56,809 bases of DNA from a candidate division WOR-3 bacterium (GTDB lineage Bacteria; Hydrothermota; Tepidihabitantia; Tepidihabitantales; CAIPLT01). Below, piece by piece: positions 1-56,809 of the stretch. The stretch covers positions 1 through 56,809 of the forward strand of contig JAOABV010000007.1 of assembly GCA_026418155.1 (NCBI GenBank). The letters run 5' to 3'. How positions within the stretch are numbered: the first letter of the stretch is position 1; every line of letters starts with the position of its first letter. Position numbers and translations under genes: made by a program. The notes below the pieces were generated by a model. The model was not told the origin of the DNA. It saw nothing but the letters and a program-made list of their open reading frames with translations, and made no database searches.

Positions 1-100
1 CAACATCAATTAGTGACAATATTTCCCAATCAGGATTGCCGATAATTGATTTGATTTCTCTTATTTTATCGCGATTTTTTGAGGCGATGATTAATTTCAC
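1..100 (-). CDS. rdgB: RdgB/HAM1-like XTP/dITP diphosphatase, N-terminal fragment
   Basis: The strand complementary to the first 100 bases stays open from a GTG at 98-100 to the window edge and encodes about 33 residues beginning VKLIIASKNRDKIREI. That is the N-terminal pattern of the HAM1/RdgB house-cleaning NTP pyrophosphatases (hydrophobic strand, then (S/T)xNxxKxxEI), which remove dITP and XTP from the nucleotide pool. The GTG overlaps the TGA stop of the upstream guanylyltransferase gene as GTGA, so translation is probably coupled. Only the N-terminus is visible, so the family call rests on this motif and the catalytic residues cannot be checked. Confidence 0.6.
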   Translation of the reverse strand, partial: MKLIIASKNRDKIREIKSIIGNPDWEILSLIDV

Positions 101-1170
101 AGATATTTAATTCCATTTTTTTCTTGGCTGATTATTTTTATCAGTTCTTTTAAGGCCGATGCTTTTTCTTTGGAAATAACTAAAAGGGCATCGTTCGTTT
201 GAACGATAATTAGGTTTTTAATTCCCATAGTAGCAACTAAGTTTTTATCGCTTACGATAATTGAGTTTTCGGTATCTTTATAATAAACTTTTCCTAAGAT
301 AACATTATTCGCATTATCTTTTACAAAATGCCTTTCTAATGCCAACCAACTACCAACATCATCCCAAACAAAGTTTGCTTTAACGACAATAATATTATCC
401 GATTTTTCTAAGACTGCGTAGTCAATCGAAGTAGCCGGTGCATTTTGGTATAATTTCTTAAGGACCTTCCATTCTTGCGCGGTTCCAATATATTTCTGAA
501 AGCGAATTAAGTCATCATAAAATTCGGGTAGATATTCTTTTATACCATTAAGAATAGCGGAAATTCGCCAAACGAACATTCCGCTATTCCAAAGATAGGT
601 TTTTGCTTGCAGGTATTTTTTCGCCAACGCCAAATCAGGTTTTTCCACAAACTTTAAACCGATATAACTAATTTGTCCATTTTGCCTTCTAAATTCATCT
701 CCAATATGAATATAACCATAACCAGTTTCCGGGGATGTCGCCGGAATACCAAAAGTCACAAGATAGTCCTGTTGTGCGATTTCATAAGCAAATTTGACAT
801 CTTGATAAAAACTTTGTTCGTCCTTAATTAAATGGTCTGAAGGCAAAACAATCATTGTTCCCTCAGGGTCGATCTTATCTAAATAGATTGCGGCTAAGGC
901 AATGGCTGGTGCAGTGTTTTTGCCAATAGGTTCATAGATGATATTTTGTTTGGGAATCGTTATCTGTTTTGCTAATATTTTCGCTAGTTCTTGAGAAATC
1001 ACAAAGAATTGATTTTTAGTGGGAATAATTTTCTTTATTCGTTTATGAGTCTTTTGGATTAATGAATCCTTGCCGAAAAGAGCAATAAATTGCTTGGGAA
1101 AATTACTTCGGCTTTTGGGCCAGAAACGTTCGCCTTTACCACCGGCAAGTATTACGGCATATAGTTTCAT
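97..1170 (-). CDS. manC: Mannose-1-phosphate guanylyltransferase (GDP-mannose pyrophosphorylase)
   Basis: Makes GDP-mannose from mannose-1-phosphate and GTP, the entry point to mannose, fucose and rhamnose-type surface glycans. The 357-aa protein starts with the nucleotidyltransferase signature GGKGERFWPKSR (residues 10-21). It keeps LPSDH (109-113, metal/phosphate binding), the GIPATSPETGYGYI loop (141-154), FVEKP (174-178) and WNSGMFVW (194-201). It is the short form: the C-terminal phosphomannose isomerase cupin of bifunctional ManC/AlgA proteins is absent. AAGGAG lies 10 nt before the ATG, inside the end of the upstream DUF3108 gene, so the two are probably one transcript, and its stop overlaps the start of the RdgB-like gene. 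Family assignment is firm; GDP-mannose specificity is inferred from the motif set. Confidence 0.93.
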   Translation of the reverse strand: MKLYAVILAGGKGERFWPKSRSNFPKQFIALFGKDSLIQKTHKRIKKIIPTKNQFFVISQELAKILAKQITIPKQNIIYEPIGKNTAPAIALAAIYLDKIDPEGTMIVLPSDHLIKDEQSFYQDVKFAYEIAQQDYLVTFGIPATSPETGYGYIHIGDEFRRQNGQISYIGLKFVEKPDLALAKKYLQAKTYLWNSGMFVWRISAILNGIKEYLPEFYDDLIRFQKYIGTAQEWKVLKKLYQNAPATSIDYAVLEKSDNIIVVKANFVWDDVGSWLALERHFVKDNANNVILGKVYYKDTENSIIVSDKNLVATMGIKNLIIVQTNDALLVISKEKASALKELIKIISQEKNGIKYL

Positions 1171-1177
1171 AATAGTG

Positions 1178-1912
1178 TTACTCCTTGTCGCAGGTCTTTG
1201 ACCGACCTTCGTTATTAGATTTGCTTTTTACTTCTAAAGCCTGACCCGATGTTACCCTTTTTAATGTTGCGATTAGTTCACCCAAAAATAATTTGTTTTT
1301 AATTATTACCGGATATCGGCTTTTATCTAAAGAAAGATAAATGCTACCAAGATTAGATTTGGGGATGGTTTGTGGCTCAATTATTGCACAATGATATTTT
1401 TTATTACTGAGATTTATGGTCTTAACTTCAACTACCGGTAACTTCAATTGATAATTCTTTTTATCAATATGAACCGGAATTGAAAAATCATTACCGAACT
1501 TCAAATCGATGGTTCGACAATAATACCAGGTCGTAAGTAAATCTCTTGCATGGGGTTGTAAGACAAAAGTACTACTATCTGAATAAATAATTTTTTGTTG
1601 CCGGTAATCAAAGATTGCCCATAAAGTTGCTTGATAATTCTTTTCTCTAATAAATTTTTCTGATTTTAGGGTTGCAAAATCGGAAATTCGCACATAAGAA
1701 TTAAGTTCGTCATCAATTGAAAATATCTTATTCAATTTGGGATTAGATTTAAGTTTGGCTTGAAAATGATAGCAACTTTCACCATTCCAAAATATATTCG
1801 GTTGAACTTGTAGTTCTAATGAACCGACTAAAATCGGACCATAACGAATATCATAGAAAAGTCTTTCTCCAGGACTAAAGGCTGTCACTAATATTAAAAG
1901 CGAAAAAAACAT
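1178..1912 (-). CDS. DUF3108-family exported protein
   Basis: A 244-aa protein with a short hydrophobic N-terminus (residues 1-13) that should act as a signal peptide. The following FSPGERLFYDIRYGPILVGSL segment is typical of the DUF3108 fold: a conserved phrase 'GE.L.Y.I.yg.i.vG', then antiparallel beta strands, ending in a segment about the ligand-facing sheet (LGSIYLSLDKSRYPVIIK). Function is unknown; relatives are periplasmic beta-rich proteins. It is first in a probable operon with manC and the RdgB-like gene. A TTGACA-N16-TACAAT promoter ends 6 nt before its ATG and there is no Shine-Dalgarno sequence, so it is probably translated from a leaderless mRNA. The last ~20 residues are charged and look disordered. 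Confidence 0.75.
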   Translation of the reverse strand: MFFSLLILVTAFSPGERLFYDIRYGPILVGSLELQVQPNIFWNGESCYHFQAKLKSNPKLNKIFSIDDELNSYVRISDFATLKSEKFIREKNYQATLWAIFDYRQQKIIYSDSSTFVLQPHARDLLTTWYYCRTIDLKFGNDFSIPVHIDKKNYQLKLPVVEVKTINLSNKKYHCAIIEPQTIPKSNLGSIYLSLDKSRYPVIIKNKLFLGELIATLKRVTSGQALEVKSKSNNEGRSKTCDKE

Positions 1913-1918
1913 ATCTTA

Positions 1919-1946
1919 ATTGTATGCATTATAAATTTATTGTCAA
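1919..1946 (-). promoter_or_regulatory. Leaderless promoter of the DUF3108-manC operon
   Basis: On the minus strand TTGACA (1941-1946) and TACAAT (1919-1924) are separated by 16 nt. The ATG follows after 6 nt (TAAGAT), so a start point 7 nt downstream of the -10 box falls on the A of the ATG. No Shine-Dalgarno sequence fits. Confidence 0.65.
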
Positions 1947-2087
1947 TGAACACTTATCAAATCTTCTGAGAGTATCTCACAAAGACACCTAACTCGCAAA
2001 GACAAACTAAAAATTCTCTATATCTTTATAGGTCGGAAAATTTTTTATAGACTGAACTATAGAAACAAACCAGATAATCTTGTCTAA

Positions 2088-2500
2088 CACTTCTTTTTCA
2101 TATAGGTTTATGAGTCAGTAAATTTTTAATACGTTTAAGGCATCTCTTTTCTGATATAAGTTTATACGTCAATAAATATTTAATCGCTTAAGACAATTCA
2201 TAGTTTAGTTTTATAAGTCAATAAATTTTTAATCGTTTAAAACACTTCCTTTCTGGCATAGGTTTAGTTTATAAGCCAGTAAATTTTTAACTGCTAAGAA
2301 ACTTCTTTTTCTGATGTAGGTTTAGGTTTACAAGTCAGTAAATTTTTTAATCGTTTAAGACACTTCTTTCCTAACATAGGTTTAGTTTTATAAGTCAGTA
2401 AATTTTTAAATGTTAAGAGACTTCTTTTCTGATATAGATTTAGGTTTACAAGTCAGTAAATTTTTTAATCGTTTAAGACACTTCTTTCATGATATTATAA
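2088..2500. repeat. Degenerate tandem satellite, about 7.4 units of 49-61 bp
   Basis: Units begin near 2088, 2141, 2194, 2243, 2300, 2361, 2419 and 2479 (the last partial). Each follows the plan cacttctttt-ctgatatagg-ttta(g/a)-aagtcagtaa-atttttaatc-gtttaaga. Units at 2300 and 2419 share 'ggtttaggtttacaag', while those at 2243 and 2361 share 'ggtttagtttataag', so the youngest part looks like a ~119-bp dimer that duplicated. A ninth weak copy lies near 2565-2625. No frame stays open through it. The whole unit is conserved rather than alternating repeat and unique spacer, so it is not a CRISPR array. Confidence 0.85.
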
Positions 2501-3162
2501 ATTCAGGAGATTTTAAATAAATTGCGCTACAAAAAAAGATAGAATGATTGTATAAAACTATACTTTTCCAATGTAGGCTCATAGACCAGTAAATTTTTAA
2601 TAGATTGCACTACAGTAATAAACAGGACACTTGTAAAACAACCATCCTCCTTTTCCAAAAACGCAAAAAAACTAATATATATAAACAAATTTTGGAGAAA
2701 ATTTTAATTTATTATTTTTAAAGATTAGCAACAATTCTAATTATCAAGAAACAACCCCAAAAAGCAAAAATTCGATTTTTCTTAAACTTTTACCCATTAA
2801 GTTCACACTTCTCTGTTAATCCAAAATTTATACATATAGTATACAAAAAAATTAACCGAGATTTTCATCTAACGCATTGTAATCCAAGCAATAAAAGAAA
2901 ATACGCCGAAATTGATGGTATGACTCCCTCCACGGAGTAGGAAGATAAGAAAGTTGTGGTTATCTTTGTCAGGAAATCGGGTTTTTGGGGTGTTAAGAAC
3001 TTCGCCGATTAGCGCACACAAGAAAATATCAGTTAAAGCGTCTTGTAGTAAATTTAATAATTATACTCCCTGAAGACATTTCGGTTTACTGCACAGGACA
3101 TTTCTTAGGAAGTATAAGCGGTTGTTATTTATGATTTCAGGCTCTCCATTTGAAAGGTTTTT
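2501..3162. other. Intergenic DNA without a recognisable gene
   Basis: This is the rest of the 1.24-kb gap between the DUF3108 gene and hslV. The first half is AT-rich with homopolymer runs. From about 2880 to 3160 composition is more balanced, with a small hairpin ACTCC-CTCCAC-GGAGT at 2923-2938. I found no open frame, tRNA, tmRNA, SRP or RNase P signature in it. hslU, the usual partner downstream of hslV, is not here. Confidence 0.5.
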
Positions 3163-3699
3163 TTATTCGATCGTTTCAATGGTTATTTCTTGATTAGTAT
3201 GAATGTTAATTGAGCCTGCAATTCTTATGGCTTCTTGAACGATTATTTTGGGCTCAAGATTGGTATGTTTAGTTAACGCTCTTGCTACTGCTAAGGCAAT
3301 TGGTCCGCCTGAACCGATTGCGACAATTCCATCGTCGGGTTCAATAACATCGCCTGACCCAGAAACAATATAACTATTCTGGGGGCTCAAAATTGCCAAT
3401 AAGGCTTCGAGTCGTCGCAGCACTTTATCTTGTCGCCAGTCTTTAGCTAATTCTACTACTGCACGCGGAAGGTTACCGTGATATTCCTCAAGTTTATTTT
3501 CAAACCGTTCAAACAAGGTAAATGCATCAGCAGCTGAACCAGCAAATCCGACCAAAATTTTATTATTATAAACCTTTCGTATCTTCTTGGCAGTTTCCTT
3601 GACAATGGTATCACCAAAAGTGACCTGACCATCGCTTGCCATCGCACATTTGCCATCTTTTTTAAGTCCGATGATAGTAGTTGAGATAAATTTAGCCAT
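3163..3699 (-). CDS. hslV: ATP-dependent protease peptidase subunit HslV (ClpQ)
   Basis: The threonine peptidase core of the HslUV (ClpQY) complex, cytoplasmic, degrading proteins unfolded by HslU. From the chosen start (MAKFISTTII) the protein is 178 aa. The TT pair at residues 7-8 marks the mature N-terminus, Thr7 being the nucleophile once the six-residue propeptide is cleaved. The family phrases DGQVTFGDTIVK, GFAGSAADAFTLFERFE, LAKDWR and AIGSGGP are all present. GGAGG sits 5 nt before the ATG at 3697-3699; the GTG two codons upstream overlaps that Shine-Dalgarno, so ATG is preferred. hslU does not follow it: the next 1.2 kb downstream is non-coding. Two palindromes lie just upstream (3720-3756). 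Confidence 0.96.
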   Translation of the reverse strand: MAKFISTTIIGLKKDGKCAMASDGQVTFGDTIVKETAKKIRKVYNNKILVGFAGSAADAFTLFERFENKLEEYHGNLPRAVVELAKDWRQDKVLRRLEALLAILSPQNSYIVSGSGDVIEPDDGIVAIGSGGPIALAVARALTKHTNLEPKIIVQEAIRIAGSINIHTNQEITIETIE

Positions 3700-3719
3700 A
3701 TACACCTCCGGGGATAGGA

Positions 3720-3756
3720 TTTAAGATACCAAAATTGAAATCTTAAACCGTTTAAG
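3720..3756. promoter_or_regulatory. Overlapping inverted repeats upstream of hslV (candidate operator)
   Basis: TTTAAGAT (3720-3727) and ATCTTAAA (3740-3747) form an inverted repeat with a 12-nt loop. The second arm is also half of a perfect palindrome CTTAAAC-C-GTTTAAG (3742-3756). Three half-sites of one motif within 37 bp, about 20-60 bp before the hslV start, are compatible with a repressor or stress-regulator site. It is not the CIRCE/HrcA sequence. AT richness makes chance palindromes possible. Confidence 0.35.
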
Positions 3757-3834
3757 TGTAATCGGTGATTTCTCCAAGGTTCGGTTATGTAAATTATATT
3801 GGAAAAATATTTTGAATTTATCTTTTATTAACAT

Positions 3835-4197
3835 TTATACTCCTGCTTGTCTAAGTTCTTCATCTGACAGGCCATAATAATGACCGATTTCGTGCATTAC
3901 AACTTTTCGCACTAATTCTTTAATCTCTTCTTCAGTTTTGGCAATATTTTCAATCGGCTTTTGATAAATTATTATTCTATCAGGTAAAGTATTACCATAC
4001 CAGAAACCCCGTTTCCGATAGGGGACGCCATGATATAGACCTAAAATGTCCAATTTTCCTTTTTTCATCTTATTTTGAACCTCTAAAGACGGAACATCTT
4101 CAATAATAATGCTAACATTTTCTAATTTCTTTTTGAAAAATTCGGGCAACTCATGTAAGGCTTGAATAACAAACTCTTCAAACTGTTCTCTTTGCAT
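3835..4197 (-). CDS. Zincin-like metallopeptidase (PF06262 type)
   Basis: A 120-aa soluble protein ending in the zinc-binding signature HEIGHYYGLSDEEL (HExxHxxGxxD-E), preceded by VRKVVMHEIGH. The N-terminal half contains 'FEEFVIQALHELPEFFKKKLENVSIIIEDVPS', typical of the small minigluzincin-like 'metallopeptidase family protein' group. Its length matches that family (about 110-140 aa). Its substrate is unknown; some relatives are thought to be cytoplasmic and possibly part of stress or toxin-antitoxin-like contexts, but nothing here shows that. It lies 135 nt upstream of hslV on the same strand, so two proteolysis genes are adjacent. No clear Shine-Dalgarno is visible before the ATG. Confidence 0.85.
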   Translation of the reverse strand: MQREQFEEFVIQALHELPEFFKKKLENVSIIIEDVPSLEVQNKMKKGKLDILGLYHGVPYRKRGFWYGNTLPDRIIIYQKPIENIAKTEEEIKELVRKVVMHEIGHYYGLSDEELRQAGV

Positions 4198-4386
4198 ATT
4201 AGTAATAATCTACTTAAAAATCATTGAGTAATATTTTATTCTGGCCTAACAAATTAATTAAATAATTTCCCCTTCATTTTTTAAATAATTATGATGTTTT
4301 TTCTCAACTGGGCACTGGAGTCAATTAATATCTCGCTAATTTTTCTGTGTATTTAGTAGTATTATTTTCAAAGTTCTTTATTAATT

Positions 4387-7300
4387 TTATTGTGAAATCA
4401 CTAAAAAGTAAATACCTTTTGGTAAATTATCTAAAGATATTTCCGAGTCCAAACCACTATTAGAAATTTGTCGTATTATTGACTTCAGTAATCTACCTTG
4501 AATATCATACAATCTAATAACTGTTGATTCTGAAATCGCATTATCCGCCCTAATTTTCATTTTTCTATTTGAGAAATAGATGACTTTACTAACAATCTGT
4601 TTTTTGTGTCTGACATTTTGTTTTATACTTTGTTTTATATTTTGTTCTATCTGCTGATTTTCATTTCCAATTATCAAATTTTGTCTTTTGCCTATATTCT
4701 GAGGAATGTATGCCCAGAATTCCCGTGTTCGATTACCTTTCAGTATAAATAACCGATTATTAGCAAAAATAAGACTCGCGCCATTTTTCGGAAAACTTCT
4801 TTTATTTAATTTGGGTATTGTATCTTGAAACTGCCAATGCCCGGAAAGTGTATTGTAAGCCCAAACTTCTTGGCATTTATTGCCTTTTATCGCATAAAGC
4901 ATATTTTGACCATCATAAGTTATTGCCCCGCCGGCTCTGACTTTATATCTTTTACCATAAGGTAAGTATGGTAAACTTTCTTTTTCAGTCCAACTGTTTT
5001 CATTAATATCATAACAGTAAAACTCATTATATTTTGCCCCACCTTTAAGAGCATAGATTTTATTATTTCCACCATAAACAATACAACTGCCAGATTTAAA
5101 AATTCGGTTGTGAATTCCTTTTGGTGGTGAATCAAGTTGTTCCCAACTGTTTTGAGAAATGTCATATTTAAGAAACTCGCAGTCACGACTACTGCCAACT
5201 AAACAATAGATATTTCCATTATAATAGGTCAAACTTGAGCCATCCTTGAAAGGTTTTATTGAAGGTGCTAATTGACAAAAAGACCAAGTATCGTTTCCGG
5301 GTTCGTATTTCCAAAATTCTTTGGTATTATTTCCTTTTATAGCAAAAATAATCCCATCAGCATAGACCAGTGATGCTCCAGCTTTTACTTTGCGTTTTAT
5401 TACAATTGAATCTCTAATAAAAAATGGAACGGGTGATTTAATCTGCCATTTGTTAGTGGTAATATCATAAGCATAAAAATCTTGAGTGTTGTTTCCTTTC
5501 AGCGCATAAATTTTGTTTCCGTCGCTTGTAAGACAACCACCGTCTTTTACTGGTTTAAGACTATTACTATCAGGAATATCGCTTTTTCTTTGCCAGATCG
5601 GATAATTAACATAAAAGCGCCAGAACATCGCATAATCCGACCAATTATTTGCTCGGTCTCGACATCTGACTGACCAAAGATATTCACCAATTGGTAAAGG
5701 ACGACTGGGTGAATAAATAGAATCTGAAGTTAGTATATTTAGCAAGGTATCTTCTGCCTTAATAACTAAAAGATTATACTCCGATGCGGTTAAACTTGTT
5801 CGCCAGACAAAATTCGGACATTCAAGAGAGAGTGTGCAATTGGGAGATGGATTTAATAATATTGGAATTGGCGGCGGTGTGGTATCAATTGTAAACTTAA
5901 AAGTATCACTCCAATTACTCCAATAATTTTCCGTTCCAGCCCGGACCCGCCAAAAATATGTTCCTTCTGAAAAACTAATCGGACCACATTCAGAAACAGA
6001 TATGATTGTATCAAATATATGTTTACTTTTGGCAAGATCGCTTATATTCCATATTATAGTTCCGTTTTCTGCATATTGCTTTTCGTTTTTCGCCTCATAC
6101 ACTTTCAAATTGTATTGAGTGGCATTATTAACATCAGTCCAATCGAATGTTAAATTTGTATTATTAGTAGATAGATTATTAGATGGAAACAATAAAGTAG
6201 GAGATGGAAGTATCACTTCAATATTTTTACGACAAGAATCGTTGCTTCTAATATAGTCAGAATCTAATTTAGCCCAGGCAGTAGCAGTAAATAGACCAAA
6301 CTGATTACCAATCCAACTCTGAAAATTTACTGTGCAGGCAGTTGCCGGCAACATATTAGTAATTTCAACAGAATCCAAATAAACTAAATCTTTATTATCC
6401 TCAATTTTTAGGTATGTACAAAAAGTCTCAGTGTTTGTACCTAAGTTTTTAATAAGAACTCCGGGTAAAATAGTGTCACCATAACCAATCCGAGTCGGAA
6501 TAAGTACCGAATCTGCTGAAACATCATGACTATACCGAGAAAAACGAATTGCCCTGCCGGCACTTAATAAATTTCCTTCTGGCGCACCATTATAAAGATA
6601 TTGCAAGCCAATTAAACCAGTGTTATTTTCAATACCAATTGTTGCTGATTGACCAAGTCCTAATTTGTAGAGATTTTCACAACGCTTATATTGAAAAATA
6701 ATCTCGCCATTTTCATATAGAATTATTTGGAATTCGACTGTATCGCGATTAACTCCGCTACTCATCACCAATCCTCTCCATTGGATTATTTTGTAACGGA
6801 CCGGCGGTAAATCAAATGTTTTGTGCCGAGCATTTAAGATATTCAAATCATCCCAAAAAGGTGCGATAATATTATTAGGCGCATCAGAAAACGGAATTGG
6901 CGAATTCGTATTGTATGAAAGAGAAAGTTCATTAAAACTTATAAAACCATTGGTCGAATAATAGAAGTAGGTCATTGGTTCACCGTAGAAATTAAAAGTA
7001 AAGCCGATAGGAATTGGACCGCTGACATTAACATCACCTGTTGGTAATGGTGAACCAGTTGTTGAAATATCTATCCAATTATAAATTGGACCGCCGGTCG
7101 TATCAGAATCAATCCAATATGCATAGCCCGCATCAGGACCACCAGTATAATTAGGCTTAATTATTTGAGTCTGCCGTATCTTTTGATTATTCAATGAGTT
7201 CGTATCATCAGTTAAGAAAGTTCTAATTTTAATCGTGCATAATTCAGCAATTATCGGCACAAATGTATCAAAGGTAATTGTCTTTGAACTATCAATTAAT

Positions 7301-8031
7301 AAACTATCAAGATATTTTATATTTTCATAGCGTAAAACCGAATTCTGTCCAAGAATTGAGCAAATAACAGGAATATTTCTTTGAATTGCATTACTATAAT
7401 TCTTTATTCGTGCCTTTGGTTGAAAACCACGGCCCAAAGGTCTCATCACAAAGGAACTGCTGGGATATATAATAGAATCAACAGCAACATCCCTAATCTC
7501 TTTAATCTCAGGTCCAGTAATGTCATCAAGATTAATCCGACTTCCATATAGACCTTTATTCACAAAGGCAATATACATTTCTTGGCCATCAAAAGTATCA
7601 AGCGCAATAGTTTTTAAGATATAATTAGTATTTGTGAATTTTTTTGCCCAGAGTAAAATTGTAAAGTCATTAATATTACTACCTGTAGTCGACAGTCTAA
7701 TTTCAAGACTTTCTGGATTTCCGCCACCTGATTTGCGATACCAAAACTTAAGCGTATCAAAAGTCACCTCACTACATTTTAACCTTGGTGTTATCAGCCA
7801 ATCATCATTGCGTAGGCTGATACCTTCATATCTTGAAGAAACACACGCCGGTGAAGTATAAAAATTAGTCGTATATCTCTCCCAGGTTTGTGTACCGCCA
7901 TCATTATTTATCACTCTCCAGCCTAAAGGAGGAAAAATTGTGCCCGTAAAACTTTCATTTAGCGGAACTGAAATTAAGATTATTGGCAACAATAAAAAAA
8001 ATAATATTTGAGTTATTTTAAATTTTTGCAT
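4387..8031 (-). CDS. Large secreted kelch-repeat protein with cleaved-adhesin-like N-terminus and T9SS sorting domain
   Basis: A 1214-aa exported protein. Residues 1-22 are a signal peptide. Residues ~25-175 resemble the cleaved-adhesin/MAM-like beta sandwich (SFTGTIFPPLGWRVIN, WLITPRL). A CARDB-like segment follows, then a module starting GGPDAGYAYWIDSD (near 295) that is shared with the 608-aa protein at 52389-54215. Next come further Ig-like CARDB and fibronectin-like segments with WSDTFKF-type strands, then about six kelch-like blades (roughly 830-1120) built on 'YALKGN.T.EFW.Y'. The C-terminal ~75 residues (VIRLYDIQGRLL...LPKGIYFLVI) match the type A sorting domain recognised by T9SS. 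It is probably a cell-surface binding protein; its ligand is unknown. TTGACA-N16-TAAAGT ends 6 nt before the ATG, with no Shine-Dalgarno. Confidence 0.85.
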   Translation of the reverse strand: MQKFKITQILFFLLLPIILISVPLNESFTGTIFPPLGWRVINNDGGTQTWERYTTNFYTSPACVSSRYEGISLRNDDWLITPRLKCSEVTFDTLKFWYRKSGGGNPESLEIRLSTTGSNINDFTILLWAKKFTNTNYILKTIALDTFDGQEMYIAFVNKGLYGSRINLDDITGPEIKEIRDVAVDSIIYPSSSFVMRPLGRGFQPKARIKNYSNAIQRNIPVICSILGQNSVLRYENIKYLDSLLIDSSKTITFDTFVPIIAELCTIKIRTFLTDDTNSLNNQKIRQTQIIKPNYTGGPDAGYAYWIDSDTTGGPIYNWIDISTTGSPLPTGDVNVSGPIPIGFTFNFYGEPMTYFYYSTNGFISFNELSLSYNTNSPIPFSDAPNNIIAPFWDDLNILNARHKTFDLPPVRYKIIQWRGLVMSSGVNRDTVEFQIILYENGEIIFQYKRCENLYKLGLGQSATIGIENNTGLIGLQYLYNGAPEGNLLSAGRAIRFSRYSHDVSADSVLIPTRIGYGDTILPGVLIKNLGTNTETFCTYLKIEDNKDLVYLDSVEITNMLPATACTVNFQSWIGNQFGLFTATAWAKLDSDYIRSNDSCRKNIEVILPSPTLLFPSNNLSTNNTNLTFDWTDVNNATQYNLKVYEAKNEKQYAENGTIIWNISDLAKSKHIFDTIISVSECGPISFSEGTYFWRVRAGTENYWSNWSDTFKFTIDTTPPPIPILLNPSPNCTLSLECPNFVWRTSLTASEYNLLVIKAEDTLLNILTSDSIYSPSRPLPIGEYLWSVRCRDRANNWSDYAMFWRFYVNYPIWQRKSDIPDSNSLKPVKDGGCLTSDGNKIYALKGNNTQDFYAYDITTNKWQIKSPVPFFIRDSIVIKRKVKAGASLVYADGIIFAIKGNNTKEFWKYEPGNDTWSFCQLAPSIKPFKDGSSLTYYNGNIYCLVGSSRDCEFLKYDISQNSWEQLDSPPKGIHNRIFKSGSCIVYGGNNKIYALKGGAKYNEFYCYDINENSWTEKESLPYLPYGKRYKVRAGGAITYDGQNMLYAIKGNKCQEVWAYNTLSGHWQFQDTIPKLNKRSFPKNGASLIFANNRLFILKGNRTREFWAYIPQNIGKRQNLIIGNENQQIEQNIKQSIKQNVRHKKQIVSKVIYFSNRKMKIRADNAISESTVIRLYDIQGRLLKSIIRQISNSGLDSEISLDNLPKGIYFLVISQ

Positions 8032-8037
8032 AAATCT

Positions 8038-8065
8038 ACTTTAGTGCCTTTTAATGATTTGTCAA
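8038..8065 (-). promoter_or_regulatory. Leaderless promoter of the 1214-aa kelch/T9SS gene
   Basis: Minus-strand TTGACA (8060-8065), 16-nt spacer, TAAAGT (8038-8043), then 6 nt to the ATG at 8029-8031. The predicted start point coincides with the start codon. Confidence 0.65.
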
Positions 8066-8576
8066 GAATAAAGATTTTTGAGATATGAAAAATCACGAAA
8101 AAATGCGAAAGTCACGAAAATTTGTATTAAAAACGAAACAGGAAGAAACAGTTTGAGTTTATTTTGTGTTATTCGTTGTTAAAATATAAATGACTTTTGC
8201 AAGACACTCTATCTAAGAGTTCTAAAAAAGTCTCATTTTGTCAACTAAACTTGATTCAAGGTCTCACAATGTATGATTTTATCCGATGTTGAAACAAGTT
8301 TTGCTGTCGCCGCACTTTGCATAACAGCATGACATTATGTGATTTTGTAAACTTTTTTAGCGTTCGCCAATCTTTACTCTTGACAACTCTTATCTCGGTA
8401 TTATTATAGATTGGTGATTAACCTTATTATTAATCGATTGAAAAAAACATTAAACGGGGATTTTTATTGGAAAAATTCATATTTGATTATTAGTGGAATA
8501 TTGCTCAGTTTATCTTTGGTCTTGTTCCCAAGATTACCAAATAAAATTTTCTATTAATGTATTTTATGGAGGCGCT
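8066..8576. other. Intergenic region between divergent genes, with the dnaN leader
   Basis: Contains a phased GAAA motif (GAAA starting near 8087, 8097, 8107 and 8116, roughly one per helical turn), AT-rich unique DNA and the dnaN promoter (8380-8407). An in-frame upstream extension of dnaN exists to 8493 but begins without a ribosome binding site. I looked for DnaA boxes (TTATCCACA and one-mismatch forms) because dnaN often sits near oriC, and saw none. Confidence 0.45.
8380..8407 (+). promoter_or_regulatory. Promoter of dnaN
   Basis: TTGACA (8380-8385), 16-nt spacer, TATTAT (8402-8407). It would give a leader of about 160 nt ending in the strong GGAGG site in front of the ATG at 8577. Confidence 0.5.
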
Positions 8577-9671
8577 ATGCAATGTGTTATTGAAAAAGAG
8601 TTATTCTTAGAAGGTTTAAGCGGTGTTGTGCAAATTCTTTTGACAAAAACCACATATCCGGTTTTACAAAATGTCTTTTTAGAAAGCACTGGCGACAATT
8701 TAATTGTTAAAGCAACAGACCTTGACTCTTACGTGGAAAAACGATTGCCTTTAACGGAAAAGGGTAAATCCGGCAAGGTCATTGTCTCCGGAAAAAAGTT
8801 ATTGGAAGCAGTAAGAGAGTTATCTGCTGATAAATTATCTCTAACCCTTAAGGATAGCAGAGTCTATTTGGAGGCCGACGGTAGCACATCAATCTTTTCT
8901 GGCTTGGACCCAACTGAATTTCCTGAAGTTCCCAGTTTGCCCCAAGATAATGAAATTGAGTTTCCATTAGCAACATTAGAAGAAATTTTTAAGGCAACGA
9001 GTTTTGCTACGAGTAAAGATGAAAGTCGACCGGCAATATGTGGAGTATATTGGAAAGTGTCACCAACTGAAACCCGAATGGTTGCAACTGATACTTATCG
9101 TTTGGCTTTTGCTAAAAAGAAAGGTAAATTTGGTGGTAAACTGGAAGTGATTATTGCACCTAAAATCTTTGCACTCTTTCCTAAAGGTGTTGATAAAATT
9201 AAAGTATGTGTCGACCCAGCAAAAATCGGGTTAGTCTTTCCTAATACTACTATTATCAGCCGGTTGATTGAAGGTCCTTATCCTGATTATGAGCGGATTA
9301 TGCCAAAGCAATATCCGTTTCGTATGCAAACTAATGTTGTCAACTTCTCATCTGCATTACGCCGGGCAGCAGTCTTTGCCCACCCTGCTGGACGCCTTGT
9401 TATCTTAAATTTGTCGGTTAAAGAATCTTCGATTTTTGCTGAAACCCAAGACCTTGGTCAGACTACCCAGATGTTTGATGCCGATTATGAAGGTGATGAT
9501 TTAAAGATTGGATTTAATGTCGACTTTCTTTTAGAAGTTTTGAAACATATTGATAGCGATGAGGTAATAATGGAATTCTTAAATCCCCTTGCCGCTGGAG
9601 TCGTAAAACCTGCATCGTCTGAATCAGAAATTGAAAAGATTTATCTCTTAATGCCGATTCGACTTGAATAA
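8577..9671 (+). CDS. dnaN: DNA polymerase III beta subunit (sliding clamp)
   Basis: Forms the dimeric ring that tethers DNA polymerase III to DNA and docks repair proteins. The 364-aa protein shows the three repeated clamp domains: N-terminal 'VVQILLTKTTYPVLQNVFLES..NLIVKATDLDSYV', a middle domain with 'ATSFATSKDESRPAICGVYWK', and the C-terminal 'RLVILNLSVKESSIFAETQDLGQ', ending with the conserved 'YLLMPIRLE' (normally MPMRL) that shapes the partner-binding pocket. I chose the ATG at 8577, preceded by GGAGG (8568-8572), over the longer frame from 8493. It stands alone: dnaA, recF and gyrB are not beside it. Instead it is flanked by two kelch/T9SS genes, one on each side. Confidence 0.96.
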   Translation: MQCVIEKELFLEGLSGVVQILLTKTTYPVLQNVFLESTGDNLIVKATDLDSYVEKRLPLTEKGKSGKVIVSGKKLLEAVRELSADKLSLTLKDSRVYLEADGSTSIFSGLDPTEFPEVPSLPQDNEIEFPLATLEEIFKATSFATSKDESRPAICGVYWKVSPTETRMVATDTYRLAFAKKKGKFGGKLEVIIAPKIFALFPKGVDKIKVCVDPAKIGLVFPNTTIISRLIEGPYPDYERIMPKQYPFRMQTNVVNFSSALRRAAVFAHPAGRLVILNLSVKESSIFAETQDLGQTTQMFDADYEGDDLKIGFNVDFLLEVLKHIDSDEVIMEFLNPLAAGVVKPASSESEIEKIYLLMPIRLE

Positions 9672-9762
9672 TTTAACATAGATATCCTTAAGGTATAACA
9701 TCTCTATCTTTAGCCTTTATAATTAACATCCTTTCGTTTTATTATATATTTTACAACCCAAA

Positions 9763-9790
9763 TTGCATTTATATAAATTATTATTATAAT
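9763..9790 (+). promoter_or_regulatory. Leaderless promoter of the C25/kelch gene
   Basis: TTGCAT (9763-9768), 16-nt spacer, TATAAT (9785-9790), then 8 nt to the ATG at 9799. No Shine-Dalgarno is present; the message should start 1-2 nt before the ATG. Confidence 0.65.
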
Positions 9791-9798
9791 ATAAATAA

Positions 9799-12700
9799 AT
9801 GATGAAACATCTCGGTGGTACAATTCTTTTCTGGCTTTTGTTTATATCCAATCTGTTTAGTTCTGGAGCAAATTATCTCATCATCGCCCACGATAACTTT
9901 TATGATGCGGTAAAACCTTTAGCCATATGGAAACAGAAAAGAGGGTTGATTACCAAAACTGTTAAATTGTCAGAAATTGGTTACGATACAGCAAGTATTA
10001 AATCTTATATTCGTAATGCTTATAGTAACTGGAATCCGCGACCACAATATGTCCTTTTAGTTGGCGACCGCAACTTTATTCCTTTAGGTATGTATTTTCC
10101 TAATTGGATTCTTTATTACCCTTGGCGAGGCACTTGGACCGACCAGTATTATGTAAACCTTACTGAACAAACTGATTATCGGGATGATATGTATTTAGGC
10201 AGATTACCCTGTTCAACACCCACAGAATGTTCAATAATGGTAAATAAGATTATCTATTATGAACAAGGAAGAGGACTTAGTAAAGGCAATTGGTTTATAA
10301 AGGCAACCGGCATTGCTCGAGACCGAAGAGAAAATAATCAATGTTTCGATAGTTGTTATCTTACTGCAATACGAGAGATTCGAAAGAATTTATCAGATTA
10401 TGGTTTTATTCATATTGACACCCTCTTTACTTCTAACAATGCAGATTATAATGTGGTTGAAGAATCAATAACTCAAGGAAGAAATTTTGTTGTCTATCGA
10501 GGTAGCACCCTTTCATCAACTGACAACTGGAATAATCCTTTTGGCGTCAGACCAGAACGCATTCGAAATGATTCAATGCCTGCAATAGTAATCTCTCCTA
10601 CATGCCGGACGATGTTTTTCCCGGAAAATTTACCTTCTTATCCTGAACCTCAAACTTCGGCAGGCAATAAATGGATAAAACAAGGAACAGTTAGTGTACC
10701 TCGAGGCGCTGTCGCATTTTTCGGCACGACCACTCATTATCATGCTGGATTTGATACCTTTCAAACTTATTGGCGAAATGCTGCTGCAATAAAATTTTTT
10801 GAAACGATAACAAAAGAATCAGTATTTGTCTTAGGCGAAGTTATTAGAAAAGTCAAAGATAGTGTTTTGGCATGTTGCTCACTTCTAACTATCGACCGTC
10901 TAAATCATCCAATTGCTTGTTCAGTTGCTTATATGGAATGGAACTTATTGGGTGACCCTTCATTAAATCTCTGGAGATCACCACCCCAATTAATGTCTGT
11001 GGTTCACGAAACAATTATTGATGTTTCACCACAAACATTTACTGTCTCGGTTCGTGATTCTTTTAATTACTTACCAATCTCAAATGCTTTAGTTACGCTC
11101 TTAAAAGATTCTGTGATATATCAATATCAATATACTAATGATTTTGGTGTTGCCGAGTTTTCAATTCATCCGCAAACCTATGGCATAATGTCGGTTACCA
11201 TTACCAAAAGAGGTTATCAGGTTTATGAAAAGAATGTTCTTACTTGTTTTGAAAATGATGTCGGCGTAATTGATATTATTCAGCCCAGAGGAATCATTGA
11301 CTCAATGATTAATGTAGTTGTTCCTAAAGCCAAAATAAAAAACTTCGGATTATATCCTGCGACTTTCAATATTCAATTCAAAATTAATAATTGGGTGAGT
11401 AGTCGTTTAATTGAGAGCTTACCTTCTCAAGAAGAAATCTTTGTCACTTTTGACCCCTGGATTATTGGACCTCGAGGAAATTATGTTGGTAAATGTATCT
11501 GCCAACTAACAGATGATTTGGTTCCCCAAAATGATACCTTGGAAACGCATTTTACTGTTGTGCCTCATATTGTTGGTTGGATACAGAAAGAGGTTTTACC
11601 GACTCAGGTTCCTAATCAATATGTCAGATATGGCGGTGCTTTAGTTGGAACTGACAATTATATATTTGCTTTTCGCGGCAACAAATCTAATGAGTTCTAT
11701 AAATATTCTATAGAAGAAGATAAATGGTCTTTAGCCGAATCGATTCCGTTTGGCCGGAAACCTAATGACCCGTTACAAATTAATCGGAAACAAGTCGGTA
11801 ATGGAGCAGCACTTTGTTTTGATGGTATTAATACAATCTATGCAACTAAAGGCGCTGGAACTCGAGAATTGTGGGCATATAATATCACAAATAATTCTTG
11901 GACACAAAAAGCATTTGTTCCGTCCATAATCAAACGGGGTTTAAGGGGTGGTACATCAATAGTATTTGAAAATAATAAACTTTATCTTTTAGCCGGAGAA
12001 CAAAATAGAAGAGTATCGACAAATTTTTTATGTTATTTTCCTTCTGCTGATACCTTAAATGGTGAACCTTGGCAGTTGTTAAATCCCGCGCCACTGGAAC
12101 CTGATTATCGAACTTATCGAAATGGCAGTTGTCTTGTTGCCTTAGGTGATGAAATTTATGCTCTAAAAGGTTGGGGTAAACATAATTATTTCTATGCTTA
12201 CGATACCAAAACTGGAACTTGGACTGTAAAAGAAACTATACCTCAATCTCATCCGCAACTCCTTCAGAAAAATAAAGTAAAAAATGGCGCCTCAATGACA
12301 ACAGATGGTCAAGTTATTTACGCAATTAAAGGATTGGGCAAAAATGAATTTTGGCAATATCAGCCCAGCCTAATAAAGTCAAAAACTGATCTGGGAGATA
12401 ACCAAGGCATATGGCTACCATTAGATACTATTCCCAGGTTACACAAAAAATCAGTTCCCAAATACGGTGCATCCTTAACTTATGCCCAAGGAAAAATTTA
12501 TCTCTTAAAAGGAAACAACACACCTGAATTTTGGCAGTACACCCCGATAACAGAAATATCTAATATTAATTGCCAACAAAATCTACTTCTGCCTCATCAG
12601 GAAACAATCTCTCACAATAATTCTTTACCAGTTATTAATCCAATTCTATTCATAAAGAATTCCACAATTTTCTTTAATGTCCTACGCGCAAGCAAAGTTG

Positions 12701-12873
12701 TAATAAAACTCTACAACTCTTGTGGAAGATGTATTGAAGTCATAAATAATGATTTTCTTGAAGTTGGAACTTATCAGTACCGCCTTGACTTTTCTTTACT
12801 TCCTAAAGGTATCTATTTCTTAAAGTATGAAGATATAACCAGCAAAGGGACATTAAAAATATTCAAAGGATAA
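9799..12873 (+). CDS. Gingipain-type (C25-like) protein with kelch repeats and T9SS sorting domain
   Basis: A 1024-aa exported protein. After a signal peptide (residues 1-23), residues ~25-390 have the caspase-like gingipain layout: 'YLIIAHDNFYDAVKPLAIWKQKRG', 'YVLLVGDRNFIP', 'DDMYLGRLPCSTPTE', 'AFFGTTTHYHAG', 'YMEWNLLGDPSLNLW'. The Cys-bearing strand reads VISPTCRTMFF. The segment where gingipains carry the catalytic His-Gly (YxGHG) reads VVYRGSTLSSTDNW, so that histidine is not evident and activity is doubtful. An Ig/CARDB stretch follows (~400-590), then about six kelch-like blades (~595-925) close to those of the 1214-aa neighbour. A C-terminal sorting domain ends LPKGIYFLKY. It is probably exported by T9SS and either anchored or released. 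The promoter predicts a leaderless mRNA. Confidence 0.85.
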   Translation: MMKHLGGTILFWLLFISNLFSSGANYLIIAHDNFYDAVKPLAIWKQKRGLITKTVKLSEIGYDTASIKSYIRNAYSNWNPRPQYVLLVGDRNFIPLGMYFPNWILYYPWRGTWTDQYYVNLTEQTDYRDDMYLGRLPCSTPTECSIMVNKIIYYEQGRGLSKGNWFIKATGIARDRRENNQCFDSCYLTAIREIRKNLSDYGFIHIDTLFTSNNADYNVVEESITQGRNFVVYRGSTLSSTDNWNNPFGVRPERIRNDSMPAIVISPTCRTMFFPENLPSYPEPQTSAGNKWIKQGTVSVPRGAVAFFGTTTHYHAGFDTFQTYWRNAAAIKFFETITKESVFVLGEVIRKVKDSVLACCSLLTIDRLNHPIACSVAYMEWNLLGDPSLNLWRSPPQLMSVVHETIIDVSPQTFTVSVRDSFNYLPISNALVTLLKDSVIYQYQYTNDFGVAEFSIHPQTYGIMSVTITKRGYQVYEKNVLTCFENDVGVIDIIQPRGIIDSMINVVVPKAKIKNFGLYPATFNIQFKINNWVSSRLIESLPSQEEIFVTFDPWIIGPRGNYVGKCICQLTDDLVPQNDTLETHFTVVPHIVGWIQKEVLPTQVPNQYVRYGGALVGTDNYIFAFRGNKSNEFYKYSIEEDKWSLAESIPFGRKPNDPLQINRKQVGNGAALCFDGINTIYATKGAGTRELWAYNITNNSWTQKAFVPSIIKRGLRGGTSIVFENNKLYLLAGEQNRRVSTNFLCYFPSADTLNGEPWQLLNPAPLEPDYRTYRNGSCLVALGDEIYALKGWGKHNYFYAYDTKTGTWTVKETIPQSHPQLLQKNKVKNGASMTTDGQVIYAIKGLGKNEFWQYQPSLIKSKTDLGDNQGIWLPLDTIPRLHKKSVPKYGASLTYAQGKIYLLKGNNTPEFWQYTPITEISNINCQQNLLLPHQETISHNNSLPVINPILFIKNSTIFFNVLRASKVVIKLYNSCGRCIEVINNDFLEVGTYQYRLDFSLLPKGIYFLKYEDITSKGTLKIFKG

Positions 12874-12967
12874 GCCAATTAATCAATCAACAATATCACA
12901 TTTAACTCTATTGCAATATTACGAGATTAAGATTCATTAGATACTTCTCACCTTTTTAATTTCCTTC

Positions 12968-12995
12968 TTGACGATTAGATTTTTTTGATTATATT
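12968..12995 (+). promoter_or_regulatory. Promoter of the korDABC operon
   Basis: TTGACG (12968-12973), 16-nt spacer, TATATT (12990-12995). The predicted start point is near 13002, about 100 nt before korD and about 10 nt before the ATG of a 27-codon leader ORF. Confidence 0.5.
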
Positions 12996-13011
12996 CTATC
13001 TGTCAGGTACA

Positions 13012-13095
13012 ATGCAACTATACTATGAAACTATTCGATTAATTTTGTTTCTGAATAAATATAAAATTAAGCCTCGGTGTTTAATAAATAATTAA
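13012..13095 (+). CDS. Possible 27-aa leader peptide upstream of korD
   Basis: An ATG at 13012 opens a 27-codon frame ending in TAA at 13093-13095, 8 nt before the korD ATG. The peptide begins MQLYYETIRLILFLN and is hydrophobic then basic. The inferred start point of the korDABC promoter lies about 10 nt upstream, so it could be read almost leaderlessly and couple into korD, which has no good Shine-Dalgarno of its own. No homology is recognised and the frame could be chance. Confidence 0.25.
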   Translation: MQLYYETIRLILFLNKYKIKPRCLINN

Positions 13096-13103
13096 CAAAA
13101 AAG

Positions 13104-13349
13104 ATGAAAAAAAATCATCCTAAGCCAGTTGTAACCAAAAGTAAGTCTGGTATTGAAATTGAAGTTATTAAAGAATTTTGTAAAGGTTGTGGTATTTGTG
13201 TTGAGTTCTGCCCTAAAGATGTTTTAACTATTGGCTCTGACTTAAAGGTTAATGTCAGTAATATCGAGGCTTGTAATGGCGATATGCTCTGTGAATTACG
13301 TTGTCCTGATTTCGCAATCTTTGTCACTAAACCCAAAAAGAGCAAATGA
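13104..13349 (+). CDS. korD: 2-oxoacid:ferredoxin oxidoreductase delta (ferredoxin-like) subunit
   Basis: An 81-aa ferredoxin-type subunit that passes electrons from the thiamine-bound intermediate to external ferredoxin. The first cluster motif is complete: Cys26-x2-Cys29-x2-Cys32-x3-Cys36-Pro. In the second motif (CNGDMLCELRCP) the ligands line up as Cys57, Asp60, Cys63 and Cys67, so aspartate replaces the second cysteine. An Asp at this position is known from Pyrococcus furiosus ferredoxin, where the cluster interconverts readily between 3Fe and 4Fe forms. 'CELRCPDFAIFV' is typical of KorD/VorD. It is the first gene of the D-A-B-C operon. A 2-oxoglutarate versus branched-chain 2-oxoacid substrate cannot be settled from this subunit. 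Confidence 0.88.
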   Translation: MKKNHPKPVVTKSKSGIEIEVIKEFCKGCGICVEFCPKDVLTIGSDLKVNVSNIEACNGDMLCELRCPDFAIFVTKPKKSK

Positions 13350-13391
13350 TTATCCTAGAAAGTACAAATAATTCAGAACCTATAAATAAAT

Positions 13392-14495
13392 ATGCAATTA
13401 TTATCTGGTAATGAGGCATGCGCTATAGGTGCAATTAGAGCCGGCGTACGGTTTTTCGCTGGTTATCCGATTACACCTTCAACAGAAATTGCGGAAATAA
13501 TGTCTGAAGAACTTCCTAAAATCGGCGGTATTTTTATTCAGATGGAAGATGAAATTGCCAGTATCTGTGCAATGATTGGTGCTTCGGCTGCGGGTATGAA
13601 ATCAATGACCGCAACTTCTGGTCCGGGGTTTTCTTTAATGCAAGAAGGTATTGGTTATGCGGTAATGACTGAAGTTCCTTGTGTAATTATTAATGTCCAG
13701 CGTGGTGGACCAGCTACTGGCCTACCAACCAAAGTCGCTCAAGGTGATATTATGTCCGCACGATGGGGCACTCATGGTGACCATCCAGCAGTTGCTTTAA
13801 CTCCTTGGAGTGTCGCCGAATCTTACTCATTAACGATTAAAGCAGTTGAAATTGCTGAACGCTTGAGATTGCCTGTAATCGTTTTAAGTGATGAAATCGT
13901 TGGTCATATGAGAGAAGTCGTCTCCTTGCCTAAATCAGTTGCAATTGATACACCCAAGAAACTAATTAAATCTGCTAACGACTATTTGCATTATGATGAT
14001 GATACCAATTATGATGCACAAATTGCTCATTTTGGTGATGGTTATCGAATTCATATCTCAGGATTGACACATCGTAAAGATGGCTTCCCAACTAATGACC
14101 CTAAAACTATTGCTTGGAAGATGATGCGATTAAAAAATAAAATTGACCAGAATAAACATTGGCTTTATAGTTTTGAACATTTAGATGTTGATAGTGACAC
14201 TGTCATCATATCCTATGGCAGTTCTGCCCGCACCTCTTTAGAAGCAAAACAAGAATATGAATCAGCCCATAGCAAAAAAATTGGCTTTTTACGGTTAATA
14301 ATGATTTGGCCATTTCCTTACCAACAATTATCTGAGATCTTAAAAAACGCTAAACGAGTAGTTGTGGTGGAAATGAATCAGGGACAGATAATAAAAGAAA
14401 TTGCCAGCACCGTTGGTCGAAATGTCGAGGTTGTCGGCGTCAACCGGGTTGATGGAGAATTGATAACTCCTGAAGAAATTTTAGCAGTATTATGA
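13392..14495 (+). CDS. korA: 2-oxoacid:ferredoxin oxidoreductase alpha subunit
   Basis: A 367-aa subunit of an anaerobic CoA-dependent 2-oxoacid:ferredoxin oxidoreductase. It opens with the pyrimidine-binding fold seen in this family: 'GNEACAIGAIRAGVRFFAGYPITPSTEIAEIM', then 'QMEDEIASICAMIGASAAGMKSMTATSGPGFSLMQEGIGYA', 'RGGPATGLPTKVAQGD' and 'WGTHGDHPAVAL'. The C-terminal half carries domain II (FLRLIMIWPFP, 'VVVVEMNQGQI'). Length and the absence of a fused gamma domain match KorA/VorB. It sits 42 nt after korD. TATAAA lies 5 nt before its ATG and could be a second, internal leaderless start, although no -35 box is seen. Likely substrate 2-oxoglutarate, but 2-oxoisovalerate is possible. Confidence 0.93.
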   Translation: MQLLSGNEACAIGAIRAGVRFFAGYPITPSTEIAEIMSEELPKIGGIFIQMEDEIASICAMIGASAAGMKSMTATSGPGFSLMQEGIGYAVMTEVPCVIINVQRGGPATGLPTKVAQGDIMSARWGTHGDHPAVALTPWSVAESYSLTIKAVEIAERLRLPVIVLSDEIVGHMREVVSLPKSVAIDTPKKLIKSANDYLHYDDDTNYDAQIAHFGDGYRIHISGLTHRKDGFPTNDPKTIAWKMMRLKNKIDQNKHWLYSFEHLDVDSDTVIISYGSSARTSLEAKQEYESAHSKKIGFLRLIMIWPFPYQQLSEILKNAKRVVVVEMNQGQIIKEIASTVGRNVEVVGVNRVDGELITPEEILAVL

Positions 14496-14531
14496 AACAA
14501 ATATTTGACTATTTACAATCTATTGGCTACG

Positions 14532-15347
14532 ATGAAACCAGAAATCCTTGATTATTTACGATTAGATGACCGATTTCCGCACATTTTGTGTCCGGGTTGT
14601 GGAATTGGTTCAGCAATGAACTCATTAGTTCGTGCAATTAATGAATCGGGCTTGAATAAAAATGAGGTTTGTGTTGTCTCAGGTATTGGTTGTTCTTCGC
14701 GTGTTCCTGGTTACCTCGATTGTGACACCTTCCATACTTTGCACGGCCGGGCAATTCCCTCAGCAACTGGTGTAAAACTTGCCCGTCCCAATATGGAAGT
14801 AATCGTTATTGCCGGAGACGGTGATTTACTGGCAATTGGTGGTAATCATTTTATTCATGCGGCGAGAAGAAATCTTGATATGACAGTAATTGTAATTAAT
14901 AATTTCAATTATGGTATGACTGGCGGACAATTTTCACCCACAACGCCTCAAGGTAAACGAGCCGCAACCGCTCCTTATGGTTGTGTCGAAAGAGCATTTG
15001 ATATTTGTGAAATGGCTAAAGCCGCAGGTGCGGTCTTTGTTGCCCGAAGTACAACTTATCATACACCTCACCTTAAAGGATTAATCAAACAAGCCATTAA
15101 GAAAAAAGGATTTGCCGTGGTTGAAGTTGTTTCTCAATGTCCGACACTTTATGGTCGATTAAACCGAATGGGCGATGCAGTAAAAATGCTTGAATATTTT
15201 AGAGACAACTCAATCACTGCATCTTCAATTCAAGAACCCAAAGATGCGGAAGGGAAATTTGTTATCGGTGTTTTGCACGACACTGAAGCACCAGAATTTT
15301 ACGAAGTGTATAAGAAAGTTGTTGAGACCGCACAAAAGAAAAAATAA
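14532..15347 (+). CDS. korB: 2-oxoacid:ferredoxin oxidoreductase beta (TPP-binding) subunit
   Basis: A 271-aa subunit binding thiamine diphosphate. 'FPHILCPGCGIGSAMN' holds the Fe-S/TPP-proximal CPGCG motif, 'VSGIGCSSRVPGYL' follows, and the TPP signature runs GDGDLLAIGGNHF to INNFNYGMTGGQ(F)SPTTP (GDG-x~25-NN). The ATG at 14532 gives the family N-terminus; a TTG at 14505 in frame would add nine residues. There is no Shine-Dalgarno. Instead the stop of korA is overlapped by an ATG (ATGA at 14492-14495) that opens a 19-codon frame closing at 14551, inside korB in another frame. It may bring ribosomes to the korB start by reinitiation. Confidence 0.93.
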   Translation: MKPEILDYLRLDDRFPHILCPGCGIGSAMNSLVRAINESGLNKNEVCVVSGIGCSSRVPGYLDCDTFHTLHGRAIPSATGVKLARPNMEVIVIAGDGDLLAIGGNHFIHAARRNLDMTVIVINNFNYGMTGGQFSPTTPQGKRAATAPYGCVERAFDICEMAKAAGAVFVARSTTYHTPHLKGLIKQAIKKKGFAVVEVVSQCPTLYGRLNRMGDAVKMLEYFRDNSITASSIQEPKDAEGKFVIGVLHDTEAPEFYEVYKKVVETAQKKK

Positions 15348-15394
15348 TATAATGTTATCTGATTGGAAATTTAACAAAAAGAAATAATGATTAT

Positions 15395-15937
15395 ATGCGA
15401 AAAGAAATTCGTTTAGCAGGCACAGGCGGTCAGGGATTAATCTTAGCTGGTGTCATTATTGCCGAAGCCGCAGGTGTTTACGAAGGCAAAAAAGTAATCC
15501 AAACCCAAAGTTATGGTCCAGAAGCGCGCGGTGGTGCTTCGAAATCTGATGTTATCATTTCTACTGAAGAAATTTTATACCCGAAACCACGCAAAATAGA
15601 TATCCTCGCTTGCCTTTCTCAAAAAGCCTGTGACGCTTACTTGAAAGATTTAAAAGATAATGGCATTGTAATTTTTGATAGTTTTTATGTTAAGCGATGT
15701 CTCGCACAAGTTTGTTTTGGCCTGCCTTTATCCCAAACGACTCGTCAAAGATTCGGTCGGGAAATATTTACCAATATAGTCTTATTGGGTGCCATCTCAG
15801 AAATTACGAAGATAGTTAGTATTGATTCGCTCAAAAAAGCATTACAACATCGTGTGCCACCAGCAACCATTGAATCAAATCTCCAAGCCTTAGAACTTGG
15901 CGTTGAAATTGCTAAAAGCCAAGCTCAGACTATTTGA
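15395..15937 (+). CDS. korC: 2-oxoacid:ferredoxin oxidoreductase gamma subunit
   Basis: A 180-aa subunit with the gamma-domain hallmarks 'RKEIRLAGTGGQGLILAGVIIAEAA' (Gly-rich loop), 'QTQSYGPEARGGASKSDVIIS' and 'ILACLSQKACDAY', ending with helices 'NIVLLGAISEITKIV' and 'RVPPATIESNLQALELG'. It completes the four-subunit enzyme with korD, korA and korB, in the order D-A-B-C common among anaerobes. It follows korB after 47 nt without an evident Shine-Dalgarno. With reduced ferredoxin as product or reactant, the complex can run oxidatively (energy metabolism) or in reverse (reductive carboxylation); the sequence does not decide which. Confidence 0.93.
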   Translation: MRKEIRLAGTGGQGLILAGVIIAEAAGVYEGKKVIQTQSYGPEARGGASKSDVIISTEEILYPKPRKIDILACLSQKACDAYLKDLKDNGIVIFDSFYVKRCLAQVCFGLPLSQTTRQRFGREIFTNIVLLGAISEITKIVSIDSLKKALQHRVPPATIESNLQALELGVEIAKSQAQTI

Positions 15938-16011
15938 TAATCTTATTCTAATCTTATGGTTCAATTACCATTTAACTACTAATAATTAAAAATGGCTTCA
16001 ATTTGATTTAA

Positions 16012-16017
16012 TAAAAT
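16012..16017 (+). promoter_or_regulatory. Possible -10 box placing glgC on a leaderless mRNA
   Basis: TAAAAT ends 6 nt before the glgC ATG, the spacing seen at the stronger leaderless promoters in this window. No convincing -35 box lies 16-17 nt upstream, so support is weak. Confidence 0.3.
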
Positions 16018-16023
16018 TATTAG

Positions 16024-17235
16024 ATGCAAGTTCTTGCTTTTATTTTGGCTGGGGGGCAAGGCGAAAGACTTTATCCTTTAACCAAGGATCGGGCTAAACC
16101 GGCGGTTCCCTTTGGTGGTATTTATCGCATTATCGATTTTACACTTTCTAACTGTCTTAATTCTCGGTTAAAACGAATCTTTGTGCTTACTCAGTATAAA
16201 TCATTTGCCTTAGAAAAGCATATTTATGCGGGCTGGGATGTGTTTGTACCTGAATTAGGCGAATTTATCCATTGTTTACCTCCACAGAAACGAATTGAAA
16301 GTGACTGGTATCTTGGCACTGCAGATGCAGTTTATCAGAATCTCTATTCTTTAAAAAATGCTCCCGCGGATTATGTTTTTATTCTATCTGGTGACCACAT
16401 TTATAAGATGGACTATCGCAAGATGTTGCGGTATCATCGCCGGCATAATGCGGATATGACTATTGCGCTTTATGAGGTTCCAATTCAGGAAGCCCATCGT
16501 TTTGGTGTCTTAGAAATCGATAAAAATTATCGGATTATTGGCTTTCAAGAAAAACCCAAAGACCCAAAACCAATGCCGGATAAACCAGATAAGGCATTGA
16601 TTTCAATGGGAGTTTATCTTTTCAATACACCAGCATTAGTTTCAACACTAATGGTCGATGCTGAAGATGCTAAATCGACTCATGATTTCGGACGCGATAT
16701 AATTCCGAAAATGATTAAAGGTTATAAAGTATTCGGTTATCCATTTGTTGACGAGAACCGAAGTTGGATAAAATATTGGCGGGATGTTGGAACGATTGAT
16801 GATTATTATTCCGCCCATATGGATTTAGTTTCAGTTGAACCAATCTTTAATCTTTATGACAAACGTTGGCCGATTAGAACTGCACAATACACCTATCCAC
16901 CAGCAAAGACTGTTTTTGATGATACCAAATCTGGCCGCGTTGGTCTTGCAATAAACAGTTTAGTCTCAAACGGCGCAATTATTAGTGGCGGTCGAGTGGA
17001 GCGCTCCGTAATCTCGCCTTTAGTCAAGGTAAACTCTTTTGCCGAGGTCACAGAATCAATTTTAATGGAAGGTGTTCAAGTTGGCAGATACGCCAAAATT
17101 CGGCGAGCGATTATTGACAAACGCGTAAAAATACCTGAACGCATGACCATTGGCTATAATCTTGAGGAAGACCGAAAAAGATTTTTCGTTACTGAATCAG
17201 GTATCGTCGTAATTCCTAAAGAAAAGCAAATATAA
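16024..17235 (+). CDS. glgC: Glucose-1-phosphate adenylyltransferase (ADP-glucose pyrophosphorylase)
   Basis: Makes ADP-glucose from glucose-1-phosphate and ATP for glycogen synthesis. The 403-aa protein begins 'LAGGQGERLYPLTKDRAKPAVPFGG', with the nucleotide-binding Gly-rich loop and the GlgC-specific PAVPFGG. It continues with 'GTADAVYQN', 'ILSGDHIYKMDY', 'EKPKDPKPMP', 'MGVYLF' and 'DFGRDIIPKMI'. The C-terminal third is a left-handed beta-helix with hexapeptide-like repeats (GAIISGGRVERSVISPLVKV) and the usual 'RAIIDKRVKIPE'. No other glycogen gene is in the window. A decayed copy of its last ~25 codons lies directly downstream. No Shine-Dalgarno; TAAAAT ends 6 nt before the ATG. Confidence 0.95.
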   Translation: MQVLAFILAGGQGERLYPLTKDRAKPAVPFGGIYRIIDFTLSNCLNSRLKRIFVLTQYKSFALEKHIYAGWDVFVPELGEFIHCLPPQKRIESDWYLGTADAVYQNLYSLKNAPADYVFILSGDHIYKMDYRKMLRYHRRHNADMTIALYEVPIQEAHRFGVLEIDKNYRIIGFQEKPKDPKPMPDKPDKALISMGVYLFNTPALVSTLMVDAEDAKSTHDFGRDIIPKMIKGYKVFGYPFVDENRSWIKYWRDVGTIDDYYSAHMDLVSVEPIFNLYDKRWPIRTAQYTYPPAKTVFDDTKSGRVGLAINSLVSNGAIISGGRVERSVISPLVKVNSFAEVTESILMEGVQVGRYAKIRRAIIDKRVKIPERMTIGYNLEEDRKRFFVTESGIVVIPKEKQI

Positions 17236-17237
17236 TA

Positions 17238-17312
17238 ATGATTATTGACATAATCTTAGAGATAACCGGAAAAGATTTTTTGTCACTGAATCAAGAATAG
17301 TAATAATACCTA
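17238..17312 (+). pseudogene. Remnant duplicate of the glgC 3' end
   Basis: This stretch aligns base for base, apart from one single-base gap, with 17143-17219 inside glgC. By eye roughly three quarters of positions match. Translated in the matching frame it gives N-L-R-D-N-R-K-R-F-F-V-T-E-S-R-I-V-I-I-P, against N-L-E-E-D-R-K-R-F-F-V-T-E-S-G-I-V-V-I-P at the glgC C-terminus. It is best read as the leftover of a second glgC or of a partial tandem duplication. It has no start or promoter of its own. Confidence 0.8.
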
Positions 17313-17348
17313 ATATGATAAGTGCCTAATTATAAATGCTAATGACTA

Positions 17349-18932
17349 ATGGCTAACACAGTTCAACCTTACATTTCCCAACTTCTTAACCCACAATTTT
17401 GGGGAAGTGATGTTAAAGAAGTCCGATTGATTCAAACCCATACCTCATGGGTGTTTCTCACCGGTAAATACGCCTACAAAATAAAAAAACCGGTCTTTTT
17501 TGGCTTCTTAGATTATACCAGCATATCCGCACGTGAATATTTCTGCAATGAAGAATTCCGCATCAATCAAAAATTATCGCCCGAGATTTATTATGGCATA
17601 ATTCCAATTTATCGAAAAGGCAATCTAATCACAATAACTTCAGATAACGACCCTTCTTATGAAATTATTGATTATGCTATTAAAATGGCCGAATTGCCTC
17701 AAGAAGCGATTATGACTTATCGTTTGCAAAACAATCAAGTCACCTATTCAACCATTGCTAAAATTGCCGAAACAATTGCTCGATTTCACAACGAAACAGA
17801 AACCCAAGAATCGATTCGTAAATTTGGTAGTTTAGAAATTATCAAGTATAATTGGGATGAGAATTTTGCTCAGACTGAAGAATTTCGAAACATCACAATT
17901 AGTAAAAAGATATTCTCAAGAATTCAGCAATCTGTAGAGAAGTTTATGACGGAAAATCAGAAGTTATTCAACCGACGGCTCGAAGATAATAAAATCAAAC
18001 AATGTCATGGTGATTTACATTCTCGAAATATCTTTGTCACCAATAAGGTTTATATTTTTGATTGTTTGGAATTCAACCCTCGTTTTGCCTGTTCGGATGT
18101 TGCTTCCGAAGTAGCATTTTTTGTTATGGACTTAGAATTCTATAACCATAAGGAATTAGCCGACTTCTTTATCGCTCGATACTTACATTATACGAAAGAT
18201 TGGGAAATGCTGAAACTTTTAGATTTTTATAAATGTTATCGGGCTTATGTGCGTGGCAAAGTAACAAGTTTTAATCTCAAGGATCCGGGTATTTCTAATC
18301 AAGATAAAAAACAAGCCCAGACAACTGCTCAATCTTATTTTGAATTAGCCTTCACATATGCTCAAAATCTTTTTACCAAACCAAAATTAATTATGATAAT
18401 GGGACTTCCTGGTGTCGGTAAAACCTATTTAGCACAACATCTATCTAAGGAGATTCAAGCCTATCACTTATGCACGGATATAATTCGCAAAGAAATAACT
18501 AACACGCCCATTGAAGTGCATCGTTTTGAAGGTTATGGCAAAGGAATTTATACCTTTGAAGTTTCTAAACAGACTTATGAAGAAATGTATCACCGCACGG
18601 TTAATTACCTTAAGCAAAACAGAACTTGTATTGTCGATGCGACCTTCTCTTTGCAAAAATCAAGAGATGAAGTAAAAGCAATTGCGAAAAAGACAAAAGT
18701 CCCTTTAATTACAATTAATGCAGTATGTCCGGAACCAATAGTAATGGCACGAATGAAGAAACGGGAAAATGAATTTTCTTTATCTGATGCTACCCCAGAA
18801 ATCTACTACAAAATCAAAGAAAATTTTAATAAGATAAAATCTCGGAAAAATTATTTAGAAATTGATACATCAAAATCACTAACCCGAAATATTCAAAAAA
18901 TAAAAAAACTACTTAAAAAACTCAGTAGTTAA
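17349..18932 (+). CDS. Bifunctional aminoglycoside-phosphotransferase-like / P-loop kinase protein
   Basis: A 527-aa fusion. The N-terminal ~340 residues are of the COG2187 type related to aminoglycoside phosphotransferases: 'VRLIQTHTSWVFLTGKYAYKIKKPV' (nucleotide-binding lysines), catalytic loop 'QCHGDLHSRNIFV' and metal-binding 'IFDCLEFNPRF'. The C-terminal part is an AAA_33-like P-loop kinase with Walker A GLPGVGKT near residue 355 and 'CIVDATFSLQKSRDEV'. This two-domain arrangement is widespread in bacteria but its substrate is not established; calling it antibiotic resistance would be unjustified. It starts 113 nt after glgC, across the remnant duplicate, and is followed 35 nt later by lpxH on the same strand. 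Confidence 0.85.
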   Translation: MANTVQPYISQLLNPQFWGSDVKEVRLIQTHTSWVFLTGKYAYKIKKPVFFGFLDYTSISAREYFCNEEFRINQKLSPEIYYGIIPIYRKGNLITITSDNDPSYEIIDYAIKMAELPQEAIMTYRLQNNQVTYSTIAKIAETIARFHNETETQESIRKFGSLEIIKYNWDENFAQTEEFRNITISKKIFSRIQQSVEKFMTENQKLFNRRLEDNKIKQCHGDLHSRNIFVTNKVYIFDCLEFNPRFACSDVASEVAFFVMDLEFYNHKELADFFIARYLHYTKDWEMLKLLDFYKCYRAYVRGKVTSFNLKDPGISNQDKKQAQTTAQSYFELAFTYAQNLFTKPKLIMIMGLPGVGKTYLAQHLSKEIQAYHLCTDIIRKEITNTPIEVHRFEGYGKGIYTFEVSKQTYEEMYHRTVNYLKQNRTCIVDATFSLQKSRDEVKAIAKKTKVPLITINAVCPEPIVMARMKKRENEFSLSDATPEIYYKIKENFNKIKSRKNYLEIDTSKSLTRNIQKIKKLLKKLSS

Positions 18933-18967
18933 CGAATCGCCATTAACAGAGAACGGTTAGTCCAAAT

Positions 18968-19705
18968 ATGTATCCCAACCAATACTATTTTATAAGCGAT
19001 GTTCATTTAGGTATACCCAATCGAATACATAAAAATAAACTGTTAAATTTTTTCAAACGGCTTAAAGCCCAAACAACAGACCAACAATCCAAAATTCATC
19101 TGTTTATTTTAGGCGACTTGTTTGAATTTTGGGCAGTCTTGGCTTTAACTACACATAAAAAAATAATCGAAAACAACATCATCCTAAAAGAACTTCGGCA
19201 ACTAAAAGCAGTCGGTATAAAAATATATTTTTTGCCTGGAAACCATGATTACCACTTAAAAGAGACTTTTCAGCAAAAGTTTGAATTTACGGTTCTTGAT
19301 AAGTTCAATCCAATATCACTCAATAACAAACAGGTCTATCTCGGGCATGGCGAAGAAATTAACTCGTCCGGTTTTTCTTCTATGACCTTAAAAATTTATC
19401 GTTCTCAAATACCTCTATTATTATTCTCTTTAATCGGTCTGGAATTAGCCTTTATTTTTAGTAAAATTCTTTCTAATTTTAGCAGCCGGTTAAGATTTCA
19501 GACGGGTTTAGATAATAAGTTTCTAAAATTTGCTCAAAAGAAAATATCCCAAGAGAATTATGATATCGTAATTTTGTCGCACACGCATAAGCCCAGATTA
19601 GAAAAAATAGGTCAAGGATATTATCTAAACACCGGTGATTGGATTAATAATTTCAGTTATGGCATCTTAAATCAAAACAAACTATCCCTGGAGAGATTTA
19701 GTTAG
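18968..19705 (+). CDS. lpxH: UDP-2,3-diacylglucosamine diphosphatase-like metallophosphoesterase (LpxH)
   Basis: A 245-aa calcineurin-like phosphoesterase. Metal ligands appear in order: SDVHLG (10-15), LGDLFEFW (48-55), GNHD (91-94), LGHGEEIN (~124-131) and SHTHKP (~205-210), followed by NTGDWINNFSYG. The GDLFEFW and GDW signatures place it with LpxH, which releases UMP from UDP-diacylglucosamine to give lipid X in lipid A synthesis. A hydrophobic stretch (IPLLLFSLIGLELAFIF) sits in the cap region and could help membrane association. If correct, the organism has an LPS-type outer membrane, in line with T9SS proteins in the window. Other lpx genes are not here, and related UDP-specific phosphoesterases are an alternative. 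Confidence 0.8.
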   Translation: MYPNQYYFISDVHLGIPNRIHKNKLLNFFKRLKAQTTDQQSKIHLFILGDLFEFWAVLALTTHKKIIENNIILKELRQLKAVGIKIYFLPGNHDYHLKETFQQKFEFTVLDKFNPISLNNKQVYLGHGEEINSSGFSSMTLKIYRSQIPLLLFSLIGLELAFIFSKILSNFSSRLRFQTGLDNKFLKFAQKKISQENYDIVILSHTHKPRLEKIGQGYYLNTGDWINNFSYGILNQNKLSLERFS

Positions 19706-20068
19706 CGCAAACACAACTTGCATTGGGTTACGAAAAGTAAAAATCTCATGGAAAATTCTGCATCCAACAGAAATTCTATTCTGAATCTATTCAATGTCAT
19801 TATGAAAGTACGAATTGTTTAAATTTATCAAATAATCTTCACTCAAATGATTTTACTCATTAACACAATTTTTCCCAGATGTCATTCTAAATTTAATTCA
19901 GCATCTCTGAAGTGATTTCAGGGTAAATCCTTGATTTCGTATGTCTATTTTAAATACGAAGCAGAGGCGAAATAGAGCGAAGTCAATTTATTTCACAAAT
20001 CTTTAAATATTTGCTGAGATTAATAAGGATTACAAAAGAGAACCGTTCCGTTTATCCGATTATATGCC
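19706..20068. other. Non-coding DNA downstream of lpxH
   Basis: No open frame of note. It includes a short hairpin CTGAA-GTGAT-TTCAG near 19909 and a CGA motif repeated at about 10-11 bp spacing (19957, 19968, 19978), like other helically phased intergenic motifs in this window. Confidence 0.4.
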
Positions 20069-20961
20069 TTATTTAATGTTTGCCAAAATCTTATCAACTT
20101 TCTCTCTCCATGGCCGCCAGTCACCTGCGTAAATCTTTTCAAAATGTAATACATATTCTTTTATATTTTCTTCTTGATTTTTTAATAATTTTTTTAGAAG
20201 TTTTTCAGTCCCCGCTATCTGACTCCCCAAATACCACGCTCCTTGATTAAACTTTAAGGGATTTATTTTGTTATCAACACATATTTTGCAAATGTCATAA
20301 ATGAACTTGACATCATCATCGACATCTTGCTTTCTATGTTTAGGAAACCCTAATTTTTTATAAAACCCTTGTGGAGGATTTTCTTCGCTTAATTCTAATA
20401 TTTTTGCGAAGGCTCGAACCTACATATCAATTGGTTGTAGAAAACATAATTGTTCTAAATTCCATTCCGATATATCAATATTACTGAAGTCCACAATGTC
20501 TCGTAAGAAAAATGCCGCTATTTTAGAACTAACACCGGTAATACCCATTAACATATTATATTCTTCAGAAACACGTCCTGCCAATAGTGATTGATAAATT
20601 GCCTTGAAATTAAAAACTTCATCTGCGGATTTTCTATATTTGTTTTTTTGAGTATCGCGGATTTAATTTTTTATTTGATTGCAGGCGAATTTTTTGGGGT
20701 GGAAGGCATAAGTGATTCGAATCTATTTTAGATTTCTTCTTTGTACTCGTTTAATTCAGGTGAAAATTCTTATATACAGTGTGCGGCCAAAACAAAAAAA
20801 ACGACTTGGACACATTAGCCCTCCCACCATATGCATATTTAAAAAACAATTTCAATGCTTCTTTTTCAACCTCAATTATATTAGATAGGCTTATTTTCGG
20901 TGTAAAACAAAATTGGAACATTTTCTAATAGTTTCATTTTATTAATAATTTCGTCGGTCAT
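20069..20961 (-). pseudogene. Decayed HhH-superfamily (DNA glycosylase-like) gene
   Basis: A minus-strand gene wreck. It keeps a strong ribosome site (AAAGGAG, 5 nt before ATG 20959-20961) and starts MTDEIINKMKLLENVP. It then needs at least two frameshifts (about 20880-20900 and 20750-20780) and crosses in-frame stops, including 20663-20665 and a TAG at 20420-20422. The last ~197 codons (20662-20069) read well apart from that TAG. They contain 'GVSSKIAAFFLRDIVDF' and 'LQPIDM.VRAFAKIL', which resemble the helix-hairpin-helix (GxxxKxAxxxLRD) and catalytic-Asp region (P-x-D-xx-VRR) of HhH-GPD/Ogg-like glycosylases. It ends 'GDWRPWREKVDKILANI'. The family call is by motif only; that it is a broken gene is well supported. 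Confidence 0.7.
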
Positions 20962-21617
20962 AATTTCTCCTTTTTTCCTTGAGTACTTATATTTGCTATT
21001 ATCTTTTTCTATTTTTTCGATTCCACTATCATCTGCTCAATCAATCTAATCTGTAGTTTTATACAATAAATTTATGGTGCGGCGCCAAGACCTGTTTCAC
21101 ATATCCATTATAATTAAATCTCATAAACTGTATAGTATCTCTTGGACACATTGCATTATCCATTTTTATCAAAAGTCAATATTTGATAAAAATCGCTTTT
21201 TATCCTTAATCGAATTCAGAACTTAAAGGATTTTCCATATAAAGTTTCTGATGTTCTAATTAAATTTCCAACAGATTTTCTGGCTGGTTTTTTTATACAT
21301 AATCTATCCAAGTTTTTCCAATGATAATTGATATAAAATGTAAAAGGGTTTTTAATAGTGGTCAATACAGTTCTAAAGGTTATCTATTTAATATAGATGC
21401 TTGAAGAAATTCAATGAAACGAACTCGGCTAACTGATATGCGACCCTTATATCCGCATATAAGATAATACACCGCAAAACCAGTGCCTAATTGTAGTTAG
21501 AATAAACCAGGCAAAGACCTAAGAGGGGGTTAGCCCCGGGCTAGCCCCTATTTACTTCAACTTCTTAACAAATTTTGTATTAATACTATGAGATTTATAA
21601 GGTTAGACTAATTATGT
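20962..21617. other. Decayed intergenic DNA downstream of the V-ATPase B gene
   Basis: AT-rich stretch with no sustained frame. Minus-strand fragments such as 'KKPARKSVGNLIRTSETLYG' around 21235-21300 look like gene debris but cannot be assigned. The usual V-ATPase D subunit gene, expected after B, is absent. A GC-rich palindrome lies at 21526-21548. Confidence 0.4.
21526..21548. repeat. GC-rich palindrome flanked by CCTATTTAC
   Basis: GGGGTTAGCCC (21526-21536) and GGGCTAGCCCC (21538-21548) pair with one G-T wobble, leaving a single central C. CCTATTTAC (21547-21555) overlaps the right edge. The same arrangement occurs at 56301-56331. It lies about 70 bp past the stop of the V-ATPase B gene on the minus strand but has no U-run, so it is not an ordinary intrinsic terminator for that operon. 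Confidence 0.6.
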
Positions 21618-23003
21618 CTATTCGGTAGTAAAGTACTTGTCTAAAAATACTTCTCGGATTCTTTTCAGTTCTGACCGAGGAAAAACTCTTAGTAGTTTCC
21701 AACCTAAATCCAAGGTTTGTTCAATGGTTCGGTCTTCGTATTCTCCTTGAGAAACATATTCTTTTTCAAAGGTTTGGGCAAATTCTAAATAGATTTTATC
21801 CATTTCTGATAATGCGGCTTCACCTAAGATTACTTTGAGTTCTTCGGCTTCTTTACCTCGAGCATAAGCGGCAAATAGTTGATTGAACAAATCAGGATGG
21901 TCTTCGCGTGTTTTTCCTTTACCAATGCCACGGTCTTTAAGTCGAGATAATGAAGGCAGAACATCAATTGGTGGCGAAATTCCTTTTTTGTGTAAAGAAC
22001 GCGAAAGAATAATCTGGCCTTCGGTAATATAACCAGTTAAGTCAGGTATGGGATGGGTCTTATCATCTTCAGGCATTGTTAAAACCGGCATCATTGTAAT
22101 TGAGCCGGGTTTGCCTTTTATTCTTCCGCAGCGCTCATAGATTGTGGCTAAATCAGTATAAAGATAACCGGGATAACCTCTTCGACCTGGAACTTCTTTT
22201 CGAGCAGTTGAAATTTCCCGTAGTGCTTCGCAATAATTAGTTAAATCAGAAAGAATCACTAAGACATGCATATTACACTTGAATGCCAAATATTCTGCAG
22301 CGGTAAGCGCACATCGGGGAGTAGCAATGCGCTCAATTGCTGGTTCATTTGCTAAATTTAAGAAAAAGACCGTTCGGGCTAATGCGCCGGAATTACTCAA
22401 ATCCTCAATAAAATATTGGGCTTCTTCGAAAGTAATTCCCATTGCTCCAAAAACAATCGCAAAATCACTGTTTTCTTTAGTCGTATCTGAAGTCAAAACT
22501 TTTGCTTGTCGGATAATTTGGGCGACTAATCGGTTGTGAGGTAATCCTGACCCAGAGAAAATTGGTAGTTTCTGACCCCGTACCAAGGTGTTCAATCCAT
22601 CGATTGCGGAAATGCCAGTTTGAATAAATTCATTCGGATATTCTCGGGCATAAGGATTAATCGGCGAACCAGTAATATCCTGCCAATGCTCAGGAATAAT
22701 TTCAGGACCGCCATCGCGAGGTTTACCTAATCCAGAAAATATCCGTCCTAAGATATTGAGGCTGAGTCCTAAACTAATACCTTTGCCCAAAAATCTAATT
22801 TTCGTCTTTTCAACATCAACTCCCGTAGTTCCTTCAAAAACTTGAATCAGGGCTTTATCTTCAAAAACTTCTAATACCTGACCATTACGAACTGTGTTAT
22901 CTTCTAAAACAATCTCCACTAATTCCAAATATTTTACATTAGCCGTATTTTCTACTAAAACCAAAGGACCGGAAATCTGTTTAATTGTTCGATACTCTAA
23001 CAT
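21618..23003 (-). CDS. ntpB: V-type ATP synthase/ATPase subunit B
   Basis: The non-catalytic nucleotide-binding subunit that alternates with A in the V1 head. It is 461 aa, normal for the family. It shows '[22 protein letters not shown]' at the N-terminus, '[28 protein letters not shown]', a degenerate P-loop [10 protein letters not shown] (148-157) as expected for B, and '[23 protein letters not shown]', diagnostic for V/A-type B subunits. It begins 17 nt after the A subunit stop. No D subunit follows. V-type enzymes in bacteria may pump H+ or Na+; the ion-binding c-ring and I subunits that would tell are not in this window. Confidence 0.96.
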
Positions 23004-23020
23004 AATTCAGTCTCTGCTGT

Positions 23021-24772
23021 TTATTTTAACTCTTCATCAATATCTTGTTTTAGTTCTAATATTTTCTGAAGTTCGGTCTCTGGCGTAAATTTCATTCGAG
23101 CAATCTTTTCTCGAATTGGTAATTTCTCAATCTCATTAATTTTCTCTAATTGTTTTTCTTGAGGCGTCTTATCTAAAATATTACGGGCTTTTTCATAAAA
23201 ATAGAGAATAATTTTCAGCATGGCTGATTGTTTTTCAATTGATGTATAGGTATCAATATCTAAAAAAGCATTCTGGTGCAAGAAGTCTTCCCGAATTGAG
23301 CGGGCAATTTCCAGAATTAATCGGTCTTGAGGTGTTAAAGTGTCTTTGCCGACCAATCGGACAATCTCTTCTAATTCGGCTTCTCTTTCTAACAAGTAAA
23401 GTGCGTGTTCCACCTCTTTAGGAAAAACTGCACTCAAATTTTCTTCAAAATATTTTCGCAGACTCTCTGAATATAGTGAATAAGATGTTAACCAAGAGAT
23501 CGCTGGAAAATGCCGCTTAAAGGCTAATTTATCTTCAAGGCTCCAAAAGACTTTAACCACTCTTAAGGTTGCTTGAACCACTGGGTCAGACAAATCACCG
23601 CCTGGTGGTGAAACGGAACCGATTACAGACAATGCACCGTATCGACAATCTTGACCTAAGGTTTCGACTTTGCCGGCGCGTTCGTAGAATTCAGCAATTC
23701 TTGCTGGCAGATATGCTGGATAACCTTCTTCTCCAGGCATCTCTTCTAACCGTCCGGAAATTTCACGTAGCGCTTCTGCCCAGCGTGAAGTCGAATCCGC
23801 TTGTAAGGCGACGGAATATCCCATATCACGAAAATATTCGCCAATGGTAATTCCGGTATAGATTGATGCTTCTCGGGCAGCAACTGGCATATTTGAGGTA
23901 TTAGCAATTAAAACAGTTCGTTTCATCAACGGTTCCCCGGATTTGGGGTCTTTGAGTTCAGGAAATTCTAAAAGCACACTTGCCATTTCATTTCCTCGTT
24001 CTCCACAACCAATGAAAATAATGATTTGTGCATCAGCCCATTTAGCAAATTGATGCTGAATCACAGTTTTACCTGAGCCAAATGGTCCAGGGACACAGGC
24101 CGTGCCGCCTTTTCCAATCGGAAAGAATGCATCAATGATTCTTTGGCCAGTTAAAAGTGGTTCATCTGGCGGAAGTTTTCGTTTATAAGGTCTTGGCCGA
24201 CGCACCGGCCATTTTTGTAACATTGTTATTGGTTTAATACCATCTCTGGTCTTCACTTCAGCAACTGTTTCCTTAATGGTAAAATCTCCTTGTCTAATTG
24301 AAACTAATTCACCTTGAATGCCATATGGAATCATTATCTTATGTTTCACTAAGACAGTCTCTTCAACTTCACCAATTATGTCTCCAGCAACTACTTTCTC
24401 GCCAATTTTTTTAGTTGGAATAAAGTGCCATTTTTTATTAGTGTCCAGGGATGGCACTTCAATTCCCCGTGGCACAAAATCACCGTGTTCTTGATAAATA
24501 ATATCCAATGGCCTTTGAATTCCATCATAAATTGAACCGATTAGGCCGGGCCCAAGTTCAACCATTAAAGGGGTAAAGAGCGGTTCCACTGGTTCACCTG
24601 GTCCAATACCATCGGTCTCTTCGTAAACTTGGATTGATGCTAAATCACCTTTCAATTCAATAATTTCGCCGATCAATCGTTTATCCGAAACCCGGCAAAT
24701 ATCATACATTTTGCTTTGACTCATTCCTTTGGCCACGACTAAAGGACCAGCAACTTTAATTATTGTGCCCAT
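23021..24772 (-). CDS. ntpA: V-type ATP synthase/ATPase catalytic subunit A
   Basis: The 583-aa catalytic subunit that hydrolyses or makes ATP in the V1 head. It carries the Walker A motif GPFGSGKT (229-236), the A-subunit-specific insertion between residues ~115 and 200 ('[14 protein letters not shown]', '[33 protein letters not shown]'), '[13 protein letters not shown]' with the catalytic glutamate, and '[32 protein letters not shown]'. It lies between F (upstream, 102-nt gap) and B (17-nt gap), the usual C-F-A-B order. The ATG has no recognisable Shine-Dalgarno. Confidence 0.97.
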
Positions 24773-24874
24773 AAATTAGAGTGATATAATACAGAGACGC
24801 AAAGACACAAAAAAGAGAGAGCGGTACGGAGTTTCTCTTGCAATCTCGTGTCTCATTAGCAGAAAACTTCTGTT

Positions 24875-25171
24875 TCATTTTTTTAACAAGTCAGTTCCTG
24901 TGGCTTTTTTGACAATTTCCCTAATGCGTTCTTCAGATACTTTTTCTTCAAGTGAAGGCAAAGCAACAAAACAAGGCAGAGGACTTTTACTAAATTGACT
25001 TATCAAATCTTTTAGCACTGGAAATATTTCTGGCGTAAAAAATATTACTTTATTTTCAATTAAAGCCTTTTCGACTGAGGCTCGGGCTGATTGTAAATCA
25101 CAAGGATAAATCTTAAAACCTAATGCCCGATACGGTAGAATTGTATCTTTATCTCCTATAATTGCTATCAT
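24875..25171 (-). CDS. ntpF: V-type ATP synthase subunit F
   Basis: A 98-aa central-stalk subunit. 'MIAIIGDKDTILPYRALGFKIYPC' and 'VIFFTPEIFPVLKDLISQF..PLPCFVALPS' follow the Rossmann-like F/G subunit pattern (IGDxDtvxgFxLaGi... vvxxtexia). Length is normal. It sits between the C subunit gene and the A subunit gene; naming differs between systems (NtpG in Enterococcus, AtpF in archaea). Just upstream lies a decayed duplicate of its own first ~14 codons, which lengthens the C-F gap to 243 nt. Confidence 0.88.
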   Translation of the reverse strand: MIAIIGDKDTILPYRALGFKIYPCDLQSARASVEKALIENKVIFFTPEIFPVLKDLISQFSKSPLPCFVALPSLEEKVSEERIREIVKKATGTDLLKK

Positions 25172-25186
25172 TTTCTTAATAATAGA

Positions 25187-25291
25187 CTAAAGTAACCAGA
25201 GAAATATCTTAAAATACCATTGCTGATATAGCAGAATTATATCTCTATGATATAGCAGAATTATATCTCTATCACCTAAAATTGCAATCAT
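25187..25291 (-). pseudogene. Remnant duplicate of the ntpF 5' end
   Basis: An ATG at 25289-25291 opens 34 codons ending in TAG. The first ones read MIAILGDRDIILLYH against MIAIIGDKDTILPYR of the intact gene 120 bp away, with about 35 of 43 bases identical by eye. A 24-bp segment (gatatagcagaattatatctctat) is then repeated in tandem, giving a second RDIILLY. The rest is unrelated. It is best explained as a partial tandem duplication that has decayed. Confidence 0.75.
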
Positions 25292-25414
25292 TTCTCTATA
25301 AGTATATCACATTGACGAACCATAGAGCGCACAGAGAAAAAGAAAATCTAAATTTATTTCTCTGATGTCTTGGTATCTTCGTCGTAAAATTAAATATAAC
25401 CAACTGCGAAATTT

Positions 25415-26233
25415 TCATAATATCCAAGCGACACTTTCTCGCATCAATTCTTTTGGGGTATTAGATAAAATTCCATAAAATATTTGCTTTAAGTTTTTCA
25501 GTTCCGTATCCCGAACCAGATAATAACCGACCAAAGGCTCATAGCCGAAAGTTGCAAAACGAGATAGATATAAAACCTTTTGCTTTTTTTCTTCGATTCG
25601 ACGTTCAAGTCTGCGAAATGAATTTTTGTTCAATAGATAATTAACACCATCTTCAATTGCATCTTGATATTTAATACTATTAATCCAGCGTAAGATTCCA
25701 TCCCAATTTTCATCAAATAGGCCTAAAAACACCTGTAATGGAATACCGCCGCCCCTAAGATAAATGTTAGTATATGTTATACTTTGATTTTTAGTATCTT
25801 GTTTTTCTTTTTCTGCAAAATATTTTATTCGCACGAAATTTCTAATATTTTCTAAATCAAAAGTGGTAATAAAATACTGATTAAGAAACTCATTGTCAAG
25901 AGCGTATAAGATAGCGATAATGCGCTGTGTCTGTTTTATTGGCGTCTTTAAGAAAAGTTCTTTGACCAATGGCTCATGACAATATTGGGCAAAGAATTTA
26001 TGATTTTCCTCTAAGTTTTGCTTAAGAAGATACTCAATCATTTTTGTTTTTGACGGAAATTCTTTTTCTGACACATCGGCTTGGTCACGCTCTTTGACTA
26101 ATGAAAGCAATCCATCTTCACTATCAGCATCAATAATTTTCTCGAAATCACTACGCTTGAGCAGTTTACTTTCTCGAGCCCGGACTCGACCAATGGCAAA
26201 TCCATAATCACTAATATTTGAGAATCTAATCAT
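25415..26233 (-). CDS. ntpC: V-type ATP synthase subunit C (V0 d/AC39-like)
   Basis: A 272-aa protein of the V0 d / A-type C family, the socket that joins the central stalk to the membrane ring. Supporting features are the N-terminal 'YGFAIGRVRARESKLLKRSDFEKII', the mid-region 'FDLENIRNFVRIKYFAEKEK', 'YLRGGGIPLQVFLGL' and the C-terminal 'RFATFGYEPLVGYYLVRDTELKNLKQIFYGIL', the last being the family's most conserved stretch. It is somewhat short against the usual 330-350 aa. It is the first V-ATPase gene in the run; the E, I and K genes that normally precede it are missing from this locus. hutH ends 80 nt upstream. Confidence 0.9.
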   Translation of the reverse strand: MIRFSNISDYGFAIGRVRARESKLLKRSDFEKIIDADSEDGLLSLVKERDQADVSEKEFPSKTKMIEYLLKQNLEENHKFFAQYCHEPLVKELFLKTPIKQTQRIIAILYALDNEFLNQYFITTFDLENIRNFVRIKYFAEKEKQDTKNQSITYTNIYLRGGGIPLQVFLGLFDENWDGILRWINSIKYQDAIEDGVNYLLNKNSFRRLERRIEEKKQKVLYLSRFATFGYEPLVGYYLVRDTELKNLKQIFYGILSNTPKELMRESVAWIL

Positions 26234-26313
26234 TTATTAAGTAATCCCATAAATTCATCTTTTTCTAATAAGATTTTAGTCTGTACAATTTCATATTAAT
26301 AATAAGACAATTT

Positions 26314-27807
26314 TTATAAATGAATGGTGTCATCCAGTAGTTTTCGAAATCCGTCTTTTAGTAATAAGTCTTTAACTTGTTCAATATCATCTTGATATAA
26401 ACGGTCCTTGGTAATAAATGGCACTTTATCGGAAAATATCTTATAAAATTTATCTAACTTTGAAGGCACTTTATATTTTGCCAGTTCAATAGCTTGCCGG
26501 GCACAGATTATTTCAATAGCCAAAATCGTAAGAACATTCTCTAAAATTTTTTGAACTTTATTGCACGCGGTCATTCCCATACTAACAAAATCTTCTTGGG
26601 ATGCTGAAGTTGAAACTGACTGAATTGAAGCCGGATGACTTAAGACCTTATTTTCGGCACAAAGTGCGCCCGCTAAAACTTGTAACATCATCAACCCTGA
26701 GTTCACTCCGGCGTCCTTGACTAAAAATGGTGGTAACCCAGAAAGTTTATCATCCAAAAGCCGGAAAATTCTCCGTTCTGAAATAAGCCCTAAAGTCGTT
26801 AATCCCACTGCCAAACAATCCATTGCTAAAGATAATGCCTGTCCATGAAAATTACCTCCGGAAATAATTGTGTTATCAACAATGATTGGATTATCTGTAA
26901 CTGAGTTTAGTTCAGTAGTGACAATCTGCTTTGCAAAATTTATCGCCATCTTTACGGCGCCACTCACCTGAGGGATACATCGTAAAGAATACGCGTCCTG
27001 AACTTGTTTTTTGTTAGGAGTGTATCCGGATAATAATTTCAAGAGAGTTTTGGCAGTAATAGTTTGTTCTGGATGGGGTTTAAGATTCATTATTCTCAAA
27101 TCAAAAGGTTCGATTTTCCCTTGTAATGCGACTATGCTCATTGCCGAGGCAATATCGTTAATTTTCGTCAAATACCTTGCTTCGGATACAACCCAAACAC
27201 CGGATGCACTCATTACCTCAGTACCATTGATTAATGCGAGTCCTTCTTTTGGCTCTAAATTTAATGGATTTATTCCGGCTCGCTTAAAAACCGATTTTGT
27301 TGGCATCATTTTATTTTGATACCACACCTTACCATAACCCAAAAGTGTCAGCGCAATAAAGGCTAAAGGAGCTAAATCACCAGAAGCACCCACTGAACCG
27401 GTCTCAGGAACCAAAGGTACAATATCTTTATTTAACATCGTCAACAGAAGATTAATCAATTGCGGTCTAACGCCGGAATACCCTTTGGCCAACATATTGG
27501 CTCTTAAAAACATTGCGGTTCGAACAATCTCTTTTTTTATAAAAGAGCCGGCACCAACCGCATGGGATAAAATTAAGTTTTTTTGCAGGTCTTTGATGTT
27601 ATCTTCTTCCAATAAGATATTAGCCAACGCACCAAAACCCGTATTTACTCCATAAACCGGCGTTTTCCCTTTTGCTACTTGATTAACCAGAGAATGAGAT
27701 TTTATAATCTGGGCAATACTCTTCTTGTTCAAACCAACATTTGTTCTATTTTGAGCAACTGCTTTAATTGTTTCAAAATCTAATTGTGGCTGTGGAATCA
27801 GTACCAT
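26314..27807 (-). CDS. hutH: Histidine ammonia-lyase (or close aromatic amino acid lyase/mutase relative)
   Basis: Eliminates ammonia from histidine to give urocanate. The 497-aa protein has Tyr52 in 'YGVNTGFG', 'LSHAVGAG' (81-87) and the Ala141-Ser142-Gly143 triad in 'GSVGASGDLAPLAF' that cyclises into the MIO electrophile. It also has 'INGTEVMSASGVW', 'QDAYSLRCIPQVSGA', 'NSVTDNPIIV' and 'GGNFHGQALSLAMD', as in HutH. No hutU, hutI or hutG lies nearby, so a role other than full histidine degradation (for example a tyrosine or phenylalanine mutase/lyase) should be kept open. A TTGACA-N16-TATGCT promoter lies ~100 nt upstream; AAGG sits 8 nt before the ATG. Confidence 0.88.
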   Translation of the reverse strand: MVLIPQPQLDFETIKAVAQNRTNVGLNKKSIAQIIKSHSLVNQVAKGKTPVYGVNTGFGALANILLEEDNIKDLQKNLILSHAVGAGSFIKKEIVRTAMFLRANMLAKGYSGVRPQLINLLLTMLNKDIVPLVPETGSVGASGDLAPLAFIALTLLGYGKVWYQNKMMPTKSVFKRAGINPLNLEPKEGLALINGTEVMSASGVWVVSEARYLTKINDIASAMSIVALQGKIEPFDLRIMNLKPHPEQTITAKTLLKLLSGYTPNKKQVQDAYSLRCIPQVSGAVKMAINFAKQIVTTELNSVTDNPIIVDNTIISGGNFHGQALSLAMDCLAVGLTTLGLISERRIFRLLDDKLSGLPPFLVKDAGVNSGLMMLQVLAGALCAENKVLSHPASIQSVSTSASQEDFVSMGMTACNKVQKILENVLTILAIEIICARQAIELAKYKVPSKLDKFYKIFSDKVPFITKDRLYQDDIEQVKDLLLKDGFRKLLDDTIHL

Positions 27808-28209
27808 TTTAATTGCCTTACTTTATTCGGTTAAACTTCATATTTATTTTCAACAACGAAACATCATTGTTATACCTTTTTTATAAATATTCTTCACTAT
27901 TAATCTATGTAGCATAACAACATTTATTTAACTGTCAAGTAAAAAATGGGACTTTGAAAAATCGCCAAGATGGAAGAGAAACGGAAACTTCTTAATGCCA
28001 GAGTTTAATCCTGTGAAAATCCTTTTGCTTTGGGCAATTGTTTATTTACGGTGACCTTTGTTTTTTTATGCTAAGGCTTACATTGGTATCGTTGTGCTTT
28101 TTGCATTTAATGATTAAAAGAAATTTTTCTGAAGCTCGCTATACTTTGTCTGCGTACAATTTGTCAAACGTAAAAATTATAAAAATAGTGTGCGACCGCA
28201 GGTTTTAAT
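27808..28209. other. Gap between hutH and the P-type ATPase gene
   Basis: Holds the hutH promoter and its ~100-nt leader, in which two very short ATG frames (5 and 7 codons) occur, the second ending at the hutH ribosome site. From about 27950 to 28209 the DNA is less AT-rich than typical spacers but has no sustained frame on either strand. Confidence 0.4.
27911..27938 (-). promoter_or_regulatory. Promoter of hutH
   Basis: Minus-strand TTGACA (27933-27938), 16-nt spacer, TATGCT (27911-27916). The predicted start near 27904 leaves a leader of about 97 nt. Confidence 0.45.
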
Positions 28210-30801
28210 TTATCTACCTTCAATTTTTTTTCGACCAATAATAATCTTAAAAACTTCAAACCAAAGAATACTTACTACCGCCGCAATAACTGATGCAAAC
28301 AGAAGAAGTGGAGAGGGTGGTGCGAATCGAAATATCTTGTTGAGTCCTGGAATATAGAGTGTTAAGCCCAAAGAGAGAATTGTGATACCAAATATCCAAC
28401 GCAGTGCATAGTTTTTTGTCGTAAAGAGTTTATTCCAAAATGGTCTAGTCCAAGACCGGTTAGCAAGAATTAAACCCAGATTAGTCACCACAATTGTAGT
28501 AAAACCCAAAGCCCTTGCTTCCGCATCACCATGTCCCTGATAGTATATATAGAGATATACACCAATGACTGCTAACATTGCGATAAAACCCTGAAGAAAA
28601 CTTATCAAAATATTTTTTTTGCTGAATAATGGTTCTTTAATACTAACCGGTGGCCGATTCATAATATCTTCCTCACCTGGCTCTGCTTCAAATACAATTG
28701 AACATACTGGGTCAATAATCAATTCCAAAAATGCAATATGAATTGGCAAAAGCACCAATGGCCAATGAAATAAAACTGGTAAAAACGATAATCCGGCAAT
28801 TGGCACATGGACGGCTAAAATATAAGACATTGCTTTTTTCAAATTATCTAAAATTCGTCGTCCCATTTTAATTGCTTTGACAATTGATGAAAAATCATCA
28901 TCTAATATAACGAGTGCCGAAGCTTCGCGAGCCACATCAGTGCCACGACCGCCCATAGCAATACCAATATGAGCTGACTTTAGTGCAATCGCATCATTAA
29001 CACCATCTCCAGTCATTACAGTGATTTCGCCATTTTCTTTTAACGCCTGAACAATACGCAATTTTTGTTCGGGTAGAATGCGGGCAAAGACATTAGTTGT
29101 TTTTATTCTCTCCCTTAATTCGCTATCCGTCATTTGTTCTAATTCTGAGCCGGTAATAACTTGATCCGGAGCGCAAATACCAATTTGACGAGCAATATGT
29201 TGTGCAGTCTGGGGATAATCTCCGGTTATCATAATTACCCGAATTTTAGCATGATAACATTCTTTTACTGATTCGCTGACATTTGGCCGCACTGGGTCTT
29301 TTAAACCAATTAAACCTAAAAACTCAAACTTAAAATCATGTTGTCCATCTGGAAGTTCATTTTTAGTATCCGATACCATAGATTGGGGAAGTGTCTTATG
29401 GAATTTAGCGCGTGCGACACCTATCACCCGAAGTCCATCATTTGCCATCAGATTAATGGTTTGGTTTAGTTTATCAATTTCATCGCAATTCAAGTGACAT
29501 AAATCAAATATGGCTTCTGGCGCCCCCTTGGCTGCAATCAAATAATCTTCTTTGTCTGGCGATTGCCAAACATTGGAAAGAGCCATCAAGTCTTTAGATA
29601 AAGGATATTCACGAATATGTAACCAGTTGTCGTGAAAATGTTCTGTATTCGATAAAGTGTAAACACCAAGACTTCTTATGGCTTTTTCCATTGGGTCAAA
29701 GGGGTCTTTTTGGCTGGCAAGAATTGCATATTCAATCAATTCGTGAAAAGTTTCCGGTAGATAAGTATTTTGTTTATTCTCGATATTATAAAAGCAACCC
29801 GCAGCAAAAATTCGTTGGACCTTCATCTGATTAAGTGTTAAAGTGCCAGTTTTATCCACACACAAGACAGTCGCAGAACCTAAAGTTTGAATTGCTTTGA
29901 TTCGACGAGTAAGAATACCATATTTTGACATTCGCCAAGCCCCTAAGGCTAAAAATATTGTTAACACCACTAAAAACTCCTCTGGCAATATTGCCATGGC
30001 TAAAGTAATACCAGCGAGAAATGCATGCAACCAATCTTTCCGACTCAATCCATAAACGATAACTACAGCAATAGACAAGATAACTCCCAGAAGCAGAAAA
30101 TCATGGACTAATCGACGAGTCTGCTTTTGTATGGGTGTTTCTTCAGGTTCTAAGGTCTTTAGGGTTTTACCAATTTTACCAATTTCACTCCTAATACCTG
30201 TGGCGACAACATAGCCGATACCAGTTCCTTGCACGACTAAGGTTCCGGAATAAACAAAAGGTAGATTATCCCCTCCGGGAGGTTTCAATGGAATATTAAT
30301 TTCGCCAGCAATTTTTCTTACCGGCACTGATTCGCCAGTTAAAATCGATTCATCAACTACAAGATTTGTTTCCGAAATTACTACAGCATCTGCCGGCACC
30401 CGGTCGCCTTCTTTCAACACGATAATATCACCTCGAACAACTTCACGGCCAGCAATTCTTTTCTGTTTTCCTTCCCGAATTACTAATGCCCGAGGACTCG
30501 TTAAGTCTCGCAAGGCGGAAAGTGTCCGTTCAGTTTTTCTTTCCTGATAAAATGTAATGCCCAAAACCACAAAAACAAAACCTAAAAGCATCAATGCATC
30601 CATCGTATTACCAAAGATGAGATAAACGAGTCCACTTGCAATTAATAATAACATCATAGGTTCTTTAATAATATCCAAGGCAATTTTTAATACATTACGG
30701 TCTTGAGATGTCGGAAGCGAATTAAAGCCCTCTATTCTGAGCCGATTTAATGCTTCGGTCTCGGATAATCCTCGGATATTATTAAGGTTTAAATTAGACA
30801 T
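28210..30801 (-). CDS. Cation-translocating P-type ATPase (Ca2+-ATPase-like)
   Basis: An 863-aa P2-type ATPase. From the ATG at 30799-30801: an N-terminal cation-ATPase domain (GLSETEALNRLRIEGFNSLP), TGES (155-158, actuator), PEE in TM4 (273-275), the phosphorylated Asp316 in DKTGTLT (316-322), an NTP-binding domain with KGAPE, then TGDYPQTA and MTGDGVNDAIALKSAHIGIAMG. Six C-terminal membrane segments end the protein. This layout fits the Ca2+/Mn2+ or Na+/K+ groups; substrate is inferred, not shown. A GTG at 30903 in frame would add 34 mostly hydrophobic residues, which is less likely. It is followed by 400 bp of spacer and preceded by the ROK gene on the same strand. Confidence 0.9.
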   Translation of the reverse strand: MSNLNLNNIRGLSETEALNRLRIEGFNSLPTSQDRNVLKIALDIIKEPMMLLLIASGLVYLIFGNTMDALMLLGFVFVVLGITFYQERKTERTLSALRDLTSPRALVIREGKQKRIAGREVVRGDIIVLKEGDRVPADAVVISETNLVVDESILTGESVPVRKIAGEINIPLKPPGGDNLPFVYSGTLVVQGTGIGYVVATGIRSEIGKIGKTLKTLEPEETPIQKQTRRLVHDFLLLGVILSIAVVIVYGLSRKDWLHAFLAGITLAMAILPEEFLVVLTIFLALGAWRMSKYGILTRRIKAIQTLGSATVLCVDKTGTLTLNQMKVQRIFAAGCFYNIENKQNTYLPETFHELIEYAILASQKDPFDPMEKAIRSLGVYTLSNTEHFHDNWLHIREYPLSKDLMALSNVWQSPDKEDYLIAAKGAPEAIFDLCHLNCDEIDKLNQTINLMANDGLRVIGVARAKFHKTLPQSMVSDTKNELPDGQHDFKFEFLGLIGLKDPVRPNVSESVKECYHAKIRVIMITGDYPQTAQHIARQIGICAPDQVITGSELEQMTDSELRERIKTTNVFARILPEQKLRIVQALKENGEITVMTGDGVNDAIALKSAHIGIAMGGRGTDVAREASALVILDDDFSSIVKAIKMGRRILDNLKKAMSYILAVHVPIAGLSFLPVLFHWPLVLLPIHIAFLELIIDPVCSIVFEAEPGEEDIMNRPPVSIKEPLFSKKNILISFLQGFIAMLAVIGVYLYIYYQGHGDAEARALGFTTIVVTNLGLILANRSWTRPFWNKLFTTKNYALRWIFGITILSLGLTLYIPGLNKIFRFAPPSPLLLFASVIAAVVSILWFEVFKIIIGRKKIEGR

Positions 30802-31112
30802 AAAATACCAAATTATTGTGTCTAAAATTAAAATAAATAAGAAAAGCCCACAAAAATTGACAAAATGTAATTGGACATCATTGAAAAATGTAACATACGG
30901 CACGCATCTGTATCAGCAAAACATAGTAAAACTTAAAGTAAAAAATACAAAAACCAAAATGACATATCAAAATACAAATAACATCCTTTTTGCATTTTAC
31001 ACGTTCATCTTGATATTTGATATTTAGTAGGCTTCTGTCTTGTTTAACCATTAAATTTATGTTAACTATTGCATACTTACCGAGTATTAACATAAGTTTG
31101 AATAACAAATGA
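30802..31112. other. Spacer between the P-type ATPase and ROK genes
   Basis: AT-rich spacer. Apart from the weak GTG extension of the ATPase frame (to 30903) I see no gene, repeat or structured RNA in it. TAATTT lies 8 nt before the ATPase ATG but lacks a good -35 box. Confidence 0.35.
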
Positions 31113-32297
31113 TTAACGGTAGATTTTACTAATGGTCGCAAGCCATTGTTTTTTATGCTGATGATTCGCAACTAAAAACAAAGCGCCATAATCAGCAATA
31201 TATTCTCCCAAAGGTGTAATTTCAACAACCAGTTGTTTGGAGAAAACACCTTCACAAAATTTAGATGATATTACTTTCTTTTTAATTAACTCTAAATAGC
31301 CGGGATTATTGAAAATAACTCTTCCTCCCAGACCGAATCTTTCGATATCGTGAATGTGGGAGATACTAACTAATACTTTTGCCAAGCGGTCTGCTGCAGT
31401 TTCAATGAGATAATAGGCGAATTGGTCAGTTTTCCGCTTCTTTTTATCAAGATTAGCCAATTTGAAAATCCTTTCCGATGTCAATTCCTGCTTATTATAA
31501 AGACTGATAAGTCGAGATTTTTTTACGATTTGAGACAGGTCATATTTATTTTGCGTTCGAATTTTTTCAAAGACACTTAATTCATTAAATGTATTAGGTT
31601 CATTAAAATAAATATCTAAAATTCTCACCGCCTGTTTTCTAACACCTTCCCCGGAGGCAAATGTCTCCAGACAGCCATAAGCACCGCATCCGCAAGCTAA
31701 TTTTAACCCCGGGAAATAACCATCAATAAGAATGTGGCCAATTTCATCTAAATCTCGTTTTGGACCACCACCACCAATTCCTGTGCTAATCGTAACATAA
31801 AAAGTCTTATTAGGGTCAAGACCTTTTTGATGATAATAACTGGCTTGGGCAATCCCAGCGGCGGTTGCATCATTTTCAATGACGATTTTAATTCGATTCG
31901 AAAATATTTTTTTTAATCTTGATACCAGATCAATCTTACAATACTTATCCTTATCAGAATCAGATTTTAATCGGATGTTGGCACCAATAAAAGTATTATC
32001 GCACTCTATTTTACCAGCAACCGATATTCCGATACCAGCTACTTGTGTTTTTTTTATACTCATCTCTTGAAGATAATCTGCTAATTTACTAATGATATAT
32101 TCAGTGATTTTCTCCACATTACAAAGTTGCTTATTTGAAGTAGGTATTAACTCTTTATTGTTTTGACAAAATGGACTTAGGTAGATTCTTTTAGAACATT
32201 TACCCCCAAATAGGTTGATATTCCCGGTTTCGGGTTCGGCTAAAACAAATCTGAGATAACTGCCGCCTAAGTCAACACCTAATAAATATTTTTTCAT
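31113..32297 (-). CDS. ROK family sugar kinase/regulator (glucokinase-like)
   Basis: A 394-aa ROK protein. 'LLGVDLGGSYLRFVLAEPETG' is the phosphate-1 loop, 'VIENDATAAGIAQASYYHQKG' carries the catalytic Asp, 'VTISTGIGGGGPKRDLDEIGHI' precedes the zinc-binding His, and 'CGCGAYGCLETFASG' is the Cys-rich ROK signature. No N-terminal winged helix is present, so it is a kinase rather than a NagC-type repressor. An insert around residues 225-285 makes it longer than the usual ~310-320 aa. Sugar phosphorylation here would feed glgC-dependent glycogen or glycolysis, but the substrate is unknown. A PTS IIA gene lies 310 nt upstream on the same strand. Confidence 0.9.
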   Translation of the reverse strand: MKKYLLGVDLGGSYLRFVLAEPETGNINLFGGKCSKRIYLSPFCQNNKELIPTSNKQLCNVEKITEYIISKLADYLQEMSIKKTQVAGIGISVAGKIECDNTFIGANIRLKSDSDKDKYCKIDLVSRLKKIFSNRIKIVIENDATAAGIAQASYYHQKGLDPNKTFYVTISTGIGGGGPKRDLDEIGHILIDGYFPGLKLACGCGAYGCLETFASGEGVRKQAVRILDIYFNEPNTFNELSVFEKIRTQNKYDLSQIVKKSRLISLYNKQELTSERIFKLANLDKKKRKTDQFAYYLIETAADRLAKVLVSISHIHDIERFGLGGRVIFNNPGYLELIKKKVISSKFCEGVFSKQLVVEITPLGEYIADYGALFLVANHQHKKQWLATISKIYR

Positions 32298-32609
32298 TCA
32301 GGTGAATTTTTATATAATTCATTTTTCTTGTTATACTTATAATCTTTCTTATTACTGTTGAACATTACATTATTATTATTTAATTCAATGTCTTTCTTTA
32401 TTGCGATTAAACATTATTTTGAATCTATTGTGAAAAAACGAATATTAAAACATATTGGTATTTATTATAAATAACTAAATAACGCTATATTGGTAAGGTT
32501 AATATTGCACTTGATATTTTGTACCTTAAATTACGAACCAAGATAATTGGTTTCATTTTTATATTTAGTTAAAAACATTGCAATAAAATTGTTAGATAAT
32601 CTTAATTAA
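32298..32609. other. Spacer between the ROK and PTS IIA genes
   Basis: Strongly AT-rich. I see no open frame, repeat or hairpin terminator that stands out. Confidence 0.35.
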
Positions 32610-33065
32610 TTATTCGTATTGACTAATTGTCTTTATAACCTCCTCGGCTGATTTTGCTTCTAAGAGATTTTTTCGGGCTTCGTCTTTTCTCAATAATCGG
32701 GAAAGTCGGGCTAAAGTCATAATGTATTCGGTTTTTTTATCTTCAGGCGCTGCTATAAGAAAAATCAAATACGAAGGTTGACCGTCCAGGCTGGAAAAAT
32801 CTACTCCAGAGAGAGACCTTCCAAAAACTAATGCAATATTTTTGACCGCTTTGGTTCGAGCATGGGGAATTGCAACTCCCTGTCCAATACCAGTACTTTC
32901 TAAATTTTCGCGTTTTAAGATTGCCGCAAAAAACTCTTCAGTATCTGTTATGATATTTTTATCTATAAGCACCTGAGATAATTCCTTTATTACTTCAATT
33001 TTTTCATTACTTTTGACATCTAAGATTATTGTATCCGGACTTAAAAACTCGGATATTTTTTGCAT
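32610..33065 (-). CDS. PTS IIA domain protein (fructose/PtsN type)
   Basis: A 151-aa stand-alone EIIA of the fructose-mannitol/nitrogen class. The phosphorylated histidine lies in 'TGIGQGVAIPHARTKAVKNIALVFGRS', and the rest follows the family ('FFAAILKRENLESTGIGQGVAIPH', 'YLIFLIAAPEDKKTEYIMTLARLSRLLR'). With no EIIB/EIIC beside it, it is more likely a regulatory PtsN-type protein than a transporter part; no HPr or enzyme I is in the window. A G-rich ribosome site (GGGGGCGGA) directly precedes the ATG. The next gene upstream on the strand encodes a universal stress protein. Confidence 0.9.
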   Translation of the reverse strand: MQKISEFLSPDTIILDVKSNEKIEVIKELSQVLIDKNIITDTEEFFAAILKRENLESTGIGQGVAIPHARTKAVKNIALVFGRSLSGVDFSSLDGQPSYLIFLIAAPEDKKTEYIMTLARLSRLLRKDEARKNLLEAKSAEEVIKTISQYE

Positions 33066-33209
33066 TCCGCCCCCTACATTTTAATAAATAATTTTTTCAT
33101 ATCGCAATCATAAAATACTATCTAATTAGTTGGGCTTAACAACGCCCTGATTCTTATTATCTGTTTTTATTTTTTACAAACGACATTATTGCATTGATAT
33201 TTTCTTGCT

Positions 33210-33626
33210 CTATTTTTGACAAAGTATATTATGGTTTTGAGGAACAAAGACCGTTGGGATAGTAGTGTTAGTAATAAATTTACTTATATTCAATTGTACT
33301 TGGTTAGATAAAACAAGCAAATCCGGTTGAAAAGTTTGAGTTAAATTGGCGAGTTTTTTAGTTATGTTGTTTCGTGAAAGTGCATCTACTTCTTCTAAAA
33401 GTAGAGAGATTTTAACTTCATTTTCAAAGGCGTCCTCTTCGAATTCATAAAGTTTTTGCCAAGCGTAATCTTCGGTTCTACTTCTAACTGTCGCAGAATG
33501 ATGTTTAATAATTGACACCGCAATGATTTGTGCTGAATAATGACGAGCAAGGGTAATCGCGAACATTGCTACTGACCGAAAGTCGTTTTTCGGTTCAATA
33601 TAGACTAATATTTTCTCTATTTTCAT
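33210..33626 (-). CDS. Universal stress protein (UspA) family
   Basis: A 138-aa protein with the UspA alpha/beta fold: 'MKIEKILVYIEPKNDFRSVAMFAITLARHYSAQIIAVSII' at the start, and a C-terminal half 'TQTFQPDLLVLSNQVQLNISKFITNTTIPTVFVPQ'. The ATP-binding G-x2-G-x9-G-S/T motif is not seen in that half, so it probably belongs to the non-ATP-binding group. Function is not known in detail. Its start codon lies inside the first of four tandem ~60-bp repeats that extend upstream. Confidence 0.78.
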   Translation of the reverse strand: MKIEKILVYIEPKNDFRSVAMFAITLARHYSAQIIAVSIIKHHSATVRSRTEDYAWQKLYEFEEDAFENEVKISLLLEEVDALSRNNITKKLANLTQTFQPDLLVLSNQVQLNISKFITNTTIPTVFVPQNHNILCQK

Positions 33627-33840
33627 TTTTATATAGTTATTATCTTAATAATAAACGCATATTTCAATATATATTTTCTCTGTTTTCGTTTTTATATAGT
33701 TTTATTTTAATAATAATCTCATATTTCAAATTTATTCTCTCTATTTTTATATAATTATTACCTTAATAACAAACATATATTTCAAATATTTTCTCTGTTT
33801 TCATTTTTATATAGTTTTATCTTAATAATAAACACATATT
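33608..33840. repeat. Four tandem copies of the universal-stress-gene 5' end and upstream DNA
   Basis: Units at 33608-33670, 33671-33729, 33730-33785 and 33786-33840 share the pattern 'atattttctct(a/g)ttttc-(a/g)tttttatatag-tt-tatcttaataataa-catatttcaa'. The first overlaps the start of the UspA-family gene: its tttcat contains the real ATG complement and the following codons. Units 2 to 4 repeat this start-codon region in decayed form (unit 4 keeps an ATG). The whole unit is conserved, so it is not a CRISPR. Confidence 0.85.
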
Positions 33841-34131
33841 AATGCAATATCTAAAAGTTTATTTCATTTTACCTTCAAAAACACCACATGTTCTGCACAC
33901 CAAACCCTATCGTAACCAAGATTCTTCGCTATATTTCTTAAGAAGTACCGGGTCATATAGATATTTTATCGGAACAATTGAAAATTTTCACAAGGTGCAA
34001 AAGACAACCAAAAGTCATATCCCGAAATGTCACTCTAATAAAGTTAGCCACATAATTCTAAGCGTATATTGTTTATTATTTACTAGAACAGAATCACAAC
34101 AAAAATTAAAATCCACAGTATACACTACCTA
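33841..34131. other. Spacer between the stress gene repeats and mnmE
   Basis: A plus-strand frame from 33842 runs into the complement of mnmE, but its codon content is poor and half of it is antisense to mnmE; I do not call it a gene. A minus-strand 30-codon frame (about 33850-33950, containing NLGYDRVWCAEHVVFLK) has protein-like composition and could be gene debris. Confidence 0.3.
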
Positions 34132-35502
34132 TTATTTACCAATACAAAACTGTTTAAAGATTGCGTCTAAGATTTCCTCATTATTTACCGGATTCGTAAT
34201 TGTGCCCACAAGGTCCAACGATTTTCTTAAATCCAAAAGCGTAGCATCTAAATAACCCGCATTTTCTGCATTTTTTATCAAAACTACGCTTTGACTGAGG
34301 ACATTTATATGTCGGTGATTTAACAAGAGAATATCGTCCATAACCTTATGTCTGATATTTTTTAGATACCATCGAGCAATGGTCTTTTTGAGATTCTCGA
34401 TACCTACATTAAATTTTGCAGAAACCAGACAGATTTGGTCGCCATTAAATATATTACGATTAAAACGCGGTTTAAGATCAATTTTATTAAGAACCCAAAT
34501 ATGAGGTTTGGTTTTAACCGCATTAAAAACCATTTCGTCTTGGTCTTGAATCCTCGATGAATTGTCAAATACACCCAAGACTAAATCGGCATTTTCAAGC
34601 CAATCTTTGGTTTTTTCAATGCCGATAGCCTCAATCTTTCGAAAACCTTTCGCATTTTTAATCGTTTTCAAACCAGCAGTATCAATGAAATGAAAAGCGA
34701 TACCTTGAATAAAAACTGACGCTTCTAAACTATCACGCGTAGTCCCTGGTATTTCTGTAACAATTGCTCGTTCCGCCTCACATAACCGATTAAACAACGA
34801 AGACTTTCCTACATTCGGTCGACCAATAATCGGACAAATTACACCCGACCGCAAAAATTTTAGTTCTTTATTTTTCGCTAACAAATCTTCAATTTCAAGA
34901 CGTAGTTTCTTTATTTTTGATAAGAGCCTTTGGTATTCTGATTTTACAGCCTTGCCATCTTCTTCAAATTCTAATAAATGCTCTAAATGCGAAATCAAGG
35001 TTACAAGTGTAGTCTGGATATTTGCAATATATGAGGATAAACTGCCCTGTAATTGCCGTATTGCTAACTGGTGTTGATAAGCATTATGCGCTTGGACCAA
35101 ATCTAATACCGCTTCGGCTTGAGTGATATCCATCTTTCCAGCAAGCACTCTTCTTTTAGTAAATTCGCCGGGTTCGGCAAGCCTCGCACCATTACTTATA
35201 ACAATATCAAGAATTAAAGATGAGACATAATCACCGCCATGGCAAAAAATTTCGACCATATCTTCTCCTGTATAACTATTTGGCGATTTATACACAGCAA
35301 GCAACACTTCATCAATTAATTGTTTTGTTTTAGGGTTATATATTGAGCCATAATGAATCGTATGACTTTTGACATCTGAAGGTTTAATTTTACCAACGAA
35401 TATCTTATTCGCGATCCAAAATGATTGTTCGCCGGAAATACGAACAACCGCAATCCCCGCGGGGCCAGGTGCAGTAGCAATGGCGGCAATCGTATCGGAC
35501 AT
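34132..35502 (-). CDS. mnmE: tRNA modification GTPase MnmE (TrmE)
   Basis: With MnmG it installs cmnm5/nm5 groups on wobble uridine 34 of tRNAs. The 456-aa protein has an N-terminal tetrahydrofolate-binding domain (MSDTIAAIATAPGPAGIAVVRISG, 'YTGEDMVEIFCHGG', 'PGEFTKRRVLAGKMD'), a helical domain, and an inserted G domain with GRPNVGKSS (G1), 'VTEIPGTTRD' (G2), DTAG (G3) and NKID (G4). It ends in the essential C-terminal FCIGK (FC(I/V)GK motif with the one-carbon-related cysteine). Length is normal. It is the last gene of the rpmH-rnpA-yidD-yidC-jag-mnmE cluster; mnmG is not adjacent. Confidence 0.97.
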   Translation of the reverse strand: MSDTIAAIATAPGPAGIAVVRISGEQSFWIANKIFVGKIKPSDVKSHTIHYGSIYNPKTKQLIDEVLLAVYKSPNSYTGEDMVEIFCHGGDYVSSLILDIVISNGARLAEPGEFTKRRVLAGKMDITQAEAVLDLVQAHNAYQHQLAIRQLQGSLSSYIANIQTTLVTLISHLEHLLEFEEDGKAVKSEYQRLLSKIKKLRLEIEDLLAKNKELKFLRSGVICPIIGRPNVGKSSLFNRLCEAERAIVTEIPGTTRDSLEASVFIQGIAFHFIDTAGLKTIKNAKGFRKIEAIGIEKTKDWLENADLVLGVFDNSSRIQDQDEMVFNAVKTKPHIWVLNKIDLKPRFNRNIFNGDQICLVSAKFNVGIENLKKTIARWYLKNIRHKVMDDILLLNHRHINVLSQSVVLIKNAENAGYLDATLLDLRKSLDLVGTITNPVNNEEILDAIFKQFCIGK

Positions 35503-35540
35503 TGACTAACAGTTAACCAATCGTTATCAGAAACTAACAA

Positions 35541-36134
35541 CTAAACATTTGGTGCGATAACAACAGTCCTTTTGCTACCGCTGCCGATACTATAAACTTT
35601 AACTGTTCCTAACGGTGCAAGTTCTTTCTCGACTATGCGTAATTCCCGTTCGGTTAAAATATCGAGCGCCATTTCCCGTTTCGTGTCTGAGACAATTTTA
35701 GCCACGGCCAATGCTTTTTTCTTTAAGAAATTCTCCCGTCGCATTCGATAACCTGCAACATCAACAAAAATATCGAGTACTTCAGGAAATCGGTGTTTCA
35801 TTATCTGATTGGTTATTGCTTGAATTGATTGAATAGTTGTTCCGCGTTTTCCAATCAATAGACCGTCCGACGAGCGACTTCGCACATTAACATAATAGCG
35901 GTCCTCCATTAAACTTACTTTAACTTGCACTCTGATGCCCATTAACTCAATAATAGTTTTGACAACTGTTTCAATCTCTTTATCTAAATCGATTCCCGAT
36001 GTCTGTTTTACCATCGAAGTTTCGGCATTGCTGACTGTATTAGCAACACTTTGTTCGTAAACATCTTTATTGGTTTCTTCAGGTTTTTTATCTTGATTTG
36101 CATTTACTGCGTTTACACTGATAATTTCTTCCAT
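35541..36134 (-). CDS. jag: Jag/KhpB-like RNA-binding protein (KH + R3H)
   Basis: A 197-aa protein. Residues ~1-50 are low-complexity and acidic, replacing the usual Jag_N domain. A KH domain follows (~55-125; 'DGLLIGKRGTTIQSIQAITNQIM' is the GxxG loop), then an R3H domain (~130-197; 'REMALDILTERELRIVEKELAPLGTVKVYSIGSGSKRTVVIAP'). The family binds RNA and affects cell division and elongation in Firmicutes, and it is nearly always beside yidC, as here. The gene overlaps the yidC 3' end by 22 nt. A strong GAGGAGGAG site precedes the ATG inside yidC, so translation is probably coupled. Confidence 0.93.
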   Translation of the reverse strand: MEEIISVNAVNANQDKKPEETNKDVYEQSVANTVSNAETSMVKQTSGIDLDKEIETVVKTIIELMGIRVQVKVSLMEDRYYVNVRSRSSDGLLIGKRGTTIQSIQAITNQIMKHRFPEVLDIFVDVAGYRMRRENFLKKKALAVAKIVSDTKREMALDILTERELRIVEKELAPLGTVKVYSIGSGSKRTVVIAPNV

Positions 36135-37609
36135 TTTACTCCTCCTCGGCTAATCAAACTCTCCACAATTGAGAGTAAATTAAAAAATAGCCAATATAAC
36201 TGTAATCCTGATGGAAAATTAAGAAAGATTACAGTAAGAAAAATAGGCATAAATATTAAAAGCACCATATTCCTTTTATCGGTGCTCGTCAAAAAGTTCT
36301 GAATTAAAAATGAGACGCCCATTAAAATCGGTAAAATATAATATGGGTCTTTGACTGATAGGTCTTTAATCCAGAAAGCAAATTGAGCCTGTCGCAACTC
36401 AATTGTCTTTTGTAACACTGAATAGAGCGCCCAGAAAATTGGAAGTTGAACAATTAGCGGTAAACATCCGGAAAAAGGATTTATTTTATAAAGGCGATAC
36501 AATTGCATAGTTTCTCGATTCAGAGTTTGGGGATCATCTTTATATTTTCTTTTCAGTTCTTCTAACTTAGGTTGTAACAGCTGCATCTGGCGCATCTGTT
36601 TCATTGACATCCGACTTAGCGGAAAGAAGATAAGTTTCATTAGAATTGAGAAAAAAATGATGGCTATTCCATAATTCTTAAAAATGTTATAAAGAAATTT
36701 AAATATTCTCAGAATAATTAGACTAATTGCTTTTGTCCAGCCCCAATCAACTATCGTTTCCCATCCCAAATGAAATTTCTTCAAAATGTCATATTCCAAA
36801 GGACCAAAATAAATTATGTATTCCGCAAGATGATTACGGCTTGGTTGGTAAGTATAACCAATTCGGCCATCTCTTAAAGGATATATACTAACCATACCCA
36901 AAGAATCCTTGCTGGCAAAGATACTAGTAAAATATTTTGACTTCAGACCAACCCATAAAACATTGTTTAATTGGGTTAACTTTAATTTTGCGGCGGAAAG
37001 TTTTTTTATTTTATCATTCGATTGATAAAACATCATAAAATGTTTCAATTCATCTTTGATATTCGACTCCGTCAAAGCCAATCCCGGTGAATAAACAATC
37101 TGATAGGAAACTCGATTATAATTAGTATCTGCAATCTTTAGGGAAATCACATAATCTTTGTGTAACTTATAACTCTTAGTCATAAAATTTTGGAAAACGA
37201 CTGTTGAATCATCTTTATATCGTATGGACCAATTGTTGTTAACTTCATTTTGATTAATTGATATTGGAGTTTCTAAAATTAAAGTTTGGTTCGGCACGAG
37301 TTCAACTGAATATTTCTTTAAAAATACAGATTTGATACTTGCACCATAACTGGAAAATACTAATCGCATCTCATTGGTCTCTAACATTACAGTAGTTTCC
37401 GCAATAACTGCTGAAGAAGTTTTCCGTGGCGCAGTTTCTATTATATTATCATCCACCTTGATAGCCGGGTGGGTGGTTTCGGCTATCTTCGGAGAAAAAG
37501 GAGAACTTGTTGGTTGTACGGGTCTCGGTTTAGATATAAATATCTGCCAAACAAAAAGCACCAGCATTATTAATATAAATCCAATTAACATTCTGGTAGT
37601 ATCACTCAT
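36113..37609 (-). CDS. yidC: Membrane protein insertase YidC
   Basis: Inserts and folds inner-membrane proteins with or without SecYEG. The 498-aa protein is the Gram-negative form: one N-terminal membrane anchor (residues ~7-25), a Pro/Ser-rich linker, a large periplasmic beta-supersandwich domain (~70-290), then the conserved insertase core with five membrane segments ('IIFFSILMKLIFFPLSRMSMKQMRQMQ', 'PFSGCLPLIVQLPIFWALYSVLQ', 'LQLYWLFFNLLSIVES'). The C-terminus is short and not strongly basic. AAGGTG lies 7 nt before the ATG. It stands between yidD (upstream) and jag (overlapping). Confidence 0.97.
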   Translation of the reverse strand: MSDTTRMLIGFILIMLVLFVWQIFISKPRPVQPTSSPFSPKIAETTHPAIKVDDNIIETAPRKTSSAVIAETTVMLETNEMRLVFSSYGASIKSVFLKKYSVELVPNQTLILETPISINQNEVNNNWSIRYKDDSTVVFQNFMTKSYKLHKDYVISLKIADTNYNRVSYQIVYSPGLALTESNIKDELKHFMMFYQSNDKIKKLSAAKLKLTQLNNVLWVGLKSKYFTSIFASKDSLGMVSIYPLRDGRIGYTYQPSRNHLAEYIIYFGPLEYDILKKFHLGWETIVDWGWTKAISLIILRIFKFLYNIFKNYGIAIIFFSILMKLIFFPLSRMSMKQMRQMQLLQPKLEELKRKYKDDPQTLNRETMQLYRLYKINPFSGCLPLIVQLPIFWALYSVLQKTIELRQAQFAFWIKDLSVKDPYYILPILMGVSFLIQNFLTSTDKRNMVLLIFMPIFLTVIFLNFPSGLQLYWLFFNLLSIVESLISRGGVKWKKLSV

Positions 37610-37659
37610 TCGTCTACACCTTATTGTAATAGTTGTTAGGATTGTCTTTCATATATTTT

Positions 37660-37884
37660 TTATGGTATTGGGTCATATCCGCCCGCATCAAAGGGATGGC
37701 ATCGCAAAACTCTTTTGAAACCTAAAAGTAAACCTTTCAATAATCCGTATTTTTCTAATGATAACTTAGTATATTCTGAACAGGAAGGATAGAACCGACA
37801 GACTTTAGGTAATAAAGGACTAATAAGCGTTTGATATAAATTAATTAGCATAATCATTAGAGATGTCAAAAATCGACCCTTCAT
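37660..37884 (-). CDS. yidD: Membrane protein insertion efficiency factor YidD
   Basis: A 74-aa protein with the family core '[35 protein letters not shown]' and '[20 protein letters not shown]', including the three conserved cysteines and the HP-x5-GxDP ending. It is thought to assist YidC. I take the ATG at 37882-37884, 7 nt after the rnpA stop; longer in-frame starts back to 37974 would overlap rnpA and give an atypical N-terminus. Confidence 0.93.
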
Positions 37885-37891
37885 ACTATCT

Positions 37892-38317
37892 TTATTCAGT
37901 TCTTTCTGAATATTTCTTGTCGACATCCAGTTCTGTTCCGCATACAACTGTATTTTTATCGTTCTTATTATCAATTTTTGTTAATAACTCAAGCATCTCT
38001 GACTCTAATTCTTTTAAAAGCTTCTCTATCGCTAAAGTTCGCGCTTGCACAATATACCAATAATTATGAGCAAAATATTCTTTATTATTACGATAAATCT
38101 CACGCAGATAACGCTTAACACGATTACGCATTACCGCCTTGGGAGCAACATTTTTGGGCACTAAAAATGCAATTTTTCGATTCGGTCCTTTTGTATAATA
38201 AACTGAGAAAGATCGACTGCTTACAACCTTACCATTTTTAAGAACTGCATTAAATTCTTTTAGGGTTGACAAAATTTCTCTTTTCGGTAACTTCTTATTA
38301 TTATCTGCTTGAGCCAT
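37892..38317 (-). CDS. rnpA: Ribonuclease P protein component
   Basis: The 141-aa protein cofactor of RNase P, which processes tRNA 5' ends. The core is recognisable: '[45 protein letters not shown]', with the RNR box (A.xRNRxKR) that binds pre-tRNA and the catalytic RNA. A charged C-terminal tail of ~30 residues is longer than usual. It lies 90 nt after rpmH and 7 nt before yidD. The RNase P RNA itself is not in the window. Confidence 0.94.
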
Positions 38318-38406
38318 TTTATACTCATCATCAAAGCAATTTTGTTATCAGAGATTGAAACCTATATCTGATTTGATAATAACGGATATAGGTTCTCAAA
38401 CCCATC

Positions 38407-38544
38407 TTAAACAGTCAATCTTTTGCGACCTTTTTTCCGGCGCCGTTGTAGAACTTTTCGTCCCCAGTGTGAAGACATTCGGGCACGAAAGCCGTGTGTT
38501 CGTTTTCTTTTTATATTAGAAGGCTGATATGTTCTTTTTGGCAT
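38407..38544 (-). CDS. rpmH: Ribosomal protein bL34
   Basis: A 45-aa gene, easily missed because of its size. It begins [20 protein letters not shown] and continues [20 protein letters not shown], with the family's RKR-HGF-R pattern and Arg/Lys-rich tail. It heads the rnpA-yidD-yidC-jag-mnmE cluster, as in most bacteria. TTGACT-N16-TATAAT ends 8 nt before the ATG and no Shine-Dalgarno exists, so the mRNA should start 1-2 nt before the start codon. Confidence 0.97.
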
Positions 38545-38552
38545 ATGGTGGT

Positions 38553-38580
38553 ATTATATGACATTTAACATAAAAGTCAA
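38553..38580 (-). promoter_or_regulatory. Strong near-leaderless promoter of rpmH
   Basis: Minus-strand TTGACT (38575-38580), 16-nt spacer, perfect TATAAT (38553-38558), then 8 nt to the ATG at 38542-38544. Confidence 0.7.
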
Positions 38581-39642
38581 GTCTTTTCCAAATACTTACC
38601 ACGAACTACAGCAAATAGCATTGAAAACGATTTTGAAATAAAAATAAAAAAAAGTGAAACAAAACAATTCAATATGAATTCTTGAAATTATTATGAAATT
38701 TTGTCAAGAAGCGATAACAATTACTGATTTCTGCTAATAATACGGTTCTAAAACAAAGATATTTTCAAGATTTGTAAAAATTTTTCCAAAGACAAATATC
38801 ACTTTTCTTCTAATAATAGTGTCCGACCTGACTGGTTTAATGACACACAATTAATAAATAACAACTTAATAAAAAAGTATAAACGTCATTTTAACAAAAA
38901 CATAGAACTGAGTTTTATTTAACTCATTGATTTGCTGTGTATTATTTTAAAACTTCTTATATAAGGGGAATAGAGGTTTCCGCTGTCTATGCTGCTTAAT
39001 AGCAAGGTATGAATCATAAAGAAAAAGACTGTAATTGAGTCGTTTAATTTATTTATATTTTTGTCTGTAATTAGTCTGTTTTGGACTAAGTGACATAAGC
39101 AGTTTTGTTGTCGGGGATTAAAAGAACTTCATCCCTATCATCTGAGGTATATTATACCTAACCAGTGACAAATATGAAAGACTGGTATATTAAAAATAAC
39201 ATAAAGTTTATGAGGTGTAAACTGGCTACCATAAGGCCTTCTTTAATGCTTGTTATATTTGTTGAAAACTGTACATCTGTCATATCCGCTTCCGTGTTGT
39301 CCGAAAGATTTGCTAGATTATATTGGTTGTCTATAATTTCTTCCATAATCTTTCATCTTATATAAAAAAACTTAATAACTTCTTATTATTATTTCCTTCT
39401 ATATTTTTGTATACTCTGATACCTATATTTCTACTTATTTACCCATTTTTTAAATCGAGCATATGCCTTTTTATAATTTGTCGCCGACTAAATCCGAAGA
39501 GACTTTCCTGTTTTCTACAGCGCTTTCACCACAAACCTATTGACATCTTATTATTTCTCATTGACTGTTAAGTTTAATTCTATCCGCAACCAGTATCGTT
39601 TTATGCTAGTTAGTGACTCTCTAATCTTAATCTATATGTCAT
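38581..39642. other. Long gene-free region upstream of rpmH
   Basis: About 1 kb, very AT-rich, without a credible frame. In many bacteria oriC lies directly upstream of rpmH, and genes diverge from this region here too (rpmH cluster leftward, rmlD rightward). I searched for DnaA boxes on both strands; the best is TAATACACA (complement of 38935-38943), a poor match, so an origin is not supported by sequence. A hairpin-rich patch around 38960-39010 is unassigned. Confidence 0.35.
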
Positions 39643-40049
39643 CTAAAAATAGAAAAAACAATCTCGGTTACTGCCCTCTTCGTTGATATTTTTGATTTCA
39701 TTATCAAAAATCCTACTAATATCTGAGATGCCTATTAACATACGGTTTGTGGGCTCTGATCGTTCTTCTTAGACAGATCCAATTTCTCCGGTACTGATAT
39801 TAGCAACGAAGACATTACGGATGAATTGGTTTATTTCTTTCCATTGGCTGAGGTATTTCTTAAAAACTTTAGTTGGAAGTCCACCTTAACGAAGATAAAG
39901 TACTTTAGATTCCGTAAAAATCCGATGAAAGTCACAAAGTTACGATTACTGATGCGAGCAAGGATTCTTTGATAATGCTCAGGTTTGATTGTCCCATTAA
40001 ATTCTATTTGACTTATGCTTTGTAATAATTGTCTCATGGTTTCTATCAT
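39643..40049 (-). pseudogene. Frameshifted gene remnant of unknown family
   Basis: The first part reads from ATG 40047-40049 as 'MIETMRQLLQSISQIEFNGT..PEHYQRILARISNRNFVTFIGFLRNLKYFIFVK'. It then needs a frameshift near 39885 to continue as 'GGLPTKVFKKYLSQWKEINQ' and 'NVFVANISTGEIGSV', crosses a TAA near 39768-39770, and goes on as 'EERSEPTNRMLIGISDISRIFDNEIKNINEEGS' to a TAG at 39643-39645. The protein-like composition across two frames supports a decayed gene. I do not recognise the family. Confidence 0.5.
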
Positions 40050-40268
40050 TGCTTTACATACTCTTCGGCGTCTCGGTTTTTGTTGAAATAATTTTTTATT
40101 ATTACCCAGATGGTATTACGCTCTCTTGCCGATAAATTATATTATAAATGTGTCCTCCTTTTCTTATTATTTTATTTAAATTTTTTTTATCAAATGGTAT
40201 TCAATATTTTTAACATATCAATCCTAAATTTACACAAAATATTATATACTACCTATCGTAAGCATAAG

Positions 40269-40297
40269 TTGACAAGTTTTGATTTGCAAATTATGAT
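40269..40297 (+). promoter_or_regulatory. Leaderless promoter of rmlD
   Basis: TTGACA (40269-40274), 17-nt spacer, TATGAT (40292-40297), then 7 nt to the ATG at 40305. It decides the start of rmlD, whose frame is open much further upstream. Confidence 0.6.
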
Positions 40298-40304
40298 TGA
40301 ATAT

Positions 40305-41159
40305 ATGGCAAATAAAATGAAAATTCTGGTCACTGGCGCAAAAGGAATGCTGGGCACAGATTTTTGTGAATATCTCAAAAAATATAATTTGGTACCATTT
40401 GAATGGGACCTGCCAGATAATGATATAACCGATGTTAATCGCACGATAATAACTATAGAACAATTAAAACCGCAAGTTGTTGTTCATTTTGCGGCCTATA
40501 CTGATGTCGATGGATGTGAATTAAATAAATCTAAAGCTTATGCAGTAAATACTCAAGGCACTTGGGCAATGGTTTTAGCAACAAAACAAGTTAACGCCAA
40601 GTTTATCTACATTAGCACTGATTATGTATTTGACGGCAAAAAAGAGTCTTACCAAGAAACCGATATACCCAATCCAATTAATTACTATGGATTAACTAAG
40701 TTCTTTGGTGAAAAATTAGTTTTACAGCATCTGAAAAAATATTTCATTGTCCGGACGTCTTGGTTATTTGGTAAAAACGGCAAAAATTTTGTCTCAACGA
40801 TACTGAAATTAGCTCAAGAAAGAAAACTATTAGAAGTAGTTAATGACCAAATTGGTTCGCCAACTTATACTAAAGATTTATGCGAACCTCTCTATCAATT
40901 AGTGAACTGCGAGCATTACGGAATATTCCATCTTACAAATTCAGGTATATGTTCTTGGTACGATTTTGCTTGTGAAATTATAAAGCAAATGGGATTAACT
41001 ATACCAATTATTCCGATCACTTCGGATAAATTGTTACGACCAGCAAAACGACCGAATTACTCCGTTTTAGAAAATTATAATTACAAAAAGATATTTAATA
41101 AATCTTTACGAAATTGGCAAGAAGCATTAAAGGATTTTCTTAAAGAAATTGTTTGTTGA
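40305..41159 (+). CDS. rmlD: dTDP-4-dehydrorhamnose reductase
   Basis: Last step of dTDP-L-rhamnose synthesis, using NAD(P)H. The 284-aa protein is a short-chain reductase: MKILVTGAKGMLGTDF (Rossmann GxxGxxG), 'DITDVNRTIITIEQLKPQVVVHFAAYTDVDGCELN', 'AYAVNTQGTWAMVLA', 'FIYISTDYVFDGKK' then YYGLTKFFGE (catalytic YxxxK), 'VRTSWLFGKNGKNFV', 'DQIGSPTYTKDL'. The frame is open from 40110, but the ATG at 40305 is preceded by a leaderless promoter and gives the normal N-terminus (MANKMKILVTG). rmlA, rmlB and rmlC are not beside it. Related SDR epimerases are less likely given DQIGSPT. Confidence 0.92.
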   Translation: MANKMKILVTGAKGMLGTDFCEYLKKYNLVPFEWDLPDNDITDVNRTIITIEQLKPQVVVHFAAYTDVDGCELNKSKAYAVNTQGTWAMVLATKQVNAKFIYISTDYVFDGKKESYQETDIPNPINYYGLTKFFGEKLVLQHLKKYFIVRTSWLFGKNGKNFVSTILKLAQERKLLEVVNDQIGSPTYTKDLCEPLYQLVNCEHYGIFHLTNSGICSWYDFACEIIKQMGLTIPIIPITSDKLLRPAKRPNYSVLENYNYKKIFNKSLRNWQEALKDFLKEIVC

Positions 41160-41275
41160 GAAAACGATATCATAAACTATAGCTATTATTGAGTGTTAGC
41201 AAAGTAATTGTTTCAGTTAGTTGCCAAGGGTTGCTATCGATTGTGTATATTATTAATTAGATAATTTAGATAATA

Positions 41276-41680
41276 ATGAAACAACCTCGCTTGACTGTTG
41301 ATATTATCATTGAATATCAAGGTAAAATTGTGTTAATAAAAAGGAACAATCCGCCTTGGGGTTGGGCATTACCCGGCGGTTTTGTTGAATATGGTGAGAC
41401 TGTCGAATCCGCAGCAGTTCGAGAGAGTAAAGAAGAAACCGGTTTAGATTTGTTAGAATTGAATCAATTTCACACTTATTCTGACCCAACCCGTGACCCA
41501 CGGGGACACACAGTTTCAGTTGTTTTTACTGCTAAAGGGGCTGGAGTATTAAAAGCGGGCGATGATGCTAAAGATATTGGTTTATTCTCATTAGAAGATC
41601 TACCGCCATTGGCGTTTGACCATCAAAAGATTTTACAAGATTATGCTGAGACCAAATTTAAAAAATCTGATAAATGTTAA
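41276..41680 (+). CDS. Nudix hydrolase (ADP-ribose pyrophosphatase/MutT-like)
   Basis: A 134-aa Nudix protein. The box [24 protein letters not shown] matches Gx5Ex7REUxEExGU with all metal-binding glutamates. '[35 protein letters not shown]' is typical of small ADP-ribose- or nucleotide-type Nudix enzymes, as is the SYSDPxRDPRGH-like segment '[18 protein letters not shown]', which points to the NudF/ADP-ribose group. The exact substrate is inferred. It lies between rmlD and a transglutaminase-like gene, all on the plus strand but with gaps over 100 nt. Confidence 0.9.
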
Positions 41681-41842
41681 AAAACATTTTAAAGCAATAC
41701 TTACTTTAAGAATTTTCAATGTATTATGCTTATCTGTAATTTATTACTAAATGTCTTTTTCGTATTTTCATCAAGCACATATTCTAATGATAGAATTATC
41801 TTTTGTGCGAAAATTTTTAGATTTATTCACAAACAATAGTAC

Positions 41843-44404
41843 ATGCTGATAATACTATGTTGGGCGCTGTTAACCGTCGAGATTAATAAAGATTCTCTTT
41901 TTAGCCGGGCAGGCGAAAATTTACCTGAAATCAAAAAATTTATTTCCTCAGCCGAACACAAAGGGTATTGGCATTGGGCAGAGTTCTTACTTTCAGCAAT
42001 GCCGGATGTTGATTTAGTAAATCTCAAAGCAGACGATTTTATTAAATATTTCGATGCCTTGAAAAAGAATTATAATCGCGTACCCTGGCGAAACAGAATA
42101 AATGATAATCTATTCTATTATTATATCCTTCCTCATCGAGTAAGCCAAGAACCATTAGAGAATTTTACAGTAATTTATGCAGATACATTGTATGAACTGA
42201 TAAAGAAAACAAAAAGTATACGCGAAGCAGTGCTTCGAATTAATGAATGGGTGTTTACTAAGATGAAATATGAACCGACTGAACGCTGGGACCAGAATGC
42301 TCTAACCACCATCAAACGTGGTATTGGAAGATGCGAAGAGATGTCAATTCTATTCATTAAAGCACTTAGGACAGTTTGCATTCCGGCTCGTCATACCTAT
42401 ACGCCTTGGTGGCCATTCACAAATTCCAATCACGCCTGGGTTGAAGTCTGGATTGACGACAAATGGTATTTTCTGGGTGGCGGTGAACTTACAGATCTTA
42501 ACCAAACCTGGTTTGCTATACCTTCAAACAGGACTGCGATCATTAAAAGCGTTGTTTATGGTAAAACCCCTGAAGAATTACTCAAAACCCACAAGTCCAA
42601 TATCAAAAAAGTATCTAGTGGTTTTGGTACTGAAATAATTGATAAGCAAGGGAATGATTATTTAGTCATCAATTCAACTTCTAATTATACAGATGTCATT
42701 GAACTAACGATTAAAATTACAAAGGATAATTTGCCTGAAGAAAGTGTCTCCGTTTCAATCTCAGTATATAATTATTCTTCATTAGCACCGGTTGGTCTGA
42801 AAAAGACCAATAAAAATGGATATGTTCAGTGGTATGTAGGAAAGACAGATTTATTCATTTATGCTTATAAAGATACCAGAATCGGTTATTATATTTGGCG
42901 GCCATCAAATGAAGATTATGATACTATTCAGATTGATATTTCAAAAACTGAATTTCCTGATACATCGTTTTGGTTATATACTCGTAAAGTAACACGAAAT
43001 TTTCCAAAGTCAAGATATAAACCCAATACTAAATTACTTAAGAAATTACAGGAAGAACATTTTACTAAAATCAATTCTCTTGATAGTTTAACAGTTACAC
43101 AATTAGACTCTCAATCACTCAAGATATTTAATGACGCCAAAGGTAATAAACAATCTTTAATCAATTTTTATTTTAAGTTACCTGAAACGAAGAAAACGAT
43201 TTTCCAGAAGTATTTTCAGCATCTGGGGCAAAAAGATCTGGTTGGTTTTGATACCAGTGGACTATATCCAGAACTTTTATCTTTAGAGAAGTCATTAAGT
43301 TGGGCAAATAAAAGCATTCCAGATACGATTATTAGAACATATCTTGTCGCACCACGAATTTTATATGAACGATTAGGAAGTTGGCGCAGTGAACTACAAG
43401 AACATTTTATGAATCTAAGAAAAGCAACATTAAAAGATAAACCAAGAGTTAACCGTGTTGTTAATAATTTATTTGATTGGGTAAAACAGAACCTTAAGAA
43501 AAAAGAAGAAGGAGATTATTTTGGTCCAATGATGAACCCGTTAGATGTTTATAGAGCAAAAAGAGCGACTGACCTTGAACAATATATTTTTATTGTCGGA
43601 GTATTAAGAAGTATTGGCATTCCTGCAAGGATAAAATGGAGTTATGATGCAGTTGAATATTGGGATAATGGTTGGAAAGAACAAAGTTTCGAGCCAAAAG
43701 ACCAGAAAGAGAAGAGGTGGATTGGTTTAAAATTTGAGGCAAATAAGACAGATATTACTGAGCAAGTTGAATATTTCGAAGACTTTAGTATTATAAGATT
43801 TAAAGATACGCCAATACGACTTGAACCAGAAATTGATAATTTTAACAAACGCATAATCATTACACTTAACGCAGAGCCATCATATCTCATTACCGGCTGG
43901 CGAAATGGTTTTGGCGATGTATATGTGCGCATTAAGAAAATTTTACCTTCAAAAGATACCAGTTTTTATAATATAAATATGGATATACCTGAAAATATAA
44001 ATCCTGGCGATTTGATGGTTCGAGAATATAAAGGACTAAGAGATTTAACCAAAATCGGCATTAACGGAAAGACACTAAATAAAGGAGATGTGTTAGTAAT
44101 TATCTTTGATATAGAATCAGAAGCATCTAAATCAACACTTAAAAATGCTTGGCAAGACATAAACTTATTCAAAGGTAAGGTCTATTTATTAGCAGTTGCT
44201 TATGATAAAGAACAAGTTCAAGTTTTTTTGAAAGAAAGGGATATATATAAGGAGAATTTTTATCTTATCAAAGAAGATATTTATAATAAATGGGGCATCA
44301 AAGAACTACCTTCTTTCTTATATTTAAGGGATGGTAGATGTATGTTTTGGGTTGAAGGTCTAAACTTATACATACCTAAGTTGATACAAACTTTTCAAAA
44401 ATAG
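41843..44404 (+). CDS. Large transglutaminase-like protein with thioredoxin-like C-terminus
   Basis: An 853-aa, probably exported protein (short hydrophobic N-terminus, MLIILCWALLTVEI). A first transglutaminase-like domain (~110-220) has the Cys in 'GRCEEMSILFIKALRTVCIPARHTYTPWW', the His in 'NHAWVEVWIDDKWYFL' and an Asp in 'GELTDLNQTW', a plausible Cys-His-Asp triad. A beta-rich segment (~245-370) resembles carboxypeptidase-regulatory domains. A second transglutaminase-like unit (~540-640: 'LEQYIFIVGVLRSIGIPARIKWSY') lacks the Cys and looks inactive. The C-terminal ~110 residues (VYLLAVAYDKEQVQVFLKER, then WGIKELPSFLYLRDGRCMFWVEG) have the thioredoxin fold's cis-Pro region but no CxxC. Role unknown; protein cross-linking or peptide processing at the envelope is possible. 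Confidence 0.75.
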   Translation: MLIILCWALLTVEINKDSLFSRAGENLPEIKKFISSAEHKGYWHWAEFLLSAMPDVDLVNLKADDFIKYFDALKKNYNRVPWRNRINDNLFYYYILPHRVSQEPLENFTVIYADTLYELIKKTKSIREAVLRINEWVFTKMKYEPTERWDQNALTTIKRGIGRCEEMSILFIKALRTVCIPARHTYTPWWPFTNSNHAWVEVWIDDKWYFLGGGELTDLNQTWFAIPSNRTAIIKSVVYGKTPEELLKTHKSNIKKVSSGFGTEIIDKQGNDYLVINSTSNYTDVIELTIKITKDNLPEESVSVSISVYNYSSLAPVGLKKTNKNGYVQWYVGKTDLFIYAYKDTRIGYYIWRPSNEDYDTIQIDISKTEFPDTSFWLYTRKVTRNFPKSRYKPNTKLLKKLQEEHFTKINSLDSLTVTQLDSQSLKIFNDAKGNKQSLINFYFKLPETKKTIFQKYFQHLGQKDLVGFDTSGLYPELLSLEKSLSWANKSIPDTIIRTYLVAPRILYERLGSWRSELQEHFMNLRKATLKDKPRVNRVVNNLFDWVKQNLKKKEEGDYFGPMMNPLDVYRAKRATDLEQYIFIVGVLRSIGIPARIKWSYDAVEYWDNGWKEQSFEPKDQKEKRWIGLKFEANKTDITEQVEYFEDFSIIRFKDTPIRLEPEIDNFNKRIIITLNAEPSYLITGWRNGFGDVYVRIKKILPSKDTSFYNINMDIPENINPGDLMVREYKGLRDLTKIGINGKTLNKGDVLVIIFDIESEASKSTLKNAWQDINLFKGKVYLLAVAYDKEQVQVFLKERDIYKENFYLIKEDIYNKWGIKELPSFLYLRDGRCMFWVEGLNLYIPKLIQTFQK

Positions 44405-44562
44405 TTTTGAAAAAAATTGCCTTTTTCAACAAATTTACCATAGTAGGGTAAATACAAAAGAGAGAAAGTTTTTATAGAGTAAATCTCCAAAATAATAGTG
44501 TTTAATATTTTAATACATTTAAGTTTTATATGTTAAAGATACCGACTATTTATTCTTCTGTC
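44405..44562. other. Spacer after the transglutaminase-like gene
   Basis: AT-rich; no clear terminator for the upstream gene. It leads directly into the promoter at 44563-44590. Confidence 0.3.
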
Positions 44563-44590
44563 TTGACTTTTTAATATTTTTACATATAAT
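44563..44590 (+). promoter_or_regulatory. Promoter of the candidate small RNA
   Basis: TTGACT (44563-44568), 16-nt spacer, perfect TATAAT (44585-44590). The start point is predicted at about 44597. No protein-coding frame follows on this strand. Confidence 0.65.
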
Positions 44591-44596
44591 ATATAC

Positions 44597-44773
44597 AGTC
44601 ATTAAACCAATGATGGAAACAAATAATTGCGGAATTAGGGAAAGTGTCTTCAGACACCCACCCAAAGCATCTTAACCTCCTTCGCCTTTATCCTTACCCC
44701 GGATAAAGGTGTACATAACCTCCTTTCAAAAAAATGTCTGAAGGCAGCCCCATCTTTCCCTAATTCCATTTTT
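44597..44773 (+). ncRNA. Candidate structured small RNA with two exposed anti-Shine-Dalgarno-like loops
   Basis: Predicted transcript of ~175 nt. Seen in the sequence: a small 5' hairpin UCAUU-AAACC-AAUGA (44599-44613); a 14-bp perfect closing stem, GGAAUUAGGGAAAG (44631-44644) with CUUUCCCUAAUUCC (44754-44767), followed by AUUUUUAU; a second 12-bp stem, 44645-44656 with 44735-44746 (one G-U pair); and an apical 9-bp stem CCUUUAUCC/GGAUAAAGG (44685-44693 with 44701-44709). Between the second and apical stems is a large internal loop (28 and 25 nt), and each side carries UAACCUCCUU (44673-44682 and 44716-44725). Those contain ACCUCCUU, the 16S rRNA anti-Shine-Dalgarno core. The rod-with-bubble shape and size recall 6S RNA, which is the main alternative. 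The reverse strand has no promoter of this quality. Confidence 0.6.
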
Positions 44774-44824
44774 ATGTAATCAAATTCTTGTAATTAAATA
44801 GTCCAAATAAATTTATCCAGTAGA

Positions 44825-45952
44825 TTAATTTAAGATTTTAATTAGTTCTTGAGCGGTATTATAAGCACCATTAATTGGTAATTTACCCCATCCTCGTACC
44901 GCCATCTGAGCTAAAATTCCTGACTTATGTAATTCTTTGATAACCTTGGCTAAGTTTCGGGCTTCGGCTATGGTTGATATTGGATAAACAACGCCTTGCT
45001 CTTTAGCAAACTGATAATTTTCTATTGCATAGCTACCAATCATCGGAAACAATACAAACATTGGAATACCTAATCCGACAGCCCAATTAGTATGCTCATG
45101 ACTTGCTGAGACAAAAATGTCAAGTAATGGTAAAAGACGAGTCACTCTTTTTTGATAATCGACACGATGCTTACTTTGGATAAAAACAATTGAGCTTTTA
45201 GGTCTAAAAATAAGATTTTGTTTTTGATTAAGTTGAGCAATAAAATTTCGCGTTTTTTTCTGATTAATACCAGTAAAGACAATAGTCCTAAAGTTATCTT
45301 TAGTTACCGAAATAATTCCTTCAATAATTTTCTGAATATGAGGTTTAGGATATGCTCCAGAAATAAAAAAACCGACCGTTAATGGTTTGTCTGAGTTTAA
45401 CCGCAATAGCCGGGTCTTAAAATTTTCTTCCGCAGAGATGACTAAGTCCGGGCAGATAACCAATCCGCTAACAAAAACAGTGTCAGATTTTACGCCATAA
45501 TTAATAAGTTTTTGTTTGGTTGCTTCGGTCGGAACAACGATTTTTTTAACATTACAAGCACATTCGGGAGGCGCAGCAATTTCTCCATGAATATACCAAA
45601 TATCTCCGTTTAGATTATGGGCTAAAATTGGATGTGAAACTAAAACGACTTGGTGTTTATCGGCAATTTCTTTTTTGATATTCATTAGACAAAATCGAGC
45701 TAATTTATGTCCTTTTCCAGATGCTCGAAATTTATTGTAAAATTTCGTGCTAAGTCCGCCTTGTGCCCCAAAGCAATATAATTTTTCTGAAAATCGCCAG
45801 AAATATTGAGCAAGACCTTTTTCTCTACTCAGGACCTCAAGGTATTTTATAGGTATTCTAGGATTTTGAATTTTTATCGCTTGTAATACATAATCTAAAT
45901 AATAAGGATGGCCTAACCCAATTTCTAAATTAATTGCTAATAGCGATGGCAT
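44825..45952 (-). CDS. GT-B fold glycosyltransferase-like protein
   Basis: A 375-aa protein resembling GT28/MGDG-synthase-type glycosyltransferases. The N-terminus (SLLAINLEIGLGHPYYLDYVLQAI) has the 'GxGH' loop. The middle has 'VVLVSHPILAHNL' and 'KKIVVPTEATKQKLINYGVKSDTVFVSGLVI', as when processive lipid glycosyltransferases pass between lobes. The C-terminal half has 'TVGFFISGAYPKP', 'TIVFTGIN', 'LLPLLDIFVSASHEHTNWAVGLGIPMFVLFPMIGSYAIEN', matching the nucleotide-sugar-binding lobe. It is probably a membrane-peripheral enzyme acting on a lipid or glycan; donor and acceptor are unknown. TTGACA-N17-TAGTCT ends 6 nt before the ATG, with no Shine-Dalgarno. Confidence 0.7.
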   Translation of the reverse strand: MPSLLAINLEIGLGHPYYLDYVLQAIKIQNPRIPIKYLEVLSREKGLAQYFWRFSEKLYCFGAQGGLSTKFYNKFRASGKGHKLARFCLMNIKKEIADKHQVVLVSHPILAHNLNGDIWYIHGEIAAPPECACNVKKIVVPTEATKQKLINYGVKSDTVFVSGLVICPDLVISAEENFKTRLLRLNSDKPLTVGFFISGAYPKPHIQKIIEGIISVTKDNFRTIVFTGINQKKTRNFIAQLNQKQNLIFRPKSSIVFIQSKHRVDYQKRVTRLLPLLDIFVSASHEHTNWAVGLGIPMFVLFPMIGSYAIENYQFAKEQGVVYPISTIAEARNLAKVIKELHKSGILAQMAVRGWGKLPINGAYNTAQELIKILN

Positions 45953-45958
45953 ATTTTG

Positions 45959-45987
45959 AGACTAATAAATAAAGATATGATTGTCAA
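45959..45987 (-). promoter_or_regulatory. Leaderless promoter of the glycosyltransferase-like gene
   Basis: Minus-strand TTGACA (45982-45987), 17-nt spacer, TAGTCT (45959-45964), then 6 nt to the ATG at 45950-45952. The -10 box is imperfect. Confidence 0.5.
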
Positions 45988-46148
45988 GTAAAAGAACCTT
46001 CAAAAATTCTTACAAAACTACTGACCTCTGAAGGCAAACTAAAAATTTTTTTATATTTTCTGTGAGTTTATGCCATAAATCTTATTGGTCAGAATACATA
46101 TTAAAAGGGGACATGTGAGTATATAGTGCTTATTATTATGAGATTAAC

Positions 46149-46176
46149 TTGACTTTTCACTCTTCTATTATAAAAT
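46149..46176 (+). promoter_or_regulatory. Leaderless promoter of phoH
   Basis: TTGACT (46149-46154), 16-nt spacer, TAAAAT (46171-46176), then 7 nt to the ATG at 46184. No Shine-Dalgarno precedes the gene. Confidence 0.6.
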
Positions 46177-46183
46177 ATAAAAT

Positions 46184-47173
46184 ATGGGAAAAATTAAATC
46201 AGATATTGGTAAATTTTCCATCAGTCTAAGTGGCATTGACCCTGTAGCTTTACTCGGATTAGCCGATGAAAATCTTAAACTTATTAATCAATACTTTCAA
46301 TCGCAAATCTCGGTACGTGCTGACCGCATTCGGGTGACCGGTCCTAAATACGAATTAAGTAAAATTCGGGAATTATTCTTAAATTTAATTAACGCCTTAG
46401 AACATAGCGAAAGCATTACTTTAGAACGAGTCGCTCAAGAAATAAAAAATGTTGTCCCTGGACAAAAACTGGTTGTAGAACAGAAAGATAAATCTTTTGA
46501 GATAATAACAACGGAGAATGAAATTCGAACACCCAAAAAAGTAATCATTGCTAAAAGCTCTAATCAAGAACTATATTTACAGGCAATCGATAATTTTGAT
46601 ATTGTAATTGCAATTGGTCCAGCCGGAACTGGTAAAACTTATTTGGCAGTAGCAAAAGCAGTACAAGCATTAATATCAGGGAGAATTAGTCGAATTATTT
46701 TGACCCGTCCAGCAGTTGAAGCTGGTGAACAACTAGGGTTTTTACCTGGCAATTTGAAAGAAAAAGTCGACCCATATTTAAGACCATTGTATGATGCTTT
46801 ATACGATATGCTCCCTTTAGAAAGAATGAAACGATTAATTGACGAACAAATAATTGAAGTTGCACCGTTAGCGTATATGCGTGGAAGAACTCTTTCGGAT
46901 GCGTATGCGATTTTAGATGAAGCTCAAAACACGACTTCAATTCAAATGAAGATGTTTCTTACCCGTTTGGGATGGAATTCGAAAGCAATTGTTACGGGCG
47001 ATGTCACTCAGATAGATTTAGAAAAGAGATATACTTCCGGATTAATAGAAGTTCAGACCAAATTAAAAAATATTGAAGGTATCAAATTTGTCTATTTTAA
47101 TGAATACGATGTCGTCCGACCGCCACTGGTTTCCAAAATCATCAAGGCCTACGAGACAGATAAATCCCAATAA
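46184..47173 (+). CDS. phoH: PhoH-like ATPase (YbeZ)
   Basis: A 329-aa cytoplasmic ATPase linked to rRNA/RNA maturation with YbeY. It has Walker A GPAGTGKT (145-152), 'RIILTRPAVEAGEQLGFLPGNLKEKVDPYLRPLYDAL' and Walker B AYAILDEAQN (~238-247), followed by 'MKMFLTRLGWNSKAIVTGDVTQIDL'. The N-terminal ~100 residues contain the KH-like extension of YbeZ/PhoH proteins. The usual order phoH-ybeY-CBS protein is kept downstream. The promoter predicts a leaderless mRNA. Confidence 0.95.
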   Translation: MGKIKSDIGKFSISLSGIDPVALLGLADENLKLINQYFQSQISVRADRIRVTGPKYELSKIRELFLNLINALEHSESITLERVAQEIKNVVPGQKLVVEQKDKSFEIITTENEIRTPKKVIIAKSSNQELYLQAIDNFDIVIAIGPAGTGKTYLAVAKAVQALISGRISRIILTRPAVEAGEQLGFLPGNLKEKVDPYLRPLYDALYDMLPLERMKRLIDEQIIEVAPLAYMRGRTLSDAYAILDEAQNTTSIQMKMFLTRLGWNSKAIVTGDVTQIDLEKRYTSGLIEVQTKLKNIEGIKFVYFNEYDVVRPPLVSKIIKAYETDKSQ

Positions 47174-47321
47174 ATTAAATGTCAACAAATAATAATATCG
47201 AAGATGGCTACTTAAAAATTATCGACCAATATGATAATCGAACTAAAAGCAAAAACTAAATTAATAGTCCAGATAGTCCAGAAGGATTATTCGGACTTGT
47301 CAATTTTACTTAGGTGGGATA

Positions 47322-47711
47322 ATGAAAATTGAATGCTTAGGAAATGTATCCAAAACTGAAATTAGAACTTATAAGAAATTTGCTCAAACTGTTTTAAAAA
47401 GATTTTATAATCGATTATCACCCAATGCAAAATTCCTTAATATAATATTTGTCAATGACCAATATATCAAAGAGTTAAATAAAAAATATTTAGGTCGCAA
47501 TCGAACAACAGATGTTTTAGCATTTCCCATTAATGAAGAAATATGGGCCGAAATATATATTTCTAAAGACCGCGCCCGAATACAAGCCCAAAAACTGAAT
47601 CTCAGTCCGAAGCAGGAAGTCTGTAATTTGATAAGACATGGTATCCTTCATCTTTTAGGCTTCTCACATCAAGAAATGGAAAAACAAGATTTGAATAATT
47701 TAATTATTTAA
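47322..47711 (+). CDS. ybeY: Endoribonuclease YbeY (rRNA maturation factor)
   Basis: A 129-aa metal-dependent RNase needed for 16S rRNA 3'-end maturation and 70S quality control. The zinc-binding signature HGILHLLGFSH (HGxLHLxGyDH) lies at ~110-120, preceded by 'FVNDQYIKELNKKYLGRNRTTDVLAFP' with the conserved 'R.TDVLSFP'-type motif. It is a little shorter than most YbeY proteins at the C-terminus. AGGTGG sits 5 nt before the ATG. It lies between phoH and two CNNM genes, a conserved neighbourhood. Confidence 0.94.
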   Translation: MKIECLGNVSKTEIRTYKKFAQTVLKRFYNRLSPNAKFLNIIFVNDQYIKELNKKYLGRNRTTDVLAFPINEEIWAEIYISKDRARIQAQKLNLSPKQEVCNLIRHGILHLLGFSHQEMEKQDLNNLII

Positions 47712-47806
47712 ACTCTTTGTTTCAAAAAGTTAATATCCAAAGTGTCAATTTGGGCAATTAAATTTGAAGTCCCGTTGTAATTTTTATCGTTGAGTAAACA
47801 AAGTAA

Positions 47807-49120
47807 ATGTTTATCTATTTGATAATTGTAATTATTCTTTTAGTGTTTTCTTTTATTTTTTCCGGCTCGGAAACAGCTTTTTTTAGTTTTAATGAAACTT
47901 TACGGGCTTCAATGCGAGAAAAAGCTCGATATTCAGTTACAGGCCGCAATTATTTAAAATATCTCACAATAATAGAAAATTTGGTAAATAATCCTTCAAC
48001 ATTATTAGCCACTATCCTTTTGGGTAATCTCTTTGTCAATACTTCGGCATCTTCAGTTTTTACTCTGTTTGTCATCACTTTGGCAAAAAAATACGACTTA
48101 GCGGTTGATATATTCATTACTATCGGAGCAATCTTTATGACGGTTTTACTGCTAATTTTTGGTGAAATTACACCCAAAGTTATTGCTGTCCGCAATCCCA
48201 GCACATTTGCATTGAAAACTACGAATTTAATCTATTGCCTTTCCAAACTATTTAGATGTGTAACTACTCCTTTACAACAATTGGGTGACTGGCTATTAAC
48301 TCGAATTAATCGTTATATAACAAAGACACCTTTTCCGTCAGAAGATGATTTAAAGACAATCATTGATTTAAGTAAAGAACAAGGTTTAATTCTTGTTGAG
48401 GAAAAAGATTTTCTTTACAATTTAGTTGATTTATCCCATCGTCGAGTGTCCGAAGTGATGACTCCTCGCATTCAAATGGTTTGCCTTAATAAAGATTTAA
48501 CCATTACTGAAGTTATGAAAATAATCACCTCGAATGACTTTCCCTTATATTCGAGAATTCCAGTCTATAAAGAGACTGTTGATAATATAGTGGGCATCCT
48601 TTACTTAAAAGATTTAACCACAAAGATTAAAACTAAAAAATTTTTGCAGCGTCCGATTGAAGAAATTGTGCGCCGACCTTACTTTGTACCCGAAAACAAA
48701 TCTTTGCCAGTTCTTTTAGAAGAGTTGCGGAAAAAAGATTCCCATATCGCAATTGTTATTGATGAGTATGGACAAACTGCCGGTCTAGTAACATTAGAAG
48801 ATATCTTAGAAACACTATTAGGTGAGATTCAAGATGAATTTGACACTACTGAAGAAATGCCTTATAAATCTGTTGATTCCCGATCTTATCTTGTTTCTGG
48901 TGATATTGATTTAAAAACTTTAGACCGTTTATTTGGTGATTTTAGCCAGGATATTTCTCCATCAATTGGTGACCGTTTAAGTGGTTTTATCTTACATAAC
49001 TGGGGCCGGATTCCTCAAAAAGGTGAAATTTTAATTTATAAAAATTATCGACTGGAGATAAAATCCATAAGTCGAAAACGAATTCTTAAAGTATTAATTA
49101 CAAAAGTAGGCAATGAATGA
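47807..49120 (+). CDS. CNNM/CorC-type protein with CBS pair and CorC_HlyC domain
   Basis: A 437-aa membrane protein. The N-terminal DUF21/CNNM domain (~1-190) has three to four membrane segments and the family phrase 'FSFIFSGSETAFFSFNETLR'. A CBS pair follows (~205-330; 'VSEVMTPRIQMVCLN', 'FPLYSRIPVYKETVDNIVGILYLKDL', 'IAIVIDEYGQTAGLVTLEDILETLLGEIQDEFD'), then a C-terminal CorC_HlyC/transporter-associated domain (~345-430). Such proteins are linked to Mg2+ (and Co2+) export or resistance and have been called haemolysin-C-like; a haemolysin role is not indicated. It overlaps the next gene by 8 nt. Confidence 0.92.
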   Translation: MFIYLIIVIILLVFSFIFSGSETAFFSFNETLRASMREKARYSVTGRNYLKYLTIIENLVNNPSTLLATILLGNLFVNTSASSVFTLFVITLAKKYDLAVDIFITIGAIFMTVLLLIFGEITPKVIAVRNPSTFALKTTNLIYCLSKLFRCVTTPLQQLGDWLLTRINRYITKTPFPSEDDLKTIIDLSKEQGLILVEEKDFLYNLVDLSHRRVSEVMTPRIQMVCLNKDLTITEVMKIITSNDFPLYSRIPVYKETVDNIVGILYLKDLTTKIKTKKFLQRPIEEIVRRPYFVPENKSLPVLLEELRKKDSHIAIVIDEYGQTAGLVTLEDILETLLGEIQDEFDTTEEMPYKSVDSRSYLVSGDIDLKTLDRLFGDFSQDISPSIGDRLSGFILHNWGRIPQKGEILIYKNYRLEIKSISRKRILKVLITKVGNE

Positions 49121-50057
49121 AATAATCTTGGGTCTAATCACTGTAATCGGACAAGGAGTTTTTGCTGGTAGTGAAACGGCTTTTGCTAAAGCCAACTGGA
49201 TTCGTTTGATGACTTGGGCAAAAAGAAGCAATCTTGCCTCAGTTTTCAAAGTCCGTGTCAATACCGCAATTGGCGTTTTAGAAAAAAAAGAACAGGTTTT
49301 AATTATCACTTTAATTTTGACTAATCTCTTTGTGGTAATGACATCAGTAATTTTTTCCCGCTTCTTTATTATCTATTTTGGTCCAGCATATACAATCGTC
49401 TCAGTAATACTTGTAGTGATTTTATCATTAGTATTTGGTGATTTTTTACCTAAAGTTATTGCGCAGGCATTTGCCGAATATTGGGTAATAATTATCAGTC
49501 CTTTAATCCGATTATTGTTAATTGTCTTTTCGCCAATTTTGCCTAAAGTACGAAATAATAGTTATTATAAACTCTCAAGGCAGGATTTTCTTTCTTTGCT
49601 CAAAGAGAAAAAAACAAAAGATTCGCCAACTCTCAATCAAATGGCAAAAGCCCTTTTTGAATTTTCCCAAATGACAGTCGGAGAGATTATGATTCCTAAA
49701 GAACGGATTGTTGGATTACCGGAAGATGTGACTTATCGACAAGCAAAAAAAATCATTGAAAAATATCGTTTCTCACGGTATCCTATTTATCAAAAAAATC
49801 TTAATAAGATAATTGCTATAATTCATATTAAAGATATTATTTGGGCAATTAAAAGCAAAACCTGGAAATTAAAAGAGTTTTATCGAAAGCCTTATTTAGT
49901 GTCTGCAAAGGATAAAGCGATAATGGTTTTGAAAACAATGAGCCGCCAGGGTGAACATTTAGCAATTGTCCAAAATGAACAGGCCGAGACTGTAGGAATT
50001 ATAACTTTAGAAGATTTACTTGAAGAAGTAGTAGGAGAGATTAGAAGTGAAACTTAA
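49113..50057 (+). CDS. Second CNNM/CBS protein, without the CorC_HlyC domain
   Basis: A 314-aa paralogue of the preceding gene. It has 'TVIGQGVFAGSETAFAKANWIRLM' and the membrane domain (~1-170), then a CBS pair ('VGEIMIPKERIVGLPEDV', 'FSRYPIYQKNLNKIIAIIHIKDII', 'LAIVQNEQAETVGIITLEDLLEEVVGEIRSE'), and stops directly after it. Its start overlaps the stop of the first copy and its end overlaps mgtE by 11 nt, so the three are translationally coupled. Tandem CNNM genes followed by MgtE suggest a Mg2+ homeostasis unit. Confidence 0.9.
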   Translation: MNEIILGLITVIGQGVFAGSETAFAKANWIRLMTWAKRSNLASVFKVRVNTAIGVLEKKEQVLIITLILTNLFVVMTSVIFSRFFIIYFGPAYTIVSVILVVILSLVFGDFLPKVIAQAFAEYWVIIISPLIRLLLIVFSPILPKVRNNSYYKLSRQDFLSLLKEKKTKDSPTLNQMAKALFEFSQMTVGEIMIPKERIVGLPEDVTYRQAKKIIEKYRFSRYPIYQKNLNKIIAIIHIKDIIWAIKSKTWKLKEFYRKPYLVSAKDKAIMVLKTMSRQGEHLAIVQNEQAETVGIITLEDLLEEVVGEIRSET

Positions 50058-51429
50058 ATTAAATGGGAAATTTAAAACTACAAATCAAAAACATCATTTA
50101 ACGATTGAGCAATTGCTTAGGTCAAATCAAATCGAAAACCTGAAAGAACTTTTACCTAAAATTCATCACTCAGAAATCGGTATTGCAATTAAACGTCTAG
50201 AACCGTCATTAAAAATAAAACTTTTCCAACTTTTAGATGTTGACCAAGCTGCCGATGTACTGTTAGACATTGACCGCTATTCGCTAGGAATAATACTGGG
50301 CGAATTAAGTAAACCAGAGCTATCTCAAATAGTTAAAGAAATGGAAGCGGACGAAGCAACAGATATTGTGGGAACGATGCCAATTCAAGAGCGGACTTCA
50401 GTTCTCCAAACATTACCCGAAGAAGCCTCTCGCGAATTAGCCGAATTACTTAAATACCCCGAAAATACTGCTGGCGGTAGAATGACGATTGATTTTCTAC
50501 CGCTATTGGAAAACGAAACAATTGGTAGTGCTTTAAGAAAAGTTCGGGCAAATCGAACTAAAGTCCAGCCAACTAATCTTTTCTTTGTCACAGACGATTT
50601 ATCAAAATTACAAGGATATGTCTATCTTACGGATCTGGTATTTACCTCACCTCGGATGTTAGTAAAAAGAATTACCAAACCCTGCCCATTTTTTGCACAT
50701 GTCTTAGATGACCAGGAGCAAACTATCCAAGCCGCGAGAAAATATGAAATGACCACTGTTCCTGTGGTTGATGATGCCGGAGTGTTAAAAGGTATTATAA
50801 CTTCAGAAGACATCATCAAAGTCATTGAAGAAGAGGCGAGTGAAGATATTGCTAAATTAGGACACGCCTATGAATTGGAATCAGCATTTTCGCCCATCAC
50901 CAAAAGTGTAAGGAGACGTTTACCTTGGCTTTATATTGACCTTTTGGGCGCGTTTGTTGCAGCATTAGTAATCGGTTCATTTGAACAGACCTTAAAAACG
51001 ATGATTACGGTTGCGGCATTTATGCCAGTAATTTCGGAAATGGGAGGTGCTACCGGTAGTCAGGTTATTGCAATCATTGTCCGGTCTCTGGCATTAGGAG
51101 AAATCACTTTTAATGATGCAAAGCGATTGTTACTAAAAGAATTAAAAGTTGGTTTATGCACGGGCGGAGCATGCGGAATTGTTACCGCTTTTGTCGCAAT
51201 TATTTTTCGGGGTTCTCCACTTTTAGGATTAATTGTATTTGGTGCGCTTGTAATTAATATGATTGTTGGTGCCATAACTGGTCTTATGTTACCGTTAATT
51301 TTATCAAAATTAAAAAGAGATCCGGCATTAGCATCAGGGCTTTTACTTACAGCAGTTACTGATGCTATTGGATTATTTGCTCTTTTAGGTTTAACTGCAC
51401 TTGCTATAAAAATCTTTGGTCTTCACTAA
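50047..51429 (+). CDS. mgtE: Magnesium transporter MgtE
   Basis: A 460-aa Mg2+ channel. The N-terminal MgtE_N superhelix (~15-135) is followed by a CBS pair (~140-265; 'GRMTIDFLPLLENETIGSALRKVRANR', 'TVPVVDDAGVLKGIITSEDIIKVIEEEASEDI'), the connecting 'plug' helix, and five membrane helices. The pore signature 'AAFMPVISEMGGATGSQVIAIIVRSLALGEI' and the C-terminal 'SGLLLTAVTDAIGLFALLGLT' (Mg2+-binding Asp) are present. It starts with GTG, 9 nt after GGAGAG inside the upstream gene. The family is gated by intracellular Mg2+ through the N and CBS domains. Confidence 0.96.
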   Translation: MKLKLNGKFKTTNQKHHLTIEQLLRSNQIENLKELLPKIHHSEIGIAIKRLEPSLKIKLFQLLDVDQAADVLLDIDRYSLGIILGELSKPELSQIVKEMEADEATDIVGTMPIQERTSVLQTLPEEASRELAELLKYPENTAGGRMTIDFLPLLENETIGSALRKVRANRTKVQPTNLFFVTDDLSKLQGYVYLTDLVFTSPRMLVKRITKPCPFFAHVLDDQEQTIQAARKYEMTTVPVVDDAGVLKGIITSEDIIKVIEEEASEDIAKLGHAYELESAFSPITKSVRRRLPWLYIDLLGAFVAALVIGSFEQTLKTMITVAAFMPVISEMGGATGSQVIAIIVRSLALGEITFNDAKRLLLKELKVGLCTGGACGIVTAFVAIIFRGSPLLGLIVFGALVINMIVGAITGLMLPLILSKLKRDPALASGLLLTAVTDAIGLFALLGLTALAIKIFGLH

Positions 51430-51577
51430 GTAAGTACACCAATGAAAAGGCGCTGAGATTGTGGACAACATAACATCAACCGCAGTCTCATTATAATTCC
51501 ATTGATAAGGGCGTTATCAATTGTGTTAAACTGAGAAATGTAATCTTAATGCTAAAAATATCTCATAATTAATAATA

Positions 51578-52300
51578 ATGCCAAGAATTATTAGGACGAA
51601 AGGAATTTGTCTTGTATCACGTAATTTTCGAGAAACATCTAAAAGTGTAATTTTTTATACTGAGGCATACGGCAAGATAGCGCTAATTGCTAAAGGTGCC
51701 AGAAAATCGCTGAGTAAATTTGGTTCAAGTTTAGAGCCTTTTGTTTGTTCAGAATTAATCTTCTATAAAACTGAGCCTAAATCCATTTACATTCTATCTG
51801 ATGCTTCGCTCATCGATGGTTTGCTAAATTTAAAATGCACCAACAAATATTTCTATGCTAACCAAATTGTCGAGTTAATCCTACGGACAGTAAATTTCGA
51901 AGACCCTAACCCAAATTTATTTAGACTATTATATTCTGCCTTAAAAACTCTTAACTCGGCTAATTCCAGCAATAATTTTTCTTCATTAGTTACGGCTTAT
52001 TTTTTGAAAACAATTAGTATTTTAGGTTATCAGCCAGAACTTAGATGGTGTATAGTTTGCAAAAACTCAAAAACAAATGGTTTTAGTATAAAAAAAGGCG
52101 GCGTCTTATGTGCTAACCATATATTTTTAGATGATGAGATTTATGGTAAAGAACACATCAAGCCATTAAGATATTTATTAACTGCCCCACTGGAGAAAAC
52201 CTTAAAAACATCTATCCCGCAATCAACTGCCAAATTAGTTGAGAATTACATAAACTATCATTTAGACAAAGTTCAACTTCACTCCTTGCGATTTTCATAG
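51578..52300 (+). CDS. recO: DNA repair protein RecO
   Basis: A 240-aa recombination mediator that loads RecA with RecR/RecF. An N-terminal OB fold (KGICLVSRNFRETSKSVIFYTEAYGKIALIAKGARKS) is followed by the helical region 'YFLKTISILGYQPELRWCIVC', then a zinc motif: Cys-x2-Cys in 'CIVCKNSKT', later 'GGVLCANH', i.e. the fourth Cys position is apparently His or lost. Its place after phoH/ybeY is common in bacteria. No Shine-Dalgarno is seen. It is followed by a hairpin that works as terminator for the opposite strand. Confidence 0.9.
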   Translation: MPRIIRTKGICLVSRNFRETSKSVIFYTEAYGKIALIAKGARKSLSKFGSSLEPFVCSELIFYKTEPKSIYILSDASLIDGLLNLKCTNKYFYANQIVELILRTVNFEDPNPNLFRLLYSALKTLNSANSSNNFSSLVTAYFLKTISILGYQPELRWCIVCKNSKTNGFSIKKGGVLCANHIFLDDEIYGKEHIKPLRYLLTAPLEKTLKTSIPQSTAKLVENYINYHLDKVQLHSLRFS

Positions 52301-52323
52301 TTAGATGTATTGATGGTTTTGGG

Positions 52324-52370
52324 ACAAAAATAAAAGCAGGCCGCAACTTTAAATGTAAGATGCGACCTGC
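52324..52370 (-). terminator. Intrinsic terminator of the 608-aa adhesin gene
   Basis: On the minus strand GCAGGTCGCA (52361-52370) pairs with TGCGGCCTGC (52336-52345) except for one mismatch, and is followed by TTTTATTTTTGT (52324-52335). It lies about 20 nt past the stop at 52389. On the plus strand there is no U-run, so recO is not clearly terminated here. Confidence 0.75.
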
Positions 52371-52388
52371 TAAAAAAATAATTATTAT

Positions 52389-54215
52389 TTAATTAACCTT
52401 AATAATCTTTAGCACTGGCGTCCGGCTGTTTTGAAGTTTAACAAAATAAACCCCGGGTATAACTTTCCGGCCGCTTCGGTCAGTTCCATCCCAAGTTATC
52501 GAGTTCTCGGTAGTGAAAATTTTATTAACTTTTTCTCCTAAGATATTATAGATATCAACAACTTTATAAGGCGTATATACTTCATTGAGTTGAATAGTAA
52601 TAAGATGATGGAATGGATTAGGGTCGGCAGTAAGATGAGGTCTGGGATTTATTGATGTCGGTCCCAGTTCTTCGATTCCAGTGCCCAAATTTACTAATGC
52701 CCGCATCATTACATCATTATCTGCAGCGTCGCGGTCGGGTGCCCAGGCACCGGTATATTCCCAACCCTGATAAGAGCGTGGCTGAGAGGTATCCATACTA
52801 AAGACCGGTTCTTGATTAGTTGTGCCGATAACACCAACAAAGAATGCTCCAGAATTAATCGTCTGGTCAAGATTTAACTGATACCAGGTTGCTGATGTTG
52901 AGTTAACAGTAATAGCGCCACGAGCTAAAACTGTACCAGGAGTTCCGCCTGGACCATCGTCTTTATAAACAAAGACTGAGCAAATTGAAGGAGTTGCTAA
53001 ATAATAAAGATTTACTCTAGCAGCAGTAATCCGACAGGGATAACGGGGAGGGATGAATTTATTGCCAAAACCACCGTTAGGTCCGTTCCAATATCGGCCG
53101 CCATCATTAGTGCCATCGTCATACATTAATTCGGCTGGATAAGTAACTACTCTGGTTTCGACAATAATTGAATCATTGGCTGGATAGACATCACCTGTCA
53201 TTGCAGTTCTCACTACGGTTCGATAAATACCAGTAGCTGATGGTGTCCAGTTAGGTGTAAACACAACAGAATCAATTTGTCCTGGTGTCATTGACGGAAT
53301 CGTAACTGTGCTATTATAGACAATTGTGCCTGCAGCATTCCGAATTCGACAGTGAACTGGGATATTACTGGCTGGTTGGTTACCGGTATTTTTAATTCTT
53401 GCCCAGATAGTGCGTGGTTCTTGATTGTAGAAAAAAACACCACCGGAATTATCATTCAAAACATTCCAGACACCAACATCATTTACTGCATAGGATGAAG
53501 AAACCGGAGGGTAGAATTTTACGGCTAAACCATCATGCGGTGTATTGATTGAGGGAACAGCACCGTATAAATAAGAGAGTCCGACAGTTCCTGTAATGTT
53601 TTCAATTCCAATTGTATTGTTACCTGCTGACCAACCACCATTATATGGAACACCTTGAATCTTTTTATATTGAAAAGTTATGGAACTATCAGGTCGAGAA
53701 AGAATTATCTGTAACGAACAACATGAGGTCGGAACATTCCACCATCGGACATTTAAGAAAGATATGATACAGGTATCATGTGCCGGATTTGTCCAATAGT
53801 AACAAGCCGGGCTACCAACCGAAAAATCTAAATCTGACATTAGCGCTGCAATAATATTGTTAGGACGTGCGGGGCTTGGTAAATTTTGGAAAGGATGGGC
53901 TGAGAGATAATTATCACCAAAAGCAATATAACCATTGGAACCAATGTAGAAATTATTTACGGTATACCAATAATAAGGGAAACTAAAACCGATAGGAAAT
54001 GGACCTACAACATTATCATCAGCAAGACCCGACACCAAAGTTCCGACAGAACTAATATCTTTCCAAGCAAAAGTAGGTATATTGGGAGCAGTCGTATCAT
54101 TATCAATCCAGCGATAACCATAAGCGTCTGGGCCACCTGCACCAAGCGTTGCATATTGTGGCGGTGTTACGGGATTACTTAGGGCGGTTACTAAAAGTAA
54201 CACAATCTGTATCAT
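52389..54215 (-). CDS. Secreted adhesin-like protein with T9SS/FlgD-type sorting domain
   Basis: A 608-aa exported protein. A signal peptide covers residues 1-~20. Residues ~27-225 start GGPDAYGYRWIDNDTT and share the module of the 1214-aa kelch protein ('PIGFSFPYYWYTVNNFYIGSNGYIAF', 'NNIIAALMSDLDF', 'GIENITGTVGLSYLYGAVP'). A CARDB-like Ig domain follows (~240-345), then a jelly-roll-like segment (~350-505, 'YDDGTNDGGRYWNGPNGGFG'). The C-terminus (~530-608) has 'ITWDGTDRSGRKVIPGVYFVKLQ', the FlgD-like form of T9SS sorting domain. AAGGAGG precedes the ATG by 4 nt, and a hairpin lies just upstream. Probable surface protein; ligand unknown. Confidence 0.83.
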   Translation of the reverse strand: MIQIVLLLVTALSNPVTPPQYATLGAGGPDAYGYRWIDNDTTAPNIPTFAWKDISSVGTLVSGLADDNVVGPFPIGFSFPYYWYTVNNFYIGSNGYIAFGDNYLSAHPFQNLPSPARPNNIIAALMSDLDFSVGSPACYYWTNPAHDTCIISFLNVRWWNVPTSCCSLQIILSRPDSSITFQYKKIQGVPYNGGWSAGNNTIGIENITGTVGLSYLYGAVPSINTPHDGLAVKFYPPVSSSYAVNDVGVWNVLNDNSGGVFFYNQEPRTIWARIKNTGNQPASNIPVHCRIRNAAGTIVYNSTVTIPSMTPGQIDSVVFTPNWTPSATGIYRTVVRTAMTGDVYPANDSIIVETRVVTYPAELMYDDGTNDGGRYWNGPNGGFGNKFIPPRYPCRITAARVNLYYLATPSICSVFVYKDDGPGGTPGTVLARGAITVNSTSATWYQLNLDQTINSGAFFVGVIGTTNQEPVFSMDTSQPRSYQGWEYTGAWAPDRDAADNDVMMRALVNLGTGIEELGPTSINPRPHLTADPNPFHHLITIQLNEVYTPYKVVDIYNILGEKVNKIFTTENSITWDGTDRSGRKVIPGVYFVKLQNSRTPVLKIIKVN

Positions 54216-54219
54216 TATG

Positions 54220-54242
54220 CCTCCTTGGGAGCAATATGCTCC
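54220..54242 (-). promoter_or_regulatory. 5' UTR hairpin next to the ribosome site of the 608-aa adhesin gene
   Basis: In the mRNA, GGAGCA-UAU-UGCUCC (54242-54228) is a perfect 6-bp hairpin ending 3 nt before the AAGGAGG ribosome site (54226-54220). The UGCUCC arm could instead pair with GGAG-G-CA of that site, so the two foldings exclude each other. Confidence 0.45.
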
Positions 54243-54602
54243 TCGTTTATTTTAATCTTACCCATTCGGGCAATTTTTATTATATTAACAAAAAACCCAA
54301 TGATGTCAAGAATCAGATGCAATATAATTTAAAAATCATCAGGATAAAAAATTCTTACATATCAGAAAAAAAACACTATTCGATTTCAATCCCCAATCTG
54401 TCTCCAATTTTTAGTTTGTGTTTTCGTAAATAAATTTAATTTGTCAATGTCAAGCAATTAACTTGTTGACTATATTTTTTAATACTGGCTACTTGACGAC
54501 GAATTCTTTTTATTCTATGATAAGAACAATTATTATAAATATTGCTTTGTTTGATATGACATTTAGAAATTTCTTTTAATACGAATAAGTTGAATTTTTT
54601 AG
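54243..54602. other. Spacer between divergent secreted-protein genes
   Basis: AT-rich. Two overlapping TTGACA hexamers occur on the minus strand near 54437-54450 without a good -10 box. I see no gene or RNA. Confidence 0.35.
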
Positions 54603-54630
54603 TTAAAAATAAAATTAGACGCACTATCTT
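54603..54630 (+). promoter_or_regulatory. Possible leaderless promoter of the YVTN protein gene
   Basis: TTAAAA (54603-54608), 16-nt spacer, TATCTT (54625-54630), then 6 nt to the ATG at 54637. Both boxes are imperfect but the geometry equals that of the stronger leaderless promoters. Confidence 0.4.
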
Positions 54631-54636
54631 CTCTAA

Positions 54637-55995
54637 ATGAGTAAATTATTTTCTGTAATCTTATATTTAATCTTTATTAGTATACTGGACGCACAGTATT
54701 TGGAGACAACGATTCCTGTGGGATTATATCCCAAAGCATTGGTATATAATCCAGTTAATAATAAATTGTATTGTGCTAATTGGGGAAGCCATAACATAAC
54801 CGTGATTGATGGCGAAAACAATCAGATAAGCACGACTATCGATGTTGATAGTAATCCAATCGCCTTAGCATATAATCTTATTAATAATAAAATCTACTGT
54901 GCCAATGAAAAAAGCAATAGTATTAGTGTTATTGATTGCAATAATAATCAATTGATAACGACAATTGCGGTCGGTATGAAACCAGTCGCATTGTTCTTTA
55001 ATCCCACAAATAATTGCCTGTATTGTGCAAATGCTAAAACAAATAATATATCAGTTGTTGACGGAAATAAAGATATTGTGGTAATGACAATTGGCGCAGG
55101 CTGTTTTCCTAATGATTTCACTTATAATTCGACAAATAATAAAATCTACTGTGCAAATTTAGACAGTGAGAATATTACGGTAATTGATGCCGTTACGCAT
55201 CAGATTCCAACGACTATTCCGGTAAGAATTGCGCCATGCGATTTAATCTATAACCACCGAAATAATAAAATTTATTGTGCCAATTGGGGAAATAGTAGTA
55301 TCTCAATAATTGATGGGACAACTGATTTAGTAATTACTACGATTTATCCCGGATGGTGCCCTTGGGCTTTAGCATACGATTCCATAAATGATAGAATTTA
55401 TTCCGCAAATTTCTTATCTAATAATCTGGCAGTAATTGATGGTATAAGTAACCAGATTCTTTCAACGATTCCTGTAGGAGCAAGACCGAAAAACTTATTT
55501 TTTGATGAAGTTAATGGTCTACTCTATTGTGCTAACTACGGTTCTGGTGATGTCACTGTCATTAATAGCGTAAACAATCAGATTATTACAACTATTAGTG
55601 TTGATAGTCAGCCCATAAATTTGGCATTCAATCGGCAATACAATCGTGTTTATGTAGCAAATTTTACAAGTGGAACGGTTTCTGTGATTAAGGGGAATAT
55701 TGGTTTGAATGAAACCAACCGAGGAATGCAAAAAGTAAAAGATTTTGAAATCTATCCCAATCCGGCTACTACTTATTTTATGATTTGTCCACAATCTATT
55801 ACTAACGAGATAAAATTATATGATGTAACTGGTAAATTAGTAAAAAAAGAAAAGATGCAAAATTACTATAGTCATACTTTAGAACATAAAGCAGAAAAAG
55901 CGATAAAGTTTTCACTATCTGGTATTAAAAGTGGTATTTATTTTGTTCAAATTGGAGAAGAAAGTGTCCAGAAAAAGATTGTAGTAAAAAAATAA
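54637..55995 (+). CDS. Secreted YVTN-type beta-propeller with T9SS sorting domain
   Basis: A 452-aa exported protein: signal peptide (residues 1-~19), then eight consecutive 42-residue repeats (~24-355) built on 'T(I/V)PVG..P.AL.YN..NNK(I/L)YCAN..SN.I(S/T)VIDG..NQI.TTI', the YVTN/NHL-like propeller pattern, and a C-terminal sorting domain (~370-452; 'DFEIYPNPATTYFMI', 'IKLYDVTGKLVKKE', 'SGIYFVQIGEESVQKKIVVK'). The YCAN cysteine recurs in six of the eight blades, which is unusual for an exported protein. Repeats are evenly spaced (126 bp) but have diverged at the DNA level. Function is unknown; surface display is likely. It is divergent from the 608-aa adhesin gene. Confidence 0.87.
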   Translation: MSKLFSVILYLIFISILDAQYLETTIPVGLYPKALVYNPVNNKLYCANWGSHNITVIDGENNQISTTIDVDSNPIALAYNLINNKIYCANEKSNSISVIDCNNNQLITTIAVGMKPVALFFNPTNNCLYCANAKTNNISVVDGNKDIVVMTIGAGCFPNDFTYNSTNNKIYCANLDSENITVIDAVTHQIPTTIPVRIAPCDLIYNHRNNKIYCANWGNSSISIIDGTTDLVITTIYPGWCPWALAYDSINDRIYSANFLSNNLAVIDGISNQILSTIPVGARPKNLFFDEVNGLLYCANYGSGDVTVINSVNNQIITTISVDSQPINLAFNRQYNRVYVANFTSGTVSVIKGNIGLNETNRGMQKVKDFEIYPNPATTYFMICPQSITNEIKLYDVTGKLVKKEKMQNYYSHTLEHKAEKAIKFSLSGIKSGIYFVQIGEESVQKKIVVKK

Positions 55996-56097
55996 TCAGG
56001 ATGTCACTCAGTATGTTACTATTTCTGAATTCATTATTCTTAACTGATTATAATATTTAGTTTGAGACCAATTAAATTTTGCGGAAGGATTGAAAAT
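55996..56097. other. Spacer downstream of the YVTN gene
   Basis: AT-rich, no clear terminator. AAGGA at about 56085-56089 lies 8 nt before the ATG of the micro-ORF. Confidence 0.3.
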
Positions 56098-56214
56098 ATG
56101 GGATTTTATAAGCATAATAAATTTTATAAGCATAATAAATTTTATAAGTATAATAAATTTTATAAGTATAATAATTACGCTCGCACCAACAAACGATCCA
56201 TTTTAATGAAATAA
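56098..56214 (+). CDS. Micro-ORF of tandem hexapeptide repeats (38 aa)
   Basis: An ATG at 56098, with AAGGA 8 nt upstream, opens a 38-codon frame: MG, then FYKHNK-FYKHNK-FYKYNK-FYKYNN, then a basic tail YARTNKRSILMK and TAA. The four units are an exact 18-bp tandem repeat (56103-56174) with a single C/T change at one position, so period and frame match. The peptide would be strongly basic and aromatic. It could be a real small protein or an AT-rich satellite that happens to be open; codons are limited to a few AT-rich ones. Confidence 0.4.
   Translation: MGFYKHNKFYKHNKFYKYNKFYKYNNYARTNKRSILMK
56103..56174. repeat. Four perfect-period 18-bp tandem repeats
   Basis: Units 56103-56120, 56121-56138, 56139-56156 and 56157-56174 read attttataag(c/t)ataataa. 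The first two carry c, the last two t, so duplication was probably in pairs. They form the core of the micro-ORF. Confidence 0.95.
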
Positions 56215-56243
56215 TTTTAGAGCGGTATACTCGCCTCTATCGG

Positions 56244-56410
56244 TAACCAAATAGACTGTCCAATTAACCACCCTCTCGGCAAGCCGACCAGTAGCCTACC
56301 GGTAAGCCCCCTGGCTTACCTTCCTATTTACCTCCCAGACAATCTAATCATTGGTTTCCAAATAATTAACCTGATTATCAGGCAGATTACCAAATAGATC
56401 GTCAATTAAA
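56244..56410. repeat. Palindrome cluster with a 24-bp direct repeat
   Basis: Contains TCGGC-AA-GCCGA (56276-56287), GGTAAGCC-CCCT-GGCTTACC (56301-56320) and CCTGA-TTA-TCAGG (56370-56382). An imperfect direct repeat 'ta(a)ccaaatagactgtccaattaa' at 56244-56268 recurs at 56387-56410. Local G+C is above the window average. The middle palindrome is followed by CCTATTTAC, as at 21547. Confidence 0.6.
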
Positions 56411-56470
56411 TTACATACTGGACAACCTAATCCTTCAGTTTCTCCGTCTGGTTGCAGAAATCAATAACCA

Positions 56471-56566
56471 ATTCTACAAATTTTTATCAATTTCCATCGA
56501 ATTTCTACCAGTTTCTATAAATTTCTATCCGTGTCTATGTTTGTATCTCTGTGTGTCTCTGTGGTA
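56471..56566. repeat. 10-bp phased T-tract repeat
   Basis: Successive 10-mers from 56471 read tttttatcaa, tttccatcga, atttctacca, gtttctataa, atttctatcc, gtgtctatgt, ttgtatctct, gtgtgtctct. T-rich cores recur every 10 bp, close to one helical turn. It lies just past the end of the partial T9SS gene on the opposite strand. Confidence 0.7.
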
Positions 56567-56573
56567 AAACTCC

Positions 56574-56809
56574 TTATCTTATCATCAGCATTTTTCTTTG
56601 GATTGTATTGCCATCAGCATGCAGAACATAGAAATAGACACCTTGACCGACTTTTCTACCGTTCTCATCAGTTCCATTCCAAATTATGCTATAAATTCCC
56701 GGTGCTTTATGTTCATTGACTAATGTCTTAATCAATCTTCCTGAAACATCATAAATCACAAGCGATACCTTTAAATTATTTCCTCGCCCTTGATGGGAGA
56801 GGTTAGGTG
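56574..56809 (-). CDS. C-terminal part of a T9SS/FlgD-type secreted protein, cut by the window edge
   Basis: The minus-strand frame is open from the window end to a TGA/TAA-type stop at 56574 and encodes ~77 residues: 'NLSHQGRGNNLKVSLVIYDVSGRLIK', 'GIYSIIWNGTDENGRKVGQGVYFYVL', 'TIQRKMLMIR'. The W-N-G-T-D-x-x-G-R-x-V-x-x-G-V-Y pattern is the FlgD-like C-terminal domain used as sorting signal, nearly the same as the end of the 608-aa adhesin. The true start lies beyond the window; an apparent GTG at 56757-56759 is only a codon within the domain. Confidence 0.85.
   Translation of the reverse strand, partial: PNLSHQGRGNNLKVSLVIYDVSGRLIKTLVNEHKAPGIYSIIWNGTDENGRKVGQGVYFYVLHADGNTIQRKMLMIR

Follow-up and report, generated by a model that had tools for sequence, protein, structure and literature searches.

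A previously undescribed RNA family of a WOR-3 order with a conserved anti-Shine-Dalgarno motif in the internal loop of a covarying rod

The window analyzed here, a stretch of 56,809 nt of contig JAOABV010000007.1 from a candidate division WOR-3 bacterium, carries a candidate small RNA between a transglutaminase-domain gene upstream and a convergent gene of 375 aa (44825-45952, − strand). The 375-aa protein has no Pfam match at E ≤ 0.01; judged by eye, it resembles a protein of glycosyltransferase type. The near-consensus promoter TTGACT-N16-TATAAT, the three stems (14-bp closing, 12-bp and 9-bp apical) and the trailing AUUUUUAU of the original prediction were all found where it had placed them (Table 1). 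The ends of the RNA (44597 and approx. 44775) were deduced from the promoter and from the closing stem with its T-run, respectively. PhoH and YbeY genes, both confirmed by Pfam, lie at 46184-47711, i.e., 1.4–3 kb from the RNA, and YbeY takes part in E. coli in the maturation of the 16S 3′ end, to which the RNA bears a resemblance. Since these two genes are not immediate neighbors of the other homologs of the RNA, their proximity is probably due to chance.

Table 1. Positions of the candidate RNA, its promoter and its structural elements in the window.
Feature	Position	Strand	Basis
Sigma70-type promoter TTGACT-N16-TATAAT	44563..44590	+	TTGACT 44563-44568, TATAAT 44585-44590
Candidate small RNA, predicted transcript of ~180 nt	44597..44776	+	Fold (z = −8.1), homologs, covariation
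Closing stem, 14 bp	44631-44644/44754-44767	+	Fold; 14/15 model pairs double-changed, 96.9% paired
Second stem, 12 bp	44645-44656/44735-44746	+	Fold; 11/11 model pairs double-changed, 99.6% paired
Internal loop, 5′ side, C-rich	44657..44684	+	Largely single-stranded in fold and ensemble
Conserved motif CAUCUUAACCUCCUU; reverse complement AAGGAGGUUAAGAUG reads SD, spacer, AUG	44668..44682	+	23 homologs
Apical hairpin, 9 bp (11 bp in fold), loop UUACCCC	44685..44709 (44685-44693/44701-44709)	+	Fold
Second anti-SD copy AACCUCCUU, 3′ side of loop	44717..44725	+	Less conserved than 5′ copy
Asymmetric C-rich bulge GCCCCAU between two stems	44747..44753	+	Alignment
Closing stem 3′ strand, then AUUUUUAU, terminator-like	44754..44775	+	T-rich stretch after stem, most homologs

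The 180-nt sequence folds on the + strand with a minimum free energy of −54.7 kcal/mol, compared to −28.0 ± 3.3 kcal/mol for dinucleotide shuffles, and none of 200 shuffles folded as well as the RNA. UAACCUCCUU, proposed for both sides of the internal loop, is present on both in the window. The two copies of AACCTCCTT are the only ones in the whole window; since 6 of 100 shuffles also reach two, the word count alone is weak evidence, and it is the comparison with relatives that decides the matter.

A DNA search detected one clear copy, with 73–81% identity, in each of the four further genomes that belong to the window's family (f1), and each of these four relatives preserves the complete structure with its 37 pairs. 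A covariance model built from the four relatives, with the window copy left out (R1), recovers the window copy at E = 9.1e-24 and also matches, more weakly, copies in the families f3 and f4, whose stems consist of entirely different sequence. A second model built from f3 and f4 only (R2) recovers all f1 copies (window copy, E = 1.9e-9), additional f3 copies and a new family, f5. The recovery of f1 members by a model derived from other families argues most strongly for regarding the copies in f1, f3, f4 and f5 as one RNA family. The RNA was found in 23 of the 28 genomes of the order, distributed over these four families and exactly once per genome, while the covariance models gave no match in the other five genomes of the order and none in 119 other genomes of the phylum. 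Beyond the phylum, the distribution was probed with a single exact f1-type word. Scanning contigs for the exact word GCATCTTAACCTCCTT yielded no homolog beyond f1 among the loci rescanned. Matches to GCATCTYAACCTCCNY outside the order were rejected as homologs, as those which were folded contain no such RNA; they resemble gene starts read backwards.

The 23 homologs were aligned (alignment A8) by fitting them to the structure of the model, a procedure which favors pairing counts, and 98.0% of the cells are paired in this alignment compared to 43–50% when the partner is slid by 1–3 columns. Both sides have changed in 25 of the 26 pairs, and 186 double-change cells were counted vs. 55 ± 6 in shuffles. 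The compensatory stem changes, for which a covariance model of related genomes had been suggested as a check, are therefore massive: the stem sequences are rewritten almost completely between families, with the pairing retained. Single-sequence folds, which are alignment-free, return the same rod, with z-scores of −6 to −8 in f3, f4 and f5. The pairs of the apical hairpin are preserved through changes in f1; in f4 this hairpin is absent or different. At the site of the bulge, CCCC(A/G) is kept in most homologs.

A promoter is located upstream on the + strand of all 23 homologs, with a mean of 1.04 mismatches out of 12 positions, compared to 4.43 on the opposite strand and 3.99 in shuffles. Pairing in the homologs involves 35 G·U cells vs. 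5 A·C cells when the + strand is read, and the R1 scores are 175–181 bits on this strand vs. 34–52 bits on the other for the four f1 relatives, and 106 vs. 30 bits for the window copy. Because of the G·U pairs and the promoters, we take the + strand to be the functional one. The complement of the loop reads as SD, spacer and AUG with ideal spacing, which would suit an RNA of the opposite strand that displays AAGGAGGUUAAGAUG, with ribosome binding or the coding of a short peptide as its function. However, the G·U excess, the higher model scores and the promoters all fall on the + strand, the short reading frames on the other strand are of varying sequence and length, and AUG is missing there in f4. 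A function of the opposite strand was thus rejected as scarcely credible.

The gene which follows the RNA (PdxA, RtcA or others) is convergent with it in the window and in nearly all members of f3, f4 and f5. A PdxA gene flanks the RNA in most of f3. A gene for RtcA (RNA 3′-phosphate cyclase) adjoins it in f4, f5 and part of f3 (loci L036, L037, L038, L228, L039 and L040), convergently and at a distance of 4–5 nt in f4; this synteny in three families supports common descent, or a functional link. The four f1 relatives (G001–G004) have a gene with a Mut7-C RNase domain on the same strand, 11–119 nt downstream, where the RNA could be a cis-acting leader or attenuator. However, there is no gene to lead in most other homologs, since the next gene is convergent, and this reading was dismissed as extremely improbable. 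Based on the own promoters, the T-rich stretch which directly follows the closing stem in most homologs, the differing flanks and the usually convergent next gene, we conclude that the window RNA is a stand-alone, single-copy RNA gene.

The loop motif is the only strongly conserved primary sequence of this RNA. CAUCUYAACCUCC is found in 19 of the 23 homologs and its part AACCUCC in 22; the exception, in G006, is AAACUCC, which differs by one substitution. AACCUCC is unpaired with a mean probability of 0.90 over the 23 homologs (0.95 in the window copy). As the 16S rRNA of relatives ends in GGAUCACCUCCUUU, the motif carries the anti-Shine-Dalgarno (anti-SD) core ACCUCCU of the 16S tail. The variable pyrimidine Y is U in f1 and C in f3 and f5, either of which is still antisense to a usable start region. 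Since this conserved word reaches as far as the start codon, the loop looks like an antisense of the entire site on which the ribosome lands. The f4 copies have a shorter motif, AACCUCC, from which CAU is lost, and this marks the SD-pairing part as essential. CAUCU could instead be conserved for a small hairpin, AAG-CAU-CUU or GAG-CAU-CUC, which can form in f1 and part of f3 and is impossible in f5.

Fold, homologs and covariation thus agree with the original prediction in that this is a real non-coding RNA with CCUCC as a conserved single-stranded part of its loop. The predicted anti-SD core is conserved as well, but had to be refined to a longer word antisense to SD, spacer and AUG. Invariance of CCUCCUU, expected for both sides of the loop, nearly holds for the 5′ site; the 3′ site is variable outside f1 and f4. 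CCUCC is present there in f1, f4, G015 and G020 (in the latter two largely or half paired), CCACC replaces it in the genera g6 and g9 and in f5, and the copy is missing in g12. In two f1 relatives, the leader 5′ of the rod holds GATGCTTTGGGTG (G001, L034:1381-1500) or, at the corresponding place, GATGCTTAGGTGGC (G004, L033). Both are nearly complementary to the loop stretch CACCCTTAAGCATC, making an alternative pairing possible which would hide part of the motif. No leader element of this type was seen in the window copy or in G002 and G003.

Size, a rod with one large bubble and a strong own promoter are also properties of 6S RNA, which binds sigma70-RNA polymerase and templates product RNA. 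A divergent 6S RNA, binding the polymerase via a promoter-like bubble, had been named as the alternative. The 6S model (RF00013) has no match at the RNA, neither at gathering nor at E ≤ 10 on 44400-44840, and none in 13 homolog loci; the comparison with Rfam therefore gave no strong 6S match, as the anti-SD reading required. Further, the bubble is near-invariant in the anti-SD motif it carries, and separate 6S matches exist elsewhere in all five f1 genomes and many others (48 of 60 relatives searched, at sites that differ from those of the RNA where both are listed). The genome of the window (G000) itself holds a separate 6S gene at C36:8814-8988, which scores 53.3 bits and exceeds the Rfam cut-off of 46.4. 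Some bacteria carry two 6S RNAs, and a second 6S gene alone is not absolute evidence. Nevertheless, with a 6S gene elsewhere in the same genome and no match of the model at the RNA, we conclude that the RNA is not an ordinary 6S RNA, and regard a divergent one as very improbable.

Searches of the window against Rfam 15 returned no family at gathering scores, nor any credible match near the RNA at E ≤ 10, and no publications on covariation of WOR-3 non-coding RNAs were found in the open-licence literature. The RNA family, without a match in Rfam 15, is previously undescribed; it is new, belongs to an uncultured phylum and is very strongly supported by covariation. With regard to the working principle, its nearest counterparts are the cuckoo sRNAs and Yfr1/Yfr10, although the architecture and, as far as testable, the ancestry are not shared. 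In the alpha-r14 or “cuckoo” sRNAs of Alphaproteobacteria (NfeR1 and relatives), an ultraconserved CCUCCUCCC is unpaired, the stems are free to vary and pairing with multiple targets is predicted (PMC10746234). The window RNA likewise combines an unpaired, ultraconserved anti-SD word (AACCUCC, 22/23 homologs, 0.90) with freely varying stems (25/26 pairs). However, cuckoo sRNAs form three hairpins, each with CCUCCUCCC unpaired, whereas the RNA described here is one rod with AACCUCC(U) in an internal loop; its motif is a different and longer one, includes CAU and occurs in another phylum. Yfr1/Yfr10 are widely conserved in cyanobacteria and have a short pyrimidine motif in which UCCU is needed for pairing (PMC6778093). 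They resemble the window RNA in that a short conserved motif lies in a single-stranded region and different contexts are allowed (PMC6778093). Their motif separates two hairpins or occupies a hairpin loop, in contrast to the 6S-like bubble and the extended complement of SD, spacer and AUG found here. C-rich single-stranded stretches also pair with mRNAs in the C-rich-loop sRNAs of Firmicutes (RoxS/RsaE, csRNAs). Of the PmaR/AbcR1 sRNAs of Agrobacterium, AbcR1 reportedly acts through an anti-SD region (PMC6234868). All of these share a C-rich single-stranded stretch with the window RNA, but their fold is a different one and the Rfam search gave no homology. The bubble of a 6S-like rod thus represents another way to present an anti-SD word.

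The reverse complement of the motif, AAGGAGGUURAGAUG, consists of an SD, a 5-nt spacer and AUG. Strong SDs in G000 mostly have 3–5 nt between AAGGAGGU and the start, and the motif implies 4. Matches to a AAGGAGGUUAAGAUG-like pattern are about 10-fold more frequent than those of a reversed-pattern control in many genomes of the order, and most of the retrieved matches begin reading frames at that AUG. Judged by sequence, AAGGAGGUUAAGAUG-like stretches are real gene starts in these genomes.

The RNA shows several features of a trans-acting anti-SD sRNA, namely an own promoter in 23/23 homologs, a T-rich end in most, no fixed neighbor, complementarity to ribosome-binding sites and a core shared with the 16S tail. 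Because it displays a perfect antisense of ribosome-binding site and start codon, blocking of the translation start is probable, and action in trans is favored by the own promoters and by neighbors which change between families. We consider it probable that the RNA is a trans-acting, Hfq-independent antisense RNA which blocks initiation on SD-led mRNAs. The long and freely rewritten rod would keep the internal loop open and so display CAUCUYAACCUCCUY; the loop would pair in trans, over up to ~15 nt, with the ribosome-binding sites of strong-SD mRNAs, and such pairing would keep the 30S subunit off the mRNA. Hfq was not found in 8 genomes (the control search was positive), which is consistent with long, stable pairing without Hfq. 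Pairing with mRNAs in the cell, the repressive effect and the mRNAs that matter are what we infer as most likely from the sequences. A wider role as a global initiation regulator is conceivable, if doubtful: an abundant “anti-start-site” RNA (anti-SD, spacer and CAU) might compete with the 16S tail for every strong-SD message and so shift synthesis between strong-SD and SD-less mRNAs, or might titrate readers of the 16S 3′ end. This raises the question of one RNA regulating strong-SD messages as a class where most genes have no strong SD and Hfq was not found.

The main rival to the antisense reading is a mimic of the 16S tail, read by a protein such as Era. In this case, the partner of the loop would not be an mRNA but a protein or the machinery of ribosome assembly (e.g., Era, S1); the RNA would titrate that factor or regulate 30S assembly or hibernation. 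Era recognizes GAUCACCUCC near the 16S 3′ end (PMC6738653), and a comparable AUC...ACCUCCU is exposed in the single-stranded loop. A conserved loop on a rod is typical of protein-binding RNAs, and no mRNA target specificity was found in the samples of G000 and G013. However, AUC and ACCUCC are 3 nt farther apart than in 16S, f4 lacks AUC altogether and retains CCUCC, and CAU sits exactly at the place of the start codon. We therefore consider a 16S mimic rather unlikely.

Candidate targets of an antisense RNA were sampled in 457 kb of G000 and 800 kb of G013, with start codons picked by a simple rule. In G000, an SD word of at least 4 nt precedes 28% of first ATGs vs. 7.6% of interior ATGs. SD-led starts are thus a minority, which is compatible with the proposed switch between SD-led and leaderless mRNAs. 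One rule applied to both samples gives a strong SD for 27% of the genes in G000 and for 53% in G013, so that usage varies within the order. In the sampled sequence, the predicted duplex energy favors gene starts over interior starts only slightly, and no gene class preferred by the motif beyond SD strength was found in either sample. Genes with signal-peptide-like starts have stronger SDs in G013. Secreted proteins appeared as candidate targets there (anti-SD energy, p = 1.2e-5), but SD strength alone explains this: among strong-SD genes of G013, the energy of the motif adds nothing (p = 0.65), and G000 shows no effect. A single conserved mRNA target was rejected as well, since start regions with at most 1–2 mismatches fall in different genes in each family, except for a pair of secreted proteins which resemble each other, in f4 and f5. 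The absent specificity agrees with a broad regulator of strong-SD messages as well as with a set of targets beyond the resolution of pairing energies computed on sampled sequence. One start region, AAGGAGGATAAGATG, is a single mismatch from full complementarity to the motif and occurs in two genera (L176 in G000:C84, L169 in G004:C7); judged from sequence alone, the gene behind it resembles a type III CRISPR RAMP subunit.
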